Positions 1 to 64,000 of a stretch of DNA of 64,000 nucleotides are shown here, one piece after another (within the stretch, counting starts at the first letter, position 1; each line of letters begins with the position of its first letter). Both the position numbers and the translations under genes were made by a program. Source of the DNA: an uncultured Armatimonadota bacterium (GTDB lineage Bacteria > Armatimonadota > Fimbriimonadia > Fimbriimonadales > Fimbriimonadaceae). Location: NCBI GenBank assembly GCA_903833215.1, contig CAILEM010000164.1, forward strand, positions 1 to 64,000, written 5' to 3'. The notes below the pieces were generated by a model. The model was not told the origin of the DNA, did not search any database, and saw nothing but the letters and a program-made list of their open reading frames with translations.

Positions 1-257
1 CGATAGTCATCCGAAACCGTGAGCGCACTCGGGTCCGCGATCTGGGCTACGAAGCTAAACTTCAAGGGTTGAACGCGGCTTGGTCCCGAGTGGTCCCGCT
101 CATTAACTTACTAGGGTTACGCAAGCAAAGCGGCGTTACCCTGGGACCAGAAGCAGGAACCAACAAACCCCAACGGGGTTTCGTCCCCTACTCAAGCTTG
201 TTCTCACTGAGTTGCCGGAGACGAAACCCCGTTGGGGTTTGATCGATTTGCAACTCG
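1..257. other. left edge, no convincing gene; nested inverted repeats
   Basis: I see no recognisable gene here. One plus-strand frame is open from the window edge to about 242, but its translation resembles nothing I know, so it could be the tail of a gene or chance. Two inverted repeats are visible: 113-122 with 133-142 (9 of 10 pairs), and a perfect 22-bp pair at 164-185 and 220-241. Each 22-bp arm is itself a small hairpin of the form AAACCCC-GTT-GGGGTTT. The region lies downstream of queG, which reads leftward, so part of it may serve as its terminator. Confidence 0.4.
164..241. repeat. perfect 22-bp inverted repeat with self-palindromic arms
   Basis: Arms 164-185 and 220-241 are exact reverse complements separated by 34 nt. 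Within each arm AAACCCC pairs with GGGGTTT around a 3-nt centre, so the DNA or RNA can form either two small hairpins or one long one. It lies just past the queG stop. Confidence 0.75.
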
Positions 258-1289
258 TTAACCCAGTGTAGATCCCGTTCCGGGCTCAACACTGGGCTTT
301 GATGACAGAACACCTTCGGCGTTCAAACTCTTCGACGCTGGGTTCGGCCTCTGGTTATCAATATTAATCCTTGCGTTGCGGCGAATGCCGTTAATGCCTG
401 TTCGGCGCATTGCTGAGCCTTGGGTGAGACGGTCCCACTCATCTTCGTCCAGAACACCAATTTGCTCTAGCCGGGGCCATGACCGTTTGGCCAAAAAACC
501 GGCTTCTATCGTCGGTTGCGCACGCAGAGGCTGGGATTCGCGTGGCTGATTGAATGGGCACACTTCTTGGCACACATCGCATCCAAAGGTCCAACTTCCA
601 ATCTTGGCGGCCAACTCTGGAGCGATCTCCGCCTTGTGCTCGATAGTGAGGTAACTGATGCAGCTACGCGAGTCGACCTGCCAGCGGCCGTCGTCAAAGA
701 CGATCGCACCAGTGGGGCATGCGTCGATGCAAGCGCGACAAGTTCCACATCCTCCCAAGGCCGGGGCATCTGACTCAAATTCGACGGTTGTGAGCAGCAA
801 GCCGATAAAGAACCAACTTCCGCGCTTTGAGTCGATCAAGCATGTGTTCTTGCCAAACCAACCAAGTCCGGCAAGGTGCGCGTACTCACGTTCGAATATT
901 GGAGCCGAGTCGACGCAGGCTCGCGATTCCGAACCAGGATAGTCGCGCTCGATCACCGCTGCAAGCCTCTTCAGCTTTCCGCGAAGCACCTTGTGGTAGT
1001 CCCAGCCCAATGCGTACGAGGCAATGTGTGGGTGGCCATCAACTGCTGGGTTCTCCTGATGATAGTTGAGCGCCACCGCGATGATGGATTTTGCACCTGG
1101 CAGCAAAGCCTGGGGATCCGATTTGAGCTCCACATGCCTCACGAGGTAGTCCATCGAAGCGTGGAATCCCCGACCCAACCACCCTTGGTAGAAATCCATG
1201 TGGTCTGTCGGCAGGGCACGACACACCCCGACCGACTCAAACCCCATCGACAGGGCTTCGGCTTTGAGTGTCGCAGTCAGTTCGGCCAT
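258..1289 (-). CDS. queG: epoxyqueuosine reductase QueG
   Basis: Converts epoxyqueuosine to queuosine in tRNA, the last step of queuosine synthesis; the family uses cobalamin and two [4Fe-4S] clusters in the cytoplasm. The protein (343 aa from the chosen start) shows the QueG N-terminal block, a central region with SAPIFEREYA and GLGWFGKNT, then two ferredoxin-like cysteine sets, CGTCRACIDACPTGAI and CDVCQEVCPFN. The frame stays open 42 codons further upstream, but that extension looks non-coding and the family normally begins near MAELTATLKAEA, so I chose the ATG at 1289. No strong ribosome site is visible. It is the last gene of a minus-strand run after rsmA, separated by 253 bp that hold an inverted repeat. 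Confidence 0.93.
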   Translation of the reverse strand: MAELTATLKAEALSMGFESVGVCRALPTDHMDFYQGWLGRGFHASMDYLVRHVELKSDPQALLPGAKSIIAVALNYHQENPAVDGHPHIASYALGWDYHKVLRGKLKRLAAVIERDYPGSESRACVDSAPIFEREYAHLAGLGWFGKNTCLIDSKRGSWFFIGLLLTTVEFESDAPALGGCGTCRACIDACPTGAIVFDDGRWQVDSRSCISYLTIEHKAEIAPELAAKIGSWTFGCDVCQEVCPFNQPRESQPLRAQPTIEAGFLAKRSWPRLEQIGVLDEDEWDRLTQGSAMRRTGINGIRRNARINIDNQRPNPASKSLNAEGVLSSKPSVEPGTGSTLG

Positions 1290-1425
1290 ATCAATTCGAT
1301 TTCTCGGTGAGGCAGCCCAAAGTTTGACGCATTCCAAGGCACCAAGCGGTTGGTAATCGTACGGATGCTGCAGCCGATGGTATTCGTCAACCGGCCGCAT
1401 GTCCGCCGAAGCCACCGTAGCCGGC

Positions 1426-1527
1426 GTCTCCGTGGCGCCGAGGGCCGATGGGATTCATTGAGCCGATGGCGCGTAATGAATCCCATCGGCAGGATATCTT
1501 CCACGTCCCGGACGACGCCACGGAGAC
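1426..1527. repeat. two-tier inverted repeat between queG and rsmA
   Basis: Outer arms 1426-1437 (GTCTCCGTGGCG) and 1516-1527 are exact reverse complements, as are inner arms 1444-1459 and 1475-1490 (16 bp, 15-nt loop). Together they make a 102-bp near-palindrome with no coding sense. It resembles a MITE or REP-like element; it could also act as the rsmA terminator, although no T-run follows on the minus strand. Confidence 0.75.
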
Positions 1528-1542
1528 ATCGAATACGGGGGC

Positions 1543-2370
1543 TCAGGAAGTCAGAGCTTTTGTGAGCCTTATCCAATCATCTTGGGTGAGGTCGTGGGGG
1601 CGGACTTTTTCTTCGAGACCGATTTGGTCGATTAGGTCGGCCATCTCGTCGCGGGATCTTTGGTAGCCGGCCATCAGATTATTCGCGAGGGTCTTGCGGG
1701 GTTGGGCGAATGAGATGCGAATCAACCGGAAAAACTGGGTTTGGAACGCCTCATCCCCTTCAAGCGGCTTGGGCACAAACTTGAGAACCGTGCTATCGAC
1801 TTTCGGTGGTGGGAGAAAATCTCGAGCAGGCACACTCGCAACCCAGGTGATGTCGAACTGGCTCTGAAGAAAAACGGAAAGTGAGCCGCGGTCGCCATTT
1901 CCTGGCTTGGCGAGAATACGCTGCGCGACCTCCTTTTGCATCATCAAGACAGCTACGGACAGTTCGCTGCGCGCCTCAGTGATCTTGTTGAGCAAAGGCC
2001 CCGTGATGTAGTACGGCATGTTCGAAACGATTCCGCGTGGCTCAGGGAGCTCGCGAAGAACTGCTAACAAATCGACTTTGAGGGCATCCACTCGGCGTAC
2101 ATCGACCGTTGGAGCTGATGTCTTGAGCGCCTCGATCATTTGTTGGTCGAGTTCAAGCGCAATCATCTGTTGAGATTGCTCGGAGATAGGTCCGGTAAGA
2201 ACACCAGGACCGGGACCGATTTCGCAAACGCCTAAGCAGCCAGCAATGGCGCTTGCGATCGATTCCACAGCGGATTGGGAGCAAAGAAAATGCTGCCCCA
2301 GCCCTTTTGAAGCTGCGATCCCGAATCGTTTAAGAAACGAAGTTAGCGTTTCGGGATCGTAAAGTTTCAA
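1543..2370 (-). CDS. rsmA: 16S rRNA dimethyladenosine transferase RsmA (KsgA)
   Basis: SAM-dependent enzyme that dimethylates two adjacent adenosines in the 3' terminal hairpin of 16S rRNA during 30S assembly. At 275 aa it has the usual family length. Visible landmarks are GLGQHFL near residue 25, the SAM-binding motif EIGPGPGVLT near residue 50, the catalytic motif NMPYYI near residue 117, and a C-terminal RISFAQPRKTLANNL block. Its ATG overlaps the stop codon of the upstream 3D-domain gene by four bases (ATGA), so the two are probably translationally coupled. Confidence 0.96.
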   Translation of the reverse strand: MKLYDPETLTSFLKRFGIAASKGLGQHFLCSQSAVESIASAIAGCLGVCEIGPGPGVLTGPISEQSQQMIALELDQQMIEALKTSAPTVDVRRVDALKVDLLAVLRELPEPRGIVSNMPYYITGPLLNKITEARSELSVAVLMMQKEVAQRILAKPGNGDRGSLSVFLQSQFDITWVASVPARDFLPPPKVDSTVLKFVPKPLEGDEAFQTQFFRLIRISFAQPRKTLANNLMAGYQRSRDEMADLIDQIGLEEKVRPHDLTQDDWIRLTKALTS

Positions 2371-3008
2371 CGAGTGCCAAGAATGTGAACGCGGACCTTC
2401 TGTCGACCGAAGTTATCGGCGACGCGACCCGAATCATAACAAAGATCGATGCGGTTGCCCTTGATCGCGCTGCCTGTATCGCATGCGAGTGCTAAACCGT
2501 ATCCTTCGACAAAAACGATAGTCCCGAGCGGAATCACACGCGGATCAACCGCGACAACTCCGTACGTGGCTCGTGCTCCGGTTCGAGTTCGCCCATGCGA
2601 ACCAACCCCGTTGCATCGAGGACTTGGATCATAAGCCGTGGCAGACATTTCCATCACACGCTTACGTGTGAAGGAACCACGGTTCGACGGCATACCACCG
2701 CGACCCATCATGAAAATCGTTGGTTGAGGCTCTTTCGTTACCTCTTTCAGGAGTTCCTTAGCGACGGGTTTGCCGTCCTGATATGTAACACGAAAAGTCT
2801 TCTCTACGACTCCATCGTGCCCGTCCTGAGCTCTCACCAGTCGACCCGGTCTTAGGTTACGACTGAACTCATATTGGACGCCCGCTCGGAGTTTTTCCGA
2901 ATGGGTCTCCACCTGAATTTCTGTTTGCCTCTTCCCCCCCGCGAGCGCCGTGGCGGCGACCGTCGTAAGGATGAAGGCGATACTCACTTTCTGTGAGCAG
3001 TTGCGCAT
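2367..3008 (-). CDS. secreted G5/3D-domain cell-wall protein
   Basis: A 213-aa exported protein. Residues 1-23 form a signal peptide (MRNCSQKVSIAFILTTVAAT), residues about 29-90 look like a G5 domain, and residues about 118-213 are a 3D domain with its three conserved aspartates visible in VAVDP, ACDTGS and RIDLC. The 3D fold is a double-psi barrel found in peptidoglycan-acting proteins such as Rpf/YabE- and MltA-type enzymes, so a role in wall remodelling is likely. The ATG at 3008 has a strong ribosome site, AGAGGAGG, 6 nt upstream; the frame is open further upstream but that part is non-coding. A leader resembling the ydaO c-di-AMP riboswitch precedes it. Its end overlaps rsmA by four bases. 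Confidence 0.88.
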   Translation of the reverse strand: MRNCSQKVSIAFILTTVAATALAGGKRQTEIQVETHSEKLRAGVQYEFSRNLRPGRLVRAQDGHDGVVEKTFRVTYQDGKPVAKELLKEVTKEPQPTIFMMGRGGMPSNRGSFTRKRVMEMSATAYDPSPRCNGVGSHGRTRTGARATYGVVAVDPRVIPLGTIVFVEGYGLALACDTGSAIKGNRIDLCYDSGRVADNFGRQKVRVHILGTR

Positions 3009-3110
3009 TTGGAACCTCCTCTTGCATGGCTGCGACGGGTTGTTATACCCGCTATAAGCAACATGACTCCTCATGGAAGAGGGCTCCCTTCGGATTCTTT
3101 GCGATAATGA
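3009..3110 (-). promoter_or_regulatory. candidate c-di-AMP (ydaO/yuaA-type) riboswitch
   Basis: The untranslated leader of the 3D-domain gene carries, in minus-strand order, GAATCCGAAGGGAG (3097-3084) and AACCCGTCGCAGCC (3041-3028), then the ribosome site. From memory, the B. subtilis ydaO aptamer has GAATCCGAAAGG near its 5' end and ACCCGACAGCTAACTCC near its 3' end, in the same order and at a similar distance. Riboswitches of this class often control cell-wall hydrolases. The match is partial and I have not folded the RNA. A possible -35 (TTGTCA) and -10 lie just upstream, near 3105-3130. Confidence 0.55.
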
Positions 3111-3135
3111 GTAAGTTTTTGACAAAATCTTAGCG

Positions 3136-4032
3136 TTATAAAGGTAAGGATTTTTTAACACTAGGGGTTGACAGGTTTGGTATTCTAGCGCGCTCGCGCC
3201 ATCGGACCATATTGTCATAGAATAAGTACTGCTGAGCCCATCCCCCAAGCCTTCCGAACTTGGCTCGAAGGAATGTAGCGGCTTCTCGGTACCGCATATC
3301 CGTGATGGCCTTGTCCGCCAAATCAGGTCGATAGAGCCTCGAATATGCCTGCCAAATGTGCGTGTCGATCGGAATCGCCTCCGTGTGATGAAGCGCAAAA
3401 AGAGCAATACAATCAGCCAACTTGGGGCCGATTCCCTTGAACTGACATAACTCAGAATGCACCCGTTCATAGGGTTCATTCTTCAGACTCTCAATCCAGC
3501 CATCCCCGCGCTGCAGGACTTGGTGAGCTACCGAAGGAATCGTTGCCGCTCGATACCCAAACGCCTTCGCCCTCAGCTCACCCTCAGGAATCATCGCAAT
3601 AGCGGCAACATCCGGAAATCGATGGATTTGCGTTCCATTCACTTCCCGAATCACTGGCCCATAGGTCGCCAAATGACGTGCCATCGGGACAATGCGTGTC
3701 AAGTTGTTATTTGGAGTGCAAAGGAAACTGAAGAAGCTCTCGGTGGAGCAGCTTGGGCACATCAAACGGAGCCCTTGAATCGAATCGACGCAATACGCCA
3801 ATTCAGGTGCGACCTCGAGCACACCCGCAGCGATCTCCTCAGCATTCCAGTCGAGGCGAAACAACTGCTCGAAGTCCTGTAGGGTGCCGTTTGAGCGAAT
3901 GAGGACGGTGGACTCTGTCTCGCTCACTCGAACTGGCAACGAAACGTCGTACCAATAATCTCCATCGACGCCAAACCACGATCCATCATCTTTCTTCGTC
4001 CAGCGAAAAACCTGGCCGCTCGTGACGCACAC
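3136..4032 (-). CDS. OGG1-type 8-oxoguanine DNA glycosylase/AP lyase
   Basis: Removes 8-oxoguanine from DNA and nicks the strand. The protein shows the eukaryote/archaea-style OGG1 layout: SGQVFRW near the N terminus, CTPNNNLTRI in the middle, FGYRA, then the helix-hairpin-helix with catalytic lysine, GIGPKLADCIALFAL, and the catalytic aspartate in PIDTHIWQ. The GTG at 4032 gives 298 aa, but homologous N-terminal sequence (FSVTFPTQSFDLGV) continues in frame upstream to a stop near 4106. The only start-like codon in that stretch is CTG at 4080, which overlaps the ligA TGA as CTGA. The true start may therefore be a non-canonical CTG. It sits directly downstream of ligA, making a small DNA-repair cluster. 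Confidence 0.88.
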   Translation of the reverse strand: MCVTSGQVFRWTKKDDGSWFGVDGDYWYDVSLPVRVSETESTVLIRSNGTLQDFEQLFRLDWNAEEIAAGVLEVAPELAYCVDSIQGLRLMCPSCSTESFFSFLCTPNNNLTRIVPMARHLATYGPVIREVNGTQIHRFPDVAAIAMIPEGELRAKAFGYRAATIPSVAHQVLQRGDGWIESLKNEPYERVHSELCQFKGIGPKLADCIALFALHHTEAIPIDTHIWQAYSRLYRPDLADKAITDMRYREAATFLRAKFGRLGGWAQQYLFYDNMVRWRERARIPNLSTPSVKKSLPL

Positions 4033-4076
4033 GCCGAGATCGAAGCTCTGAGTTGGAAAGGTGACCGAGAAAGTGT

Positions 4077-6658
<2,582 letters not shown>

Positions 6659-6704
6659 CAGAGAAAGATACCCGTCCCTTTTGTCATCAGTCGCTTCGTC
6701 AACA

Positions 6705-8114
6705 TCAGACGCTTGCCTTCGTTCGAGCGACAACACTCTCCAAGAATGCCGCATTGGTCGGCGTTCTCTTGAGGAGTTTGATGAGCGATTCCGTAGCTTC
6801 GACCGAATTTGTCTGGTTCGCAAGAAGTCGGTGAAGCTGAACAACTCCTTCGAGGTCCTCTTTCTTGAACAAGAGCTCCTCGTGGCGAGTCGAACTCCGC
6901 TTAACGTCGACGGCTGGCCAGATTCTTCGCTCGGCAAGTTCACGATCCAACACGATTTCCATGTTGCCGGTACCCTTAAGTTCTTCGAAGATCGCGTCGT
7001 CCATCTTGCTGCCTGTATCAACGAGCACGCTGGAAACGATCGTCAACGATCCGCCTTCTTCAATGTTTCGAGCCGCGCCAAAGAACCGACGTGGTCGATA
7101 CAGAGCGCCGGGGTCCAAACCTCCCGAAAGGGTTCTGCCCGAAGGATTGATGGTGAGGTTGCTTGCACGCGAAAGTCGTGTCAGCGAGTCGAGAAGGATA
7201 ACAACGTCACGTCCGCCTTCGACAAGTCGCTTTGCCTGCTCCAGACAGAGGTCGGCAACGCGCATGTGATTTTCGGGTGGCTCATCGAACGTGGACCAGA
7301 TCACCTGACCGCGAACCGATCGCCGCATATCCGTAACTTCTTCAGGTCGCTCGTCAACCAATAGCACCATGAGATAAACCTCAGGGTGGTTGGCCGTAAT
7401 CGCATTGGCGATCGTTTTAAGCATCGACGTCTTACCTGCTTTAGGTGGCGAGACGATAAGGCCGCGTTGGCCCTTTCCGACCGGAGAGATCAAATCAACG
7501 ATTCGCGCCGGAATGTTCTCTGGAACGGTCTCTTGGACGAGTCTTTCGTTCGGATAGAGAGGTGTGAGCTCGTCGAAATTCTTGCGCTTCTGCATCTCTG
7601 GGGCAGCGCTACCGAAGCCGTTGACGCTTTCAACGCGCAACATGCCTTGGTACTTCTCACCTTCTTTGGGAAGGCGGACTTGCCCGAGAACATTGTCACC
7701 TGGACGCAATCCAAATTTCTTAACCTGCGACTGAGAGACATATACATCCTGAGGAGAAGGAACGTAGTTCTCACGTCGGAGGAATCCCCAACCATCGGAC
7801 ATCAATTCAAGGATGCCTTTCGCGTAGACGGCGTCAGGATTTGCTGCAAACAAGAGCTTTTCTACAAGCTCATGGCGCAAATGCGTCTTGGGGTCGATTT
7901 TAGCGGTTTTGGCTTCTTTGAGAAGACTTGCCGGCGGCATCTGGTCGAAATGGTTATAGTCGATTTCGGGCAGAAGTTCTAGGTCGGTCTGCGGGTCATT
8001 CTTCGGCAAACCTTCGCGGTTACGACCGCGTTGCCGTCGCATACCGTTATTGTTACCATTACCATTACCGCCGCCGCCTTCTTGCGACTTGCGAGGTCGA
8101 AACTGATGGGTCAT
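6705..8114 (-). CDS. rho: transcription termination factor Rho
   Basis: Hexameric RNA helicase that ends transcription at rut-dependent sites. It is 469 aa, slightly long because of an N-terminal extension of about 35 residues rich in Gly, Asn and Arg (GGGGNGNGNNNGMRRQRGR), a kind of insert known in high-G+C Rho proteins that can raise RNA affinity. The cold-shock-like RNA-binding domain (GWGFLRR) follows, then Walker A SPPKAGKTS, Walker B VVILLDSLTRL and the Q/R-loop region. The ATG at 8114 has CAGGAG 6 nt upstream. Only 69 bp separate it from hpt. Confidence 0.97.
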   Translation of the reverse strand: MTHQFRPRKSQEGGGGNGNGNNNGMRRQRGRNREGLPKNDPQTDLELLPEIDYNHFDQMPPASLLKEAKTAKIDPKTHLRHELVEKLLFAANPDAVYAKGILELMSDGWGFLRRENYVPSPQDVYVSQSQVKKFGLRPGDNVLGQVRLPKEGEKYQGMLRVESVNGFGSAAPEMQKRKNFDELTPLYPNERLVQETVPENIPARIVDLISPVGKGQRGLIVSPPKAGKTSMLKTIANAITANHPEVYLMVLLVDERPEEVTDMRRSVRGQVIWSTFDEPPENHMRVADLCLEQAKRLVEGGRDVVILLDSLTRLSRASNLTINPSGRTLSGGLDPGALYRPRRFFGAARNIEEGGSLTIVSSVLVDTGSKMDDAIFEELKGTGNMEIVLDRELAERRIWPAVDVKRSSTRHEELLFKKEDLEGVVQLHRLLANQTNSVEATESLIKLLKRTPTNAAFLESVVARTKASV

Positions 8115-8183
8115 ATAGCTCCTGAGGCTGAATTCCTGGCGTGGAGACAGGCTAAGATGGACATAGCCTTGATGGGAGAAGAA

Positions 8184-8714
8184 CTAATCTTCGCGCAGGA
8201 TTGCGATATACGGGAGGTTTCGATACCGTTCCTCGTAATCTAGACCATATCCTACCACGAATTCATTAGGAATCTCAAAGCCAATGTATTCCACTGACGG
8301 GTGAACTTTTCTCGAGCCCTCTTTTGAAAGCAGTGCAACTACTTTCAGAGATTTTGGCTTTCGAGTGGAGAGCAGCTCCCTCAAGTGGTTCAGGGTTATC
8401 CCTGTATCCACAATGTCTTCTACAATGATGACGTTCAAACCCTCGATATTGATGTCCAAATCTTTACGAATTTGAACGACGCCTGTCGAGGACTTGCCAC
8501 CATGATAGCTACTTGTTTGGAGAAAGTCTATCTCGGTGTCGGCTTTTAACTCTCGTCCAAGATCGGAGAGAAAGTGAATCGAACCCTTCAATACTCCAAT
8601 GAGGACAATCGGTTCTCCCGGTAACTCCGTCTCGATCTGCCGAGCCAACTCTGCGGTTCTCTTCTGAATCGCTTCTTCGGATATCAAAACGTCTAGGTGG
8701 ACGGGCATCGACAA
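8184..8714 (-). CDS. hpt: hypoxanthine phosphoribosyltransferase
   Basis: Salvages hypoxanthine and guanine to IMP and GMP with PRPP. The 176-aa length is typical. The PRPP-binding motif VIIVEDIVDTGITL is near residue 100, and a C-terminal VGYGLDYEERYRNLPYI block matches the family. The frame opens with TTG at 8714, two codons before ATG at 8708; GAGAGG lies 9 nt before the TTG, which favours TTG or a mixed start. It is the first gene of the minus-strand run and faces the divergent sdpR-like gene across about 100 bp. Confidence 0.95.
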   Translation of the reverse strand: MSMPVHLDVLISEEAIQKRTAELARQIETELPGEPIVLIGVLKGSIHFLSDLGRELKADTEIDFLQTSSYHGGKSSTGVVQIRKDLDINIEGLNVIIVEDIVDTGITLNHLRELLSTRKPKSLKVVALLSKEGSRKVHPSVEYIGFEIPNEFVVGYGLDYEERYRNLPYIAILRED

Positions 8715-8817
8715 AACAATTTACCTCTCTGAGGTCCCTGCGAGTTGGAAACGCAACCCGATGCACTGACAGTCGGTATATTTAGATGATTGGCTAATTA
8801 TCTTCCAATCTACGACA

Positions 8818-9117
8818 ATGGCTATTGATGAAGTGTTCAAGGCGATGGCAGACCCGACCCGACGTCGGATCTTGCGCATGCTATCCAAGGGCGAGCTGAC
8901 CGCAGGGCAGATGGCCTTGGAGTTTGATATCAGCGGCCCTTCCATGTCGCACCACTTCAATGTTCTCAAACACGCGGACATGATTCGCGGCCGTCGAGAT
9001 GGTCAGCAAATCATCTATTCGCTCAATACCACTGTCGTTCAAGACGCGATGACCCTTTTCCTGGATGTCTTCGCGAAGGATGAAACCCAGGAGGCTCCTC
9101 ATGAAGATTCGAACTAG
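8818..9117 (+). CDS. ArsR-family regulator, SdpR-like autorepressor
   Basis: A 99-aa winged-helix protein starting MAIDEVFKAMADPTRRRIL, the standard ArsR opening. The recognition-helix region is SGPSMSHHFNVLKHADMI, and no metal-binding cysteine pair is visible. It overlaps the downstream SdpI-like gene by 17 bp. This gene pair matches the SdpR-SdpI arrangement of Bacillus, where SdpI sequesters the repressor SdpR at the membrane when toxin is present. No SdpC-like toxin gene is nearby. A CAATCT box 6 nt before the ATG could support a leaderless transcript. Confidence 0.88.
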   Translation: MAIDEVFKAMADPTRRRILRMLSKGELTAGQMALEFDISGPSMSHHFNVLKHADMIRGRRDGQQIIYSLNTTVVQDAMTLFLDVFAKDETQEAPHEDSN

Positions 9118-9736
9118 CGTTTATATCCAAATCGGATTGCTTCTCATTTCGATTGTTTTAAGCATTTATTACAACGGGAAGCTCCCAGAAACAGTCCCGA
9201 CCCATTGGAACATCCACAACCAGGTGGACCAGTACGGTAGCAAGCTCATGCCGGTTCTGCTTGGACCATGCATGTTGCTTTTCTCATTGCTACTGACCGT
9301 CGCCTTGCCGAAGCTTTCACCCAAGCAATACGAGATCGATAAGTTCGAGTCCACCTTTGCCTACGCCATGGTGCTCGTTGGCGGGCTGATGTTCTTCATC
9401 AGCTTCTGTATCCTCAAAGCCACCGACGGCGTGAAGATGGACTTCGGATCGTGGTTCATGGCCGCCATGTTCATCTTCTTCGCGCTTCTGGGCAACGTGC
9501 TCGGAAAGGTCCGCCAGAACTTCTACATGGGAATCAAGACACCTTGGACGCTTGCAAGTCCGCAAGTGTGGGATGCCACCCACCGCATGGCCGGCAAACT
9601 CTGGTTCTTCGGTGGAATTCTAGGCGCAATCGTCTCCATTGCCGGCGTCCCGATGGGATACACGATCGCCTATATGATGATCATCTCTCTCTTCCCCGTC
9701 GTCCAGTCGTACTTCATCTACAAGAAGATCGGATAA
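9101..9736 (+). CDS. SdpI-family membrane protein (DUF1648)
   Basis: A 211-aa polytopic membrane protein with about six membrane segments. Residues 30-55 carry the DUF1648 signature (PETVPTHWNIHNQVDQYGSK), and the SdpI signature follows later (GIKTPWTLASPQVWDATH). In Bacillus SdpI gives immunity to the SdpC toxin and controls SdpR. The ATG at 9101 has CAGGAGG 7 nt upstream, inside the end of the regulator gene, so translation is probably coupled. With no toxin gene here, it may act as a sensor or protect against toxins from other cells. Confidence 0.9.
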   Translation: MKIRTSVYIQIGLLLISIVLSIYYNGKLPETVPTHWNIHNQVDQYGSKLMPVLLGPCMLLFSLLLTVALPKLSPKQYEIDKFESTFAYAMVLVGGLMFFISFCILKATDGVKMDFGSWFMAAMFIFFALLGNVLGKVRQNFYMGIKTPWTLASPQVWDATHRMAGKLWFFGGILGAIVSIAGVPMGYTIAYMMIISLFPVVQSYFIYKKIG

Positions 9737-9772
9737 CGACCTGATCCCGAGAGCCCCACGAATACCTCATGC

Positions 9773-9810
9773 GATGATGCCTCCAGCCGTAACGAGGAGC
9801 CTGGAGGCTC
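9773..9810. repeat. half copy of palindromic repeat family A
   Basis: Begins GATGATGCCTCCAGCC and contains GCCTCCAG and CTGGAGGC arms. It matches the outer part of the full elements at 11580-11716 and 55015-55152. Confidence 0.7.
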
Positions 9811-9842
9811 AAATTGTACAGGCATCGACCACACCACCATCT

Positions 9843-10087
9843 GGTATGGCAAAGCCATTCCTCTCCAATTAGTGAAGGGATGCGACGTCGACGGCGCTTC
9901 CCTGGTACTTCAAAGCCAGCGAATTCCTACGCTGAAGAGGAACTGACGAGGGCGAATCTAGAGCAGTCGGTGTCACCAACAGCCCTATCCGGTATGGCAA
10001 AGCCATTCCTCTCCAAACAGCGAAGGGATGCGCCGTCGACGGCGCTTCCCTGGTACTTCAAAGCGAGAGAATTCCTACGCCGAAGGC
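9843..10087. repeat. two tandem ~96-bp repeat units with palindromic core (family D)
   Basis: Unit 1 (9843-9938) and unit 2 (9991-10087) are about 88% identical by eye and 148 bp apart. Both share GGTATGGCAAAGCCATTCCT near the start and GTACTTCAAAGC near the end. Unit 2 holds a perfect 16-bp palindrome, GCGCCGTCGACGGCGC (10031-10046); unit 1 has the same core with one change. Flanking GGGA/TCCC extends the stem. The units fill most of the 384-bp gap after the sdpI-like gene; I see no gene in that gap. Confidence 0.85.
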
Positions 10088-10120
10088 GTTGCGTCTGGAA
10101 ACTTTGCGATTCTTCTAACC

Positions 10121-10399
10121 TCAATCGCCCCACGATTCATCATCAGGATCGAAATTGGCACTCCACCACAGCCAAACGGTGATGAGAAAGATCACGAAGA
10201 ACACCAAGTACAGCAGCCGGGCATTCGTCACCAAAAACGCATCGAGACCAAATAGGTTCGAGTCATCCGGCGCTGACTCCCTGGGATGAACCCGATTGAG
10301 CCACGAATCCGCCGGTGACAGTGCAGACGCGAGGACTGTAACCACCCCGAGGGCAATCGTCACTCCACCTACGATGATATATTTCCGCTCAAAGATCAC
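10121..10399 (-). CDS. small two-helix membrane protein, unknown
   Basis: A 92-aa protein that I do not recognise. Residues about 8-28 (IIVGGVTIALGVVTVLASAL) and 62-82 (LLYLVFFVIFLITVWLWW) are membrane segments, and the C terminus is acidic (FDPDDESWGD). It is the third of three small membrane-protein genes read leftward from 11486; the gap to the next is 39 bp. Shared orientation and short gaps suggest one operon. Confidence 0.6.
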   Translation of the reverse strand: MIFERKYIIVGGVTIALGVVTVLASALSPADSWLNRVHPRESAPDDSNLFGLDAFLVTNARLLYLVFFVIFLITVWLWWSANFDPDDESWGD

Positions 10400-10438
10400 G
10401 CGTCACCGCAAACCAATTGATGCGGATGGGTGACCTAC

Positions 10439-10978
10439 TCACCTTGAGTCTCCGCTCATCTCATTCTTGATAGACTTAACAGGCTGGCAAAGGGAGTCGT
10501 GGTCTGGATCATCGGTTGGGCCAAAGCGTCCTGGCTCGCTATACCAAGTCGCAAAATACCCACAGTGAAAAATCGACCACAGAAATGCCGCGGTTGACAA
10601 GATGATCATCCCCATCCCGGAAGTACGGTCCTTGCCACCGAGTTTCATCAATCGAATTCCGTTGACGAACACAAAGATGACTACAGACAAACCGAATACC
10701 GACGCCCCCCAGCAAGTGATCATCCATAGGACTCCCGTCGCGTCACTAAGCTGATTCCAAGCGGGGGCCGAATGAGCCCTTACCATCGGGTCCAACTGGT
10801 CGTGGGCCAGACGTGGACCCTTGACGACCAGCGACATGAAGAACCATGGCCCATGGGTGAGCCACCACACATACGCCAATGCTAAGAAGCAAAACATCGG
10901 CGAATAGATGCTCATACCAAAGAGTTGGTACGGTCTTCGACCTTCACGATGACTACTTTCAATGTTGCGATTCAGCAT
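10439..10978 (-). CDS. three-helix membrane protein, unknown
   Basis: A 179-aa protein with no family I recognise. Membrane segments lie near residues 24-42 (YSPMFCFLALAYVWWLTH), 82-106 (VLWMITCWGASVFGLSVVIF) and 120-140 (GMIILSTAAFLWSIFHCGYF). It follows the 162-aa membrane gene by 19 bp and precedes another small membrane gene, so the three probably form an operon. No ribosome site stands out before the ATG. Confidence 0.6.
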   Translation of the reverse strand: MLNRNIESSHREGRRPYQLFGMSIYSPMFCFLALAYVWWLTHGPWFFMSLVVKGPRLAHDQLDPMVRAHSAPAWNQLSDATGVLWMITCWGASVFGLSVVIFVFVNGIRLMKLGGKDRTSGMGMIILSTAAFLWSIFHCGYFATWYSEPGRFGPTDDPDHDSLCQPVKSIKNEMSGDSR

Positions 10979-10997
10979 TTTACGCGGTGTAAGGAGG

Positions 10998-11486
10998 TTA
11001 GCGCCCCTTCCATTTGAGCAGATAAAGGTAAAGGTAAACTGTTGCTATGACCACCCAGATCCAGGCCATGAATGAGTTATCGGGGCGGTACCAGTTCGAC
11101 CAAAGCGCGACAAATATCGCCAAAACTACGAGCCCGAAAGACAACAGCGCGTTTCGCTGATCTTTGTTCTTCACAAGGACCTTCCATTCGTTCGCCGGGG
11201 GGCCTGGCTTGGCGTCGACCGATGAGCGACGACAAGTTTCGCCGACAATATCCCACGAATTATTCGATAGAGCGCTATTTCCGATGGAGATCCCATCGTT
11301 GGCGGTCTGACCAAGGCACAGAACGGACACATTGCCATAAGCAATCCTCAAGTCCGCAATCGAGCGCTTCGGATCCTGGCAAGATGGGTTCTTGCGACAG
11401 GACTGTGTACTTACTAACACTATAGGCGCATATACACTAACCCAAGATACTTTTCCTCGAAGCTTTTGCCTTTTTCGGCGATTCAT
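10998..11486 (-). CDS. membrane protein with two C-terminal helices, unknown
   Basis: About 162 aa from the ATG at 11486. Two membrane segments at the C terminus (ALLSFGLVVLAIFVALW and FMAWIWVVIATVYLYLYLL) are convincing; the N-terminal half is low-complexity and could be untranslated, so the start is uncertain. A GTG inside the frame is an alternative. It heads a run of three small membrane proteins. The sequence TATAGGCGCATATACACTAAC (11421-11441) within its N-terminal region recurs upstream of another gene at 27238-27258. Confidence 0.45.
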   Translation of the reverse strand: MNRRKRQKLRGKVSWVSVYAPIVLVSTQSCRKNPSCQDPKRSIADLRIAYGNVSVLCLGQTANDGISIGNSALSNNSWDIVGETCRRSSVDAKPGPPANEWKVLVKNKDQRNALLSFGLVVLAIFVALWSNWYRPDNSFMAWIWVVIATVYLYLYLLKWKGR

Positions 11487-11579
11487 ATGAATGCTGACGT
11501 GATGACTGTTGCGGAGCCCAACTGCAGGAGAATCTACCAACCAGCTGATGAGGATGGATAACTCTCAGCCGTCTTTTGC

Positions 11580-11716
11580 GATGATGCCTCCACCCGGAGT
11601 GAAACGGAGCGTGGAGGCTACCCATAGACTGCTCGGAGGGCCATCATGCGTTCGCACTCGGCAGCAAGCTGTTCAAGCCTCCAGGCTCCGCTGTCGCTCC
11701 GGCTGGAGGCATCATC
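11580..11716. repeat. palindromic repeat family A, full copy
   Basis: A 137-bp element with ends GATGATGCCTCCA and TGGAGGCATCATC. The middle holds TGCTCGGAGGGCCA, shared with the copy at 55015-55152. Arms pair over about 40 bp with small mismatches. No open frame of interest and no transposase is nearby. It occupies the 355-bp gap before trpB, which otherwise holds only the hairpin at 11772-11807. Confidence 0.85.
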
Positions 11717-11771
11717 ACTGGATGTGCTCCGATGGTTGCATTCCTGATCTTGTCCATTTTTAGCCTCACGG

Positions 11772-11807
11772 CTGCGGCGTTGCCTCAGGCGTGAGGCAAC
11801 ACCGCAG
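11772..11807. terminator. strong hairpin downstream of trpB
   Basis: Arms 11772-11787 (CTGCGGCGTTGCCTCA) and 11792-11807 pair at 15 of 16 positions around GGCG. It lies 36 bp past the trpB stop, but no T-run follows on the minus strand, so its action as an intrinsic terminator is unproven. Confidence 0.4.
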
Positions 11808-11842
11808 GTGATTCTCCTCCGGTCGCCCGCGAAACCAGGCGG

Positions 11843-13024
11843 TTACAGATTCAGAATTCTCGCGGCGGATTCCATGTCTTTGTCTCCGCGACCGCTCATA
11901 TTTACGAGGACTCGGGTTCCGGCGGGGAGGAGGGTTCTGTCCTTGAGCGGCGCGAAGGCGTGGGCACTTTCGAAGGCGGGGATGAGGCCCTCGGATCTTG
12001 CGACCCAGGTGAGGGCGTCGAGCGCTTCATCATCCGTAACGGAGATGTATTCGACCCTGCCGATATCCTTGAGATAGCTGTGCTCGGCACCGACCCCAGG
12101 ATAATCGAGCCCGGCGCTGACGCTATGGGTTCCGAGAACTTGGCCATCAGCATCCTGCATCAAATAGCTATAGCTGCCGTGCAAAACTCCGGGGGAGCCG
12201 GCACTTAGCGGTGCGGCGTGCTGGCCGCTTGCCAAGCCAAGGCCACCGGCTTCCACTCCGATCAGACGCACATCCGCGTCGTCGACAAAGGCTGCGAAGA
12301 GGCCGATCGCGTTACTGCCACCACCAACGCAGGCAATTCCTACATCTGGGAGCCGGCCGTATCGCTCGAAATATTGGGCTCGAGCCTCATCACCGATCAC
12401 GCGCTGAAATTCGCGGACCATATATGGATAAGGGTGGGGTCCGGCGGCGGTTCCAATGATGTAGTGGGTGTCGCCCACATTGGTGACCCAGTCGCGCATA
12501 GCCTCGTTCAGGGCGTCTTTAAGGGTACGTGTGCCGCTCGTAACCGGGTTCACTTTCGCGCCGAGGAGCTTCATGCGGAAGACGTTGAGCTGTTGGCGGG
12601 CGATATCGTCCACACCCATATAGACTTCGCACTCAAGGCCGAAGAGCGCGCAAACGGTCGCAGTGGCGACGCCGTGCTGCCCGGCGCCGGTCTCGGCGAT
12701 GATACGTTTCTTGCCCATTCGCATCGCGAGAAGGCACTGGCCGAGGGCATTGTTGATTTTATGGGCACCGGTGTGATTCAGGTCTTCTCTCTTGATCACC
12801 ACGTGGAGTCCGGTTGCTTCGCTTAGGCGCTTCGCTTCCGTAAGGGCGCTTGGACGTCCGACGTATTCGGTCAGGTAGTGAGTGAACTCACTTCGAAAGG
12901 CTTCATCCGCCCATGCCTTCTCGAACTCACGATCCAGTTCGTCCAAGGCAGGAATGAGTGTTTCTGGAACATATCGGCCTCCGAAGGCACCGAAACGTCC
13001 CTTGGCATCTGGGTGAATAAGCAT
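11843..13024 (-). CDS. trpB: tryptophan synthase beta chain
   Basis: PLP enzyme that joins indole and serine to make tryptophan. The 393 aa are the usual length for TrpB1. The PLP lysine is in HTGAHKINN near residue 87, followed by AETGAGQHG and the phosphate-binding loop [10 protein letters not shown]. No trpA or other trp gene is adjacent, so the pathway genes are scattered or the partner lies elsewhere. No Shine-Dalgarno sequence is seen; TAGAAT lies 9 nt before the ATG, consistent with a leaderless transcript. Confidence 0.97.
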
Positions 13025-13112
13025 GGGTTTTAGATTCTACGGTATTCAAGCGCACATGATCCCGCAAGAACGGCGAGATTCCTAACTGTTCACGCGTGAT
13101 ATTGGCCACAAT

Positions 13113-13697
13113 GTGCGGGTGAGCGAAATCCTCATCCTGGCGCGTGTAAGGCTTGCTGAGTTTGATCTGCCGACCATCGCGGATTACTATTTTGAAGTCG
13201 GCCAACGCTTGGCCAACGTCGAGGGCTGTCACGGCATTAGCGTGTGGCGCGATCCCGATAACAGCGAATCGTTCCTCGTCATCTACGAATACGCGGATGA
13301 CGATGCCGCCGCCAGAGGATTAACGGCGATCGCCGAGGTGCGAGTTAAGTCCGAATCCAAACTCGTTGAATTCAATCCCGCCGACGTAATTCGGGTGCGA
13401 ACACATCGTCAAACGGACAAACGCGTGAGCGAATCCCACCGGTCGTCCTATCTCTCGATGAGCGTTCGCATTGCAGATCCCGGCTATGGACCAGAACTGC
13501 TTGAGGAAATCGGTCGCATTTTCGACGAACTCCACCTTATTCCCGGCTGCCTCGGCTCCGTCTACGGCCCCAACGCGGCGCTCGAGGAAGAGGTGGTCGG
13601 AATCGTGACATGGGATAGCGAAGACGCCTTCATCAGCTCCCTTCCCCCAGGTTCCAAATACGTCCGCCAAATCGAATTCTACAGCCGCTTCTTTTAG
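13113..13697 (+). CDS. two-lobed ABM-like (dimeric alpha-beta barrel) protein
   Basis: A 194-aa protein made of two similar halves: residues about 5-95 (with CHGISVWRDPDNSESFLVIYE) and about 105-194 (with GCLGSVYGPN, EEVVGIVTWDSEDAF). Each half resembles an antibiotic-biosynthesis-monooxygenase-type ferredoxin-like domain, so the whole may be a fused pseudo-dimer. No catalytic residue can be named and the function is unknown. Start codons are GTG at 13113 or GTG at 13119; CACAAT 6 nt before the second fits the leaderless pattern seen elsewhere here. Confidence 0.6.
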   Translation: MRVSEILILARVRLAEFDLPTIADYYFEVGQRLANVEGCHGISVWRDPDNSESFLVIYEYADDDAAARGLTAIAEVRVKSESKLVEFNPADVIRVRTHRQTDKRVSESHRSSYLSMSVRIADPGYGPELLEEIGRIFDELHLIPGCLGSVYGPNAALEEEVVGIVTWDSEDAFISSLPPGSKYVRQIEFYSRFF

Positions 13698-13701
13698 GCG
13701 G

Positions 13702-14742
13702 CTACTTCGGCTCAACGAGCCGACGATGACTTCGGTACATCCACTCCGGCCCAGGCGCGAAGTCATTCAGACTTCCATTGCCATCGACCCCGTTCGACGT
13801 CCATGGCATAAAGCCTTGCCAGCCTTTAGCGAACGCATTCCGATAGTTCGCTTCGATCGTTTGGCCCGCTCCACCCTTCGCGGGAGCCTCGCCGACGAGG
13901 GCTGGCTTACCAGTCAGCCCCATCTGCTCGGGCGACTGCTCGAACGGGCTTGAAAACCACTGTCGGACCCAATCGTAATAGTGAATATTGTAGAAATCGA
14001 CGTGAGCACCCGTTTGCTTTGAACTCAGCGACGCATCCGAGAGGCAGTTCCCGTTGTACTTGGCACTCAAATATTTGGCGGCCGTGCCCATCCCCTGGCA
14101 CACGAGGGCTTGACTGTTCTGATGGACAGCGTTTGCTACACGGGCAATAAGGTCAAGGGAATCGGCTTGCTTGAGCCCCTGGTTATCCCAATGCCAATCA
14201 AGCTCGTTACCGACATCCACGGCAAAGAAATAGGGGTTCTTCGCGTACCTTTTCGCCAGCGGAGTCACGTATTGGCTAACGAATGAGGCGCGATTGCTCG
14301 CGCTCTGCTGCATCTTCCGCCAGGCCGCCGCATTCTTGTTGCCCGCTTTGGTGTGATCGAAAGATATAAGCGCGAGCATTAAGTAGATGTGCTCGGACTG
14401 GGCAATTTGAAACAGCCGATCGAGGTCGGTCCAAAACTTTGCGGTCGGTGCCGTGACCGTGCCATCTGAGAGAATTCCTGGCGAACTGTTCTCGCCACTG
14501 CATGAGATCCAGACTCGGGTCGCGTTCACATGATGCTGATGCATGCTGCGGAATTGGGAACTCCACCATGACGCGTCGAAATTGCCACCGAAGTCGTTCC
14601 AGTGCTGCCACGGCGTATTCGCACCGCTGATCCAAATCGGCTGACCGTTGACTTGGAAGTGAGTTCCTGAGACACTAATTCGCTGGGCCGATGCTGAGCC
14701 GATTGCTGCCGCGATCATTGCGACTGAGACCAGAGCTTTCAT
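13702..14742 (-). CDS. secreted GH5-like glycoside hydrolase (mannanase/cellulase type)
   Basis: A 346-aa exported hydrolase. Residues 1-19 form a signal peptide ending ASAQ. The TIM barrel shows the two glutamates expected of clan GH-A: the acid/base in VGNELDW (near residue 180) and the nucleophile in LVGEAPAKG (near residue 290). NATRVWIS, FYNIHYYDW and GFMPWTSNG are also typical. The substrate is probably a beta-mannan or related plant glucan, but that is inference. It faces the ABM-like gene across 4 bp (convergent). TAACCT lies 9 nt before the ATG. Confidence 0.85.
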   Translation of the reverse strand: MKALVSVAMIAAAIGSASAQRISVSGTHFQVNGQPIWISGANTPWQHWNDFGGNFDASWWSSQFRSMHQHHVNATRVWISCSGENSSPGILSDGTVTAPTAKFWTDLDRLFQIAQSEHIYLMLALISFDHTKAGNKNAAAWRKMQQSASNRASFVSQYVTPLAKRYAKNPYFFAVDVGNELDWHWDNQGLKQADSLDLIARVANAVHQNSQALVCQGMGTAAKYLSAKYNGNCLSDASLSSKQTGAHVDFYNIHYYDWVRQWFSSPFEQSPEQMGLTGKPALVGEAPAKGGAGQTIEANYRNAFAKGWQGFMPWTSNGVDGNGSLNDFAPGPEWMYRSHRRLVEPK

Positions 14743-14782
14743 GGTGCTTCGAGGTTAGCACCAATACTGACCACACACAACC

Positions 14783-15256
14783 TTATGCAGGATATCGGCG
14801 ATCAAGAATCTCTTTGGAATGTTCGAACACCATTTTCGTGAGCGGATTCCAGAGGTGATAGATGTCTGGCAATTCTTCAAGTGTCGCCAATCGCCGCCCC
14901 TTCGACTCCTCTTGCATGCCGATCTCGACAAGTTCGGCAATTCGAGCGACATAACAGTCGGCCCAGCGGATTTCTTGCCGCTCACTGATTTGATAGCAAC
15001 CGATGTATTGAATGTCCGACAGTAGAGCACCAGCTTCTTCTTGGGCTTCTCTTCGAACCGCGTCGAGCGACGTTTCTCCAACCTCGACGCGCCCAGATGG
15101 AATACACCAGCCACGCCCACAGATATCGGCGATGAGCACCTGCTCACCTTCCCAGGGAAACACTAGGCCAATGAAGGCGCGTAAAGGGGCGTGAAACGGT
15201 GCAGGATAAAACTGCAGCCGTTGCCTCCCATATTCACCACTAGGAAATCGCTTCAC
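14783..15256 (-). CDS. Nudix hydrolase
   Basis: A 157-aa protein with a complete Nudix box, GRVEVGETSLDAVRREAQEEAG, near residues 55-77 (fits GX5EX7REUXEEXGU). Family members cleave nucleoside diphosphates linked to other groups; the actual substrate is unknown. The start is GTG at 15256 with no clear ribosome site. It lies 42 bp downstream of lepB in the same direction. Confidence 0.88.
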   Translation of the reverse strand: MKRFPSGEYGRQRLQFYPAPFHAPLRAFIGLVFPWEGEQVLIADICGRGWCIPSGRVEVGETSLDAVRREAQEEAGALLSDIQYIGCYQISERQEIRWADCYVARIAELVEIGMQEESKGRRLATLEELPDIYHLWNPLTKMVFEHSKEILDRRYPA

Positions 15257-15298
15257 TCTTTGCCAGACACCCTTGTCGAACTCATTTTCGCCAGAGCG

Positions 15299-15745
15299 TC
15301 AACGTTTTTTAAGAACGAGCACTTTGCCCAAGATTGTGTTCACATCGACGAAGCCAAACTTTCGGCTGTCCTCTGAAACAGGTCGATTGTCACCTAAAAC
15401 GTAGACGTGCCCGTCAGGAACGATGTACTTCGAACCCTTCCAAGGTGCGTCTACGGGGCGCCAATCTGGATCAACATCTTGGCCAGCCGTCCACTTCACG
15501 CGCTTGATGATATATCCAGGTCCACCCGGGTCCTTAATCGCCACGATATCGTTCTGCCGAATCGGTCCCACAAGCCAATAGGCCTTCGTAATCAAGACCC
15601 GTTGGTGGTCCTTCAAAGTGTCTTCCATCGAAATCCCAGAAACTTCGATCGTCTTGAAATTGATGAAGAAGAACACCGCGATGATCAACATCAAACCAAG
15701 GAAGACACTGAACCCTGTTACTGCGCGTTTTTTTCCTTTCTTCAA
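15299..15745 (-). CDS. lepB: signal peptidase I (S26 family), short form
   Basis: Removes signal peptides from exported proteins at the outer face of the membrane. The 148-aa protein is a minimal type: an N-terminal membrane anchor (residues about 11-30), the catalytic serine in SGISMEDTL, the catalytic lysine in YIIKRVKW, and the conserved GDNRPVSEDSRKFG box. Signal peptidases of Gram-negative bacteria are usually longer. TTG at 15745 is the start, with AGAGGAAAG directly upstream. Confidence 0.93.
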   Translation of the reverse strand: MKKGKKRAVTGFSVFLGLMLIIAVFFFINFKTIEVSGISMEDTLKDHQRVLITKAYWLVGPIRQNDIVAIKDPGGPGYIIKRVKWTAGQDVDPDWRPVDAPWKGSKYIVPDGHVYVLGDNRPVSEDSRKFGFVDVNTILGKVLVLKKR

Positions 15746-15843
15746 ACTTTCCTCTTTTGTTCCAATCCTAAGAACTAACCGGCGAGCGAGCCAACGTGTT
15801 CCCTGTCCGCTATACTAAAGTTCGCCGTCCGGGCGCATGACCC

Positions 15844-16365
15844 ATGGATGTAGTCCTCCAAAGCTTAACCCAACACAGCAGTGAGATACTGCTGTTTTTG
15901 CTCGTCGTTGCTGTCGTGTTTGCGATCCTTGTGTTTAGGTTAACCCGTCTACAAGCTCGTAGCCAAGCCCGATGGCGCACTTTGCTGTCTGGCACTAGTG
16001 GGGACAACCTCGAAAAAATGCTGTACGACCACCTTCGAGAGAGGATGCGGATGGAAGAGGAGATCGAATTGCTTCGCAACCGCACCAAGGATCTCGAAAA
16101 ACGTTTGGCAGAAAACAAAGGGCATCTTGGCCTCGTTCGGTACGACGCATTTGAAGACGTTCGAGGGAACCAAAGCTTTGCAATGGCGATCTATGACGAT
16201 CAAGGGAATGGCGCCGTACTGAATAGTATCGTTGGGCGCGCGGATTGCCGTGTGTATTGCAAGCCGCTTCTGAACGGCAGGTCTGAACGGGATCTATCAC
16301 AGGAAGAGCAACGCGCGATCCGCGAGGCACAAGCAACAGGACCTAAAACGATCATCTCACCCTAA
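15844..16365 (+). CDS. DUF4446-family membrane-anchored protein
   Basis: A 173-aa protein with one N-terminal membrane helix (residues 13-33), a coiled-coil stretch (about 48-95), then the DUF4446 core LVRYDAFEDVRGNQSFAMA and LSQEEQRAIREA. The family function is unknown. TATACT at 15811-15816 could be its -10 element with a 22-bp leader to the first transcribed ATG region. It ends 6 bp before an ECF sigma gene, and an anti-sigma-like gene follows, so this looks like a three-gene signalling operon. Confidence 0.8.
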   Translation: MDVVLQSLTQHSSEILLFLLVVAVVFAILVFRLTRLQARSQARWRTLLSGTSGDNLEKMLYDHLRERMRMEEEIELLRNRTKDLEKRLAENKGHLGLVRYDAFEDVRGNQSFAMAIYDDQGNGAVLNSIVGRADCRVYCKPLLNGRSERDLSQEEQRAIREAQATGPKTIISP

Positions 16366-16371
16366 CGCAAC

Positions 16372-16965
16372 ATGAGCGAAAGCTACCTCGACGACCAGAT
16401 GCTGATCACCCGCGCCCAAGGCGGGGATCGAAGTGCGTTTAACGCTCTTATCCGGAAGCACGAAACTCGAGCGTATCAGTACGCCTTCCGACTCACACGA
16501 AATCCCGAAGAAGCGGCAGACATCGTTGCCGATGGTTTTGTTCGCGTCCACAACGCGCTAAAGAATTTCAAAGGGCAGAGTGCCTTTACCACCTGGCTCT
16601 ATCGCATCCTCACGAATTGTTACCTGGATGCCCGCAAGAAAGAGAAAAACCGGGTAACGACTTCCCTTGAGGCAGTGCTTCAAACCCCCGATGGCGATGT
16701 CGAGCGACAGATCGAAGATACGAGCCCCTCGCCTTACGATGACTTGGAACGGACTTCCCGCGAGACCACTATCGAGGATGCCGTCGGCCTGCTTCCGGAA
16801 TACCAGCGTGCGATGATCGTGATGTACCACGCGGAATCGATGACTTACGAGGAGATCGCTGCGGCTTTGGACCTACCAGTCGGCACCGTAAAGAGTCGCT
16901 TAAATCGGGCAAGAATCAGTTTGCGTGAACTTCTTGTAAGGGACCAGGAACTTTTTAAGATATAA
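16372..16965 (+). CDS. ECF-family RNA polymerase sigma factor
   Basis: A 197-aa sigma factor. Region 2 covers residues about 22-90 (AADIVADGFVRVHNAL, FTTWLYRILTNCYLDARKK), and region 4 covers about 140-185 (LPEYQRAMIVMYHAESMTYEEIAAALDLPVGTVKSRL). It is a typical extracytoplasmic-function, RpoE-like factor that directs polymerase to a stress regulon when freed from its anti-sigma partner. That partner is probably the protein encoded 26 bp downstream. Confidence 0.95.
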   Translation: MSESYLDDQMLITRAQGGDRSAFNALIRKHETRAYQYAFRLTRNPEEAADIVADGFVRVHNALKNFKGQSAFTTWLYRILTNCYLDARKKEKNRVTTSLEAVLQTPDGDVERQIEDTSPSPYDDLERTSRETTIEDAVGLLPEYQRAMIVMYHAESMTYEEIAAALDLPVGTVKSRLNRARISLRELLVRDQELFKI

Positions 16966-16991
16966 GCAGTCGAACACCTAGAGCCCAGTCG

Positions 16992-17828
16992 ATGAACCAA
17001 GACAAAGCAAGAGAATTATTTTCAGCATATTACGAGGGGATTCTTGAGGGCGGCCTCAAGCAGTCTCTTGAGCAACAACTCAAGTCGGACGCAACCCTTC
17101 AAGCGGACTACGCCGCTTTCACCGAGACGGTCCTTTCGTTGGATTCACTCAAGCACGAAGAGATCGAGATCCCTTCGTATCTGAGTGATCGCATCGCGAC
17201 CCGACTTGAGCAGGTGCAAAGCAAGCAGAAATTCGGCTTGCCGGCCTGGACCATATGGATCAAAGGCGTCGCCTTCGCTGGATTGGGTGTTGTCGCCATC
17301 GCATTTGCACTTCCCCTGTTCCACACCGATAAGAGCACTTCAACCGCCGGTTTGGCTCCTGTCGCCGTCGATCAAATAGTTTTCAAGGCAGATGGCTCGG
17401 AAGTTGTCCTCAACTACCAGGCAAGCGGGAACAAGACAGTTGTCGTTTCTTCACCTGTGACGGGTAAAGAAGTTCAACGGTTCCGGCTGGAAGGTCAAAG
17501 GTTGCAGAGTCCCATCCAGAACACGATGGACAGCCCTGCCATTTTCAAGGTTGAGGTCTTGGGTGACAAAAACTCCAGCCTGATCGCCGTACCTGGCGTT
17601 GCCACCTTGAAAGCGAAGTCGGGTGAAGGAACCGTGCAGGATTTGGCCGTTTCACTCGCGGGTCGCTACCATGTACCCGTCGTGGTTGAAGCTGCCGACG
17701 TCACGCACCACGTTTCGTGGAACTTTGCCTCTGCCGATGTCCTCGCCGCCGCGAACCAAGCCGTGACAAACGTTGGTTTCTCCGTCGATCAAAGATCTGA
17801 CGGTCTGATTAAAATCTTAGACCGCTAA
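16992..17828 (+). CDS. probable anti-sigma factor with C-terminal STN-like domain
   Basis: A 278-aa single-pass membrane protein. The cytoplasmic N terminus (residues 1-72: MNQDKARELFSAYYEGIL...) has the size and helix pattern of an anti-sigma domain but lacks the zinc HxxxCxxC motif. The membrane helix is at about 86-105 (GVAFAGLGVVAIAFALPLF). The outer part ends in residues about 215-278 (VQDLAVSLAGRYHVPVVVEA, ending DGLIKILDR), which resembles a secretin/TonB short N-terminal (STN) or DUF4974-type domain. In FecR-like anti-sigma factors such a domain contacts an outer-membrane receptor. The link to the adjacent sigma factor is inferred from position. Confidence 0.7.
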   Translation: MNQDKARELFSAYYEGILEGGLKQSLEQQLKSDATLQADYAAFTETVLSLDSLKHEEIEIPSYLSDRIATRLEQVQSKQKFGLPAWTIWIKGVAFAGLGVVAIAFALPLFHTDKSTSTAGLAPVAVDQIVFKADGSEVVLNYQASGNKTVVVSSPVTGKEVQRFRLEGQRLQSPIQNTMDSPAIFKVEVLGDKNSSLIAVPGVATLKAKSGEGTVQDLAVSLAGRYHVPVVVEAADVTHHVSWNFASADVLAAANQAVTNVGFSVDQRSDGLIKILDR

Positions 17829-17850
17829 TCCATTTCTGCGACCACCCCTG

Positions 17851-17886
17851 AAAAGCCCGCAACCTCACGGAAGCGGGTTTTTCATT
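17851..17886 (+). terminator. intrinsic terminator after anti-sigma gene
   Basis: Stem CCCGC/GCGGG (extended by flanking A/T pairs), loop AACCTCACGGAA, followed by a T-rich tail GGGTTTTTCATTTT, 23 bp past the stop. Confidence 0.7.
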
Positions 17887-17897
17887 TTGAGGTAGTT

Positions 17898-17988
17898 CCT
17901 TCGCGCCTCCTTCGCGTCCTTTGCGCGATGGTTCTGCTACCGGCATCGCGAAAAGCATCACGCAAAGGTCGCCAAGGTCTCGCGAAGG
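17898..17988. repeat. 33-bp imperfect inverted repeat (CCTTCGCG...TTTGCG type)
   Basis: Arms 17898-17930 and 17956-17988 are about 80% complementary; each runs from CCTTCGCG to TTTGCG(C/T)GATG. The 458-bp gap between the two sigma loci otherwise holds a putative promoter near 18246 and AT-rich sequence with no gene that I can recognise. Confidence 0.75.
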
Positions 17989-18223
17989 GGAGACTAGCGT
18001 GCCTCTTGATCTGGAGCTATGCGTAGAAACCGGTAATTCCCCAAAAGTCTGCCTTTGCGCGAAGCCTCCTTTTCGGTAGACAGCCGCGCGTCAACGAACG
18101 GACGAGCCAATTGTTCCATCGGTAGGACCTCCGACCTACTGATAAGAAAACATCTTCAAAAGCACCTCCAGACTCAAATGTCAGGGAGTTGTAAAGAATT
18201 TTTCTCAAATATTCTAAAACGAC

Positions 18224-18251
18224 CTTTAATTTTTCTTAAACCGTGTACAAT
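18224..18251 (+). promoter_or_regulatory. putative promoter of second ECF sigma gene
   Basis: TACAAT at 18246-18251 is a good -10 box. CTTTAA at 18224-18229, 16 bp upstream, is a weak -35. The start codon at 18287 is 35 bp downstream and GAGGAGA lies before it. The upstream 70 bp are markedly AT-rich. Confidence 0.45.
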
Positions 18252-18286
18252 GTTTTTGTCTCGAATTGAGGAGATAGTTAAAAGAA

Positions 18287-18844
18287 ATGAATACAAGCCG
18301 AGTTCTGAGTTGGGAATCACATTTGATCGTTCGCGCGGCAAACGGCGATCAGGTAGCTTTCGAGTTGCTTTCCGACATGTACCGGCCGATGCTTATGAGC
18401 CTCGCGATGAGGATGCTGCGGAATGCCGATGATGCCAACGACGCAGTTCAAGATACGCTGCTCAAAGCGTTTCGAGCGATACACGATTTTGATCCGGAGC
18501 GCCCGCTGAAGCCGTGGCTGTGCCGGATATGCGCCAACTGCTGTGTCGACGCAGTCCGATCGCGAAAGCGAGACGGCGATTCGCTCGATCAGCACGAATA
18601 CATGCTCGCCGATTCGTCTGAAGTAGACGGAACGGCCACAGGTTCGATCCGGCAGGGCCAGGTCATCGAAGCCATTCATCGCCTGCCTGACAAGTATCGA
18701 AGAATCATCTTCATGCGCCATTTCAAGCACATGGACGTCAACGAAATCGCCGTCGCGCTGGATAAGCCCGAAGGCACGATCAAGAGCTGGCTCTTCAGAG
18801 CCCGAGCACTACTCAAAAAAGATCTACATCTAGCACTCAATTAA
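18287..18844 (+). CDS. second ECF-family sigma factor
   Basis: A 185-aa factor with region 2 (DDANDAVQDTLLKAFRAI, LKPWLCRICANCCVDAVRSR) and region 4 (LPDKYRRIIFMRHFKHMDVNEIAVALDKPEGTIKSWL). It shares only general family similarity with the sigma factor at 16372. No anti-sigma gene follows: the next gene is mrp. Its partner, if any, lies elsewhere. GAGGAGATAG about 10 nt before the ATG is a plausible ribosome site. Confidence 0.93.
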   Translation: MNTSRVLSWESHLIVRAANGDQVAFELLSDMYRPMLMSLAMRMLRNADDANDAVQDTLLKAFRAIHDFDPERPLKPWLCRICANCCVDAVRSRKRDGDSLDQHEYMLADSSEVDGTATGSIRQGQVIEAIHRLPDKYRRIIFMRHFKHMDVNEIAVALDKPEGTIKSWLFRARALLKKDLHLALN

Positions 18845-18861
18845 GCAGAACATTAATTCGT

Positions 18862-18904
18862 CATAGGGTATCCGTGGAGCCAACCGCCCCATGGGTACCC
18901 TATG
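18862..18904. promoter_or_regulatory. 16-bp-arm hairpin abutting the mrp start
   Basis: Arms 18862-18877 and 18889-18904 pair at 14 of 16 positions around an 11-nt loop and end 4 nt before the mrp ATG. It could terminate the upstream sigma transcript, be a protein-binding site, or be another extragenic palindrome. A -10-like TACCCT (18896-18901) lies inside the right arm. Confidence 0.55.
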
Positions 18905-18908
18905 TGCT

Positions 18909-20015
18909 ATGCCAGTTACCGAAACCCAGGTCCTTGATGCCCTTAGGGCCGTTCAGGACCCCGACCTCCACCGCGATATCGTTACCCTTGGGTTCATCAA
19001 AGAACTCACCATCGACGGCGGCGAAGTTTCGTTCAAAGTGCAGCTCACCACTCCCGCCTGCCCTGTCAAGGAACAGCTTCAGTACGAGTGCGAGGGCGTC
19101 GTCTCCGCCATCGAAGGCGTGACTGCGGTCAAAGTCGAGATGACCGCCCAAATCCGACAGCGTGAGATGAAACAGGATGACCTCATTCCCGGAGTCAAGC
19201 ACTGCATCGCGATCGCGTCTGGAAAGGGTGGAGTCGGAAAAAGCACCTGCTCTGTGAACCTCGCGATTGCGCTTGCCCAGGCGGGAGCGCGAGTGGGTTT
19301 GATGGATGCCGACGTTTACGGCCCTTCCATCCCTTTGATGATGGGTGCTCAGGATGAAAAGCCGTACACTCAGGGCAACAAAATCATCCCAATCCAGCGC
19401 TACGGCATCCATATGATGTCGCTCGGCTTCCTCCTTGAGGAAGGGCAAGCTGTTCTGTGGCGAGGCCCGATGGTTGCTGGCACCATTCGTCAGCTACTCG
19501 CCGACGTCGAGTGGGGCGAATTGGATTACCTCCTCGTCGACCTTCCTCCTGGAACCGGCGACGCACCGATGTCTCTTGCTCAGTTGGCGCCAGTTGCAGG
19601 AGTCGTCATCGTGACGACACCGCACCACATTGCCGCGAATATCGCTGGCAAGTCTGTTCAGTTGTTCCGGCGACTCAATGCTCCCATCATGGGTGTGATC
19701 GAAAACATGGCCGGATTTGCATGTCCCCACTGTGGCGAGGTGACTCAGATCTTTGCTGGCACGACAGGTGAAGAGCTCTCGCAGCAGTTGAAAGTCCCCT
19801 ACTTGGGCTCAGTGCCGCTCGATCCAACCGTCAGCGAAGCAAGCGATAAGGGCGTTCCTTCGATCATCGCCCAGCCGGATCGCCCTCAGTCGGCAGCGTT
19901 CCGAGAAATCGCGGGAAGACTCGCGCAGCAGGCTTCGATCATGTCTTTGACGCGTAAAGACCTCATTAAACCGGGCGACGTACCTACGATCCCGAAGTTT
20001 ACACCTGCAGAATAG
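18909..20015 (+). CDS. mrp: Mrp/NBP35-type iron-sulfur carrier ATPase
   Basis: P-loop protein that binds and transfers Fe-S clusters to apoproteins in the cytoplasm. Residues about 5-85 are a MIP18/DUF59 domain (VLDALRAVQDPDLHRDIV), then the deviant Walker A ASGKGGVGKST near residue 105. The CPHC pair that holds the cluster is in GFACPHCGE near residue 275. The ATG at 18909 (MPVTETQVL) is favoured over one six codons upstream, which falls in the hairpin. No Shine-Dalgarno sequence; TACCCT lies 7 nt upstream. Confidence 0.95.
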   Translation: MPVTETQVLDALRAVQDPDLHRDIVTLGFIKELTIDGGEVSFKVQLTTPACPVKEQLQYECEGVVSAIEGVTAVKVEMTAQIRQREMKQDDLIPGVKHCIAIASGKGGVGKSTCSVNLAIALAQAGARVGLMDADVYGPSIPLMMGAQDEKPYTQGNKIIPIQRYGIHMMSLGFLLEEGQAVLWRGPMVAGTIRQLLADVEWGELDYLLVDLPPGTGDAPMSLAQLAPVAGVVIVTTPHHIAANIAGKSVQLFRRLNAPIMGVIENMAGFACPHCGEVTQIFAGTTGEELSQQLKVPYLGSVPLDPTVSEASDKGVPSIIAQPDRPQSAAFREIAGRLAQQASIMSLTRKDLIKPGDVPTIPKFTPAE

Positions 20016-20031
20016 AAATACCGGGGTTTGA

Positions 20032-20059
20032 AGGGCAGGTATCTGCGGTAACCTGCCCT
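20032..20059. promoter_or_regulatory. hairpin abutting the start of the DUF5695-like gene
   Basis: AGGGCAGGT (20032-20040) pairs perfectly with ACCTGCCCT (20051-20059), ending 4 nt before the ATG at 20064. TAACCT (20049-20054) overlaps the right arm and fits the leaderless -10 pattern. It may be the mrp terminator or an operator. Confidence 0.5.
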
Positions 20060-20063
20060 ACCC

Positions 20064-22643
20064 ATGGACGACTTCGGCATCGATCGGCAAGAGCTGACTG
20101 GCGCGCTGATCTCAATGGAATTTGGGCCAGGCGGTCGCATCCAACAACTGTGGGCGAGTGACCCTTCGGCACCCGACGACAGCGAGGAATTTCAGTTTGT
20201 TGCCCCTCCTCTGATGATGGGTGAGGAAACCACCGAGGACTACTTTCCAGGCACGATCCTGCTCGGCGCACGTACACATCCCGATGATCCATGGATCGTC
20301 AGCCGCAATGCCCGGGCCGAACCGATCAGCGACGAAGATGATGCATCGGTGGTCGCCTTCGAATACGAATTCAGTTTTCTTGAAGAGATTCGTGCCACCG
20401 GCAAATACTACGAGATCCCGGGTGTGGTGCCCCAGATCGCTTGGGACGTCGAGATCACGAACCAAAGCCGCCGAAGCATCGAGATCGGTGAGCTTGGCTT
20501 CCCGCTAGCCCTCAACAACGTGCTGGAAGGGTTCGCGACAACAGATCGAGGCATACGTGAACTTTACAACGACCGAGTCTATGTTCATAAGTGCTTCGGC
20601 GGAGCGGCAAGCTACGTTTTTGCCCAGCGGATGACCGGACGGCCACCTGGCCTTGCCATCTTCCCTGGTGGCGACACGCGATGGGAGTTCTTCAACCACG
20701 TGCCTGCCTCACTCAACACTCCGTTCCGGTGGGAGGGAATCCCGGTGGTGTATGTCCACAGTCAAGCCGCGATCGAGAGAGAGGGTTGGGCTGAGTGGTT
20801 TAGCGGACATACCGCCCTGGTTTTGGAGCCGGGAGAGTCGCGAACCTATCAGATGCGATTCGCGCCTGCTGACCGACATTTTGCCGATAACTTGAATAGC
20901 ACCCTGGCAGCCTGCGGCAGACCCGCGCTCAAGGTGTTCCCCTCTGCCATCGCCCCCGTCGATGTTGGAATCGGGGTTGAAGTGACAGGGGCGACTCCGA
21001 CCAGGTTCTTCACCGACATCGAGATGGAACTCGAAACCGATGCGGACGAAGAGGGCGGATTCTGCTTTCTTAAGCCCACTTCACCGGGTGCGGTTCGCCT
21101 TGCGTTCGAAGACACCCTCGATCGGGAGACGGAAACCCATCTGCTGTTTATCGAACCAATCGCGGATCTGATCCAAAAACGGGCGACATGGATTACGGAG
21201 CACCAGCTTTCCACCGATGTCGTATCGCTCAACAAGGCGATTCTGCCCGCAGACATTGCTACCGGGTTACCTATTATCGACCCCGAAGCTTTCGTGGGCC
21301 CGTTCGGTATCGAGAGCAGCCTTGCTGACGCCCTGTTCCTTGCCGAGAAGAACACGATCTATCCGGTCAAAGCTGAAATAGACATCCTTGACGACTATCT
21401 CAGCGATTTCATCCAAGACAAACTTCAGAATCCCGGTGATGGCAGCGTTGGCTGCAGCCTTCCAGATAGCAGCGGCGTTGCGACCAACACCGGTCGTCCG
21501 CAGGTCTATCCACTCGTGTTCTGCCTGTACCATGCGATGGCGCGCATCGCACAGACCTACAGCCTTGCGCGGCATGAACCCAGTGAGTACTTCATGCGAG
21601 CGGCTCGAACCGCAAGTGCGATGTTTGCGTTTGCGAATGAAGCGTCTTTCCACGGGACCGGTATCCCGCTAATGTCCTATCTGCCCGACCTCATTCGCGA
21701 CCTCCGCGAGCACGGATTAAAGGCGGACGGCGATGCCCTCAGCAAGTTACTCGATCGCCGAGACATCGAACTCAGCCGACGACGGTATCCCTATTTCTCC
21801 GATGGCCAATGGAACACGACTGGATACGAAGAGGCGTACGCGGTGGCGCGTCGACGCGGAAACGAAGAACTAGAAGAGCGCACGCTCCGTTGCGCCTATG
21901 CAGCTCGTTCACTATCGGTTGATTGGTGGTGGTACGGCAGCGATAAGCGATGGATTGAGGACAACGACGGCGGTAATCCTGGCGTGTATGACAAAGGTGA
22001 ACTTTGCCTCGGTCCTACCTCGACCGCCAACTCACTGATGTTCTTCAAAGCTCTCGATCGCGACTACTCGAATCTGCAGGAATCATCAATGCGCCTTGCC
22101 TTCGGAGGAATGCTTGGGTCATGGGCTTTGGTCCGCTCCGATGGTGCTGCCAGCATGGCGTTCTGTCCAGATGCAGCTTCAAAGCAGTTTGGGATGTCCG
22201 GCGTCACTGGTGACATCGGCATCAGTCTGTTCCACTATCTTCGAGGGGTCGGAGCCTTTGTTCTCCCCAGCCGAAGTTCAGGTGTGGTCACGTTCGGTTG
22301 CCATTTTGAATCGGACAATGAGAGTGGCAACGAGTACTACATCATTCGCCCCTGGGATGGTGTTGGGCGTCGCGTCGTGGTTCGCCAATTCGGCATTGAA
22401 GTTTTTGCCGAGGTCGGCCAGATCGTTGAAGTGAAGGTTGATTCCCGAAAGCGGCACGCTTCGGTTACGATGAAGAATAATTCGGATGCGGATCTAATCG
22501 CACAATTTCGAGTCAAAGGCATGTGGGGCAACCAGTTTGAGGTTGCCGGGAAGCAGATGCAAGGTCAAAATGGAGAGTTGAAGGCCTCGGTTCTCATCCA
22601 TGCGAACGCATCGGTCCGAACAGAAATTCTGGTGATGAAATGA
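20064..22643 (+). CDS. large DUF5695-like protein, probable glycoside-acting enzyme
   Basis: An 859-aa protein with no signal peptide. The N-terminal half (residues 1-370) is beta-rich, with VPQIAWDVEITNQSRRSIEIGELGFPLALNN; the C-terminal half (about 380-760) looks like an alpha-helical toroid (YPLVFCLYHAMARIAQTY, YAARSLSVDWWWYGSDKRW); a beta tail follows. From memory this layout fits DUF5695, which resembles alpha/alpha-barrel glycosidases, but no activity is established and I cannot name catalytic residues. The last codon overlaps the next gene (ATGA). Confidence 0.65.
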   Translation: MDDFGIDRQELTGALISMEFGPGGRIQQLWASDPSAPDDSEEFQFVAPPLMMGEETTEDYFPGTILLGARTHPDDPWIVSRNARAEPISDEDDASVVAFEYEFSFLEEIRATGKYYEIPGVVPQIAWDVEITNQSRRSIEIGELGFPLALNNVLEGFATTDRGIRELYNDRVYVHKCFGGAASYVFAQRMTGRPPGLAIFPGGDTRWEFFNHVPASLNTPFRWEGIPVVYVHSQAAIEREGWAEWFSGHTALVLEPGESRTYQMRFAPADRHFADNLNSTLAACGRPALKVFPSAIAPVDVGIGVEVTGATPTRFFTDIEMELETDADEEGGFCFLKPTSPGAVRLAFEDTLDRETETHLLFIEPIADLIQKRATWITEHQLSTDVVSLNKAILPADIATGLPIIDPEAFVGPFGIESSLADALFLAEKNTIYPVKAEIDILDDYLSDFIQDKLQNPGDGSVGCSLPDSSGVATNTGRPQVYPLVFCLYHAMARIAQTYSLARHEPSEYFMRAARTASAMFAFANEASFHGTGIPLMSYLPDLIRDLREHGLKADGDALSKLLDRRDIELSRRRYPYFSDGQWNTTGYEEAYAVARRRGNEELEERTLRCAYAARSLSVDWWWYGSDKRWIEDNDGGNPGVYDKGELCLGPTSTANSLMFFKALDRDYSNLQESSMRLAFGGMLGSWALVRSDGAASMAFCPDAASKQFGMSGVTGDIGISLFHYLRGVGAFVLPSRSSGVVTFGCHFESDNESGNEYYIIRPWDGVGRRVVVRQFGIEVFAEVGQIVEVKVDSRKRHASVTMKNNSDADLIAQFRVKGMWGNQFEVAGKQMQGQNGELKASVLIHANASVRTEILVMK

Positions 22644-23071
22644 ACAACGAAATACCGACCCTTTGGCTCTGGATATCCGGCCTCTTCTTCCTCTTCGGAA
22701 TCTTGGTCTTCGGAGCGACGCTCGTCGTCCTCTTCAAGATCCTGAAGATGGCTGAGGAAATGAAACCCAAGATCGAGTCACTTACGACGAAGGTTGAGGG
22801 CCTCACGGTCAAACTTGACAAAGTCGCTGATCGAGTCGAGGAAACCATGACGTCGGTCAAAGAGTCTGTAGACGGAGTCGGTAGCCGCACCCAAGGCATC
22901 CTGGGCTCGCTAGAAACGGTCACCAAGGGTGTGACCGGCAAGCTAGAAGGCATCACCCCCATCCTCGCCGGAGCCATGGCCGCCTACAAGATCTTCCTAA
23001 CCATCAAAGCCGCCCGCCAGCATTCTAAAGCCGCGCCGTCCAAAAAGGCATTGCCCGCGAAGAAGAAGTAG
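22640..23071 (+). CDS. DUF948-like membrane protein with coiled coil
   Basis: A 143-aa protein: an N-terminal membrane helix (residues about 9-31, LWISGLFFLFGILVFGATLV), a heptad-rich stretch (about 38-95, EEMKPKIESLTTKVEGLTVKL), and a basic Lys/Ala-rich tail. It resembles DUF948 proteins, whose function is unknown. Its ATG overlaps the stop of the DUF5695-like gene by four bases, implying coupling. Confidence 0.7.
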   Translation: MNNEIPTLWLWISGLFFLFGILVFGATLVVLFKILKMAEEMKPKIESLTTKVEGLTVKLDKVADRVEETMTSVKESVDGVGSRTQGILGSLETVTKGVTGKLEGITPILAGAMAAYKIFLTIKAARQHSKAAPSKKALPAKKK

Positions 23072-23100
23072 CACCTCTTCCGGTGTAGGGGCAGGGCGCT

Positions 23101-23281
23101 CCCTAATGTCAAACAGTCTTGGTATTTCAACAGCCGCCGTAGCCGCCGGTTGGGTTGTACCGGCGTTCGGACCGTTCGCCAAGACCAAAAATGGGCTCAA
23201 GCCGCGAGCTGGGTGCGCGGCCAAAAACCATGCCGCGGCTACAGAACAAGACCATTCTGCCAAAACTGTTTGACATTAGGG
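23101..23281. mobile_element. MITE-like element, family B, copy 1
   Basis: Terminal inverted repeats CCCTAATGTCAAACAGTCTTGG (left; first 20 nt quoted in part) and its near-exact complement at the right end (23260-23281) differ at one position. The inside holds GC-rich segments. A second copy lies in opposite orientation at 37499-37681. No transposase is encoded. A short open frame is shared by both copies, but only because of repeat identity. Confidence 0.75.
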
Positions 23282-23433
23282 CGCGCCCTGCTATCCCATA
23301 TTTGGTCGGCCACAACGCACGCAAGAAGCGAGGCACGCCTCGCCTCTACACGTTGCTATTTCAATTTTAAAGCGTAATAAAGCCACTCTGAATTCAAATA
23401 TCTGCACAAAACGTGCCCAAACCGCCCCTCGCC
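23282..23433. other. gap before tRNA, no gene seen
   Basis: AT-rich sequence between the MITE-like element and the tRNA promoter. The motif AGGCACGCCTCGC (about 23332-23344) also occurs at 37677-37689 beside the other copy of the element, in the same strand sense. Nothing else is recognisable. Confidence 0.5.
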
Positions 23434-23462
23434 TTGACTTTTGCCCTCCAAATGAGGACAAT
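23434..23462 (+). promoter_or_regulatory. sigma-70-type promoter of tRNA-fMet
   Basis: TTGACT (23434-23439), a 17-bp spacer, then GACAAT (23457-23462), 12 bp before the mature tRNA 5' end. Confidence 0.8.
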
Positions 23463-23474
23463 GATTACTTGTAC

Positions 23475-23551
<77 letters not shown>

Positions 23552-23560
23552 AATTCGAAG

Positions 23561-23595
23561 CCTCTCAAGTTCAAATCTGAACTGAGGGGTTTTTT
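23561..23595 (+). terminator. intrinsic terminator after tRNA-fMet
   Basis: Hairpin CCTCTCAAGTTCA / TGAACTGAGGGG (one bulge) followed by TTTTTT, 10 bp past the tRNA 3' end. Confidence 0.85.
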
Positions 23596-23664
23596 GATGC
23601 GTGAATGGCCGTTCCTCGCGGCACTAACATCTGCTTAACTTTTCGCCCGGTATCCTGGATTGTT

Positions 23665-25332
23665 ATGAAGCGGCTCATTGGCCTGATTCCGATCGCACTT
23701 TCTGCTAGCGTATTTGCTCAACAACCTCAGTTGGGCCTCAAGCCTCCCAAGCTCGTATTGCTTATCAGCATCGACCAATTTCGAGCCGACTACACGGAGC
23801 GATTTGCTTCGCACTACTTGCCCGCGAAGGTCGGCAACAAGGTCGGTGGGTTCCGATTCTTGATGGACACGGGTGCTCGTTATCTGGACGCACACCATAA
23901 CCATCTCCCGACAGCAACCGGCCCTGGCCACGCCACCCTGATGACGGGATCAGAGCCAGCCATCAACGGGATCATCGGAAACGATTGGTTTGATCGAAAA
24001 GGCAATAAGCCGATGTACTGCGTCGATGACCCATCGGTGAAGACGATTGGTGGCACCAGCAAACCGATGAGTGCGAAAAACCTAAAGGTCACGACCGTTG
24101 GTGACGAACTCAAGATGGCGACCGAGGGACGTTCGAAGGTCGTCGGGATCTCATTCAAGGATCGCGCCGCGATCTTGATGTCTGGCCACGCTGCCGATAC
24201 CGTCATTTGGTTTGATGGTGGAACCGGAAACTGGGTCAGCAGCAACTACTACTTCCCTGAGCAAAAGCTGCCGGATTGGGTCCAGAAAATGAACCAGGAT
24301 CGCGAAGTCGACAAGGCATATGGCCAGAACTGGGAGCCTCTTCTCCCTGCCGACGATTACATCCTTACCCGCAGAGCACCAGGTGAAAAGGTCACGTCGA
24401 CCACCAAGCCGTTTTCGCACAACCTAGGAACGGGTGGCAAACCGAACAAGGCGTACTTCTCAGCGCTTACGACAAGTGGTCAAGGCCAGGAGTATCTGTT
24501 CAAGACCGTCAACACCGCAATTGACGCGATGGGTCTCGGCAAGCAGCGAGTACCCGACATCTTAGTGATGAACCTCGCCACCAACGATTACGTCGGACAC
24601 CGATACGGCCCCAACAGCCCAGAGGTCATGGACATCGCGGTGCGGACGGATCGATTGCTCAGCGACCTCTTTAATCACCTTGACCGGAATCTCGGCATCG
24701 ACAATGTCGACATCGTTTTGACGGCCGACCACGGCGTTCTGCCTATCCCTGAGGAATCGGGAGCGGACTATCGAACGAGCTCTACCCGTGTGAAGAACTC
24801 ACCCGTCACCGCGGTTTCGGCTGCGCTGACCAAAGCATACGGCGCTGGCGATTGGCTTCTCGGAGACGGGCTCTACGAGCAGAACGTGTTCCTCAACCAC
24901 GCGACTATCGCATCCAAGAACCTCAATCTTGAGGATGTCGAGAGTGTGGCCGCTAAGGCTGCCATGGAATCCGAAGGCGTTTTCGCCGCCTTCACTCGAA
25001 CTCAGTTGATGAACAACTGGTTGCCTCAGTGGGATTGGACGAAGCTCGTGCTGAACGGCTATCACCCACAGCTCGGCGGTGACCTCATGGTTTGCGAGGC
25101 ACCCGGAGTATTGTTCGGGGAAGGCACCGGCACAAGCCACGGCAGTGCATGGGCCTACGACTCCCATGTACCGCTCTTGCTGCGCGGCCCTGGGATCACG
25201 AAGGGTGTCTACGGACGCCGCGTCCACACCGCCGACATCGCGTCGACGTTGTGTCATCTGTTGAGCATCGAGTATCCGACCGGCAACGTAGGTGAACCCC
25301 TTCGAGAAGCCCTCGGCGCGGTTCAGAAGTAG
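23665..25332 (+). CDS. secreted alkaline-phosphatase-superfamily phosphatase (PafA/NPP-like)
   Basis: A 555-aa exported metalloenzyme. Residues 1-18 are a signal peptide (MKRLIGLIPIALSASVFAQ). The zinc-binding aspartate is in LISIDQFRADY, the catalytic threonine in LPTATGPGHATLMTG near residue 80, and later metal ligands in VLTADHGVLPIPEE and GTSHGSAWAYDSHVPL. The pattern fits PafA-type monoesterases or nucleotide pyrophosphatases/phosphodiesterases; substrate unknown. The frame opens 20 codons earlier, but the ATG at 23665 begins the signal peptide. TATCCT lies 8 nt before it and no Shine-Dalgarno sequence is present. Confidence 0.9.
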   Translation: MKRLIGLIPIALSASVFAQQPQLGLKPPKLVLLISIDQFRADYTERFASHYLPAKVGNKVGGFRFLMDTGARYLDAHHNHLPTATGPGHATLMTGSEPAINGIIGNDWFDRKGNKPMYCVDDPSVKTIGGTSKPMSAKNLKVTTVGDELKMATEGRSKVVGISFKDRAAILMSGHAADTVIWFDGGTGNWVSSNYYFPEQKLPDWVQKMNQDREVDKAYGQNWEPLLPADDYILTRRAPGEKVTSTTKPFSHNLGTGGKPNKAYFSALTTSGQGQEYLFKTVNTAIDAMGLGKQRVPDILVMNLATNDYVGHRYGPNSPEVMDIAVRTDRLLSDLFNHLDRNLGIDNVDIVLTADHGVLPIPEESGADYRTSSTRVKNSPVTAVSAALTKAYGAGDWLLGDGLYEQNVFLNHATIASKNLNLEDVESVAAKAAMESEGVFAAFTRTQLMNNWLPQWDWTKLVLNGYHPQLGGDLMVCEAPGVLFGEGTGTSHGSAWAYDSHVPLLLRGPGITKGVYGRRVHTADIASTLCHLLSIEYPTGNVGEPLREALGAVQK

Positions 25333-25848
25333 ACGTGTCAGGAACGAGTCTCCAGATTTGGACTTCTGAGGCTGGTTTGGGTCGGTGGGTGGTACCCACC
25401 GACGGTATATGTCGCCCTTACAGGGCTCTGGTTTGCGTCCGCCCTCAACCAGGCTTTCAGCCTGGGCTGGTATAGGGACGCCCCTCTGGGGCTCTCGGAC
25501 GGGTCTGGCCAGTGGAGTGATCACCCAGACACCATCCACCCGCAGGTTCCGGAAAGGGAAAGTCCAACTCGTCTCTCCTCAACGTCCATAATCGTCGCCG
25601 TTCGCTCGTCGATGGGCAGTCAGCGCGCCACTGTTTGAGGCCGAAGGGCCGAGTTTGGCGCGCGCCCAGCGATGACGAACGATTAAGCGACGGTTCGGGA
25701 CGTGGAGGAGAGACAGCACCCCAGCGGTGCGAGCGCCCGCACCAGCCATCGAAAAGAACTAAGCTAAGGAACAAGCAGCGAGCCGATCGAAGGTTGAAAG
25801 CTGAGAGAAACACGGAGCACCCAGGGCTCGGTGCGACAGATCACACTC
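25333..25848. other. 516-bp repeat-rich gap, no gene seen
   Basis: Contains a 10-bp hairpin GTCGGTGGGT/ACCCACCGAC at 25381-25403, a GCCCCTCTGGGGC hairpin near 25482, a 10-bp motif CACCCGCAGG plus AAAGTCCAACTCGTCTCTC shared with 59306-59345, and the long inverted repeat at 25571-25714. Open frames here look like by-products of these repeats. Confidence 0.6.
25571..25714. repeat. ~144-bp imperfect palindrome with MITE-like ends
   Basis: Ends GTCTCTCCTCAACGTCC (25571-25587) and GGACGTGGAGGAGAGAC (25698-25714) pair at 16 of 17 positions. Further in, CGTTCG and CGAACG stretches also pair. No coding sense. The left end with its preceding 30 bp recurs near 59306-59345. Confidence 0.7.
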
Positions 25849-27024
25849 TTACCGCTCGCCACAAAGGAAGGCGGCGAGGACGCATACCGAACCGGCCAGC
25901 AAGTAGGGCGCGGCGGGCTGCCAGTCGAATAGGGCACCTCCGATGAGGGGGCCGACCACGAAGCCTAGAGAACGGGCGCCTTGGAGCAGGCCGAAGAGTT
26001 CTCCCTGCCGGGAGTCGGGCGTAAGGCGACTGCAGAGACTGTTGATTGTCGGATTCGCAACCCCCGAGCCAACCGCATAAAGAGTGCTGGCAACAAACAA
26101 GATCGCGAAAGGCGCCACGGCAGGCATCAGCAGCCCTGCAAAAGGGTTCAACGCCAAGCCGATCCCTTGGGAAAGAAAGGCGGTCCGGATCAGCGCAGTC
26201 TGAGACAGCTTCTTCGCAATCCATGCAAGCAACACACCCTGAACGACAATTCCCAGGACCGATTCGTAGCCGAATAGAATTCCAAACTGGCGCTGATCGT
26301 AATGAAAAAGGTGAGAGATGAGGCGTGCAAACGTTCCCTCAAGTGTCGCCAACGCGATCCAAGCCACTGAGGCAATCAGAACAAGGGGTCGGAGCTTAGG
26401 GAGATCCTTCAAGAGGCGCAGGTCGATGGCGGGCACCTTCCCCGGACGTCGCTCCTCCTTAGGCGGAATGTTCGGCAAGGCGAGCATCATCCATCCTGCG
26501 CCCACTAGAGACAAACCACCTGCCACCAGACCGATCATCAGGTTTCCACCGGAAGCGGCCAAGAATCCGCCGATTGGCGGCCCGATCACCAGACCAGCCG
26601 ATATGGCCGCACCAACTCGACCTAAAGCAGCGGTCCGGTCGTCGGCGTCCACCGACTCAGAGATGTAGGCTTGAGCCACCGCAACGTTCGCCGACCCAAA
26701 GCCCGATAGAACACGACTCAGCAAAAGGATCCAAAGGCTACCGGCGAGCCCATAAACGAGCATTGCTGCCGCCGACAGCACGGTGCAAGCGATGACCACC
26801 GGCTTGCGGCCCTTATGGTCGCTTGCAATCCCCCATCGAGGGGAAGCCACAAGCTGAGTCACAAATGTACTGGCGAGAAGCCCTCCGACGATCAGGCCCG
26901 TGGGCCAGCCCTTCGGAACCATGGACTCGGCTCTCAGCTGGATGTCGGCGATGATCATCCCAAAACCTAGAAGGTCAAGGAATACCGCGGCCAAGATAGG
27001 GGCCTCAGCTTTTCGAATGACCAT
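25849..27024 (-). CDS. MFS transporter, TetA/multidrug-like
   Basis: A 391-aa membrane protein with about 12 helices. The cytoplasmic loop 2-3 motif of the major facilitator superfamily appears as GIASDHKGRKPVV near residue 65, and motif C-like GPPIGGFLAA is in helix 5, the antiporter signature. It probably exports small molecules by proton antiport; the substrate is unknown and no regulator lies nearby. The ATG at 27024 (MVIRKAEAPIL) is preferred over a TTG 14 codons upstream. Confidence 0.88.
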   Translation of the reverse strand: MVIRKAEAPILAAVFLDLLGFGMIIADIQLRAESMVPKGWPTGLIVGGLLASTFVTQLVASPRWGIASDHKGRKPVVIACTVLSAAAMLVYGLAGSLWILLLSRVLSGFGSANVAVAQAYISESVDADDRTAALGRVGAAISAGLVIGPPIGGFLAASGGNLMIGLVAGGLSLVGAGWMMLALPNIPPKEERRPGKVPAIDLRLLKDLPKLRPLVLIASVAWIALATLEGTFARLISHLFHYDQRQFGILFGYESVLGIVVQGVLLAWIAKKLSQTALIRTAFLSQGIGLALNPFAGLLMPAVAPFAILFVASTLYAVGSGVANPTINSLCSRLTPDSRQGELFGLLQGARSLGFVVGPLIGGALFDWQPAAPYLLAGSVCVLAAFLCGER

Positions 27025-27475
27025 GGGTGGAAGTTTGACACGCCCCATCGACCCGAATTTTCCCAAACTCTTAGATTTTGCGATATCGACTGAATCCCTT
27101 GGAACCCGCGAACTCTGAGAAGCGTAACACGTCTCAAGAATGTAGGGAATGGATCGCCGAGATTCCTGAAATCCGTGATGGGTGGACGGATATTTATGCG
27201 GTCAATAAACTGTTCTTAACATTATTTGGTCACGCTGTATAGGTGCCTATACACTAACTATTTCTGAGATCAACGAAGCTTGTTTCGAGATCTCAGAGGC
27301 ATTTTTGACCTAATTCTCTGTTAAGGCATTCGAGATTTCAGAATATTGTTGATACCGGGAACAACGGTAAATCATAGAGCCGTAACCTCTATTGAGAATA
27401 ATTCAGAAACTGAGAACGATTTGGCGACTTAGAACGTTTAACATCCTGGAATATAGAATTCACAACCATAAAGGC
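27025..27475. other. AT-rich divergent gap, no gene seen
   Basis: Holds a 21-bp segment 27238-27258 (starting TATAGGTGCCTATACAC) that recurs with three changes at 11421-11441 and contains the palindrome GTATAGG/CCTATAC, and an 8-bp hairpin CTGAGATC/GATCTCAG at 27268-27300. These may be operators. No open frame looks real. Confidence 0.5.
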
Positions 27476-27571
27476 ACGCTCTGGAGTTTTTGCTCACGGA
27501 GGGCCGCAAAGCCCTACTCTGGTAGGAAGTGGCATCGGCTGTCGGGATCAAGCAACCCGGCAGCCTTTTTC
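27476..27571 (+). promoter_or_regulatory. structured leader RNA of unknown class before TMEM14 gene
   Basis: Successive small hairpins: GGAG/CTC around 27482-27496, AGGGC/GCCCT around CGCAAA (27500-27516), CCTAC/GTAGG around TCTG (27514-27527), then a terminator hairpin. The stretch CCGCAAAGCC and the following GGTAGG recall the GEMM-I (c-di-GMP) aptamer, but the conserved GGCAAACC part is absent, so that assignment is doubtful. Position between a promoter-like AT-rich region and a terminator, then a start codon, fits an attenuated leader. Confidence 0.4.
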
Positions 27572-27576
27572 TTTAT
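27536..27576 (+). terminator. intrinsic terminator in leader of TMEM14 gene
   Basis: GGCTGTCGGG and CCCGGCAGCC pair at 9 of 10 positions around ATCAAGCAA, followed by TTTTTCTTT. It lies about 60 bp upstream of the TMEM14-family start, so it may be a regulatory terminator. Confidence 0.75.
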
Positions 27577-27634
27577 CTGACCGGTGACTTGACGACTTGG
27601 CCGGGATAACGCCTTCCGTGGTAGCATCGGAGCC

Positions 27635-27985
27635 ATGCCCTGGCTTAATGTGGTCCTCTTCCTGTATGGAATTCTAGATATCGTAATGGGGTACCTCGGG
27701 TACACCAATAAAGGGAGCATCATGTCCCTCGTTGCCGGTGGTCTCTGCGGAGTCATCATCCTATCCACCTTGGCTTGGTACAAGTTCAACCAGAGAGCTG
27801 CTCGAATTACCGCACTCGTCGTCACCGTTCTGATGCTCGGCCGATTCGCCCCCAAAGCTTTCGAGAATCAGTTATATCCGGCTGGCATCATGTTTATTGC
27901 TTCGCTTGCTGTCACGATCTGCCTCGTTGGCGGACACATCGCTGGCATGAAAGCCAAGAAGGCACGAGCCGGCGAAACAAAGTAG
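27635..27985 (+). CDS. TMEM14-family small membrane protein
   Basis: A 116-aa protein with four short helices and the TMEM14/UPF0136 pattern GYLGYTNKGSIMSLVAGGLCG near residues 19-39. Bacterial members have no settled role. The C terminus is basic (MKAKKARAG). TAGCAT lies 7 nt before the ATG, but GGAG also lies close by, so the initiation mode is unclear. It converges with ygfZ across 4 bp. Confidence 0.82.
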   Translation: MPWLNVVLFLYGILDIVMGYLGYTNKGSIMSLVAGGLCGVIILSTLAWYKFNQRAARITALVVTVLMLGRFAPKAFENQLYPAGIMFIASLAVTICLVGGHIAGMKAKKARAGETK

Positions 27986-27989
27986 TTGG

Positions 27990-28979
27990 CTAGCGAAGGA
28001 TCGGCATCTGCCGAACTTCTGCTTCGACGATTCCTTGGGAGGTGGTCACTTGCACCACTTCCCCGTCAAAAGCGGCTTCATTTCGAAGCATCGCTGCGCC
28101 GATATAACCGAAGTCAGGTGAAAAGGCTGCACTGGTTACCGTGCCAGCGTCTGGTCGAAGTCTGTGCCCTACCGTCGCGCCAATTTCCAGTGGTTTTTCC
28201 GACGCCAAACCCACCCACGTCTTGTTCGTGTGTCCTCGGCTGTGGATGCGCATCAGCACTTCTTGCCCCATGTAGCAGCCTTTGCTGTAGCTGACGTGAC
28301 GCTCTTCGAAGGCTTTACCCATTTCTGGCGGGAACGTCTTCTCGTTCATATCCGCCCCGAACAGCGGAATACCGGCCTCAAGGCGAGCGATATTGTAAGC
28401 CTCATTACCAATTGGAGGAAACTCCGAAGTCAACACTTCCATTGCCGCCGCCGATGCCTTGGGAACCCATACGTCCCATCCACCCAGCCCCGTGCGATTC
28501 GATCTCAGGGCATAGACCGGCATGTCACTTAACGTGGATTCCCCCGCATCAAGGCTAGGCAGGGGCATCAAACGCCCTAGACGAGACGTTGCCGTCGGCC
28601 CTTGAACGCTGAACATCTGAAACTGGTGAGAAACTTCTTCTCCAACCACGTCTTCCATGATCACCATTTGCTCGACTCGCTTAAGGACATTTTCTAACGT
28701 CGAAGATGGCACGGTAAGGAACAGGGCGTCGCTCAGGGCCCAAACTTCGCAGACGCTAACCAGATGGCCAGTAATGGCGGTGAGACAAAAAACGTTCGAA
28801 GCACCAAAATCAAGTTTGCGGAGATCTGCCGTCGCTTGGCCTTGGAGCCAACCCTTGCGATCGTCTCCCTTAAGGGTGACCAAAGAGACGTTTGGCAGAT
28901 TCAACAGTCCGCAGTCATCACGGAGGAGGTCGTAATCCCTCAGCGCGACGTCGCTGATTTGCGCCGGTATTTCAATCAT
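27990..28979 (-). CDS. ygfZ: folate-binding YgfZ/GcvT-like protein
   Basis: A 329-aa folate-dependent protein that helps repair or assemble Fe-S clusters. The family signature with its redox cysteine, KGCYMGQEVLMRIHSRG, is at about residues 240-256. The N-terminal part resembles aminomethyltransferase but lacks its catalytic set. The ATG at 28979 (MIEIPAQIS) matches the family better than one eight codons upstream. Together with mrp it adds to the Fe-S functions in the window. Confidence 0.9.
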   Translation of the reverse strand: MIEIPAQISDVALRDYDLLRDDCGLLNLPNVSLVTLKGDDRKGWLQGQATADLRKLDFGASNVFCLTAITGHLVSVCEVWALSDALFLTVPSSTLENVLKRVEQMVIMEDVVGEEVSHQFQMFSVQGPTATSRLGRLMPLPSLDAGESTLSDMPVYALRSNRTGLGGWDVWVPKASAAAMEVLTSEFPPIGNEAYNIARLEAGIPLFGADMNEKTFPPEMGKAFEERHVSYSKGCYMGQEVLMRIHSRGHTNKTWVGLASEKPLEIGATVGHRLRPDAGTVTSAAFSPDFGYIGAAMLRNEAAFDGEVVQVTTSQGIVEAEVRQMPILR

Positions 28980-29208
28980 CGAAGAATCATTCCTGCCCCG
29001 CACCAGATGCGGCGCATCCTATTATGGAATACGTTGTTTGTTAACTTAAAGTAGGCGCATTTTAGGGGCCAAGTCTCGATCTCGGGCACCGACAAATCTG
29101 AAATGGATCAGAAATACTTCGGAATGCAGGCACAAAACTGCGAACTGTAGCGTTGCTTCGGGAATGAGTCCCGCGGTTACATGCGCGAACGAGTATCCTC
29201 ACCCAGTC

Positions 29209-29907
29209 ATGCCAATCCCCGGCGGGCCCGAGGTGACTGTTCTCGTTCCTGCGCTCAATGAAGAGCACACCATATCCGAGGTGATCGATCGGGTGCTGAA
29301 ACTGCCCCTAAAGGTCGAGGTCATTGTGATCGACGACGGTAGTACAGACCGAACCACCGAGATCCTCGCAACCTACGCTGACCGAGTACGTGTGCTCCGA
29401 AACGAGAAACCGTCTGGCAAGGGCAATGCAATCCGGCAGGCACTTCCCTTTGCGACGGGGGCCACAGTCATCGTTCAGGATGCGGACCTTGAGTACTCCC
29501 CAGAGGAGATTCCAAACCTCATCCGGCCCATTCTGGAAGGCCGAGCGAACGTGGTCTATGGAACGCGATTTTCGAATGGCCTACCCAAAGGCATGGCGAT
29601 ACCGAACAAGGTTGTAAACGTGCTGCTTGCCCTCAGCGTTCGGATTCTGTTCTTCCAGCACCTCTCGGATGAAGCAACTTGCTACAAGGCTTTTCGCACC
29701 GATGTGATACGCAAAATGAACCTCACTTGCCGTCGGTTTGAGTTTTGCCCTGAGGTCACGGCAAAGTCGATTCGGCTTGGCGAGAAAATCCTGGAGCTAC
29801 CGATCAGTTACGTGCCCCGCTCGAAGGATGCTGGAAAAAAGATCAGGTGGACCGATGCCCCCGATGCATTTTGGACCTTATTCAAGCATCGCTTCTCTCG
29901 CTTCTAA
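29209..29907 (+). CDS. family 2 glycosyltransferase (DPM1/polyprenyl-phosphate type)
   Basis: A 232-aa GT-A enzyme: EVTVLVPALNEEHTISEV at the N terminus, VIVIDDGSTDRT, then the metal-binding DxD-like VQDADLEYSPEEI. No membrane anchor is present. The pattern fits dolichol/polyprenyl-phosphate mannosyl- or glucosyltransferases. An upstream ATG exists, but the ATG at 29209 has TATCCT 9 nt before it and no Shine-Dalgarno sequence, suggesting a leaderless start. The J-like gene follows after 26 bp. Confidence 0.88.
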   Translation: MPIPGGPEVTVLVPALNEEHTISEVIDRVLKLPLKVEVIVIDDGSTDRTTEILATYADRVRVLRNEKPSGKGNAIRQALPFATGATVIVQDADLEYSPEEIPNLIRPILEGRANVVYGTRFSNGLPKGMAIPNKVVNVLLALSVRILFFQHLSDEATCYKAFRTDVIRKMNLTCRRFEFCPEVTAKSIRLGEKILELPISYVPRSKDAGKKIRWTDAPDAFWTLFKHRFSRF

Positions 29908-29933
29908 AAACATCCAGCGGTAGACTTGCACGC

Positions 29934-30344
29934 ATGAGCAATGGACGTCGGGCCTATGACCTACTTCGCGGGTATGTCAATCAGGAGTGGGAGCGAATTC
30001 GAGGGGTCGAAGACAGAGACGCTGTCAATGAGCTGAACCATTCCCTAAGCATAGATGCCATCGCGTCGAAACGCTCGTCTGCCGTAGAAGAGGACGCCTC
30101 CGACCTCAGTCCGAAGGAATGGGCTTACAAAATCTTGGGTGTGACGCCAACCGCTGATTTCACCGAGATTCGCAAGGCGTTCGAGCGGCTCAACTCGCGC
30201 GCAGATCCTTCAAAGTTTCCAGCGGGAACTCCTGAAGCTCGTCAAGCATCTGATATCCAGCGCCGTGTCCAACAGGCGTACGCGATTCTCGCCGAAGGTG
30301 TCGACACCACCGAGAAGCGGTTCAAATCGCTCGAAATCGACTAG
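29934..30344 (+). CDS. J-like domain protein lacking the HPD motif
   Basis: A 136-aa protein. Residues about 60-130 follow J-domain spacing (SPKEWAYKILGVTPTADFTEIRKAF ... QRRVQQAYAIL), but the loop that should read HPD is RADPSKF, so it probably cannot stimulate DnaK ATPase. The N-terminal 55 residues are helical and unrecognised. TAGACT lies 7 nt before the ATG. Its stop codon directly abuts the mutY stop on the other strand. Confidence 0.6.
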   Translation: MSNGRRAYDLLRGYVNQEWERIRGVEDRDAVNELNHSLSIDAIASKRSSAVEEDASDLSPKEWAYKILGVTPTADFTEIRKAFERLNSRADPSKFPAGTPEARQASDIQRRVQQAYAILAEGVDTTEKRFKSLEID

Positions 30345-31394
30345 CTAAAGACCCAAGTGCGAAAACACCAGTTTGAGCGCCTTGCGTTGTGGCGCCGGCA
30401 TTGGGATTTCTAGGATTTCCTGTCGCGAAACCCATCGCAGATTAGGCGCAGCCTCGTCGCATTGCACGAAGCTCACCTCAATCGTGATGCGATGATGGGT
30501 CACCGAGTGCTTAACGGTGCCCACGTCCTGTTTCCAGCCCTGTCCGACCATTTCGCGCAATTGAATGGGCTCCAGAGTGCCGTCCGCGTCAACTCGCGGA
30601 AACTCCCACATCCCTTCCCACCATTGCCCGGCCGGAATCTGCTTCACCCCGAACTTGTCACCCAACATCGGGACCCATACGACATGCTGAAGTTTGACTG
30701 TCGTAACCTTAGCCGCCTTCCGCGGGAGTTCATCGACCCGCCAAGATTGGAACGCCACGCACTTGTCTGCGACGGGGCATCCCTTGCAGTCCGGTGCAAC
30801 TGGCCGACAAACCGTCGCACCAAGTTCCATCAACGCCTGGTTCCAGTCACCCGGTCGCTTTTTGTACAAGTTGCGCTTTGCCCAAACCCAGGCAGAATCG
30901 TGCAGTTCCTGACCAACGCCGGTATCGCCCATCAGGCGAGCAAAGACCCTCTCGACGTTGCCATCCACGAGTGGTGTGGGTTGATTGAAAGCGATTGACG
31001 CTATGGCACCCGCTGTGTATGGTCCAATACCAGGCACTTTGAGCAGTTCCGCTGCCGTGTTTGGCATCCCATGCTCGGCGACCCACTGTGCCCCTTGGAG
31101 TAGCAGTCGGCACCGCCGGTAATAGCCCAGCCCCTGCCATAACGCCAACACCGCCTGCTCATCGGCAGCCGCCAATGACTCGACGGTCGGAAACTGCTCC
31201 ATCCAGCGGTGCCAGTATGGAATGACCGTCGCCACCTGCGTCTGCTGGAGCATGATCTCGCTCACCCAGATCGCATAAGGGTCGCTGGTTCGCCGCCAAG
31301 GCAAATCCCGCCTGTTCTCGTCGAACCAAGCCAACAATTCCCCGCCATCCCGCCCCGAAAGCGACGAAAGCCCCTGGCTGCGGTCACTGTTCAA
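30345..31394 (-). CDS. mutY: A/G-specific adenine DNA glycosylase MutY
   Basis: Removes adenine paired with 8-oxoguanine, complementing the OGG1-type enzyme at 3136. The 349 aa include the catalytic Glu in SEIMLQQTQV, the helix-hairpin-helix VPGIGPYTAGAIASIAF, the catalytic Asp in LVDGNVERVFAR, the [4Fe-4S] set C-x6-C-x2-C-x5-C ending GCPVADKC, and a C-terminal Nudix-like domain. Start is TTG at 31394 with GGGGAAG upstream. Confidence 0.96.
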   Translation of the reverse strand: MNSDRSQGLSSLSGRDGGELLAWFDENRRDLPWRRTSDPYAIWVSEIMLQQTQVATVIPYWHRWMEQFPTVESLAAADEQAVLALWQGLGYYRRCRLLLQGAQWVAEHGMPNTAAELLKVPGIGPYTAGAIASIAFNQPTPLVDGNVERVFARLMGDTGVGQELHDSAWVWAKRNLYKKRPGDWNQALMELGATVCRPVAPDCKGCPVADKCVAFQSWRVDELPRKAAKVTTVKLQHVVWVPMLGDKFGVKQIPAGQWWEGMWEFPRVDADGTLEPIQLREMVGQGWKQDVGTVKHSVTHHRITIEVSFVQCDEAAPNLRWVSRQEILEIPMPAPQRKALKLVFSHLGL

Positions 31395-31454
31395 ACGTTC
31401 TTCCCCAGCCTACGCATCGCGCTTATTGTAGTCTCATATTGCCACGGTCCATCC

Positions 31455-31580
31455 ACAGCCCCCGTCGACGGTGATCGTACCGGCGTCCGGAACGACCGGG
31501 AGAGGCGTTGTGGATGTTGTTCGCGATACGATACCGAACGGCTGCTACGGCGGTACGATCACCGCCGACTACGTGGGCTG
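31455..31580. repeat. 126-bp palindromic element
   Basis: Arms GTCGACGGTGATCGTACCG (31464-31482) and its complement (31551-31569) match at 18 of 19 positions; outer CAGCCC (31455-) and GGGCTG (31575-31580) extend it. It fills the gap between mutY and pyrF and has no coding sense. Confidence 0.8.
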
Positions 31581-31587
31581 CGGGTGA

Positions 31588-32289
31588 CTACGATGTCACT
31601 AGACCGAAGGCTTCTAGCGTCTTTTCCACGTCTGGACTGCCGGTGAGGGCTCGGCCGATGACGAGGTAGTCGGCACCGTTACTGAGGGCGGAACCGGCGT
31701 CGCCGACTCGCTTTTGGTCGTGCGTCTCCGTGTTGGGCAGGCGGATACCGGGGGTGACGATCACGCCGCGCGAGCCGATGGCTTCTCGGATCGGTTTGAC
31801 TTCTTCGGCCGAGCAAACCACACCGTCGAGATCGAACTCCATCGCCAGAGACGACAGGTGAACCATGTGGTCGACGATCGTGCGGTTCACACCAAGGTGG
31901 TCGGTGAGCACGTGTTGGTCGAGCGACGTTAGCACCGACACACCCACGAGGAGTGGTCGAAGATCTTCGCCGGCTGAACGGGCCTCTTCAACTGCCGCTG
32001 TCATCATCGCAGGGCCGCCGGAGATGTGGAGCGTCATCATCCAGACGCCACGCTTTGCTGCTTCCCGAACCGCCAATGCGACGGAATTCGGAATGTCGTG
32101 GAATTTCAGGTCGAGAAAGATGCGGGTTGCGCCGGCATCTTTGATCCGGTCGATGACGTCGAGCCCGTGCGGCAACGTTAGAGCATGACCGATTTTGAAC
32201 GCGGCAACATGATCCTTAAGTTGCTTGACTGTCGCAAGCGCCTCCTCAAGATGCGGAGTGTCGAGTGCACAAATGACCTGTCTATTCAA
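31588..32289 (-). CDS. pyrF: orotidine 5'-phosphate decarboxylase
   Basis: Last step of UMP synthesis. The 233-aa TIM barrel has the catalytic block LDLKFHDIPNSV (Asp-x-Lys-x-x-Asp) near residue 62, GVSVLTS, and the phosphate-binding VTPGIRLP and VIGRALTGS. Start is TTG at 32289, with GGGAGAAAAG immediately upstream. No other pyrimidine gene is near. Confidence 0.96.
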   Translation of the reverse strand: MNRQVICALDTPHLEEALATVKQLKDHVAAFKIGHALTLPHGLDVIDRIKDAGATRIFLDLKFHDIPNSVALAVREAAKRGVWMMTLHISGGPAMMTAAVEEARSAGEDLRPLLVGVSVLTSLDQHVLTDHLGVNRTIVDHMVHLSSLAMEFDLDGVVCSAEEVKPIREAIGSRGVIVTPGIRLPNTETHDQKRVGDAGSALSNGADYLVIGRALTGSPDVEKTLEAFGLVTS

Positions 32290-32368
32290 ACTTTTCTCCC
32301 GAAGCGATTTCTTCCTTATTGTCCTCTATCCAACGACGATTCGAAACCTAGGGAGTCAAGGCGAGCAA

Positions 32369-33454
32369 TTACTTCGCTCGTTTGAAGAACCTTTTATTTA
32401 CGACGGTTCCCGGCTCCTGTTTGCCTCGCACATCAATCGTGCAACTCGTGCCCAAGGCCACGCTGCTGTCGATAAACGCGAACGCTACGCCTCGATCAAG
32501 AAGGGGTGATACAACGCCACTCGATACTTCGCCCACTTCTTGACCGTCGACGAATACCTTCATTCCAGGTGTGATAAGCCGCTTAGACTCCAGTCGGATT
32601 CCCTGCAATTTCTTGGGCGTCCCGCTTTGGCGGGCTTGGTTAATCGGTTCACTGCCGATGAACACTTTGGTCTTCGACACAACCCAGCCGAGACCTGCTG
32701 CGATCGGATTCAAATTCTCTTCAAGCTCATGCCCGTACAGTGGTAGACCTGCCTCCACTCGAAGCGTGTCACGTGAGCCTAGGCCACACGCGGCAACGCC
32801 TGCATCAAGCAATGCCTGCCACAAGCCGGGGGCATCAGTCGCCTTGCAGATCAATTCGTAGCCGTCCTCACCGGTGTAGCCGGATCGGGCAGCAAAGCAC
32901 TGAAACCCTGCGATCTTGCAGTCCACGATGCCGAAGGCACCTGCAGACTCAAGCGCCTCGGGGGCCGTACTCAGCTTTGCGAGAATTCCGACCGCCGTCG
33001 GGCCTTGGACCGCTATCATCGCCGTTTCGTCAGTGTAATCCGAGATTTGGACACCTTCGTCGTTGTTCTGCTCAAGCCAAAACACGTCCTTTCCGTGGTT
33101 GCTCGCGTTTACGACCATCCGGTACTCGGTCTCGTGGATTCGGTAAACGATGATGTCGTCGACGCATCCGCCTTCACCATTGGGGAGCAACGAATATTGG
33201 CCAGTGCCGTTCGTAAGCTTGGAGACGTCGTTCGCGGTGACCTTTTCGAGAAATTCGAGAACTCGATCCCCTTTCATGAGGAGCCGCGCCATGTGGCTGA
33301 CGTCGAACATCCCGGCTCCTTCGCGAACGGCCTTCGATTCCGCGATGATGCTGGCGTACTGGACGGGCATCTCATATCCGGCGAATGGAACCATTCGCCC
33401 TCCGGATTCAACGTGCTTATCGTAGAGGGCGGTGCGAAGGAGTGTGTCACTCAT
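32369..33454 (-). CDS. gcvT: glycine cleavage system T protein (aminomethyltransferase)
   Basis: Transfers the methylene group from lipoyl-H protein to tetrahydrofolate. The 361-aa protein has the family N terminus (LRTALYDKHVESGGRMVPFAGYEMPVQY), the Asp-containing GVCDVSHM-like block FDVSHMARLL, and ARSGYTGEDGYEL. gcvH and gcvP are not adjacent. The ATG at 33454 has no Shine-Dalgarno sequence; TACGAT lies 6 nt upstream. Confidence 0.95.
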   Translation of the reverse strand: MSDTLLRTALYDKHVESGGRMVPFAGYEMPVQYASIIAESKAVREGAGMFDVSHMARLLMKGDRVLEFLEKVTANDVSKLTNGTGQYSLLPNGEGGCVDDIIVYRIHETEYRMVVNASNHGKDVFWLEQNNDEGVQISDYTDETAMIAVQGPTAVGILAKLSTAPEALESAGAFGIVDCKIAGFQCFAARSGYTGEDGYELICKATDAPGLWQALLDAGVAACGLGSRDTLRVEAGLPLYGHELEENLNPIAAGLGWVVSKTKVFIGSEPINQARQSGTPKKLQGIRLESKRLITPGMKVFVDGQEVGEVSSGVVSPLLDRGVAFAFIDSSVALGTSCTIDVRGKQEPGTVVNKRFFKRAK

Positions 33455-33482
33455 ACAAGGATCGTACCCGCGCAGTTGGGTA

Positions 33483-34364
33483 CTACTTTGCTGGAAACAG
33501 GAACTCAAGGATCAACGGCATTCTATGAGCCCACGCATCTTCATTGTGCTGGGCACCTTTATCAACGAAGAATGTGATCTCTTTGCCCGAACGCCAGCCC
33601 TTCTTGACAAGTTCATCAAATAAGTCGGAAGCATCCTTTACAGCTTCTCGGTTTTGCTTTTCGTTCTTTCCGCCCTCGCTGCTCCCTATGTCAATCCAGA
33701 TTCGTTGCTTCGATTTGCGCTCGATTTTGGCAACTTCCTTAAGGATCACACGGTTGTCCCACCAGACTGACGGCGAAACCACCCCTAGCTTTCCAAACAC
33801 TTCCGGATGCATCAAGCCAAGGTGCATGGTGACGATTCCGCCGAAAGAAGACCCACAGAGGCCAGTATTGTCTGGCCCAGTTTTCGTCCGATATGACTTG
33901 TTGATGTAGGGAATCAGTTCTTCAATAAGCATTCGGCCGTACAGATCCGCTTTGCCGCCCCCCGCTCGATTTCCTGTCCCAACACGAGTTGGGAGGAATT
34001 CATTTGCTCGATCCATGCCGGCGTTATCAAGGGCGACAATGATGACGGGTTCGATGAGCTTTGCTGCGATCAATGCCTCGGCAGACTCATCTGCCCGCCA
34101 CTCTTTGTTTGGCAGAAATGAAGTCATCCCATCGAACACATTCTGTCCATCGTTCATATACAGAACGGGATAATGTCGATTCTTGTTGGCTTCGTAGTCA
34201 GGCGGCAGATATACGGCCACGTTTCGGTCATTGTTCAGGACCGATGAATGAAACGGCTTGAGGTGTTGAATATTGCCTGTCAGCGAAGAAACTCGTTGCT
34301 GAGCAAGCCCCATGGAAGCAGTCAAGCCTAAAGAAACGAGCAGCAATGCCCGGAACCTAGTCAT
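33483..34364 (-). CDS. secreted putative esterase, esterase-D/enterochelin-esterase type
   Basis: A 293-aa exported alpha/beta hydrolase. Residues 1-21 are a signal peptide ending GLAQ. The nucleophile serine is in GLCGSSFGG (near residue 170); the block YPVLYMNDGQNVFD is typical of this family, which includes feruloyl and carbohydrate esterases. An Asp and the catalytic His (GAQHNEDAW) follow. The ATG at 34364 is preferred over an upstream extension; CATAAT lies 6 nt before it. Confidence 0.85.
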   Translation of the reverse strand: MTRFRALLLVSLGLTASMGLAQQRVSSLTGNIQHLKPFHSSVLNNDRNVAVYLPPDYEANKNRHYPVLYMNDGQNVFDGMTSFLPNKEWRADESAEALIAAKLIEPVIIVALDNAGMDRANEFLPTRVGTGNRAGGGKADLYGRMLIEELIPYINKSYRTKTGPDNTGLCGSSFGGIVTMHLGLMHPEVFGKLGVVSPSVWWDNRVILKEVAKIERKSKQRIWIDIGSSEGGKNEKQNREAVKDASDLFDELVKKGWRSGKEITFFVDKGAQHNEDAWAHRMPLILEFLFPAK

Positions 34365-34537
34365 GGTTCGATTATGTCGTGTAGTCCGCACGGATGACTT
34401 TTTTGTTCTGTTCGTAAGAAATTCGCTCAATTCAGACCGTCTGTTCGGTTAGGTCTTGTACATTAACGTTTTAGGTTTGTACCAAGCGGTCCGGTAAAAT
34501 GCCGGGGTTATACCGCGCGTAGGAGAATCGGACTTTT

Positions 34538-35791
34538 ATGGTCTCGTGTAAGCATTGCTCAACACCGAACAGTTTGGATAGCACGTTTTGCAAACGATGC
34601 GGAACGGCACTTCCCGAAGAAGATGTTTTGGCAGCCCAGGAGAAACTAACGGCGCTGATCGCAGAAGGCAATACTGCATTTAATGAAGGACGTACAGATG
34701 AGGCGATGGCCGTAGCCGAATCGGCTTGCCTGTCCAATCCGTCGTCTGTCCCTGCACTCTCGCTCAAAGCCCTTTGCCATGAAAGACGTGGTGAGTTGGC
34801 CGAGGCCCTTGAGTGCGCCGATACGATCGTCGACCTCAATCCCGATTCAGAACTCGACAAGATCAAGCGAAATCAGCTTCGCACGAAGCTATCGGTGAGC
34901 GTTCAACTCGCAACCCAGCCACCAGATCGAAAAACCGCCTTCATCGGCGCGGTCGCGACTGTTGTCATCGTCGTTTGTGTTGGTTTTGGTCTGGCGAAGT
35001 ATGCTAACCGGCAAGATTCATCAAAACCTGCCCCAGGTTTCGTAAGCCGTGAGCCTGCAAACGTCCCCAATCCGCAGCAATCGAATCCCTCGTTTACCAA
35101 CCCATCCCCCCAGTCCAATCCACAGCCTGCACAACCACAACCTCAGGCGCAACCACAGTCAACGGACAATACCGGGGCCGATAGAAATCGCCTTCGAACG
35201 CCGAACCCCCTTGAGGACTTCAGCAACCCGGGCAATATTTCTGGCCCCATCATCGTCCAAGGGGACTCACCTGTCAAACCGACTACGCCTGTTGGCGTGA
35301 ACAATGGCAACGTTAAGGTACCAACGGCTCCAGGTCCGGAGAAAGGTTCTGGAGACATTGATCCTGCGCCGAGGCCGGAAAACACCAAGGTCGATGCAAC
35401 CCAGCCCGTCGAGCCAGGCATCGTAAACATTGAAATTAGTAAGGGTGGCCGAAAGAGCTTTGGCGGTGGCATCGAGACGAATTTCAGTAATGCTGGCGGT
35501 GCAACCGCGTACGACAAGGTCGGTCGGCAAAAGTATCAACTCGGTTCCTATGGACCTGCCGCCGCCTCTTTCGAACAGGCTCTTCGATCAGGTGGAGACC
35601 CGATCACCCTCAACCAGTGGTTGGGGCGCTGCTACGACAAGTTGGGCAGGCGTGAGGAGCAGATTGAGTCCTACAAGCGGTGTGTCTCGGCTTGTGAGTC
35701 GGCACTTTCTAAAGGTACCGGCAATAAGGAACGAGTCCGAGCGATCCTCGACACGTGCCAGCAGGAACTCAAAGTCCTGCAGGGGAATTAG
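34538..35791 (+). CDS. zinc-ribbon/TPR membrane protein
   Basis: A 417-aa protein. Residues 4-21 form a zinc ribbon (CKHCSTPNSLDSTFCKRCG), about 40-110 hold TPR-like helices, a membrane helix is at about 130-150 (FIGAVATVVIVVCVGFGLA), then a long Pro/Gln/Asn-rich linker (about 155-300) and a C-terminal TPR (about 325-405). The zinc ribbon is cytoplasmic and the C-terminal TPR outside. TAGGAGAATCGG before the ATG is a good ribosome site. The next gene, also TPR-containing, starts 6 bp downstream. The function is unknown. Confidence 0.75.
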   Translation: MVSCKHCSTPNSLDSTFCKRCGTALPEEDVLAAQEKLTALIAEGNTAFNEGRTDEAMAVAESACLSNPSSVPALSLKALCHERRGELAEALECADTIVDLNPDSELDKIKRNQLRTKLSVSVQLATQPPDRKTAFIGAVATVVIVVCVGFGLAKYANRQDSSKPAPGFVSREPANVPNPQQSNPSFTNPSPQSNPQPAQPQPQAQPQSTDNTGADRNRLRTPNPLEDFSNPGNISGPIIVQGDSPVKPTTPVGVNNGNVKVPTAPGPEKGSGDIDPAPRPENTKVDATQPVEPGIVNIEISKGGRKSFGGGIETNFSNAGGATAYDKVGRQKYQLGSYGPAAASFEQALRSGGDPITLNQWLGRCYDKLGRREEQIESYKRCVSACESALSKGTGNKERVRAILDTCQQELKVLQGN

Positions 35792-35797
35792 GCCATT

Positions 35798-37279
35798 TTG
35801 AGAATCGCACGCATCGGGCTGCTTTTTGGACTGATGTCGGCGTCGTTGAGCGCCTCTGCAATCCCTGGCCTTCTGATCGTTCAGTCCAAGGTCGTTCACA
35901 AAAACAGCAAAGACAAGTCCGATCCCAACGTCGAGGTCGCTGCCTTGATCGGTCAAGAGTACGACACCAATGGCCGAGTCACTCCCGTCGTATATTCGAA
36001 ATCAGACCCGATCTTTAGCTCAGCGGTTGCCACGGGCCGGCTCAAAGACGCCCCTGCCAATCCTCGAATTGGAGAGGCTCTCGATATCGCCCGGAAGCTT
36101 GGAGCGGAGTACACGCTCATACTTGAAGCGGCTCGGGTTGGTAACTTTGTCAAAGCAAAGGTGCATCTTTACAGAGATCACCGCGAAATTTGGAAAGAAG
36201 ACGAAAACCTCTCGGTTGCGACAACGGACAACTTCAACACGAACGATACGGCGCGATCCCTTGCCCGCACCTTAGTTCTCAAACTCAATGCGGGGCCGTT
36301 CAAAGGTTTCCCTGAACATCCCAAGACGGCAACGCCTGGTTTGGAGCGAGGACAGACACCTATCACAGGCGCGACTACCCCAACGATTCGGCCCGAAGTA
36401 ACCAACGCTCAACTTAAGAAAAATATCGACAGCCTGGTGCAGTCGAACCGACGGGAAAGTGCGGTCCTGCTCATGCGCGATGCAGTTGACGCGGCCCCAT
36501 TTGATGTCGAACGACGGACCATGTTAATCGACCTCATCCTCTCGACGAGCCCAGCTGATGCAGCGATCGAAGCTAGGAAAGCCGCCGCCCTGATGCCCGA
36601 GAAGGTTGAGTTCCGTGTTATTGCCGCAAGAGCGTGGATGAAAGCGGGACGTGCCGACGAAGCGAAGAAGGATCTCAACGAGGCAGTAGCCCGCGACCCG
36701 AATGCAGCGTCGACAAGGTTGCTGCTGGGTGAGCTTAGCCTCGGCCAACTTGAGCCCACAAAGGCACTAGCACATTTGGATGAAGTCATCAAGCAAAAGG
36801 ATTCCGGCCAAGCTAGGTTCCTTCGCGCCCTGTGCCGAGCCCTGCTGGGCGGAGCGGACGGCATGCAGCTAGACTTGACTCAACTTGATAAATTGGAGCC
36901 AGCCAAGCTCGGTCCCGACGTGTCTCGACGCTACGCACTTGCTGCCGACATTACCGACCGCGCCCTTGCCCAGGATGGGTCGGATCTTCGGTCCTTACTC
37001 ACCAAGGTTGTCGTGAAGCCCAAAGATCAGGGAATCCACGATCAAATCGAACAGACGTTGAGGGTTATGCAGACGAGAAGCCAACTTCTCCAAACCATCT
37101 CTGTGCCGATTGACGCAAAGTCCTCCAACGACCGAAGAGTTCTCGCCCATAAGCTCGTGATTCAGTGCTTGTCCGAATTATCGAGTTACTGCAACACGCC
37201 TGATGACGGGACTCTTGACGATGCCCGAACCAATCTAGGCGAGGCACTCAAGCACCTCGCCGCCGCGAAGGGCCAGTAA
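35798..37279 (+). CDS. exported TPR-repeat protein, unknown
   Basis: A 493-aa protein starting with TTG (MRIARIGLLFGLMSASLSASA), a signal peptide of about 21 residues. Residues about 25-150 form an alpha/beta domain; about 210-420 are TPR-like repeats (ARAWMKAGRADEAKKDLNEAVARDPNA). It is probably co-transcribed with the zinc-ribbon/TPR protein, whose external TPR could bind it. AGGGGAATTAGG precedes the start. Confidence 0.7.
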   Translation: MRIARIGLLFGLMSASLSASAIPGLLIVQSKVVHKNSKDKSDPNVEVAALIGQEYDTNGRVTPVVYSKSDPIFSSAVATGRLKDAPANPRIGEALDIARKLGAEYTLILEAARVGNFVKAKVHLYRDHREIWKEDENLSVATTDNFNTNDTARSLARTLVLKLNAGPFKGFPEHPKTATPGLERGQTPITGATTPTIRPEVTNAQLKKNIDSLVQSNRRESAVLLMRDAVDAAPFDVERRTMLIDLILSTSPADAAIEARKAAALMPEKVEFRVIAARAWMKAGRADEAKKDLNEAVARDPNAASTRLLLGELSLGQLEPTKALAHLDEVIKQKDSGQARFLRALCRALLGGADGMQLDLTQLDKLEPAKLGPDVSRRYALAADITDRALAQDGSDLRSLLTKVVVKPKDQGIHDQIEQTLRVMQTRSQLLQTISVPIDAKSSNDRRVLAHKLVIQCLSELSSYCNTPDDGTLDDARTNLGEALKHLAAAKGQ

Positions 37280-37290
37280 TCTCAAATGGG

Positions 37291-37313
37291 CACCCCCGCC
37301 GGGGGGCGGGGGC
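37291..37313 (+). terminator. GC-rich hairpin after TPR gene
   Basis: CCCCCGCC pairs with GGCGGGGG around a short loop, 15 bp past the stop; only a weak T-rich tail follows, so this is a tentative terminator. Confidence 0.45.
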
Positions 37314-37498
37314 TGAGGGTTTCATTGGAGTAACGCGTCGGGCTCTATGGGTATAGAGCCCTCTGCTTCCGTTTCTTCTGACTAACAACCGCCGGAGGTT
37401 GTTCCGGTCCTTAGCAAATCCTTACTCTCCTCTGAATGTTGGGCATGCCCTGTTGACTCATCGTTGGTCTGTAGCCTCGGTAGCACGTAGCGAGAAAC

Positions 37499-37681
37499 GC
37501 CTTAGTGTCAAACAGTTTTGGCAGAATGGGCTCGTTCTGTAGCCACGGCATCGTTTGTGGCGGCGCACCCAACTCGCGGCTTGAACCCATTTTTGGTGTT
37601 GGCGAACGGTCCGAACGCCGGTACAAGCCACCCGGCGGCTACGGCGGCTGTTGAAATACCAAAACTGGTTGGCGATAAGGC
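37499..37681. mobile_element. MITE-like element, family B, copy 2 (inverted)
   Basis: Carries TAGTGTCAAACAGTTTTGG at the left and the degenerate complement of the same end at the right. Its inside is the reverse complement of the 23101-23281 copy, at clearly more than 75% identity by eye. It ends about 12 bp from the stop of the amidohydrolase gene. The 413-bp gap from 37280 otherwise holds only the hairpin at 37291. Confidence 0.72.
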
Positions 37682-37692
37682 ACGCCTCGCAT

Positions 37693-39234
37693 CTACAACG
37701 GGCGTGGAGTTGTTGCGGACATTGGATCCTCATCGTATAGCTGGAAATGTGCCAGCGAACCCGGTTCTAGCGTTCCCATCTCGCCCTTGTCGCCGTTTAC
37801 CTCGGCTCCAGCGGCAGTGTAAGCGATGATCGCTTCGGCTCGTGAGCAATTCTCGGCGGGATCATATCCTGCCGGTCGCTGACTTGCGGTGAGAATTCCA
37901 TCCCATGGGTTTCCGGCGACGATGGGGCGGTCTGAGTTGAAACTGAGCGGAATCCCGGCATCTAGGACGGAACGACTTCGGATGAGCAACGACGCGCGCT
38001 GTTCACCCAGTTGCATACGATAAGCGGGACCGAGCGCCATCAAGAATTCTGGCTGGAAAGTACAGAAACACCCAATCGACTTCATCCGGTCAATTTGGGT
38101 GTCGCTTAAGATCATCGCGTGCTCAATCCGATGTCGTGAGGGCTCGTCCGTCGCAGCGATGGCATCCATCACGAGATCTGTCGCATAGTCGCCAATCGCA
38201 TGGATCGAAACTTGCTTACCATCCTCGTGGGCGGTCTGCACCATGAACTTGAGCTTTTCCGCACTGTAGATGAGCTTGCCATCTGTCTCTCGACCATCCA
38301 CTGTTGGCAGAGTCACGGAGGGATCGGTCGTCAAGAATCGACCATAGACGGCGGCCGTTGCCGAAGAAATTCCACCGTCCGAAAAAACCTTGATGCCACG
38401 CACCTTCAGCGTGGGCTCGGCATCGGCAGCCTGAATCAATTCCTTAAGGCGGTCAGCAGGTACCGCTCGGCGACCATACACATTTCGCCATTGGAGGTAG
38501 AGACGCAAGTGAACCGGGCAACCCATTTGTGCCGCCAAAGTGTAAGCCTGCAACTCCTGGTCAAGGTCGTAGAAGCCGGTCATCATGTCGCTAGCACAAC
38601 CGATCCCCAACTCTGCCATCTTTTGACCAGCGGCGACGATCGCTCGGGCCATCCCTTCGACATCCTCCATCGGAGCCGCCCGATGTACATGTTCATGGGC
38701 ATGCTCGAGGCAGAGGCCATTCAACTTCCCATCGGGACCACGGCCATACTCCCCGCCCGGCATATCTGGCGTGGATTCATCGACCCGGGCCGCGGCTAGC
38801 GCTGCGGAATTCGCTACCGTTGCATGACCGTTTACATGCCTAAGCAGGATAGGTCGCGTTGATGAAATCTTGTCGAGGTCGGCTAACGTGAGATGCGCCC
38901 CGCCGTCGAATCGCGTTTGGTTATAGTGGACAGCGAGGAGCCATCCTTCCGGCTGGGAAGCATGCCAATCGCGGACCAACTCCAGAACTTCCTCTTGCGA
39001 GTTCGCCTGACCTAGGTTAAGCTTTTTGAGATCCAATCCAGTCGGAAGAACGTGACAGTGAGCATCGATAAATTTGGGGAGGAGGTAGCGACCGCCAAGG
39101 TCGACCATCCCATCCCCAGATAATTCGTTCTGACCATCGGACGGATGACGCGAAATGACTCGCCCATTCGCGACTTCCATCTGCTGAATCTCACCAGAAA
39201 GGCCCCACCGAAAGTTGACGTACTTGGTACTCAT
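37693..39234 (-). CDS. YtcJ-like metal-dependent amidohydrolase
   Basis: A 513-aa amidohydrolase-superfamily enzyme. The metal-binding HxH is in FIDAHCHVLPTG near residue 60; later ligands are in VNGHATVANSAAL, KVFSDGGISSATAA, VSIHAIGD and RHRIEHA. YtcJ-like proteins hydrolyse amides or esters of varied, mostly unknown substrates. The C terminus, ending MSATTPRPL next to the MITE-like element, looks short, so the insertion may have replaced the last residues. Its ATG overlaps the amine oxidase stop by four bases. Confidence 0.88.
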   Translation of the reverse strand: MSTKYVNFRWGLSGEIQQMEVANGRVISRHPSDGQNELSGDGMVDLGGRYLLPKFIDAHCHVLPTGLDLKKLNLGQANSQEEVLELVRDWHASQPEGWLLAVHYNQTRFDGGAHLTLADLDKISSTRPILLRHVNGHATVANSAALAAARVDESTPDMPGGEYGRGPDGKLNGLCLEHAHEHVHRAAPMEDVEGMARAIVAAGQKMAELGIGCASDMMTGFYDLDQELQAYTLAAQMGCPVHLRLYLQWRNVYGRRAVPADRLKELIQAADAEPTLKVRGIKVFSDGGISSATAAVYGRFLTTDPSVTLPTVDGRETDGKLIYSAEKLKFMVQTAHEDGKQVSIHAIGDYATDLVMDAIAATDEPSRHRIEHAMILSDTQIDRMKSIGCFCTFQPEFLMALGPAYRMQLGEQRASLLIRSRSVLDAGIPLSFNSDRPIVAGNPWDGILTASQRPAGYDPAENCSRAEAIIAYTAAGAEVNGDKGEMGTLEPGSLAHFQLYDEDPMSATTPRPL

Positions 39235-40511
39235 CGCTTTGTGAATTCAGAAACCACGCGCTCTGCGCTCTCCAGCGCGCCTTCGATAAAGCCAGACCAC
39301 AGCGCGGTGTGCTCTCCGGCAAAGTGGATCCTTCCCTCAGGAGGTGAAATATGCTCCATATGCTCCAAGACATAACCCGGTGCCAAGTGGCTGAAGGCTC
39401 CCGGGCTGAAGGGATCTGTGAGCCAGTTATGAGCCCAGCCGCGAACGAAGTGTTTCGATGCATCCGGGAACATCAAAGAAAGCTCATAGATGCCAGCGCG
39501 CACAGGATCGCCTAACGCAAGCCACTTAGCTGCTTCGTCGCCACAAATGTATGCCGTCAAAATCGGTGCAGTACCAATCGAGCCGTCCCAAGTTTGTTGA
39601 ATGGGGCCGTCGCACATTAGGCTGCCTCCCCAATCGAGATCATGCCACCATGGGTGGTCAAATTCCCAGCAAATCTTCGTGGCCCGACTCATTCGGCAGG
39701 CTTCAACCGCACAGCGACGACGCGGCGAAAGCGCTGGCTCAAAGACGACGCGCTCTAGGGCGGGCGGCGGCAAGGTGAGGATCACATGGTCGACTTGGGC
39801 TTGGCCGTCATCAAACATGAGCGTCACACCGGAGGAATCCTGACGAACCCGTCGCAGAACCTTTTGAAACTGCGGTTCCGCATTGAGCGATCCCAGTATC
39901 TTCTCGCAGAGTTGCCGAGATCCACCTGGAATGCGATAGGCGCTCATGACGTCGCCATCACGGTCTAGGTAATGAAGATAACCGCTTAACCAACCAAGCA
40001 GCCCAATGTTGTCGAGATCATCGCCCTCGTCGCTGCGGTACTTGCTGTTCACCCACCATAGCCCGCGTTCGCTTTGAGTATGCTCACGGATGAAATCTCC
40101 TAACTTCCTGCCGTCAAGGTCCGCAGCATGTGTATTACTCCAAGGAGGCGATGTAAGGTCTCGGCACATCTCCCGAGCTGCCGCTTCGACGCGCAAATCG
40201 TCTTCGAGTGCGTCGTTCCAAATCGTGGCCTCGGTGCACTCTTTGCCTCGAAAGATCAATTTTTGAGGCCATTCACCGGGAGTCGTTGGCTCCATGTCAA
40301 AGTGCCGCAGCAGATTCAGGACACGGTAATGGTCGGCATCAATCCATTCACCACCTGCTTCATAGATCGCACCGCCACCTTCATCTACACAATGAAGGCG
40401 GCCACCAGGACGGCCACGGGCCTCAAACAGTTGAACCTCAACTCCAAGGGCCTCAAGGAGCATTGCCGTCCTTAGCCCAGCGGCGCCAAGGCCCACAATC
40501 CCAATCGTCAA
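39231..40511 (-). CDS. flavin-containing amine oxidase family protein
   Basis: A 426-aa FAD enzyme. The dinucleotide fold GIVGLGAAGLRTAMLLEALG starts at residue 3, followed by EARGRPGGRLH, and the C-terminal FAD-contact block is RIHFAGEHTALWSGFIEGALES. The family oxidises primary or polyamine-type amines. It is the third gene of a four-gene overlapping operon with AKR-like, small membrane and amidohydrolase genes, hinting at catabolism of an amine or amide. Confidence 0.9.
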   Translation of the reverse strand: MTIGIVGLGAAGLRTAMLLEALGVEVQLFEARGRPGGRLHCVDEGGGAIYEAGGEWIDADHYRVLNLLRHFDMEPTTPGEWPQKLIFRGKECTEATIWNDALEDDLRVEAAAREMCRDLTSPPWSNTHAADLDGRKLGDFIREHTQSERGLWWVNSKYRSDEGDDLDNIGLLGWLSGYLHYLDRDGDVMSAYRIPGGSRQLCEKILGSLNAEPQFQKVLRRVRQDSSGVTLMFDDGQAQVDHVILTLPPPALERVVFEPALSPRRRCAVEACRMSRATKICWEFDHPWWHDLDWGGSLMCDGPIQQTWDGSIGTAPILTAYICGDEAAKWLALGDPVRAGIYELSLMFPDASKHFVRGWAHNWLTDPFSPGAFSHLAPGYVLEHMEHISPPEGRIHFAGEHTALWSGFIEGALESAERVVSEFTKR

Positions 40512-40774
40512 CGTTTCTTCCTTGGCGGCGTGCCTGCCCGAAAGTAGAAATCAGCACCCAGAAGGAGCAGTAAGACAACACAACCGGCGTCGATGAAAGC
40601 GATTTGAGCACCCGACCGATAGAGCGCAACGGTGCCCCCAAAAACAAGAAAACTGACGCTCAAGATGTAACCAGCAGCGCCGCGATGCGCATTTTTGAGC
40701 GCATTGAATACGCTCATGACGCAGCACAGGATAATCATGCCGACGAGAAACAGGTCCCATTCACCGTGGGTCAT
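40508..40774 (-). CDS. small membrane protein in amine-oxidase operon
   Basis: An 88-aa protein with three hydrophobic segments (residues about 7-22, 37-52 and 57-78) and a basic tail (TPPRKKR). No family recognised. Its ATG at 40774 overlaps the AKR-like stop, and its stop overlaps the amine oxidase start, both as ATGA, so it is certainly translated as part of this unit. Confidence 0.68.
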   Translation of the reverse strand: MTHGEWDLFLVGMIILCCVMSVFNALKNAHRGAAGYILSVSFLVFGGTVALYRSGAQIAFIDAGCVVLLLLLGADFYFRAGTPPRKKR

Positions 40775-41604
40775 CGAATCCCTTCTCCGGCACGATAAGA
40801 CTCGATAAACGGCTCCAGCATCGCCCTGAGGCCGGTTGGACGGGTATTTGAGACGCAAGAAATAGCCTGTTCGATCTCGCCCGGTGTTCTCACACCCACC
40901 AGTACGGGATGATCCTGAGCTAAGTCAGCAATCACGGCCTGGGCGAGCGTTTGCCCGTAAAACGACTGCGTCAAATTGCGAAGACGCCAATGTTCAGGAG
41001 TATCGGTGAAGGATGAACCACCGCCCCAATTGAGTGGGCGCGAAGTTACGATGCCTACCCGCCTTTCATTGGCCATCGGAGCAAGGGTGTCATAGGACTC
41101 CGAGTCATAGTGGTTGCGGGGCACGAGCAGAGTTTCAAACGCATCATGGAACTGCCATGCGCCAAGCGTGCCAAACGACGGACCATCGCAACACAAACCG
41201 ATGTGTCGGATGTGCCCCTCCTCTTTTGCTTGATCCAATGCCTGCAAAGCGCCGCTAATTTGAAATTCCTCCGCCATCTGGCGAACCCGAAAATAGTAAA
41301 TGTCGATGGTTTCGCGGCCAATCGACGAAAGCACTTCAATGAGGTGGGCCTGAGTAAGGCTGCATGCATGCCCTTCGTCGGTGGCCCGTTCGTAGTCGTC
41401 CGAACTGATTGCGACGAGCGTGGCGTCAGTGCCTCGCATTTTGCCACCCCACAATGCCGGTTGGCTCGTCACATCGATCGGAGCCCCTGAACTGAGCGCC
41501 GCCGCGACCAATTCGTCTAGTTCGCGACCCTCCCGAGGAAGAGCCAAACTGAGCCAAATGGGTGGAAAGACGCTGTTCGTCCTCCCTAATAGACCGAATG
41601 CCAC
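40771..41604 (-). CDS. aldo/keto-reductase-like protein without catalytic residues
   Basis: A 277-aa protein with AKR-like landmarks (IDIYYFRVRQMAEEFQISGALQALDQAKEEGHIRHIGLC, quoted here only as IRHIGLC and ALQALDQAK) and the C-terminal HPVLVGVRTPGEIEQAI block. The usual DTA...Y near residue 50 reads DVTSQPALWG, the TK lysine reads SS and the catalytic His reads FRVRQ, so at least three of the four catalytic residues are missing. It is likely non-catalytic or works differently. GTG start with TATCCT 5 nt upstream. First gene of the operon. Confidence 0.75.
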   Translation of the reverse strand: MAFGLLGRTNSVFPPIWLSLALPREGRELDELVAAALSSGAPIDVTSQPALWGGKMRGTDATLVAISSDDYERATDEGHACSLTQAHLIEVLSSIGRETIDIYYFRVRQMAEEFQISGALQALDQAKEEGHIRHIGLCCDGPSFGTLGAWQFHDAFETLLVPRNHYDSESYDTLAPMANERRVGIVTSRPLNWGGGSSFTDTPEHWRLRNLTQSFYGQTLAQAVIADLAQDHPVLVGVRTPGEIEQAISCVSNTRPTGLRAMLEPFIESYRAGEGIR

Positions 41605-41651
41605 AGTTGAGGATACCCACCGATGTGTTAACGGTCGGGCATAATCTGCGT
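41605..41651. promoter_or_regulatory. divergent leaderless promoter region (AKR-like / accB)
   Basis: On the minus strand TATCCT (41615-41610) ends 5 nt before the AKR-like GTG; on the plus strand CATAAT (41640-41645) ends 6 nt before the accB GTG. Both start codons lie only 47 bp apart, with no Shine-Dalgarno sequence on either side. Confidence 0.6.
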
Positions 41652-42101
41652 GTGGCGGAGTATAAGCAGCAGATCAGTGAGTTGGCCGAACTCATGGAAG
41701 AGTTTCGATTGGGTGAGGCTCAGTTGCAAACGGACGAGTTGAAAATCGCATTCAAGCGACGTTCCACTGTCAAAACGGTTGGCACAGAAGTTGTTGTGTC
41801 AGACGGCAGCTCAATCGTGGATTCAGAAGAAATCACCGAGGAAGTTGTAGAAGTTGCCGCACCTAAGGGGACTCCGATCACGAGCCCAATGAACGGCATC
41901 TTCTATGGCTCACCAAGCCCCGGCTCACCCTCTTTCGTCAAAGAAGGTGAAACCGTCCAAGCCGGACAGGTCGTTGGGCTTATCGAAGCGATGAAGGTCT
42001 TCAACGAGATCCCCAGCACCGTGAGCGGAACCGTCCTCAAACTCGTAGCCGAAACCGGGGCACTGGTCCAGCCCGGTGACGTGTTGCTGTATATCGGTTA
42101 G
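41652..42101 (+). CDS. accB: biotin carboxyl carrier protein of acetyl-CoA carboxylase
   Basis: A 149-aa BCCP that carries carboxybiotin between the carboxylase and transferase parts of acetyl-CoA carboxylase. The biotin lysine is in the standard motif EAMKVFNEI. The N-terminal helix (YKQQISELAELMEEF), acidic linker and C-terminal lipoyl-type fold are as expected. accC is not adjacent. The GTG at 41652 (MAEYKQQ) fits family starts. Confidence 0.93.
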   Translation: MAEYKQQISELAELMEEFRLGEAQLQTDELKIAFKRRSTVKTVGTEVVVSDGSSIVDSEEITEEVVEVAAPKGTPITSPMNGIFYGSPSPGSPSFVKEGETVQAGQVVGLIEAMKVFNEIPSTVSGTVLKLVAETGALVQPGDVLLYIG

Positions 42102-42257
42102 GCTTTTACGTCTCGCAGAAGTCAGAACTTTCGATTCCACGGGAGCAAAGAGGCTCCGAGGGCATCATCGGCGCCATGCTCGCATGTATCCCGTAGGCTA
42201 ACGTGCCGGTCTTCGGCCATCCATTGCCGCAAAGACCCGCTCTATAATGGCAATGGT

Positions 42258-42815
42258 ATGAACCTGCGACGAGCGACACTCCAAGATCTTGACCTCATGG
42301 TTCGGGTGGACCTAGATGACGAGGGCGTCACGCCGGGCTACCGAGAGGGATGGCAGCGGGAGGATTTCCAAGCACACCGTGAGTTAATCGCGTCGTTCAT
42401 CTACGATGCAGACAAAGGCTCGATTGTGGCCGATCTCCAAAATGATCCTTCGGTTGGCGTCATTCTCTGGCGATACCGAAACCTGAATGAGGAGCACCTC
42501 GAGGATTCCCATCTTTTCAGTCAGATCAGAGCGGTATTGCCGCCCAATGGGATCTTCTCCGAGATTTTTCAGCTTTGGGTGCAACCAACATTTAGGAGAA
42601 CGGGGATCGGCACTCAACTCAAACTGGCCGTGGAGGATGCCACCAGACAACGGGACATCGAGATGATTTACACGCACACTGAGGCCACGAACGCTCACGT
42701 GATCGACCTCAATCAGAAGCTCGGCTACCGAGAAGTTAGGCGAGGCGCGATCTGGGACGACGTGCCTCGCGTTAGCCTTGTCAAGGAGTTGGCATCGCCA
42801 GCGGATTCCGGATAG
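42258..42815 (+). CDS. GNAT-family N-acetyltransferase
   Basis: A 185-aa protein with the acetyl-CoA loop RRTGIGTQLKLAVEDA near residue 115 and N/HVIDLNQKLGYREVRRG near residue 155. Substrate unknown. The -10-like TATAAT (42243-42248) lies 9 nt before the ATG, a clear leaderless layout. Confidence 0.85.
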   Translation: MNLRRATLQDLDLMVRVDLDDEGVTPGYREGWQREDFQAHRELIASFIYDADKGSIVADLQNDPSVGVILWRYRNLNEEHLEDSHLFSQIRAVLPPNGIFSEIFQLWVQPTFRRTGIGTQLKLAVEDATRQRDIEMIYTHTEATNAHVIDLNQKLGYREVRRGAIWDDVPRVSLVKELASPADSG

Positions 42816-42875
42816 CCGCCAAAATTTGGATTCCTATGCCGATTGAAGGCTAAGGAACGAGAATTCCAGTATCCT

Positions 42876-43050
42876 AAAATCTCGAATCCACGGAAGCAGA
42901 TGGTCACCGATGCCCTCCACCGCGACCAGCGGGCGGAGGGTCGGGTGGGGGTTCCGGTTAGTTAATTGCGTCTCGACGCAGTCGAGACACCACCTGTCCG
43001 GTGACGACGAGAGTTCCCATAAATATGGAGTCCCGGCTTCACCGGGACAC
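42876..43050. repeat. extragenic repeat family C, copy 1
   Basis: Contains, in order, TCTCGA...GGAAGCAGAT, CACCGATG, GTCTCGACGCAGTCGAGAC (hairpin) and GGAGTCCCGGCTTCACCGGG with the hairpin GTCCCGG/CCGGGAC. The same order occurs at 46697-46875. The gap 42816-43257 holds no gene that I see; a fragment like the left end recurs at 43187-43209. Confidence 0.75.
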
Positions 43051-43245
43051 TCCATTCGGACCGGATTTCCCCTCGCCCGACCCTCTCCCGCTTAGACGCG
43101 AGCGAGGGCATCAGTGGCCAACGGCTCCGGTGAAACCGCGGTATTAGGCTGCCGATAGTCGGATTAGGGACCGAAGATCCAAGATCGAGAACTCTCGACT
43201 AGACAGGGACAATGCCGCAACCTATGTCCCCCAACCCCTGCCTGC

Positions 43246-43251
43246 CATAAT
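43246..43251 (+). promoter_or_regulatory. CATAAT box of hom, leaderless pattern
   Basis: CATAAT ends 6 nt before the hom GTG. No Shine-Dalgarno sequence is present and no clear -35 was recognised. Confidence 0.55.
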
Positions 43252-43257
43252 GGTTCA

Positions 43258-44559
43258 GTGTCTGTTGTAGCTTCACCTCGAACCATTCGAATCGGCATTT
43301 TGGGCTTTGGGACTGTTGGGTCGGGGGCTTATCGGATGCTACAGGACAATCACGAGGCGATTACTCGCAAGATCGGATTGGAATTCGAAGTCGTCAAGAT
43401 CGGAGTCAAGGACGCGAGTAAAGAGCGGATCGCCCCCTCGGAACTCTTCACATGCGACTTGGAGTCCATCGTCAACGACCCATCCATCGATGTGGTTTTG
43501 GAGTTGGTCGGTGGCGTCGATCCGGCTGGCAACCTCGTCGAGCAGGCACTGCTCAATGGTAAGCATGTTGTCACCGCGAACAAAGAACTGATCGCGAAGC
43601 AAGGATCGCGCCTTGTGCACCTTGCCAAGAGCAAGGGTCTCGACCTTCACTATGAGGCAGCAGTGGGCGGTGGCATCCCCCTCATCCAGCCGCTAAAGCA
43701 TCAGCTGGCTGGCAATGAAGTGCTCAAGATGATGGGCATCCTCAATGGGACGACCAACTACATCCTCACGAAGATGCAGCAGGAAGGCGCGGAATTCGGC
43801 GACGTACTGAAAGAAGCTCAAGCCAAGGGTTATGCCGAAGCGGATCCGACTAATGACGTCGACGGATTCGATACGTCGTACAAAATCGCGATCCTTGCAA
43901 GCATCGCTTTCGGCAAGCAAGTTCCGATGGACGGGGTGTACCGAGAAGGCATCCGAAAAATCACGAAACTTGATATCCAATACGCGGATCTTCTCGGATA
44001 CTGCATCAAACTGCTGGGCGTCGTGGAACCCGTAGGAACTGACCGAGTTTTGACACGAGTTCACCCGACCCTTATTCCAAAGTCCCACCCACTTGCGAGC
44101 GTCAATGGCGTCTACAATGCCCTCTGGCTCCATGGCAACTTCGTTGGCGACGTCATGTTCAGTGGACGCGGAGCCGGTTCCGACCCTACTGCATCTGCAG
44201 TGGTTGGAGACTTTATCGATGTGGGCCGCAATATCTTTGGTGGCGGTTCAGGCAGTGCCATCCCTTACGACAGGGGGATGCTCACTTCCCCCATCAGCGA
44301 GCTTCGGACCTCGTACTATCTGCGCATTCAAGTGACAGACCGCCCCAAGGTGCTTGGTGTCATCGCAACCGTATTCGGAGACTTCAGTGTTTCCCTCGCT
44401 GCGATGGAAATGAAGACTCTGGAGGAGGGTCGGGGCGAGATTGTCTTCCTAACTCACCCGTGCCAGGAGCAGAGCTTTATTGACGCACTTGCGGCTCTCC
44501 AAGAAAGCGGCACGGTCGAAACGGTCTGCAATTGGTTCCGCGTCGAAGGCGCGCCATAA
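43258..44559 (+). CDS. hom: homoserine dehydrogenase
   Basis: Reduces aspartate semialdehyde to homoserine for threonine and methionine. The 433 aa include the NAD(P) fold GILGFGTVGSGAY, the catalytic region (VTANKELIAKQG, YEAAVGGGIPLIQPL, GILNGTTNYILTKM) with the active-site lysine expected in the FGKQ/DVDGFDT area, and a C-terminal ACT domain from about residue 350 (YYLRIQVTDRPKVLG) for feedback control. GTG start at 43258. Confidence 0.96.
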   Translation: MSVVASPRTIRIGILGFGTVGSGAYRMLQDNHEAITRKIGLEFEVVKIGVKDASKERIAPSELFTCDLESIVNDPSIDVVLELVGGVDPAGNLVEQALLNGKHVVTANKELIAKQGSRLVHLAKSKGLDLHYEAAVGGGIPLIQPLKHQLAGNEVLKMMGILNGTTNYILTKMQQEGAEFGDVLKEAQAKGYAEADPTNDVDGFDTSYKIAILASIAFGKQVPMDGVYREGIRKITKLDIQYADLLGYCIKLLGVVEPVGTDRVLTRVHPTLIPKSHPLASVNGVYNALWLHGNFVGDVMFSGRGAGSDPTASAVVGDFIDVGRNIFGGGSGSAIPYDRGMLTSPISELRTSYYLRIQVTDRPKVLGVIATVFGDFSVSLAAMEMKTLEEGRGEIVFLTHPCQEQSFIDALAALQESGTVETVCNWFRVEGAP

Positions 44560-44560
44560 T
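44555..44560 (+). promoter_or_regulatory. CATAAT box overlapping the hom stop codon
   Basis: CATAAT spans the hom TAA and ends 6 nt before the ATG of the nitrilase-family gene. If active, the promoter would start a leaderless mRNA inside what would otherwise be a polycistronic message. Confidence 0.55.
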
Positions 44561-44566
44561 TCATTC

Positions 44567-45379
44567 ATGCGTGTCGCAAGTGTGCAAAGCAACGTGGTGT
44601 TCGGAGATGCTGAGGCTAACGCCGACCGAGCGATCGAAAAGCTGAAAGAACTCAAGGCGCAAGGTGTCGACCTTGCGATTTTTCCAGAAGCGTATCTCAC
44701 CGGTTACTGCGTCGAGACTTGCGAAGCTGCCGCAGCGGTTGCCATCTCCTCGGATTCGAATGCCATTGCCCGCATCAACCAGGCGTGTCAAGACCTTGAT
44801 ATTCTGGCCGTCGTCGGCTATGCCGAGTCGAACGGGGCAACCATTTACAACACCGCCGTTCTGCTCGAACCGGGTGAACATCCACGATACTATCGAAAGA
44901 CGCATCTGCCCGAGTTGGGTCTCGATAAGTTTGTCCAAGCTGGTCAGGAGCTTCCCGTATTTGAAACCCGCCTTGGCAAGATCGGCATTCTGATCTGTTT
45001 CGACCTGCGCCCACCTGAGGCAACTCGCGTGCTGGCTCTTAACGGTGCCGAGTTGCTCGTCCTACCCACCAACTGGCCGGTCGGAGCAGAGATTTCTGCA
45101 GAATTCATCTCTGTGGCGCGAGCAGCCGAGAATCGTATCTTTGTGGCTACCTGCAATCGGGTTGGCGAAGAAAATGGCTTCAGCTTTATTGGCCAAAGTA
45201 AGATCATCGACGTCAGCGGCAAGGTCCTTGCCGCGGCGGGTAGCGTTGCGGAAACGATCATCGCCGACATCCACATGCTTGTTGCACGTCAAAAACGCAC
45301 GGTTGCCATCCCAGGGAAATACGAGACAGAGGTGTTTGCCTCACGCAACACGTCGCTCTATGGTCCCATTCTCGATTAA
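44567..45379 (+). CDS. nitrilase-superfamily carbon-nitrogen hydrolase
   Basis: A 270-aa amidase-type enzyme with the Glu-Lys-Cys triad visible: IFPEAYLTGY, YRKTHLPEL and LICFDLRPPE. It probably hydrolyses an omega-amide or carbamoyl compound; the substrate is unknown. It starts 7 bp after hom. The ATG at 44567 matches family N termini (MRVASVQSNVVFG); the frame is open further upstream inside hom. Confidence 0.9.
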   Translation: MRVASVQSNVVFGDAEANADRAIEKLKELKAQGVDLAIFPEAYLTGYCVETCEAAAAVAISSDSNAIARINQACQDLDILAVVGYAESNGATIYNTAVLLEPGEHPRYYRKTHLPELGLDKFVQAGQELPVFETRLGKIGILICFDLRPPEATRVLALNGAELLVLPTNWPVGAEISAEFISVARAAENRIFVATCNRVGEENGFSFIGQSKIIDVSGKVLAAAGSVAETIIADIHMLVARQKRTVAIPGKYETEVFASRNTSLYGPILD

Positions 45380-45466
45380 TGTTCTTTTGGCGACAACCCG
45401 AACACTCGTCGCTGCAAGCTCGTCTACCTAGCAGATCTATCCGCTCGTTCGTCACGGAATAACACA

Positions 45467-46606
45467 ATGCTCCACCGCTATATGAAATCGTCCCCTCGAT
45501 CCACCGCAATTGCGGCAGCATCGTTTTTTGCTTTCGCTGCTCTCGTCATCGGCTGCGGCGGAGGTGGCGGTGGAGGAGGAACCTCGACAGGCACCTCTAC
45601 CGGTACCGTCACAGGAACGGCTACTGGCACCGTGACGGGGACAGCCACCGGCGGAGTTTTCACATCGAACGTGATCGTCTACAGCGACACGACCGACGCA
45701 TACACGTCGATCAACTACAAGCAAGTGAATCCTGACGGCAGCAGTAAGAAGTTGCTGTACAACATGCCTACTAAGAACTACCAGGGACTTGGTCTGAACC
45801 CAGCGGTTCAAGGTCAAACAGTCTTTGGGTACGCACCGGCTGGTGGTGCCAGCCCTGTATTTGGAATATACAAGAACATCGGCGTTTATGGTGGGAGTGC
45901 CACACAACTCGTCGCACCGGTTTACAGCGTGATCACTTCCATCCAGATTTCGATTGACGGTGCTTGGATTTACTACATCGCCGCCATCGGAGCCGGCAAT
46001 ACCCAACTCTACAAAATACCGATCACCGGTGGAGTCCCCATCGTGCTCGACTCGGGTGAAATTAATAGTGCATTCGTGGACACCGTGGACGGCACCAGGA
46101 TCACCTACGACAAGTACTACACGTTCCTCGACGGCAATAATGTCGACTCGATCTTCGTAAGACCGACGACTACCTCCGGAACGCCAGTGCAGTTGACCAC
46201 CGACTCAAAAGCCAACTATTCAAACCCGCAATTCAGCAAAGACGGTACCAAGATCGTTTTCGTGTCAGACAAGGACGACGCCAATGGTGAGGTTTATTTG
46301 ATGAGCGCCACCGATGGTAGTGGCATCACGAAACTAACCAACAACCCAACGATCAACAAGATGGGCAACGGAGTCACCATGAGTGCAGACGGCACCAAAG
46401 CATCCTATATCGGCATGGACACAGTTGGCACCGCATTTGGCGTCTACACGTCCGGTGCCGTCGGCACCTCCAACCCGTCAACCCTTATCGTTTCCGATCT
46501 CACGATTCTTCCTGGTATCTACTGGACATCGTCCAACGGCCGAGCCGTGGCCGGTGCCGCTAGGCTGATGAGTCGCCCGCAGCGACGACGACATATTCAG
46601 CCGTGA
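45467..46606 (+). CDS. beta-propeller lipoprotein with Gly/Thr linker
   Basis: A 379-aa exported lipoprotein. Residues 6-30 form a signal with a lipobox LVIGC near residue 30. After a run of glycines comes a Thr-Gly linker built from repeated GT/TGT units (residues about 38-62), then TolB-like propeller repeats (NPQFSKDGTKIVFVSDKDDANGEVYLM quoted only as KIVFVSDKD). An ATG at 45482 is an alternative start. The C terminus, rich in Arg, looks irregular for a propeller and may be truncated or altered. Function unknown. Confidence 0.75.
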   Translation: MLHRYMKSSPRSTAIAAASFFAFAALVIGCGGGGGGGGTSTGTSTGTVTGTATGTVTGTATGGVFTSNVIVYSDTTDAYTSINYKQVNPDGSSKKLLYNMPTKNYQGLGLNPAVQGQTVFGYAPAGGASPVFGIYKNIGVYGGSATQLVAPVYSVITSIQISIDGAWIYYIAAIGAGNTQLYKIPITGGVPIVLDSGEINSAFVDTVDGTRITYDKYYTFLDGNNVDSIFVRPTTTSGTPVQLTTDSKANYSNPQFSKDGTKIVFVSDKDDANGEVYLMSATDGSGITKLTNNPTINKMGNGVTMSADGTKASYIGMDTVGTAFGVYTSGAVGTSNPSTLIVSDLTILPGIYWTSSNGRAVAGAARLMSRPQRRRHIQP

Positions 46607-46696
46607 TCTAGGAGACGGATCGGGCAGTACAAGTACGAGAGATGTCGATAAACCAACGAGTTGATCGTTGACGATTAACACCGTATTTGGCAGCCG

Positions 46697-46875
46697 AAAA
46701 CTCTCGACTAAACGGGAGCAAATCGCCACCGATGGCCTCTCCAGCGTCTGAGCAGGGGAGGCTCTGTTGGGGGAAATCCGGTCCAGTAGAACGCGTCGAG
46801 ACGAAGTCGAGACTCCATATTTTCGGTAACGATGGAAGTTTCCAGAGATGAGGAGTCCCGGCTTCACCGGGACAC
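46697..46875. repeat. extragenic repeat family C, copy 2
   Basis: Matches 42876-43050 in order of motifs: CTCTCGACTAAACGGGAGC, CACCGATGG, GTCGAGACGAAGTCGAGACT, and AGGAGTCCCGGCTTCACCGG. The 428-bp gap to mqnC holds no gene seen. Confidence 0.75.
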
Positions 46876-47034
46876 AGCTTGGACGGAGGCCATCCTCACT
46901 CCTCCATCTATTTTCATGATATGGAAAGAGAGGGAGATATCGTACTGATCACGTGAAAGCGAATGGCCACTTCGCTGGACGTTGACCATGCCCCGTAAAT
47001 GACAGGATCCACGACGTCCGAACCTACAATCCAC

Positions 47035-48129
47035 TTAGATCAATTCGTATCGCGTGTTGCGGCGCTTCGCGTTGTATCCAGCGTCACGAATGATTCGCTC
47101 GAACTCTTCGGCACTTAGGATGAATTTGTTGCCAGCGGCGGAGACCACGTTCTCTTCGATCATCACAGAGCCGAAGTCATTAGCACCAAACCCGAGGGCG
47201 GTTTGGGCGATCTTGGGGCCCTGGGTGAGGATCGAGACTTGGAGGTTGTCGAAGTTATCCAAGAACAAGCGTGAGACAGCAACCGTCTTCAGATAGTCCA
47301 AACCACTAGCCTTGTGAGGAATCGGTAGGTTCGTATCTTCCGGCTGAAAATTCCAGGTGATGAACGCCCGGAACGGCGCACACTCGTCTTGGAGGTCACG
47401 AATTCGGCCCAGGTGTTCGACGCGATCTTCGATAGTTTCCACATGTCCGAACATCATCGAGGCGGTGCTACGAATTCCAAGCGCAGAAGCGGTTCGCATG
47501 CACTCCAGCCACTCTTCGGTGGTGTCTTTGTACGGAGCGATGATCTTGCGAACGCGATCCACCAAGATTTCTCCACCCGCGCCGGGAATCGAGTGAAGAC
47601 CCGATGCATGAAGTCGCTGCAATGTGTCGTGCAACGTCAGCTTTGAGATGTGGGCGATGTAAATGATCTCAGCTGGCGACAATGCGTGGAGGATAACGTT
47701 TGGATACGCCTCTTTGATCTTGCTGAAGATATTCTCGTAGTAGTCGACCTTGAGCTTCGGGTTCAGACCACCCTGAAACAGGATCTCGACTCCACCCTTC
47801 TCGACAGTGTCCCGGACCTTTTCCAGAATCGCCTCATCGGAGTGCACATACCCTTCGTCATGCCCAGGCGTGCGATAGAACGCACAGAACTTACAGCGGA
47901 CCCAACACACATTGGTGTAGTTAAGGATCCGACCAATGATGTATGTAACGGTGTCGCCAGGCACCTTTCGTTGGCGCTGAAAATTCGCCAGCGCGGCAAG
48001 ATCCAATGGGTTCGGATGGCTGAACAGAAACAATGCATCGTCTGCCGTCAGCCGCTCTCCGGCGTAAACCTTATCCGCGACGGTATCTATCGAAATCCCG
48101 CTCAAACGATCCGGTGAAATCGTGGCCAT
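47035..48129 (-). CDS. mqnC: cyclic dehypoxanthinyl futalosine synthase
   Basis: Radical SAM enzyme of the futalosine menaquinone pathway. The 364 aa carry the CxxxCxxC cluster motif as VCWVRCKFCAFYR near residue 78, with NYTNVCWVRCKFC and GHDEGYV matching MqnC rather than MqnE. Other mqn genes are not in the window. TAGACT lies 9 nt before the ATG and no Shine-Dalgarno sequence is visible. It follows the BaiN-like gene by 35 bp. Confidence 0.93.
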   Translation of the reverse strand: MATISPDRLSGISIDTVADKVYAGERLTADDALFLFSHPNPLDLAALANFQRQRKVPGDTVTYIIGRILNYTNVCWVRCKFCAFYRTPGHDEGYVHSDEAILEKVRDTVEKGGVEILFQGGLNPKLKVDYYENIFSKIKEAYPNVILHALSPAEIIYIAHISKLTLHDTLQRLHASGLHSIPGAGGEILVDRVRKIIAPYKDTTEEWLECMRTASALGIRSTASMMFGHVETIEDRVEHLGRIRDLQDECAPFRAFITWNFQPEDTNLPIPHKASGLDYLKTVAVSRLFLDNFDNLQVSILTQGPKIAQTALGFGANDFGSVMIEENVVSAAGNKFILSAEEFERIIRDAGYNAKRRNTRYELI

Positions 48130-48164
48130 GTGAGCTACAGTCTACTTACTCCCGCGGCCAGATT

Positions 48165-49448
48165 TCAACTTTTCTTGAAAGTTGTCTTAGCCGCCGTTTC
48201 CCCCGCCACGTAGCCAGTTGCAAAGGCCGCCTGAAGGTTATAGCCCCCTACGTCCCCAGCAATATCGAGCACCTCGCCGCAGAAATAGAGTCCAGCCACA
48301 ATGTCAGACTGCAGAGTTTGAGGGTCCACTTCGTCAAGACTAACACCGCCGGCGACAACCTCGCCCTTCTCAAGCGGAACCGTTCGCACTGGACCTAGAC
48401 TCCAGCCTTTCAAGACGGTGACCAAGCGATTTCGCGACTTCTTGTCGAGTCGACCCGCCACCAAATCTTTAGGCAGCGTGGCGGCATCCAAAATCCCATC
48501 CACAAGGCGACTCGGAACAATCTCGTCGACAAACGTCGCGATGAGCCGCTTGGGATACTGGGAGACGTACGTCAAAGTTTCCGCTGTCAGGACCTCGAAT
48601 GTCTTGTCGGGAACAAGATCAATCTCAAGAGTCACCTCGCCGTCGCGCATCCGCTCCGCAACTTCCCTACTGATTCCAAGCACGGTCGGGCCCGAAACTC
48701 CCTGATGAGTAAACAGGAGGTCGTCTCGCCAACGCGCGAATTCCTTTCCACCGAATCGCGCCTTCAGAACACAATCTCGCAATGCGATGCCTGAGCGGTT
48801 GGTAGCTGTTTCGTCGTCAAGAGTCAGATAGACAGGGGCAAGGGCAGCCGTCACCTTGACAATGGAATGACCAAGCGTACGAGCCCACTGCCAACCATCA
48901 CCTGTGGTTCCACTATTTGGATAGGAGCTTCCGCCAGCACATACGATCACGGAATCAGCCGGTAGCGATTGTTCCTCAGCACCGGGTTTCTGATATCGAA
49001 CGGCCGACACCCGGCCATCTTTGACGTCAATCCCCTTCACAAAGTGTTCATAGCGAATGTCGACTTCCGCCTCCTCAAGGTAAGTCTTGAGGATTGCGAC
49101 GACATCTTTCGCCGTTTGATCGACCGGGAAGATCCTTCCATCGGGACGCGTATAAACCTCGAGCCCTTTATCTGTGAGCATCTCGATAACTTGGTCATTC
49201 CTAAAGCGGTAACAAGCGGGTCGAATAAACCTGGCTTCGTTGGGACGAAAACCCTTGAGCACGTCTTCAACCGACCCGGCGTGAGTGATATTGCACTTCC
49301 CGCCACCCGAGATGAGAATCTTGGTCCCAATGCGAACGGTCTTTTCAAGGAGAATGACCCGCGCCCCCATGCTTGCGGCACGCCACGCCGCAATGATGCC
49401 GGCTGCTCCGGCACCGACCACAACAATATTGGGGCCCTTAGAACCCAT
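48165..49448 (-). CDS. HI0933/BaiN-family flavoprotein
   Basis: A 427-aa FAD protein: VVVGAGAAGIIAAWRAASMG at the N terminus, the family signature LEKTVRIGTKILISGGGKCN, and the C-terminal YFCGEVLDIAGDVGGYNLQAAF. The family includes BaiN-like reductases, but most members have unknown substrates. It overlaps the end of the upstream hydrolase gene by 11 bp, in an operon with carbohydrate enzymes. Confidence 0.88.
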   Translation of the reverse strand: MGSKGPNIVVVGAGAAGIIAAWRAASMGARVILLEKTVRIGTKILISGGGKCNITHAGSVEDVLKGFRPNEARFIRPACYRFRNDQVIEMLTDKGLEVYTRPDGRIFPVDQTAKDVVAILKTYLEEAEVDIRYEHFVKGIDVKDGRVSAVRYQKPGAEEQSLPADSVIVCAGGSSYPNSGTTGDGWQWARTLGHSIVKVTAALAPVYLTLDDETATNRSGIALRDCVLKARFGGKEFARWRDDLLFTHQGVSGPTVLGISREVAERMRDGEVTLEIDLVPDKTFEVLTAETLTYVSQYPKRLIATFVDEIVPSRLVDGILDAATLPKDLVAGRLDKKSRNRLVTVLKGWSLGPVRTVPLEKGEVVAGGVSLDEVDPQTLQSDIVAGLYFCGEVLDIAGDVGGYNLQAAFATGYVAGETAAKTTFKKS

Positions 49449-50259
49449 GAGTTTTCAACCAGGCGGCAAGTAGCGCGCGAAAATCTTGAGCACTACCTGG
49501 TGCTCCCAGGCCGAACCCGTGGTAGCCACTTTGGATTGCATGCAGCTCAAATGGCACTCGATGCGCGGAGAGGGCCATACCGAACATCAGAGCGTTCTCA
49601 ATCGGCACCACTGCGTCGTCGACCCCGTGAATCAAGAAGCATGGTGGCGTTTGGAGCGAGACGTTTTTTTCGCTCGACAGCGCATCGATTAATTGCTGGG
49701 AAGCATTTTTCCCGAGCAAGTTTTCGCGGGAACCACCATGCCCAAACGGCCCCATGGAAATGACGGGATAGACAAGAATGCCGACGTCGGGCCGGGAACT
49801 CACTCTCTCGATTGGATCAGAACTCGCGGAATGCCCCTCATCGAAATAGGTCACCGCTGTCGAAGCAAGGTGCCCCCCAGCAGAAAATCCCATAACGCCG
49901 ATCTTCTTAGGATCAACACCAAAGGTTGCAGCATGGGCTCGAACATAGCGGATCGCACGATTGACATCACCAATCATCACCGGGTGGTGATACCGTGGTC
50001 CAAGGCGATACTTTAGGATAACAGCCTTGATTCCAAGCGACTCCAGCCACTCCGCGATCGGCTTCCCCTCATGATCGGCCAATCCTCCATACCCTCCACC
50101 CGGACACACAACGACACACGGCCTCGCTTCGCCGCTCTTGGCCACGCTGATTTCCGTTATGCTGGGAATATCTTCGGGGGTAGAACCCAGCGCCCCAGGT
50201 GCTTCGCCTTCCCAAAGGCGGTGTACGGTTAGGTCTTCGATACTTGCAGAATTACTCAT
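49438..50259 (-). CDS. alpha/beta hydrolase, BD-FAE/acetyl-xylan-esterase-like
   Basis: A 273-aa hydrolase. The oxyanion loop VVCPGGGYGGLADHEG is near residue 55, the nucleophile serine in GFSAGGHLAS near residue 125, Asp in HGVDDAVVP and His in GYHGFG. It resembles bifunctional deacetylase/feruloyl esterases of polysaccharide loci. No signal peptide. ATG 50259 overlaps the upstream stop as ATGA. Confidence 0.85.
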   Translation of the reverse strand: MSNSASIEDLTVHRLWEGEAPGALGSTPEDIPSITEISVAKSGEARPCVVVCPGGGYGGLADHEGKPIAEWLESLGIKAVILKYRLGPRYHHPVMIGDVNRAIRYVRAHAATFGVDPKKIGVMGFSAGGHLASTAVTYFDEGHSASSDPIERVSSRPDVGILVYPVISMGPFGHGGSRENLLGKNASQQLIDALSSEKNVSLQTPPCFLIHGVDDAVVPIENALMFGMALSAHRVPFELHAIQSGYHGFGLGAPGSAQDFRALLAAWLKTHGF

Positions 50260-52232
50260 TGGCTTTTGGTATGCGGCCACCGATCGGTTCGAAACGGAAC
50301 AGTTGGTAGCCCATCGACTCCACAGAGGTTGCAGTCGGGGTTATCCGCCCAACCATACCGAACCGCGACAGGGTTCGGAACCTTTTCACTTGAAAGAACC
50401 ACCGAAGCCCCTTGAATCTTGGCGTCCGCCCAATAAAATTTATGGTCCTCTCCAGCGATGGCGAATCCGGTAGGTGCCTTGCTGTCTGAAGTCTTGAGAC
50501 CATCCTCGGCATGCTTAAACAAGATCTTGATCGAGCCGGGTCCGACAACAACCCTGTTGAACTCTGGTCCTACGTAGTTCCCTTTAATCCCGTAATCTTT
50601 GGCCAACGCGATCAAAGATAAACGTCTTCCGACTTCACGCTTATTGGTTGGGTGTATTGTCGCCGCATCGCCGATATCAATCGTCGTTGCCATCCCTGTG
50701 TGGGATAGCGCCAAAGACCATGATTGCGCCTCACGAAGGTCCGCCCAATCGCTTTCGCCAGGTGTCTCCTGCCTTGCGTGAAAATTCGCCAGTTGCACGA
50801 AGTAGAACGGCAATTCTGGCTGCCCCAACTTCTGACGCCAATCTCGAATCAAAGCAGGAAACAACAACTTGTAGCGGTCCGCCTGGCCAACGTTCGATTC
50901 ACCTTGATACCAAAGGATTCCCTTAACTCGGTACGGAATGAGGGGGGCAATCATGCCGTTAAAGAGTCCACCGGGAGCACTCGGGCTGCCAGGACCCAAA
51001 GGCATATGCGGGGCAGGATCGGTGGCCTCCACTTTGCGCTCAATCTTTTCCATCCAGGTACCCGATAAAGAAACCGGCTCGGCAGGTTCACCTTCCATCG
51101 GAAAGATACGCATCTGTTCAGGGAAGCCAGTAAAACCGCAATCACCTTGGCCGGAGAAGATTCGAATCGCGATCGTATTCACTCCGTGTCTGGGAATTCC
51201 GGGAGAAATCCGATACGACCGGTTCGCCAACCCTGAATCCGACGAAGCATCCTTTGTGGAGCCGACCTTGTTGCCGTTGACATAAGTGTCGTCGTAATCG
51301 CGAATGGGTCCTAGCTCAATTCGTAAAGCTTTGCCTTCCCAAGCTTCAGGTAGTTCAAAGGTGCGACGGAACCAGACCGCCCCTTCAAATCGCTTACCGT
51401 CTGCTTGAGGTTCAATCGTATCCATCATTGCAGGAAGGGTTTCTGGCTTCCAGTCGGTTTCGTAGACTTTAGGCTGTGCCCATCCTTGCAGGTATCCCTC
51501 GTTGCCCTTGTCAGACCTCGAGGCAATCCAAGTTTTCAACTCAGCGTGGTAAGCCTCATTCTTCGCCGGAAAATCCTTGATGTTGCTGAGATAGGTGTCC
51601 AGGGTTGACTTCAGGGCTTCGCTGGCGGTCAAGGCATCTCTGCTGATCCAAGCTTCCGCTTTGGTTCCACCCCAAGATGCGTTGATGAGCCCAATCGGAA
51701 CGCCTAACTTATTGTGCACTTCTCGGCCAAAGGCCAGTGCGACTGCTGAAAATGCTCCGATCGTCGTTTTCGACGACGGAATCCAGGCGCCCTTCACCTG
51801 ACTGGCGGGTGCCTCTCGCGAGGACTTCGAGACGGTAAACATCCGAATCGCAGGATCGGCCTCGTCAATGGCTTGGGCATAATCTCCGGCGGCAGATTCT
51901 GGGCGTTCCATGTTGGACTGGCCCGAGCACAGCCATACTTCCCCGACCATTACGTTCTTGATGCTAACCGTGGCGTCCGCCGAACGAATGGTCTCGACGA
52001 AAGGTCCACCCGCCTTCATGGCGGGCATGGTCGCGAGCCACTTTCCGTCGTCACCGACCTTAGCAGTTGCCGAGAATTCGCCAACCGTGACCGTAATCGT
52101 TTGGCCCGGCATGGCCGTTCCAAAGATCGGGACCGGTACCTCACGTTGAAGCACCATGTTGTCCGAGAACAATGAGGAGACTTTAAGCGGTTGCTGTTGA
52201 AAAGTTACGAGTGTGAGTAGGCAAACGATCAT
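50256..52232 (-). CDS. sialate O-acetylesterase-like SGNH hydrolase
   Basis: A 658-aa exported esterase with a short signal peptide (MIVCLLTLVTFQQQ). The SGNH serine block is CSGQSNMERP near residue 107; a GH2-type jelly-roll insert lies at about 260-370 (LRIELGPIRDYDDTYVNG); Asp/His are in DAATIHPTNKREVG. It removes O-acetyl groups from sugars, probably on plant pectin in this context. Its start overlaps the GH106-like stop as ATGA. Confidence 0.92.
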   Translation of the reverse strand: MIVCLLTLVTFQQQPLKVSSLFSDNMVLQREVPVPIFGTAMPGQTITVTVGEFSATAKVGDDGKWLATMPAMKAGGPFVETIRSADATVSIKNVMVGEVWLCSGQSNMERPESAAGDYAQAIDEADPAIRMFTVSKSSREAPASQVKGAWIPSSKTTIGAFSAVALAFGREVHNKLGVPIGLINASWGGTKAEAWISRDALTASEALKSTLDTYLSNIKDFPAKNEAYHAELKTWIASRSDKGNEGYLQGWAQPKVYETDWKPETLPAMMDTIEPQADGKRFEGAVWFRRTFELPEAWEGKALRIELGPIRDYDDTYVNGNKVGSTKDASSDSGLANRSYRISPGIPRHGVNTIAIRIFSGQGDCGFTGFPEQMRIFPMEGEPAEPVSLSGTWMEKIERKVEATDPAPHMPLGPGSPSAPGGLFNGMIAPLIPYRVKGILWYQGESNVGQADRYKLLFPALIRDWRQKLGQPELPFYFVQLANFHARQETPGESDWADLREAQSWSLALSHTGMATTIDIGDAATIHPTNKREVGRRLSLIALAKDYGIKGNYVGPEFNRVVVGPGSIKILFKHAEDGLKTSDSKAPTGFAIAGEDHKFYWADAKIQGASVVLSSEKVPNPVAVRYGWADNPDCNLCGVDGLPTVPFRTDRWPHTKSQ

Positions 52233-54931
52233 GGACGCAATGTGCTCTGGACGGTGACGTAACCTAATACCGGGCCTTCTATCCCTGCGTGTTCCGGACC
52301 CTTCATTAATTGCTTCTCTTCAGGTGCGGAGAAGCGTCCCCCGTATTTCGCGCGAAGGGCTGCGATATCCATATCCGGCAGTCCAATAAACCGATTCGCC
52401 ATGCTACTGAAGACGTGAATTTCGAGTCTATTGACTCCCTGCTTCACGAATTTGGAGATGTCTAGTTCATATGGCGGGAGCCACACCGAACCGGCTTGCT
52501 TTCCGTTGACCGTGACCCAAGCCGCGTGATGAACAGGTGGAAGGCGCAGTGTGATTGGTTTTACGACCGCGTTAAATTCTGTGGAATAGATTCCTTCCCC
52601 AGAAAACTTAACGCAATCGGCGAGCCCCTCCCAGTAAACGGGGTCTTTTAAATGCTGGACGGGAGGTGCATCGGGGCCAACGAACCGGAGCGTCCAGTCG
52701 GACCCGATGGTATCTAGCTCCTGTTTCAGCGGGAATGGGCCAAAGTGAGGTGGACCCGCTGGCGGATTATCTGAAGTCGTAAAATGGTCCCTGGCCACAA
52801 TGAACTGAGACCCTCTTGCCGGAAGTCGCGAGTTTAGTAGTCGCCCAACAACCCGAGTTCGCTTTCCCGTCAGCGGATTCCAAGTCTCGAGGGCCCGACG
52901 GTTTGGAACTGGCTCAAGGCTGTAGTCAACCGGAGCGTCGGTAGGATTGGCGACAAAGTATATTTCACCATCCTTCAGGTCTCGTCGCACAACCGAGGGC
53001 GAGATATCCTTACAGATCAAGTGAGCCTGAGATACTCCCAAATATCCAAGCAAGAAGAGGTCAGCGTCTCCTGGCAGGTAGTAAGCCCATCCCGTCCCAG
53101 TTCGCTTCGGCACAAGGCTAGCTTCTAGGGAAAAAATGCGACCAATAATTCCACGGACTTCAAAATCATCGCTGGCTGCACCTTTCCCGCTGGCCTTCGA
53201 TGGCAAGAGGCCGGTCGCCACCAGCGTGCCGCCCGCTTTCCAAAAGGCCTCAAGTTTCTTTAGTGACTTCAAATCGATCGACTCGATCCTTGGTAGCACG
53301 ACGACTTTGTAGCTCATCGACCCAACCGAGAGTTCGGTGTGATCGGCGGAACGAACGACCTTGCCAAGCTGGTTCAACGACCAAAAGTCGAGACCATCAA
53401 ATCCGATCGCCTCACGGTTCAGTGCCTCAACAAGGTCAGAACGGTGCGTCATTGCCTTCTTGAGACCAAATTCGCTCGTCAACGGCCCTGTCACAAAGTG
53501 ATCTCGAACGGCAAAGTCAAGAAGCAATTGCTCAGTACCGCCTTTGGCCATCCCATCTTCAATGGGCAGGTAAACGGCGACCTTGGCGGCCGGTTTGCCT
53601 TGCCGTAGCATCCACGAACAGCGGTTCAGGTACTTCACCAGCTCTGGAAAAACAGCCCACTGCGGGTTGTTCTCACCGATAGAAGGGCCATAGTAAGGGA
53701 GCCAGCCGGGAATGCCAGCCGCGGCTGGTGAGTAGGGAAAATCGACGCCGGTAATGTCGTTTACTCCACTCAAAAACGACATATCACTCATCAGTTTCAG
53801 GTCGCTGAGGGTGTCTGTCAATCGATTCGGAATCGCACCCCATGTCCATGCCTCGGAGCCAATAACGTTCTTCCCTTCCTGGTGCGCCGCCGAAGACACA
53901 TACCGGCAAACATTGAATCCACGCCACTCGTAGTGCTCGGCTGTCGGCATATCAATATATGCCGACGAAGTCATCGGAAGAGGTGGCGTGCCGTACGGCT
54001 GCAACTCAGTTTGAAGTTTGTGCTGGTGCGACCAGTCGTTGAGCTTCTTGACATATCGGGTTTCCGCCAATTCGGCGACGGTGCGCCAGAAGTCTTGCCG
54101 GAGTTTTCCGGAGTCCGGGTTCTTATCGTCGAAAAGGCTATTAAGCTCAGGAATGAGGTCGTAGCCTCTTAGCTTCTCAAACTCTTCTGGAAAATCGTGC
54201 GTCCAATTCTCTCGATACACTTCGAGGCTATCCGAGAAGATCGACTCGACCTTTCCTATGTTGCCTTGCAGCATCGGTTCAACGGTGGACTTCAGATATC
54301 GATCGAGGGCTCCTTCATTGAGGTGATCGACAACCAAACCTTCGTTACCTAATGAAGCCCGCTTGACCTGCATCCGGGTCGGACTCTGCACGAATGTCAC
54401 GACAGGTCCATCAGTTGGCTCCTTCACAAGCTTGCCGTTTTGAAAAATTGCGATCAAGCGATCGCCCGCTGAAGGTGATAGGGGTTTGGCCAATTCGAGC
54501 TTCCCGCCTTTGGCTACGCCCTCCACCTTCTTGAGCATCTGAGCGCTATCCGCTAAGGACACTTTGCTCCCACCAAAGGGCCAACCGGTACTCCCGCACA
54601 CCCCAAATCTTAGGCCCAGTTGGTTAGCTCGCTTGATGGCGTAATCCATGTTCGCCAGGAACTCAGGGGAATCAAAGACTTGGTTGTGCCACTTCCCCGG
54701 CTCGTCGAGCGCGAACGGATACATGAAGTACGTCATGACGCCGCCCACACCGGCTTTCTTCACGATCTGGAGTTGCCGATCAATATTCTGTTTGTCCCAA
54801 GCAGGCCCAAAAACGCGCCAATACATCCGCGTCTTGGCATCATTCGGCACGTCGTTCCAGCCTTGGAGCAAGCTGTCGTTGGCAGCTACTGGACGAGAAG
54901 TGAGAACAGATAACGCGATCAGCGTAAGCAT
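52229..54931 (-). CDS. exported GH106-like glycosyl hydrolase (alpha-L-rhamnosidase type)
   Basis: A 900-aa exported protein from ATG 54931, whose first residues (MLTLIALSVLTSRPVAA) form a signal peptide; the frame is open upstream, partly through a repeat-adjacent region. The N-terminal barrel has MYWRVFGPAWDKQNIDRQL and GVGGVMTYFMYPF; a GH2-like sugar-binding domain is at the C terminus (HHAAWVTVNGKQAGSVW). This layout fits GH106. It heads an operon with two esterases and a flavoprotein, suggesting rhamnogalacturonan breakdown. Confidence 0.85.
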   Translation of the reverse strand: MLTLIALSVLTSRPVAANDSLLQGWNDVPNDAKTRMYWRVFGPAWDKQNIDRQLQIVKKAGVGGVMTYFMYPFALDEPGKWHNQVFDSPEFLANMDYAIKRANQLGLRFGVCGSTGWPFGGSKVSLADSAQMLKKVEGVAKGGKLELAKPLSPSAGDRLIAIFQNGKLVKEPTDGPVVTFVQSPTRMQVKRASLGNEGLVVDHLNEGALDRYLKSTVEPMLQGNIGKVESIFSDSLEVYRENWTHDFPEEFEKLRGYDLIPELNSLFDDKNPDSGKLRQDFWRTVAELAETRYVKKLNDWSHQHKLQTELQPYGTPPLPMTSSAYIDMPTAEHYEWRGFNVCRYVSSAAHQEGKNVIGSEAWTWGAIPNRLTDTLSDLKLMSDMSFLSGVNDITGVDFPYSPAAAGIPGWLPYYGPSIGENNPQWAVFPELVKYLNRCSWMLRQGKPAAKVAVYLPIEDGMAKGGTEQLLLDFAVRDHFVTGPLTSEFGLKKAMTHRSDLVEALNREAIGFDGLDFWSLNQLGKVVRSADHTELSVGSMSYKVVVLPRIESIDLKSLKKLEAFWKAGGTLVATGLLPSKASGKGAASDDFEVRGIIGRIFSLEASLVPKRTGTGWAYYLPGDADLFLLGYLGVSQAHLICKDISPSVVRRDLKDGEIYFVANPTDAPVDYSLEPVPNRRALETWNPLTGKRTRVVGRLLNSRLPARGSQFIVARDHFTTSDNPPAGPPHFGPFPLKQELDTIGSDWTLRFVGPDAPPVQHLKDPVYWEGLADCVKFSGEGIYSTEFNAVVKPITLRLPPVHHAAWVTVNGKQAGSVWLPPYELDISKFVKQGVNRLEIHVFSSMANRFIGLPDMDIAALRAKYGGRFSAPEEKQLMKGPEHAGIEGPVLGYVTVQSTLRP

Positions 54932-55014
54932 CGATCTAGAGTTCGATACCGGAGGGCCGTTTCCTTCTGCGAACAAGTCGCCAATTAGCGATGATTCTCT
55001 CATCCTTCCCCTGC

Positions 55015-55152
55015 GATGATGCCCCCAGCCGAAGCCATCGGCGGAGCCTGGAGGCTCCCCATCGAGTGCTCGGAAGGCCACGGTACTCCCGGCTACCGAA
55101 GCATGTGATTCGAACCTCCAGACTCCACTTCGTTCCGGCTGGAGGCATCATC
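55015..55152. repeat. palindromic repeat family A, full copy
   Basis: A 138-bp element with GATGATGCCCCCAGCC at the left and GGCTGGAGGCATCATC at the right, and GTGCTCGGAAGGCCA in the middle, matching 11580-11716. Lies upstream of the GH106-like gene. Confidence 0.85.
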
Positions 55153-55215
55153 GTTCGCGATCTTCGTTCGGCTTTCCTCGGTGCACTGGTCGGTATCTTA
55201 GCCTCGCGAGTCAAA

Positions 55216-56049
55216 TCAGAAACCACCGACGGCGCTCACAACCGATCGCAGGTAGGCGACCTCGGCTTTCAGCTTGGCATCGCGGGCGTCGCCGTTATCT
55301 TCCTCGTAGAAAGGCATGAAAACTAGAGTGCCATCGAACTGGTTCACCTTCAAGGCTTCCATAACCCGATGCCAGTTCGTCACACCTTCTGAGATTGGTG
55401 CGAATGTCCGTCGCCAACCTTTGTCGGGATCGGTTGCCAGAGTCTTTTCTTGCCAAGTCACCGTGTCTTTCACGGCAAGCCAGGCACAATAGTCGCCGAG
55501 CAGACCAACCGAGAAGTCCCAGGGCTCAAACCCTTGAAAACTCTGATTACCAGGGTCCAGTTCAACACCAATCCACTGCGAAGGCAGTCCCCTCACCAGG
55601 TTGTAGGCCGCACTGGGAGAAGTGATCAGAGTGTTGTGATGGATCTGATAGATCGCACGGATGCGATGCTTCTGGGCTGCTTCTGCTACTCGATCCATGT
55701 CTGCTTTGGCGGCTTTCAGAGCCTCGTGAACATCGCCGGTAGCCTTGGGAAACCATCCCATTCGGAACTCTTTGATGCCACAACCCGCCATTGGTGCCAT
55801 TGGGCTTTGGTCAGACGCCAATACGTCGGCGGAAAATGTCGTTGAGGCACATGTGATCGTCAACCCAGCCTGAGTCGCCTCGTTCATAAATCGGGAAAGG
55901 TCTGTGGCAACGAACTCCTCGTCCACCGGATAGCCCTTACGAATGACGACGTTGGTGGTATCCAGCCCAACACTCTGCACCAAATCCGCAAGCTGGCCCG
56001 CGCTGAAATCTCGATACAACTTAGGAAACAAGCTCCAGACCGCGCGCAT
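55216..56049 (-). CDS. TIM-barrel sugar isomerase/epimerase-like protein
   Basis: A 277-aa xylose-isomerase-like barrel. Candidate metal ligands lie in YQIHHNTL, GVELDPGNQSFQG and the C-terminal Glu of EVAYLR region; exact residues not certain. Substrate unknown. No signal peptide. It may share the carbohydrate theme of the following GH106 operon, although the family-A repeat and about 285 bp separate them. Confidence 0.78.
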   Translation of the reverse strand: MRAVWSLFPKLYRDFSAGQLADLVQSVGLDTTNVVIRKGYPVDEEFVATDLSRFMNEATQAGLTITCASTTFSADVLASDQSPMAPMAGCGIKEFRMGWFPKATGDVHEALKAAKADMDRVAEAAQKHRIRAIYQIHHNTLITSPSAAYNLVRGLPSQWIGVELDPGNQSFQGFEPWDFSVGLLGDYCAWLAVKDTVTWQEKTLATDPDKGWRRTFAPISEGVTNWHRVMEALKVNQFDGTLVFMPFYEEDNGDARDAKLKAEVAYLRSVVSAVGGF

Positions 56050-56116
56050 GGAGAGGTTTTACCCTTTGCGCACGGTCTTGGCTCGGACGACTAACCAAGC
56101 GTTGAATGATGAACCC

Positions 56117-57607
56117 TTACAAGCCGTAGATGTCCGAATACTTCGCCGTGGCATAGGCCAACCAATCGGTGGGCTCCATCGGACGACCTGTCACTTGAGT
56201 GACAAGTTCTCGAGGCGGAATCGAACGTGCATGCTGATAGACCTTGTCGGTGAGCCATCCCAAGATCGGCGCGAACTCGCCCTTCGCCATTAACGAGTCG
56301 GTATCACCGAGATCATGCTTCACGCACTTCCACATCTGACCGCCGATGAGATTGCCCATCGAATAGGTCGGGAAATACCCAACGGATCCGCGACTCCAAT
56401 GCACGTCTTGCAGACATCCAAGGGTATCGGTCGGCGGCGTAATTCCTAGGTAATCCGTGTACTTCGCGTTCCATGCTTCTGGAAGGTCTTTGATTTTCAC
56501 TTGACCTGTCAAGATTTCAACTTCAATTTCGAAGCGCACGAGGATGTGTAGGTTGTAGGTCAGTTCATCCGCGCCAACGCGAATGAAATCGGGTTCGACT
56601 TTGTTAAGCGCACGGTAAAAGGAATCAACATCCAGTCCACCGAGTCGAGGAAAAGAAGCCTGAAGCTTTGGCAAGAAGTACGTCCAGAAGCCACGTGACC
56701 GCCCCACGATATTCTCCCAAAGCCGCGATTGGCTTTCATGAACGGCCAACGAAATGCCACCTGCCAATGGCGTCCGATCCCACTTTAGGGGTGAATTCTG
56801 CTCGTAAAGTGCATGGCCCATTTCGTGCAATGAGGATGAGACAATCCCCTTGAGGTGTTCGCTCGCTCGGGTGGTCATGCGAATGTCGCTGCACGACGTT
56901 CCCGAACAGAATGCATTCGGAGCCAGGTTGAGGCGACCTCGATCGAGGTCGAATCCGATTGCTGAAATCGTTTGCTCTGAGAACAGACGGAGTGCCTCTT
57001 TATCCCAATCGCCCACGAGGGCGGCGTCATCAACGGGCGTCCCTTCCTCACGAATCTTCCGCACCAAATCGACGATCGGTTGCTTGATGCCCTGGAACAT
57101 CGCCTCCGCATCCGAATATGTGGCGCCCTGCTCGTACATATCGATCAGCGGATCGTAAATGTGGTTGGTGTAGCCGAGCAGCCCCGCCGTTTCACCAGCG
57201 ATATCAAAAAGCTGCTCGTAGAACGGTGCCAGCAGAGGAAAATTGTTCGTCGCTTTCGCCGTCTTCCAAGTCTCGTAGGCGTCGGAAGACACTCGCGAGT
57301 GGCGCTTTATCAACTCTTGGGGAAGCTTCGTTTCGATATCGACTTCGCGTCGCAGCGCCGCAGCCATCGCCACATCTTCAGAACCAGGCTGAGCCTCAGC
57401 TTCGAATGCTTCTAGCGCTCGCGCAAACTCATCGCCAGTAAACAACGCATGAGCTTTTGAGGTGAGAATCCCCACATGCGCCGTTCGGGCGGTTGCTCCG
57501 CCGGGCGGCATCAGGACCTGGCGATCCCAATTCATGAGGCTGATCGCCGACGCTAATGCGTTGTGGTCAGCAAAGAGTCGAAGTAGATTTTCCTTCGCAG
57601 TGGACAT
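56117..57607 (-). CDS. M32-family metallocarboxypeptidase, copy 1
   Basis: Cytoplasmic zinc carboxypeptidase (Taq type), 496 aa. The HEXXH zinc motif is in SSLHEMGHALYEQ near residue 270; ENIVGRSRGFW and YNLHILVRFEIE are also conserved. It removes C-terminal residues from peptides. It lies next to a close paralogue. TAGAAT lies 11 nt before the ATG. Confidence 0.94.
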   Translation of the reverse strand: MSTAKENLLRLFADHNALASAISLMNWDRQVLMPPGGATARTAHVGILTSKAHALFTGDEFARALEAFEAEAQPGSEDVAMAAALRREVDIETKLPQELIKRHSRVSSDAYETWKTAKATNNFPLLAPFYEQLFDIAGETAGLLGYTNHIYDPLIDMYEQGATYSDAEAMFQGIKQPIVDLVRKIREEGTPVDDAALVGDWDKEALRLFSEQTISAIGFDLDRGRLNLAPNAFCSGTSCSDIRMTTRASEHLKGIVSSSLHEMGHALYEQNSPLKWDRTPLAGGISLAVHESQSRLWENIVGRSRGFWTYFLPKLQASFPRLGGLDVDSFYRALNKVEPDFIRVGADELTYNLHILVRFEIEVEILTGQVKIKDLPEAWNAKYTDYLGITPPTDTLGCLQDVHWSRGSVGYFPTYSMGNLIGGQMWKCVKHDLGDTDSLMAKGEFAPILGWLTDKVYQHARSIPPRELVTQVTGRPMEPTDWLAYATAKYSDIYGL

Positions 57608-57647
57608 GGCTTAAATCCATTCTAGCCGGATCAATAACACGCAAGAG

Positions 57648-57676
57648 GGGCCACCTTCTCTTTGAGAAAGCGGCCC
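57648..57676 (-). terminator. hairpin between the two M32 genes
   Basis: GGGCC...TTCTC and GAGAA...GGCCC pair around AAA with two interior mismatches; the tail on the minus strand (CTCTTGCGTG) is only weakly T-rich. It may end transcription of the upstream M32 gene. Confidence 0.45.
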
Positions 57677-57705
57677 GTTCGTCTTGCTTGGTGATGCTGA
57701 AGTGT

Positions 57706-59184
57706 CTACAAATTGTAGATCTCTGAATATTTGGCATTGAGCCCGGCCAGATAGTCTTCAGCGCCCATCGGCTTGCCTGTGACTCGCTGGATCAGTTCCT
57801 TGGGCGCATAGCGCTTGCCCTGGGCGTACACGTTATCTCGCAGCCAACCGAGAATCGGTGCAAAGTTTCCGCTTGCCATCAGTTCATCTGTGTTCGGAAC
57901 GTCCTTCTTGAGTGCGTTCCAAATCTGGTAGCTCAGGAGGTTGCCCATTGAGTAGGTCGGGAAGTAGCCGATCGAACCCATCGACCAGTGAACATCTTGT
58001 AGACACCCTTCTGCATCATTTCGTGGGGTGATGCCGAGATATTCAGCATATTTGGCGTTCCATGCTTCAGGGAGATCCTTGACCTTCAGCTTGTCGGTGA
58101 GCACATCGAGCTCAATTTCGAACCGTACGAGCACGTGCAGGTTATAGGTAAGTTCGTCGGCTTCAACACGGATATATGACGGTTCAACCCTGTTGATCGC
58201 TCGATAGAACGTGTTGAGATCATAAGACGCGAGTGCTGGGAATTTCGCTTGTAGCGCAGGCAAGAAATGGCTCCAGAACGGCTTGCTGCGCCCGACAATG
58301 TTCTCCCAGGTTCGAGATTGGCTTTCGTGAACTCCGAGCGATACTCCGCCAGCCAGCGGCGAACGATCCCAACTCATTGGCGAGCCTTGCTCATACATAC
58401 CGTGCCCGGCCTCATGCAGCGAGCCGAAGATGGCACTGCCAATGTACGGCTTGTATCGTGTGGTCAACCGAATATCGCCGACCGACCATCCCGTACAGAA
58501 CGGATGGGGCGCAGTATCTTGTCTTCCCCGTGCGAAATCGAATCCGATTGCTTGCACCAACATCTCGGTGAATTCACCCTGGAGCGTTTTGCTCCAGTCA
58601 CCATAAAGCAAGCTGTCGTCAATCACCGGTTGGGCAGCAATCGACTTGACCAGAGCGACCTGCGGACCCTTAATAGCATCGAACATTGCTCTCGCATCTG
58701 CGGCCGTCGCACCTTGCTCATATTGATCAAGCAGTGCATCGTAAATGCTCTCCTTGTAGCCAAGGAACTGTGCCTCTTCACGCGCGATCTCAAACATTCG
58801 CTCAAGGGTTGGGGCAAAGCTGGCGAAATCGGATTTAGCGCGCGCTTCCACCCAGCGCTCATGAGCGATGGCCGAGAGTCGAGATTTTTCCTCGACGAGT
58901 GAGGTTGGCAGCTTTGTAGCCAGGTCCAAGTCTCGTCTAACAACTCTAAGCATCGCTTCGTCATCTTCAGCCTCAGGTGACGAGGCATCGAGCGCTGTAC
59001 GCGTCTCATCGGCTACAAACGTTTCGTGAGCCATTCGACTCAAGATCCCGATATGCTCCGCACGGGCCGTAGCACCACCCTTCGGCATATACGTCTGCTG
59101 GTCCCAATCCATCATGGTGAGGGCAGCATGCAACGCATTGACATCGGCAAGCCGCGATTTCAGGGTCTCTAGGGCGGAAGGCAT
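57706..59184 (-). CDS. M32-family metallocarboxypeptidase, copy 2
   Basis: A 492-aa paralogue of the gene at 56117, with HEAGHGMYEQG as the zinc motif and the same C-terminal GYFPTYSMGNL block. I chose ATG 59184 (MPSALETLKSRL), aligned to its paralogue's start; a 34-residue upstream extension is unlike the family. TAAACT lies 7 nt before it. The two copies arose by tandem duplication, and identity is well over 50% in the conserved blocks. Confidence 0.94.
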   Translation of the reverse strand: MPSALETLKSRLADVNALHAALTMMDWDQQTYMPKGGATARAEHIGILSRMAHETFVADETRTALDASSPEAEDDEAMLRVVRRDLDLATKLPTSLVEEKSRLSAIAHERWVEARAKSDFASFAPTLERMFEIAREEAQFLGYKESIYDALLDQYEQGATAADARAMFDAIKGPQVALVKSIAAQPVIDDSLLYGDWSKTLQGEFTEMLVQAIGFDFARGRQDTAPHPFCTGWSVGDIRLTTRYKPYIGSAIFGSLHEAGHGMYEQGSPMSWDRSPLAGGVSLGVHESQSRTWENIVGRSKPFWSHFLPALQAKFPALASYDLNTFYRAINRVEPSYIRVEADELTYNLHVLVRFEIELDVLTDKLKVKDLPEAWNAKYAEYLGITPRNDAEGCLQDVHWSMGSIGYFPTYSMGNLLSYQIWNALKKDVPNTDELMASGNFAPILGWLRDNVYAQGKRYAPKELIQRVTGKPMGAEDYLAGLNAKYSEIYNL

Positions 59185-59490
59185 AGAGTTGAGTTTACTC
59201 TGACAAACTATTTTGTAAAGCCATTGGTCCCTGCCGGTGTTAAAGGACGCATGCTTACACCCAAACAGGGTTACCGTTCGCAACAAACGAAATAACTTCC
59301 TGAATCACCCGCAGGGTCGCTAAACGAAAGTCCAACTCGTCTCTCTCCGATGTTGCACCCCCGAGAGATGGCGAGAAAGGTAAACAAATTTTAGACTCGC
59401 TTTAGGAAATCGAATCAATTTCTCGAAAGAAGTCCTAAACTTCTTAGATATTTCCGCAACGCTCTGTTCAAATTCTCGTAATATTGGTTG

Positions 59491-59892
59491 ATGGGCAAGG
59501 ACAAATACCATAAGGTGCCCGCTCAAGACCCGGTAACGGGCGGTGAACTGTATATCAGTGAGGTCGCCAGCGAAGAGAGCGGAATCACGATCCGGGGGAA
59601 ATTCGAAATTCCTCGATACGCTCGATTGGAACCGGAACAACAAAAGTTTCTGGAGACTTTCCTGCGATGTCGCGGAATGCTCAACAGTGTTGAGCGGGAA
59701 CTGGGGATAAGTTATCCCACCGTCCGCGCTCGGCTTGATAGCCTTCTTGACGCGCTAGACTTGACGCCACAGAAAGAAGAACCTGTAAAACGCGACAAGT
59801 CGACGGAAAAGCGACGTAAAGTTCTTGAAGAGCTTGAGAAGGGCGAAATTACAGCAGACGAAGCAAAGGAACGGCTAGGAGTTTTGAGGTGA
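59491..59892 (+). CDS. DUF2089-family protein without zinc cysteines
   Basis: A 133-aa protein. The family core GKFEIPRYARLEPEQQKFLETFLRCRG (quoted in part) and the HTH-like SVERELGISYPTVRARLD are present, but the N-terminal part that normally carries CxxC zinc pairs (here PAQDPVTGGELY) has none. DUF2089 proteins are thought to be regulators and are often paired with DUF4097 genes, as here. TAATAT lies 6 nt before ATG 59491. It overlaps the next gene by four bases. Confidence 0.85.
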   Translation: MGKDKYHKVPAQDPVTGGELYISEVASEESGITIRGKFEIPRYARLEPEQQKFLETFLRCRGMLNSVERELGISYPTVRARLDSLLDALDLTPQKEEPVKRDKSTEKRRKVLEELEKGEITADEAKERLGVLR

Positions 59893-61100
59893 GGGAAGAA
59901 GTACAAAGAATCAGCAAACTTGTGGCAGATGGCAAGCTGAGCCCAGAAGATGCTGCGGCGTTAATCGATGCGTTTTACGAAACGGATCGAAGCGAGGAGC
60001 AGGAATCGGCCACCACGCCTCCACCGCCACCTCCTCCTACTGAAGAGGCGAAAAAATCTGGCGCACGAGATCCCTTCCGATCTTTGATTGAGTCCATCGA
60101 GAAGATGACCAAAGAAGGCATGGAGACCGTCGATTGGAACGAGGTTTCCAAGCATGCTCGCCAGTCTGCGAAAAAAGGTCTTGACCAACTGAAGGCCGGC
60201 ATCGAAGACCTAAGCAAGGGCAAGGTGAACATCGGTTGGCTGCTCACCAGTGAAGAGCGAGAAATTACCCTTCCTCTGTCCATTCCAACTGGGAAGACAC
60301 TCAAGATTGACAACGCATCGGGTGAGATCAAAGTTGTCGGTGGTTTTGAAGTCGGAAGCGTTACCGCGCATGCTCGGTTCAAGGGCGCGACGATCGAAGA
60401 AGCCAAGGCCAAAGCTGACGCCTACACCTTGATAATCGAAGAGAGCGATCACATTGTTGAAATCCGCCAACCGGACGTCAACGGTCTGACCGTCGATATC
60501 GAAATTCAGATGCCAGGCCACGGAAATGTGAACATCCATTCGGAATCGGGCAACATCCAGTTACTCGATACTCAAGGTGGATGCCGCGTTGACGGCAAGT
60601 CGGGGAATGTCGTCCTTCGAGGACTGCACGGCATCGTCGAGGTAGCCACCGCAAGTGGCAACATCTCGATCGAAGACACAGAGGGTGCTTCCTTATCGCT
60701 TGAAAACCGATCCGGAAACATTCGAGCCGCTCGCACCAAGGGCAACCTCAAGGCGAGAACCGCATCGGGAGATATCACGGTGACGAATAGCGGTGGAAAG
60801 GTCATTTCGATCGAAACTGCCTCGGGCAACGTCAGCGTGGATCTTGATGAACCTGTCACCGGGACCCTGAACATACGAACTGTGGACGGAAACGCACTTG
60901 CATCGCTGCCAGATGGAAGCGATTGCCGGGTCAGCCTTTCGACGCTCCGAGGAGTCGTTCAGTCCGGAATCGACCTTGAGGACGAAGCACGCGCAGAGTC
61001 GAGAATCACGGGTCGCCTCGGTGGAGGAACCGGAACCCTGGATATCAGCGCCGTGACCGGCAACATCACCCTCGAACTTCGAGACCAGACTAACTTCTGA
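59889..61100 (+). CDS. DUF4097-family beta-repeat protein
   Basis: A 403-aa protein starting GTG (MREEVQRISKLVADGKLSPEDAAALID), a SHOCT-like N-terminal segment, then a Pro-rich linker (about 45-55) and from residue 130 the DUF4097 solenoid of GN(I/V) turns such as SGNIQLLDTQGG, SGNVVLRGLHG, ASGNISIEDTEG. No signal or membrane segment. Co-translated with the DUF2089 gene, whose product may regulate it; function unknown. Confidence 0.85.
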   Translation: MREEVQRISKLVADGKLSPEDAAALIDAFYETDRSEEQESATTPPPPPPPTEEAKKSGARDPFRSLIESIEKMTKEGMETVDWNEVSKHARQSAKKGLDQLKAGIEDLSKGKVNIGWLLTSEEREITLPLSIPTGKTLKIDNASGEIKVVGGFEVGSVTAHARFKGATIEEAKAKADAYTLIIEESDHIVEIRQPDVNGLTVDIEIQMPGHGNVNIHSESGNIQLLDTQGGCRVDGKSGNVVLRGLHGIVEVATASGNISIEDTEGASLSLENRSGNIRAARTKGNLKARTASGDITVTNSGGKVISIETASGNVSVDLDEPVTGTLNIRTVDGNALASLPDGSDCRVSLSTLRGVVQSGIDLEDEARAESRITGRLGGGTGTLDISAVTGNITLELRDQTNF

Positions 61101-61113
61101 TAAACATAGAGCA

Positions 61114-61155
61114 GGGCCTCCTCACCAGCCAACCGGCGCTGTGAGGGGGCCCTTT
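61114..61155 (+). terminator. terminator after DUF4097 gene
   Basis: GGGCCTCCTCAC and GTGAGGGGGCCC pair at 11 of 12 positions, followed by TTTGCATTT. The gap 61101-61494 holds no gene seen beyond this; it contains an open frame extending the next gene, which I reject. Confidence 0.7.
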
Positions 61156-61494
61156 GCATTTGAACGATGCCTCCCGGCCCGGTCCGGACTCGCGAAAGGC
61201 CTCCGATGGCGCAACGCTCCCGTGAAATCGAGGATTTTCGGCTGCCGAATTTGGGTTCGTTGCGGCCGATTGGCACCTCCGCCTTTCGAATTCAAGGGAG
61301 CATTGTTGGAACTTGAGAATCATCCTTCGCCCTTAGCGACCGACTGCGTCCTTGGCATGAGTTATCCGTTCGTTCCGGAAGTTGCCACGGAGACAACGGC
61401 TACGGGTCTGGGAGGTATTCCTGCGGTTCAACCCTCAGTAGCCGTTGCATCAGCGATACGGCTATCATGTCTGGGTCAGAATATTGACTTCCCC

Positions 61495-63360
61495 ATGGCT
61501 GAATCCACTGAACGAGATTTTCAACAAGCGTTGAGCTTTCATAAGGCGCGCCGTTATGGCGAAGCCCAGGCGATGTATCGCGACCTGCTGGCGGACGATC
61601 CTGGCAACCTGGATATCACTCTTCTTCTGGGAATTCTCGCCGCACAAACCGACCATGAGGATGAAGCCTGCGACTTACTTGCTGAAGTGATCCACCGAGA
61701 TCCGCTCAATGGCGAAGCCCTCAAATGGTATGCCGGGGTTCTGTCGTTCAAGGACCAGCATGCGGAGGCTGAACACTACGCTGTCCGAGCGGTTTCCCTC
61801 CTTCCGCAGGATTACGATGCTCGGCTCAAGCTCTCAACTGCTTATTTTGGGCAGCAGAAGTTCAAGGAAACCGTCGACACGTTTTTGGGTGCCATTCGCC
61901 TCAATCCAGTTGAGAAGGACGCCTACTATGGTTTGGCAACGACCTATCTGCGGATGGGTGAGCCTTTTCTAGCGCGCGACATCCTGCGAGACGCTGTTCA
62001 CATTCAAACAACTCCTGAAAGTCTTCTCAAACTTGGAGAAGTTTGCCTCGCATGCGAGGATCCCCATCAGGCAATTCTGTGTGCGCAGGGCGTGTTGGCG
62101 AGAAAGCCACAAGACACTGAGGCGCTTATCTTGCTCGTGCGTGCCTACCGTAACGCCCAAATGGAGCATCAAGAGGACGAGGCACTTCAGCGGCTACGTT
62201 CCGTCAGTCCGGATGACCAGCTTGGGCACACGCTATTTGGACGACGACTCCAATCCTTGGGCCATTTCACGGATGCCGAGAAAGAATTTCAGCGGTCGAT
62301 AGAAATCAAACCCGAACAAGGAGTCGCTTACTATGGCATCACGGCCGGTCGACGAATTGCAGAGGCGGACCGTGAACTGGTGCAACAAATGGAACGGGTT
62401 GTTAACGATGGCGATATGAACCAAGATGAGCGCGCCCACCTTCACTTCGCACTCGGAAAGGCATATGACAACCTGGGCCAATACGGCGATGCGATGGCTC
62501 ATTTCGACCTAGGCAACAAGCTTATGCGCGAACTGCGTATGGGTGTGCGCAAATTCGATCGCGAAGCTGCGGTCGAACAAGTCGACCGAATCATCGAGCT
62601 TTTCACGGCTGACTTTCTCGATATTCAAGCCGAGAAAATGGCCAAGCAGCCTGCACTCACACCTCAGCCAATCTTCATCGCTGGCATCATGCGATCGGGA
62701 ACCACGCTTGCCGAACAGATCCTGTCTTGCCACCCGATGGTGGGTGGCGGCGGCGAGCAAGGATTTTGGCGTCCCGCCGAATCCGAGTGTGTGAATTACA
62801 GCAAGCACACTGTGTTTCGCGACACCATCCGCACGAAAGCAAAGCAGTACGTGGACCTATTGGCCAAGGTAGCTCCAGATCGTCCCTATGTGACGGATAA
62901 GAACCCCGCAAACCGAATGGTTTATGGATTGCTGCACATTGCCTTTCCGAACTCACGAATCATCCACATGCGACGAAACCCGATAGACGTGGCGATTTCG
63001 ATCTACACGACACTCATTCGGACAGGCGCTCCTTTTGTTGGAGATCAAGACGACATTGTCTTCGCGCTTAAGGAACACGAGCGCTTGGTAGCCCACTGGA
63101 AGTCCGTCCTTCCCGAGGACCGCCTCATCGAAGTTAGGTATGAGGAACTCGTCCGAGATCGTGAGGCACAAACACGCAGGATCGTCGAGTTCTGCGGTCT
63201 GCCGTGGGATGAAGCATGTCTCCATCCGGAAGATAATTTGAGGACGGTTGTCACACCAAGCTTTTGGCAGGTCCGCCAACCCGTCTACTCCGCCTCCGTT
63301 GAGCGGTGGAAGAAGTACGAACCGTGGTTGGGGCCATTTGCCGAATTGGCCGGCAATTAA
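61495..63360 (+). CDS. TPR-sulfotransferase fusion protein
   Basis: A 621-aa protein from ATG 61495 (MAESTERDFQQAL). Residues about 5-330 are TPR repeats; about 390-621 are a sulfotransferase with the PAPS loop GIMRSGTTLAEQIL and the 3'-phosphate block IIHMRRNPIDVAISIY. Resembles tyrosylprotein-like or other TPR-sulfotransferases. The frame is open about 118 codons upstream, but that part lacks TPR character. Acceptor unknown. Confidence 0.88.
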   Translation: MAESTERDFQQALSFHKARRYGEAQAMYRDLLADDPGNLDITLLLGILAAQTDHEDEACDLLAEVIHRDPLNGEALKWYAGVLSFKDQHAEAEHYAVRAVSLLPQDYDARLKLSTAYFGQQKFKETVDTFLGAIRLNPVEKDAYYGLATTYLRMGEPFLARDILRDAVHIQTTPESLLKLGEVCLACEDPHQAILCAQGVLARKPQDTEALILLVRAYRNAQMEHQEDEALQRLRSVSPDDQLGHTLFGRRLQSLGHFTDAEKEFQRSIEIKPEQGVAYYGITAGRRIAEADRELVQQMERVVNDGDMNQDERAHLHFALGKAYDNLGQYGDAMAHFDLGNKLMRELRMGVRKFDREAAVEQVDRIIELFTADFLDIQAEKMAKQPALTPQPIFIAGIMRSGTTLAEQILSCHPMVGGGGEQGFWRPAESECVNYSKHTVFRDTIRTKAKQYVDLLAKVAPDRPYVTDKNPANRMVYGLLHIAFPNSRIIHMRRNPIDVAISIYTTLIRTGAPFVGDQDDIVFALKEHERLVAHWKSVLPEDRLIEVRYEELVRDREAQTRRIVEFCGLPWDEACLHPEDNLRTVVTPSFWQVRQPVYSASVERWKKYEPWLGPFAELAGN

Positions 63361-63385
63361 GCTCCGAAACGAAGCGTTCAAACAG

Positions 63386-63417
63386 AAGCGCCTACTTGAA
63401 GAATCAAGTAGGCGCTT
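63386..63417. terminator. bidirectional intrinsic terminator
   Basis: Perfect 14-bp arms AAGCGCCTACTTGA / TCAAGTAGGCGCTT around AGAA, with TTTT on the plus side. It separates the convergent sulfotransferase and small-protein genes. Confidence 0.9.
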
Positions 63418-63441
63418 TTCCCGAATTAGCATCTCTCGAGG

Positions 63442-63699
63442 CTATTTCGTCGCGGTTGGATCTGGACCGGCTAGTCCGCCCCCACCTTTCTCTGCTCCTG
63501 CATTGCCTGCGGCGTTCGCCGCTGCGGCAGCCTCTTCAGCTTTTTCAGCAGCCTTCATGCCATGCCCAGGGGTACCGTGACCAATCTCTTTTTTGATTTC
63601 GGTTGGGCCCATCATGGCTTCCTTACCCATGAAGATCGCGGCCGCCACTGCAAGAATGACGATCACGATCAAACCAATTTTCTTCGTAGTGTCGTTCAT
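63442..63699 (-). CDS. small anchored Ala/Gly-rich protein
   Basis: An 85-aa protein: N-terminal membrane segment (residues about 8-25, IGLIVIVILAVAAAIFMG), then a polar Ala/Glu/Gly-rich tail (AAEKAEEAAAAANAAG). No family recognised. Its ATG overlaps the pseudopilin stop as TAATG, so the two are coupled. Confidence 0.7.
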   Translation of the reverse strand: MNDTTKKIGLIVIVILAVAAAIFMGKEAMMGPTEIKKEIGHGTPGHGMKAAEKAEEAAAAANAAGNAGAEKGGGGLAGPDPTATK

Positions 63700-64000
63700 T
63701 AGTTATGGAATTGTGAGTCCCAGTGAACGAGGTTCTTTGCGTGGTTAGCAATCGCCTGTTGATAGTTGGTTGCCCACTGGCGGTCCATGATCTGACTTCT
63801 TGGCATCGACTTGGCATGGCTATCTGTAAAGAGCCAGTTTGTCTGACCATTGAAGTTCTCCATAGTGAGAGCATCTCCTGGGCAGCACCAACAATAGGGG
63901 CACGTATCAAGGACAGGATAGCTGTCGATCCCACCAGGAATGGTCGCGCTGTCGAATGCCCACTCGCGCTGGTCGGTTCTCTGCTGAACGATGTCTGACC
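63699..64000 (-). CDS. H-X9-DG-type pseudopilin, 3' end only
   Basis: The last 99 codons of a gene that runs off the right edge. The decoded end reads ...FNGQTNWLFTDSHAKSMPRSQ, a form of the H-X9-DG C-terminal signature of DUF1559-like prepilin proteins common in Planctomycetes and Armatimonadota. A Cys-rich patch DTCPYCWCCPGD lies just before. The N-terminal methylation motif would be outside the window, so the assignment rests on the C terminus only. Confidence 0.6.
   Translation of the reverse strand, partial: SDIVQQRTDQREWAFDSATIPGGIDSYPVLDTCPYCWCCPGDALTMENFNGQTNWLFTDSHAKSMPRSQIMDRQWATNYQQAIANHAKNLVHWDSQFHN

Follow-up and report, generated by a model that had tools for sequence, protein, structure and literature searches.

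A probable orphan REPIN family with a non-GTAG tag in an uncultured Armatimonadota bacterium

Introduction

REPs have been published as a palindrome preceded by GT[AG]G, and loss of the associated transposase, the RAYT, leaves them behind as decaying sequences (PMC3686654). The known REP enzymes cut at a CT adjoining the hairpin and contact both the tag and the mismatches of the stem (PMC8266576). RAYT subclass 2.6 and class 3 are known to go with non-GTAG hairpins (PMC6006769), and CGTC-tagged REPs are palindromic and found in a genome without a dedicated transposase (PMC3733652).

How does the repeat analysed here, family A, compare with these systems? We followed it from a window of 64,000 nucleotides, the whole stretch of DNA under study, into its source genome and that genome's relatives. 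With the GTAG-type REPs and REPINs (Y and Z of E. coli, the Pseudomonas REPINs) it shares a short intergenic hairpin, a conserved unpaired 5' tag, an internal mismatch and a CT at the 3' foot, as well as inverted pairs at fixed spacing and a high copy number; unlike them, it carries the tag (C)GATGAT / ...AT rather than GT[AG]G, in a genome without a cognate RAYT. Closer in this respect are TnpA_REP subclass 2.6 (Bertels group 5, mostly Bacteroidetes) and class 3 (foot CnGA), in which non-GTAG hairpins flank a REP-type Y1 transposase and are dispersed in the genome (PMC6006769). The RAYTs of the clade described below often have the W-Q and YIHxNP motifs given for subclass 2.6, a resemblance of motifs and non-GTAG hairpins alone; the Armatimonadota host and the guide ...AT-GCCTC set family A apart from both groups. 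As for the orphan REPs of fluorescent pseudomonads, the REP is abundant, the genome lacks the RAYT that goes with it, and RAYTs of relatives come with related REPs (PMC3686654), but the pseudomonad tags are GTAG/GTGG, and for family A no close relative with an exact cognate REPtron was found. From the CGTC-tagged REPs (PMC3733652) it differs in its tag and in that relatives allow a transposase clade to be named. Given this REP-like anatomy with another tag, our reading of family A is that of an orphaned REPIN family belonging to the AT-GCCTC RAYT clade; very likely it was amplified by a RAYT of that clade and has since lost it.

The repeated unit

The unit of family A is a hairpin of about 41 bp, (C)GATGAT-GCCTCCAGCC…GGAGCCTGGAGGC-T, and not the 137-bp form. 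The consensus of 84 aligned copies reads C..CGATGAT-GCCTCCAG-CCGGA-GC(loop)GC-GGAGC-CTGGAGGC-T, with a conserved irregular zone (CCNNA / GNAGC) interrupting the stem; the tag immediately preceding the hairpin is (C)GATGAT, not GT[AG]G. Across the copies, 98.2% of the stem cells are paired, 60 cells are changed on both sides as against 8.6 in shuffles, and pairing is kept despite such two-sided changes at 6 of 11 pairs; when the partner columns are slid as a control, it drops to 32-42%. The folding z-scores of the two dimers in the window are -6.3 and -5.7, and GATGATGCCTC occurs 67 times, its reversed pattern twice. GAT precedes the stem in 83 of 86 units, a figure that is partly built in because these units were picked with a related pattern, and a T follows the stem in 82 of the 86, a figure that is not.

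Six units of family A lie in the window, as located with the covariance model R1. A single hairpin on the forward strand (9769..9809, E 3.4e-8) begins about 35 bp past the stop of the forward gene 9065-9736. The first inverted pair, a REPIN, consists of a left REP on the forward strand (11576..11619, E 5.2e-12; variant CCACCCGGAG...GGAGCGTGG), a linker (11620..11675) made up of the recurrent types ACCCATAGA(G/C)TGCTCGGA... and of reverse-complement motifs of the GAACCACCTG type, and a right REP on the reverse strand (11676..11720, E 1.1e-12). A third REP on the reverse strand (11762..11807, E 2.1e-8), belonging to a subfamily B (GCCTCACGCC...GTGAGGC, also given as GATGCCTCACGCC...GTGAGGC), stands between this pair and the 3' end of trpB (11843-13024, reverse strand). 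In the second pair, a left REP on the forward strand (55011..55056, E 4.4e-10) and a linker (55057..55112) are followed by a right REP on the reverse strand (55113..55156, E 3.4e-10), some 60 bp 3' of the reverse-strand gene 55216-56049. The window copies are found shortly 3' of genes, namely the forward gene ending at 9736, trpB and gene 55216-56049. The sequence-only reading had described full copies at 11580-11716 and 55015-55152 and a half copy at 9773-9810; all three are confirmed as described, and the unit at 11762-11807 had been missed. Between the single hairpin and the first pair, the window also holds a direct repeat of 107 nt (9831-9937 and 9979-10085; 90% identical, 148 bp apart) with the palindrome AGGGATGCGnCGTCGACGGCGCTTCCCT, whose core 17-mer occurs in 0 of 236 fetched loci.

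Covarying structure and a position just 3' of genes are also what one would expect of structured RNAs or of transcription or mRNA-end elements that were spread and kept by selection rather than as mobile DNA, and roles in mRNA stability and termination have been suggested for REPs elsewhere (PMC3733652). Yet no T-run follows the family A hairpin, and at gathering scores Rfam finds a single tRNA in the window and matches family A to no RNA family. Neither do the inverted pairs and tandem arrays fit such a role, nor the way in which copies resemble one another in the sequence of their 5' tag and linkers, nor the class hairpins that surround RAYT genes in relatives. We consider this explanation very improbable; a co-opted RNA role would in any case add to the mobile-DNA reading and not replace it.

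Copy number and arrangement

The covariance model R1 finds 112 family A units in the 6.22-Mb genome, so that further copies do exist, and the 137-bp query gives 123 matches, of which 13 are near-complete dimers. The units occur as singlets, in tandem, and as inverted pairs of about 137 bp; the 108 with E < 0.01 fall into 58 clusters. Head-to-head ('+-') neighbours, of which there are 23, are separated by gaps of 56-61 bp (one of 43 bp), and tail-to-tail ('-+') neighbours are absent among the units with E < 0.01. Direct tandem units are 38-50 bp apart, with one pair farther apart, and one array repeats with a period of 86 bp and 96% matches. Simple ORF calls leave 31 of 40 clusters mostly uncovered, compared with 12% of random segments. 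Family A is thus a short imperfect palindrome in many, mostly intergenic copies, a REP in the broad sense, and it forms inverted pairs at constrained spacing besides singlets, as REPINs do.

The 137-bp form is symmetric, with inverted sequences at its two ends, and could for this reason be taken for a MITE whose terminal inverted repeats are GATGATGCC...GGCATCATC and which belongs to a DDE-type insertion sequence. Each arm, however, forms a hairpin of its own, with compensatory changes, and one finds single hairpins and direct tandem units as often as pairs, which makes a MITE hardly credible.

The linkers between paired hairpins come in recurring types: ACCCATAGAGTGCTCGGAAGG, which is the 'conserved centre' of the sequence-only reading, CGAACCACCTGCTTTCGGAGG and AATCGACCAGCC. 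That centre, TGCTCGGA-GGCCA, is one linker type (...CATAGAGTGCTCGGAAGGC), which many copies have but which is conserved far less well than the hairpins. Many contigs of the 168-contig assembly terminate within family A clusters. Three clusters (L001 60-150, L018 60-150 and L019 3210-3299) have in common a flanking terminator-like hairpin (GCGAGGTCC...GGACCTCGC), and so would lie beside a repeated gene region near contig ends, possibly rRNA operons.

Resident transposases

Three intact RAYTs, which score near or above the NF047646 cut-off, are encoded in the genome, as are four IS200-type Y1 genes. Family A lies beside none of these seven genes, the flanks of which were all checked, and the expectation of a RAYT next to family A in its own genome is accordingly not borne out. 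The IS200-type genes have no such hairpins in their flanks and were discarded as mobilisers. Each RAYT sits among GTAG REPs of its own (GTAGTCGGCGGTGATCGTACCGACG, GTAGCCGCCGGATGTTTCGTGCCGGCG and GTAGTCGACGTCTCCGTGGCGTCG), which, together with the lack of adjacent family A units, argues against any resident RAYT having family A as its cognate REP. Two of these three GTAG families also have copies in the window: a GTAG-tagged REPIN at 31464-31571 (GTAGTCGGCGGTGATCGTACCGCCG) has one mismatch to the REP around the RAYT on contig C99 (L040), and a GTAG REP at 23139-23165 (GTAGCCGCCGGTTGGGTTGTACCGGCG) is similar to that around the RAYT on contig C59 (L041). Relatives of the resident RAYTs come from Fimbriimonadaceae / Armatimonadota, which points to Fimbriimonadaceae as the probable family of the host. 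Relatives of the GTAG-type RAYT also occur in MAGs labelled Planctomycetota, Methanoregulaceae (an archaeon) and Chloroflexi (L047, L051 and L055), which suggests transfer or binning errors.

Might family A still be mobilised in trans by the resident GTAG-type RAYTs, or by a cognate RAYT in an assembly gap? Three intact RAYTs are at hand, and some tandem units of family A are 96% alike, as ongoing mobilisation would have it. As contigs so often end inside family A clusters, a REP-flanked gene of the cognate clade could also be hidden in a gap. Against action in trans, the resident RAYTs belong to another clade, and family A lacks the GTAG that the E. coli and Stenotrophomonas enzymes need (PMC8266576). 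Against a gap, the assembly is 99.97% complete and yielded no fragment of the cognate clade: with the clade profile A3, described below, the genome yields no clade RAYT, its GTAG-type RAYTs scoring 20-33 bits, alongside weaker chance matches, where clade members score 145-285. Both versions appear distinctly unlikely to us. As the genome has some 110 copies and no RAYT of the clade, family A has most likely been orphaned.

Hairpins of the same class beside one RAYT clade

In eight relatives (G019, G072, G023, G052, G001, G028, G048 and G002), RAYT genes are flanked by hairpins of the class (A/C)T-[GC]CCTC…GAGG[CG]-T. A tree of 77 RAYTs unites these hairpin-flanked proteins in one clade with support of 100/99 and places the resident GTAG-type RAYTs elsewhere. 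Counting as flanking a T-[GC]CCTC hairpin with at least 8 of 9 positions paired within 600 bp of the gene, the class accompanies 17 of the 20 clade members and none of the 70 other RAYTs, for which the Fisher p of 1e-15 is only descriptive, since the criterion was chosen with the first cases already in view. Among the three members left without a hairpin by this count, imperfect or long-loop forms are visible by eye in L187 and L210.

The profile A3 was built from 10 members of the clade, and further members were then found with it in other genomes. These members from outside profile and tree mostly have the hairpin as well (L205-L209 and L213; L212 is doubtful, and L210 has the long-loop form only). 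All 10 aligned members match NF047646 (REP-associated tyrosine transposase, REP_Tyr_transpos), and the best solved relative of the profile is the E. coli TnpA_REP, 4er8. None of the RAYT-flanking hairpins is an exact copy of family A, and their stems are variable. The link between family A and the clade, as drawn from sequence, is one of class, that is, of the tag, the first stem bases and the 3' T, and not one of identical sequence. In kind, the earlier guess of a REP with a RAYT is right, and its reading as a whole is partly supported: copy number, pairing, intergenic bias and the link from class to clade in relatives speak for mobility of the REP/RAYT sort, but not for a classical GTAG REP.

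Proposed mechanism

The element would be a REPIN in which two REP hairpins stand head-to-head, with a 5' guide ...GAT (of the ...ATGCCTC class) in the place of GTAG. A RAYT of the Fimbriimonadaceae '(A/C)T-[GC]CCTC' clade, a single-domain HUH/Y1 transposase, probably bound the hairpin in its folded state, on single-stranded DNA, with putative contacts to the unpaired tag as well as to the internal mismatch and foot of the stem. Cleavage was probably at the conserved CT of the 3' foot (GAGGC|T) and at its counterpart, and the pair may then have been copied or moved into new intergenic sites. Following this probable past mobility and the probable loss of the RAYT, family A would now be an orphan that is either decaying or maintained for other reasons.

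A more far-reaching proposal, which we regard as rather unlikely, is that RAYTs of the clade read a non-GTAG guide, (A/C)T before a [GC]CCTC foot, and that after RAYT loss the orphans keep their near-perfect covariation because they serve the host or are still moved in trans. The sequence rule, AT-GCCTC as against GTAG, splits with RAYT phylogeny, so that it can be tested how REP transposases read the guide and choose the cleavage site. With some 110 orphan copies next to three intact GTAG REP/RAYT pairs, the genome also offers a natural setting for studying REP persistence after transposase loss.

Spread of the hairpin class among relatives

By BLAST against 85 genomes of the same family, family A itself is confined to the source genome. 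The covariance model recovers a divergent homologue in the congener G024, GATGCCTCGACCCGAAG...GGAGCGTCGAGGCT paired with GATGCCTCAACCACGAG...GAGGCGTTGAGGCT. The loose pattern GATGCCTC N16-40 GAGGCT is enriched in G000 (86), G024 (51), G063 (18), G151 (17) and some other genomes, compared with about 0-2 in controls. G151 belongs to a family other than that of the source genome, and the GATGCCTC...GAGGCT class is present in several genomes of the order, where the GATGCCTC and GAGGCT bases are fixed by the search pattern and the stems vary between genomes. Beyond these genomes, plasmids gave no family A match, and 15 viral contig matches to GATGATGCCTCCAGCC, none with the hairpin, were set aside as chance.

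The hairpin class and a clade RAYT need not be found together, as G063 and G007 have the former and no high-scoring case of the latter. The one clade RAYT of G024 is truncated at a contig end, and its flanking hairpin is of the CT-GCCTC form, unlike the abundant family of that genome. A common ORF beside the G024 copies turned out to consist mainly of the translated repeats themselves. Some G024 copies (L095 970-1190 and L096 905-1130) lie inside a longer inverted repeat (CCCCTCCTTCTAA...TGTCG), with about 35 nt added to the loop of one hairpin.
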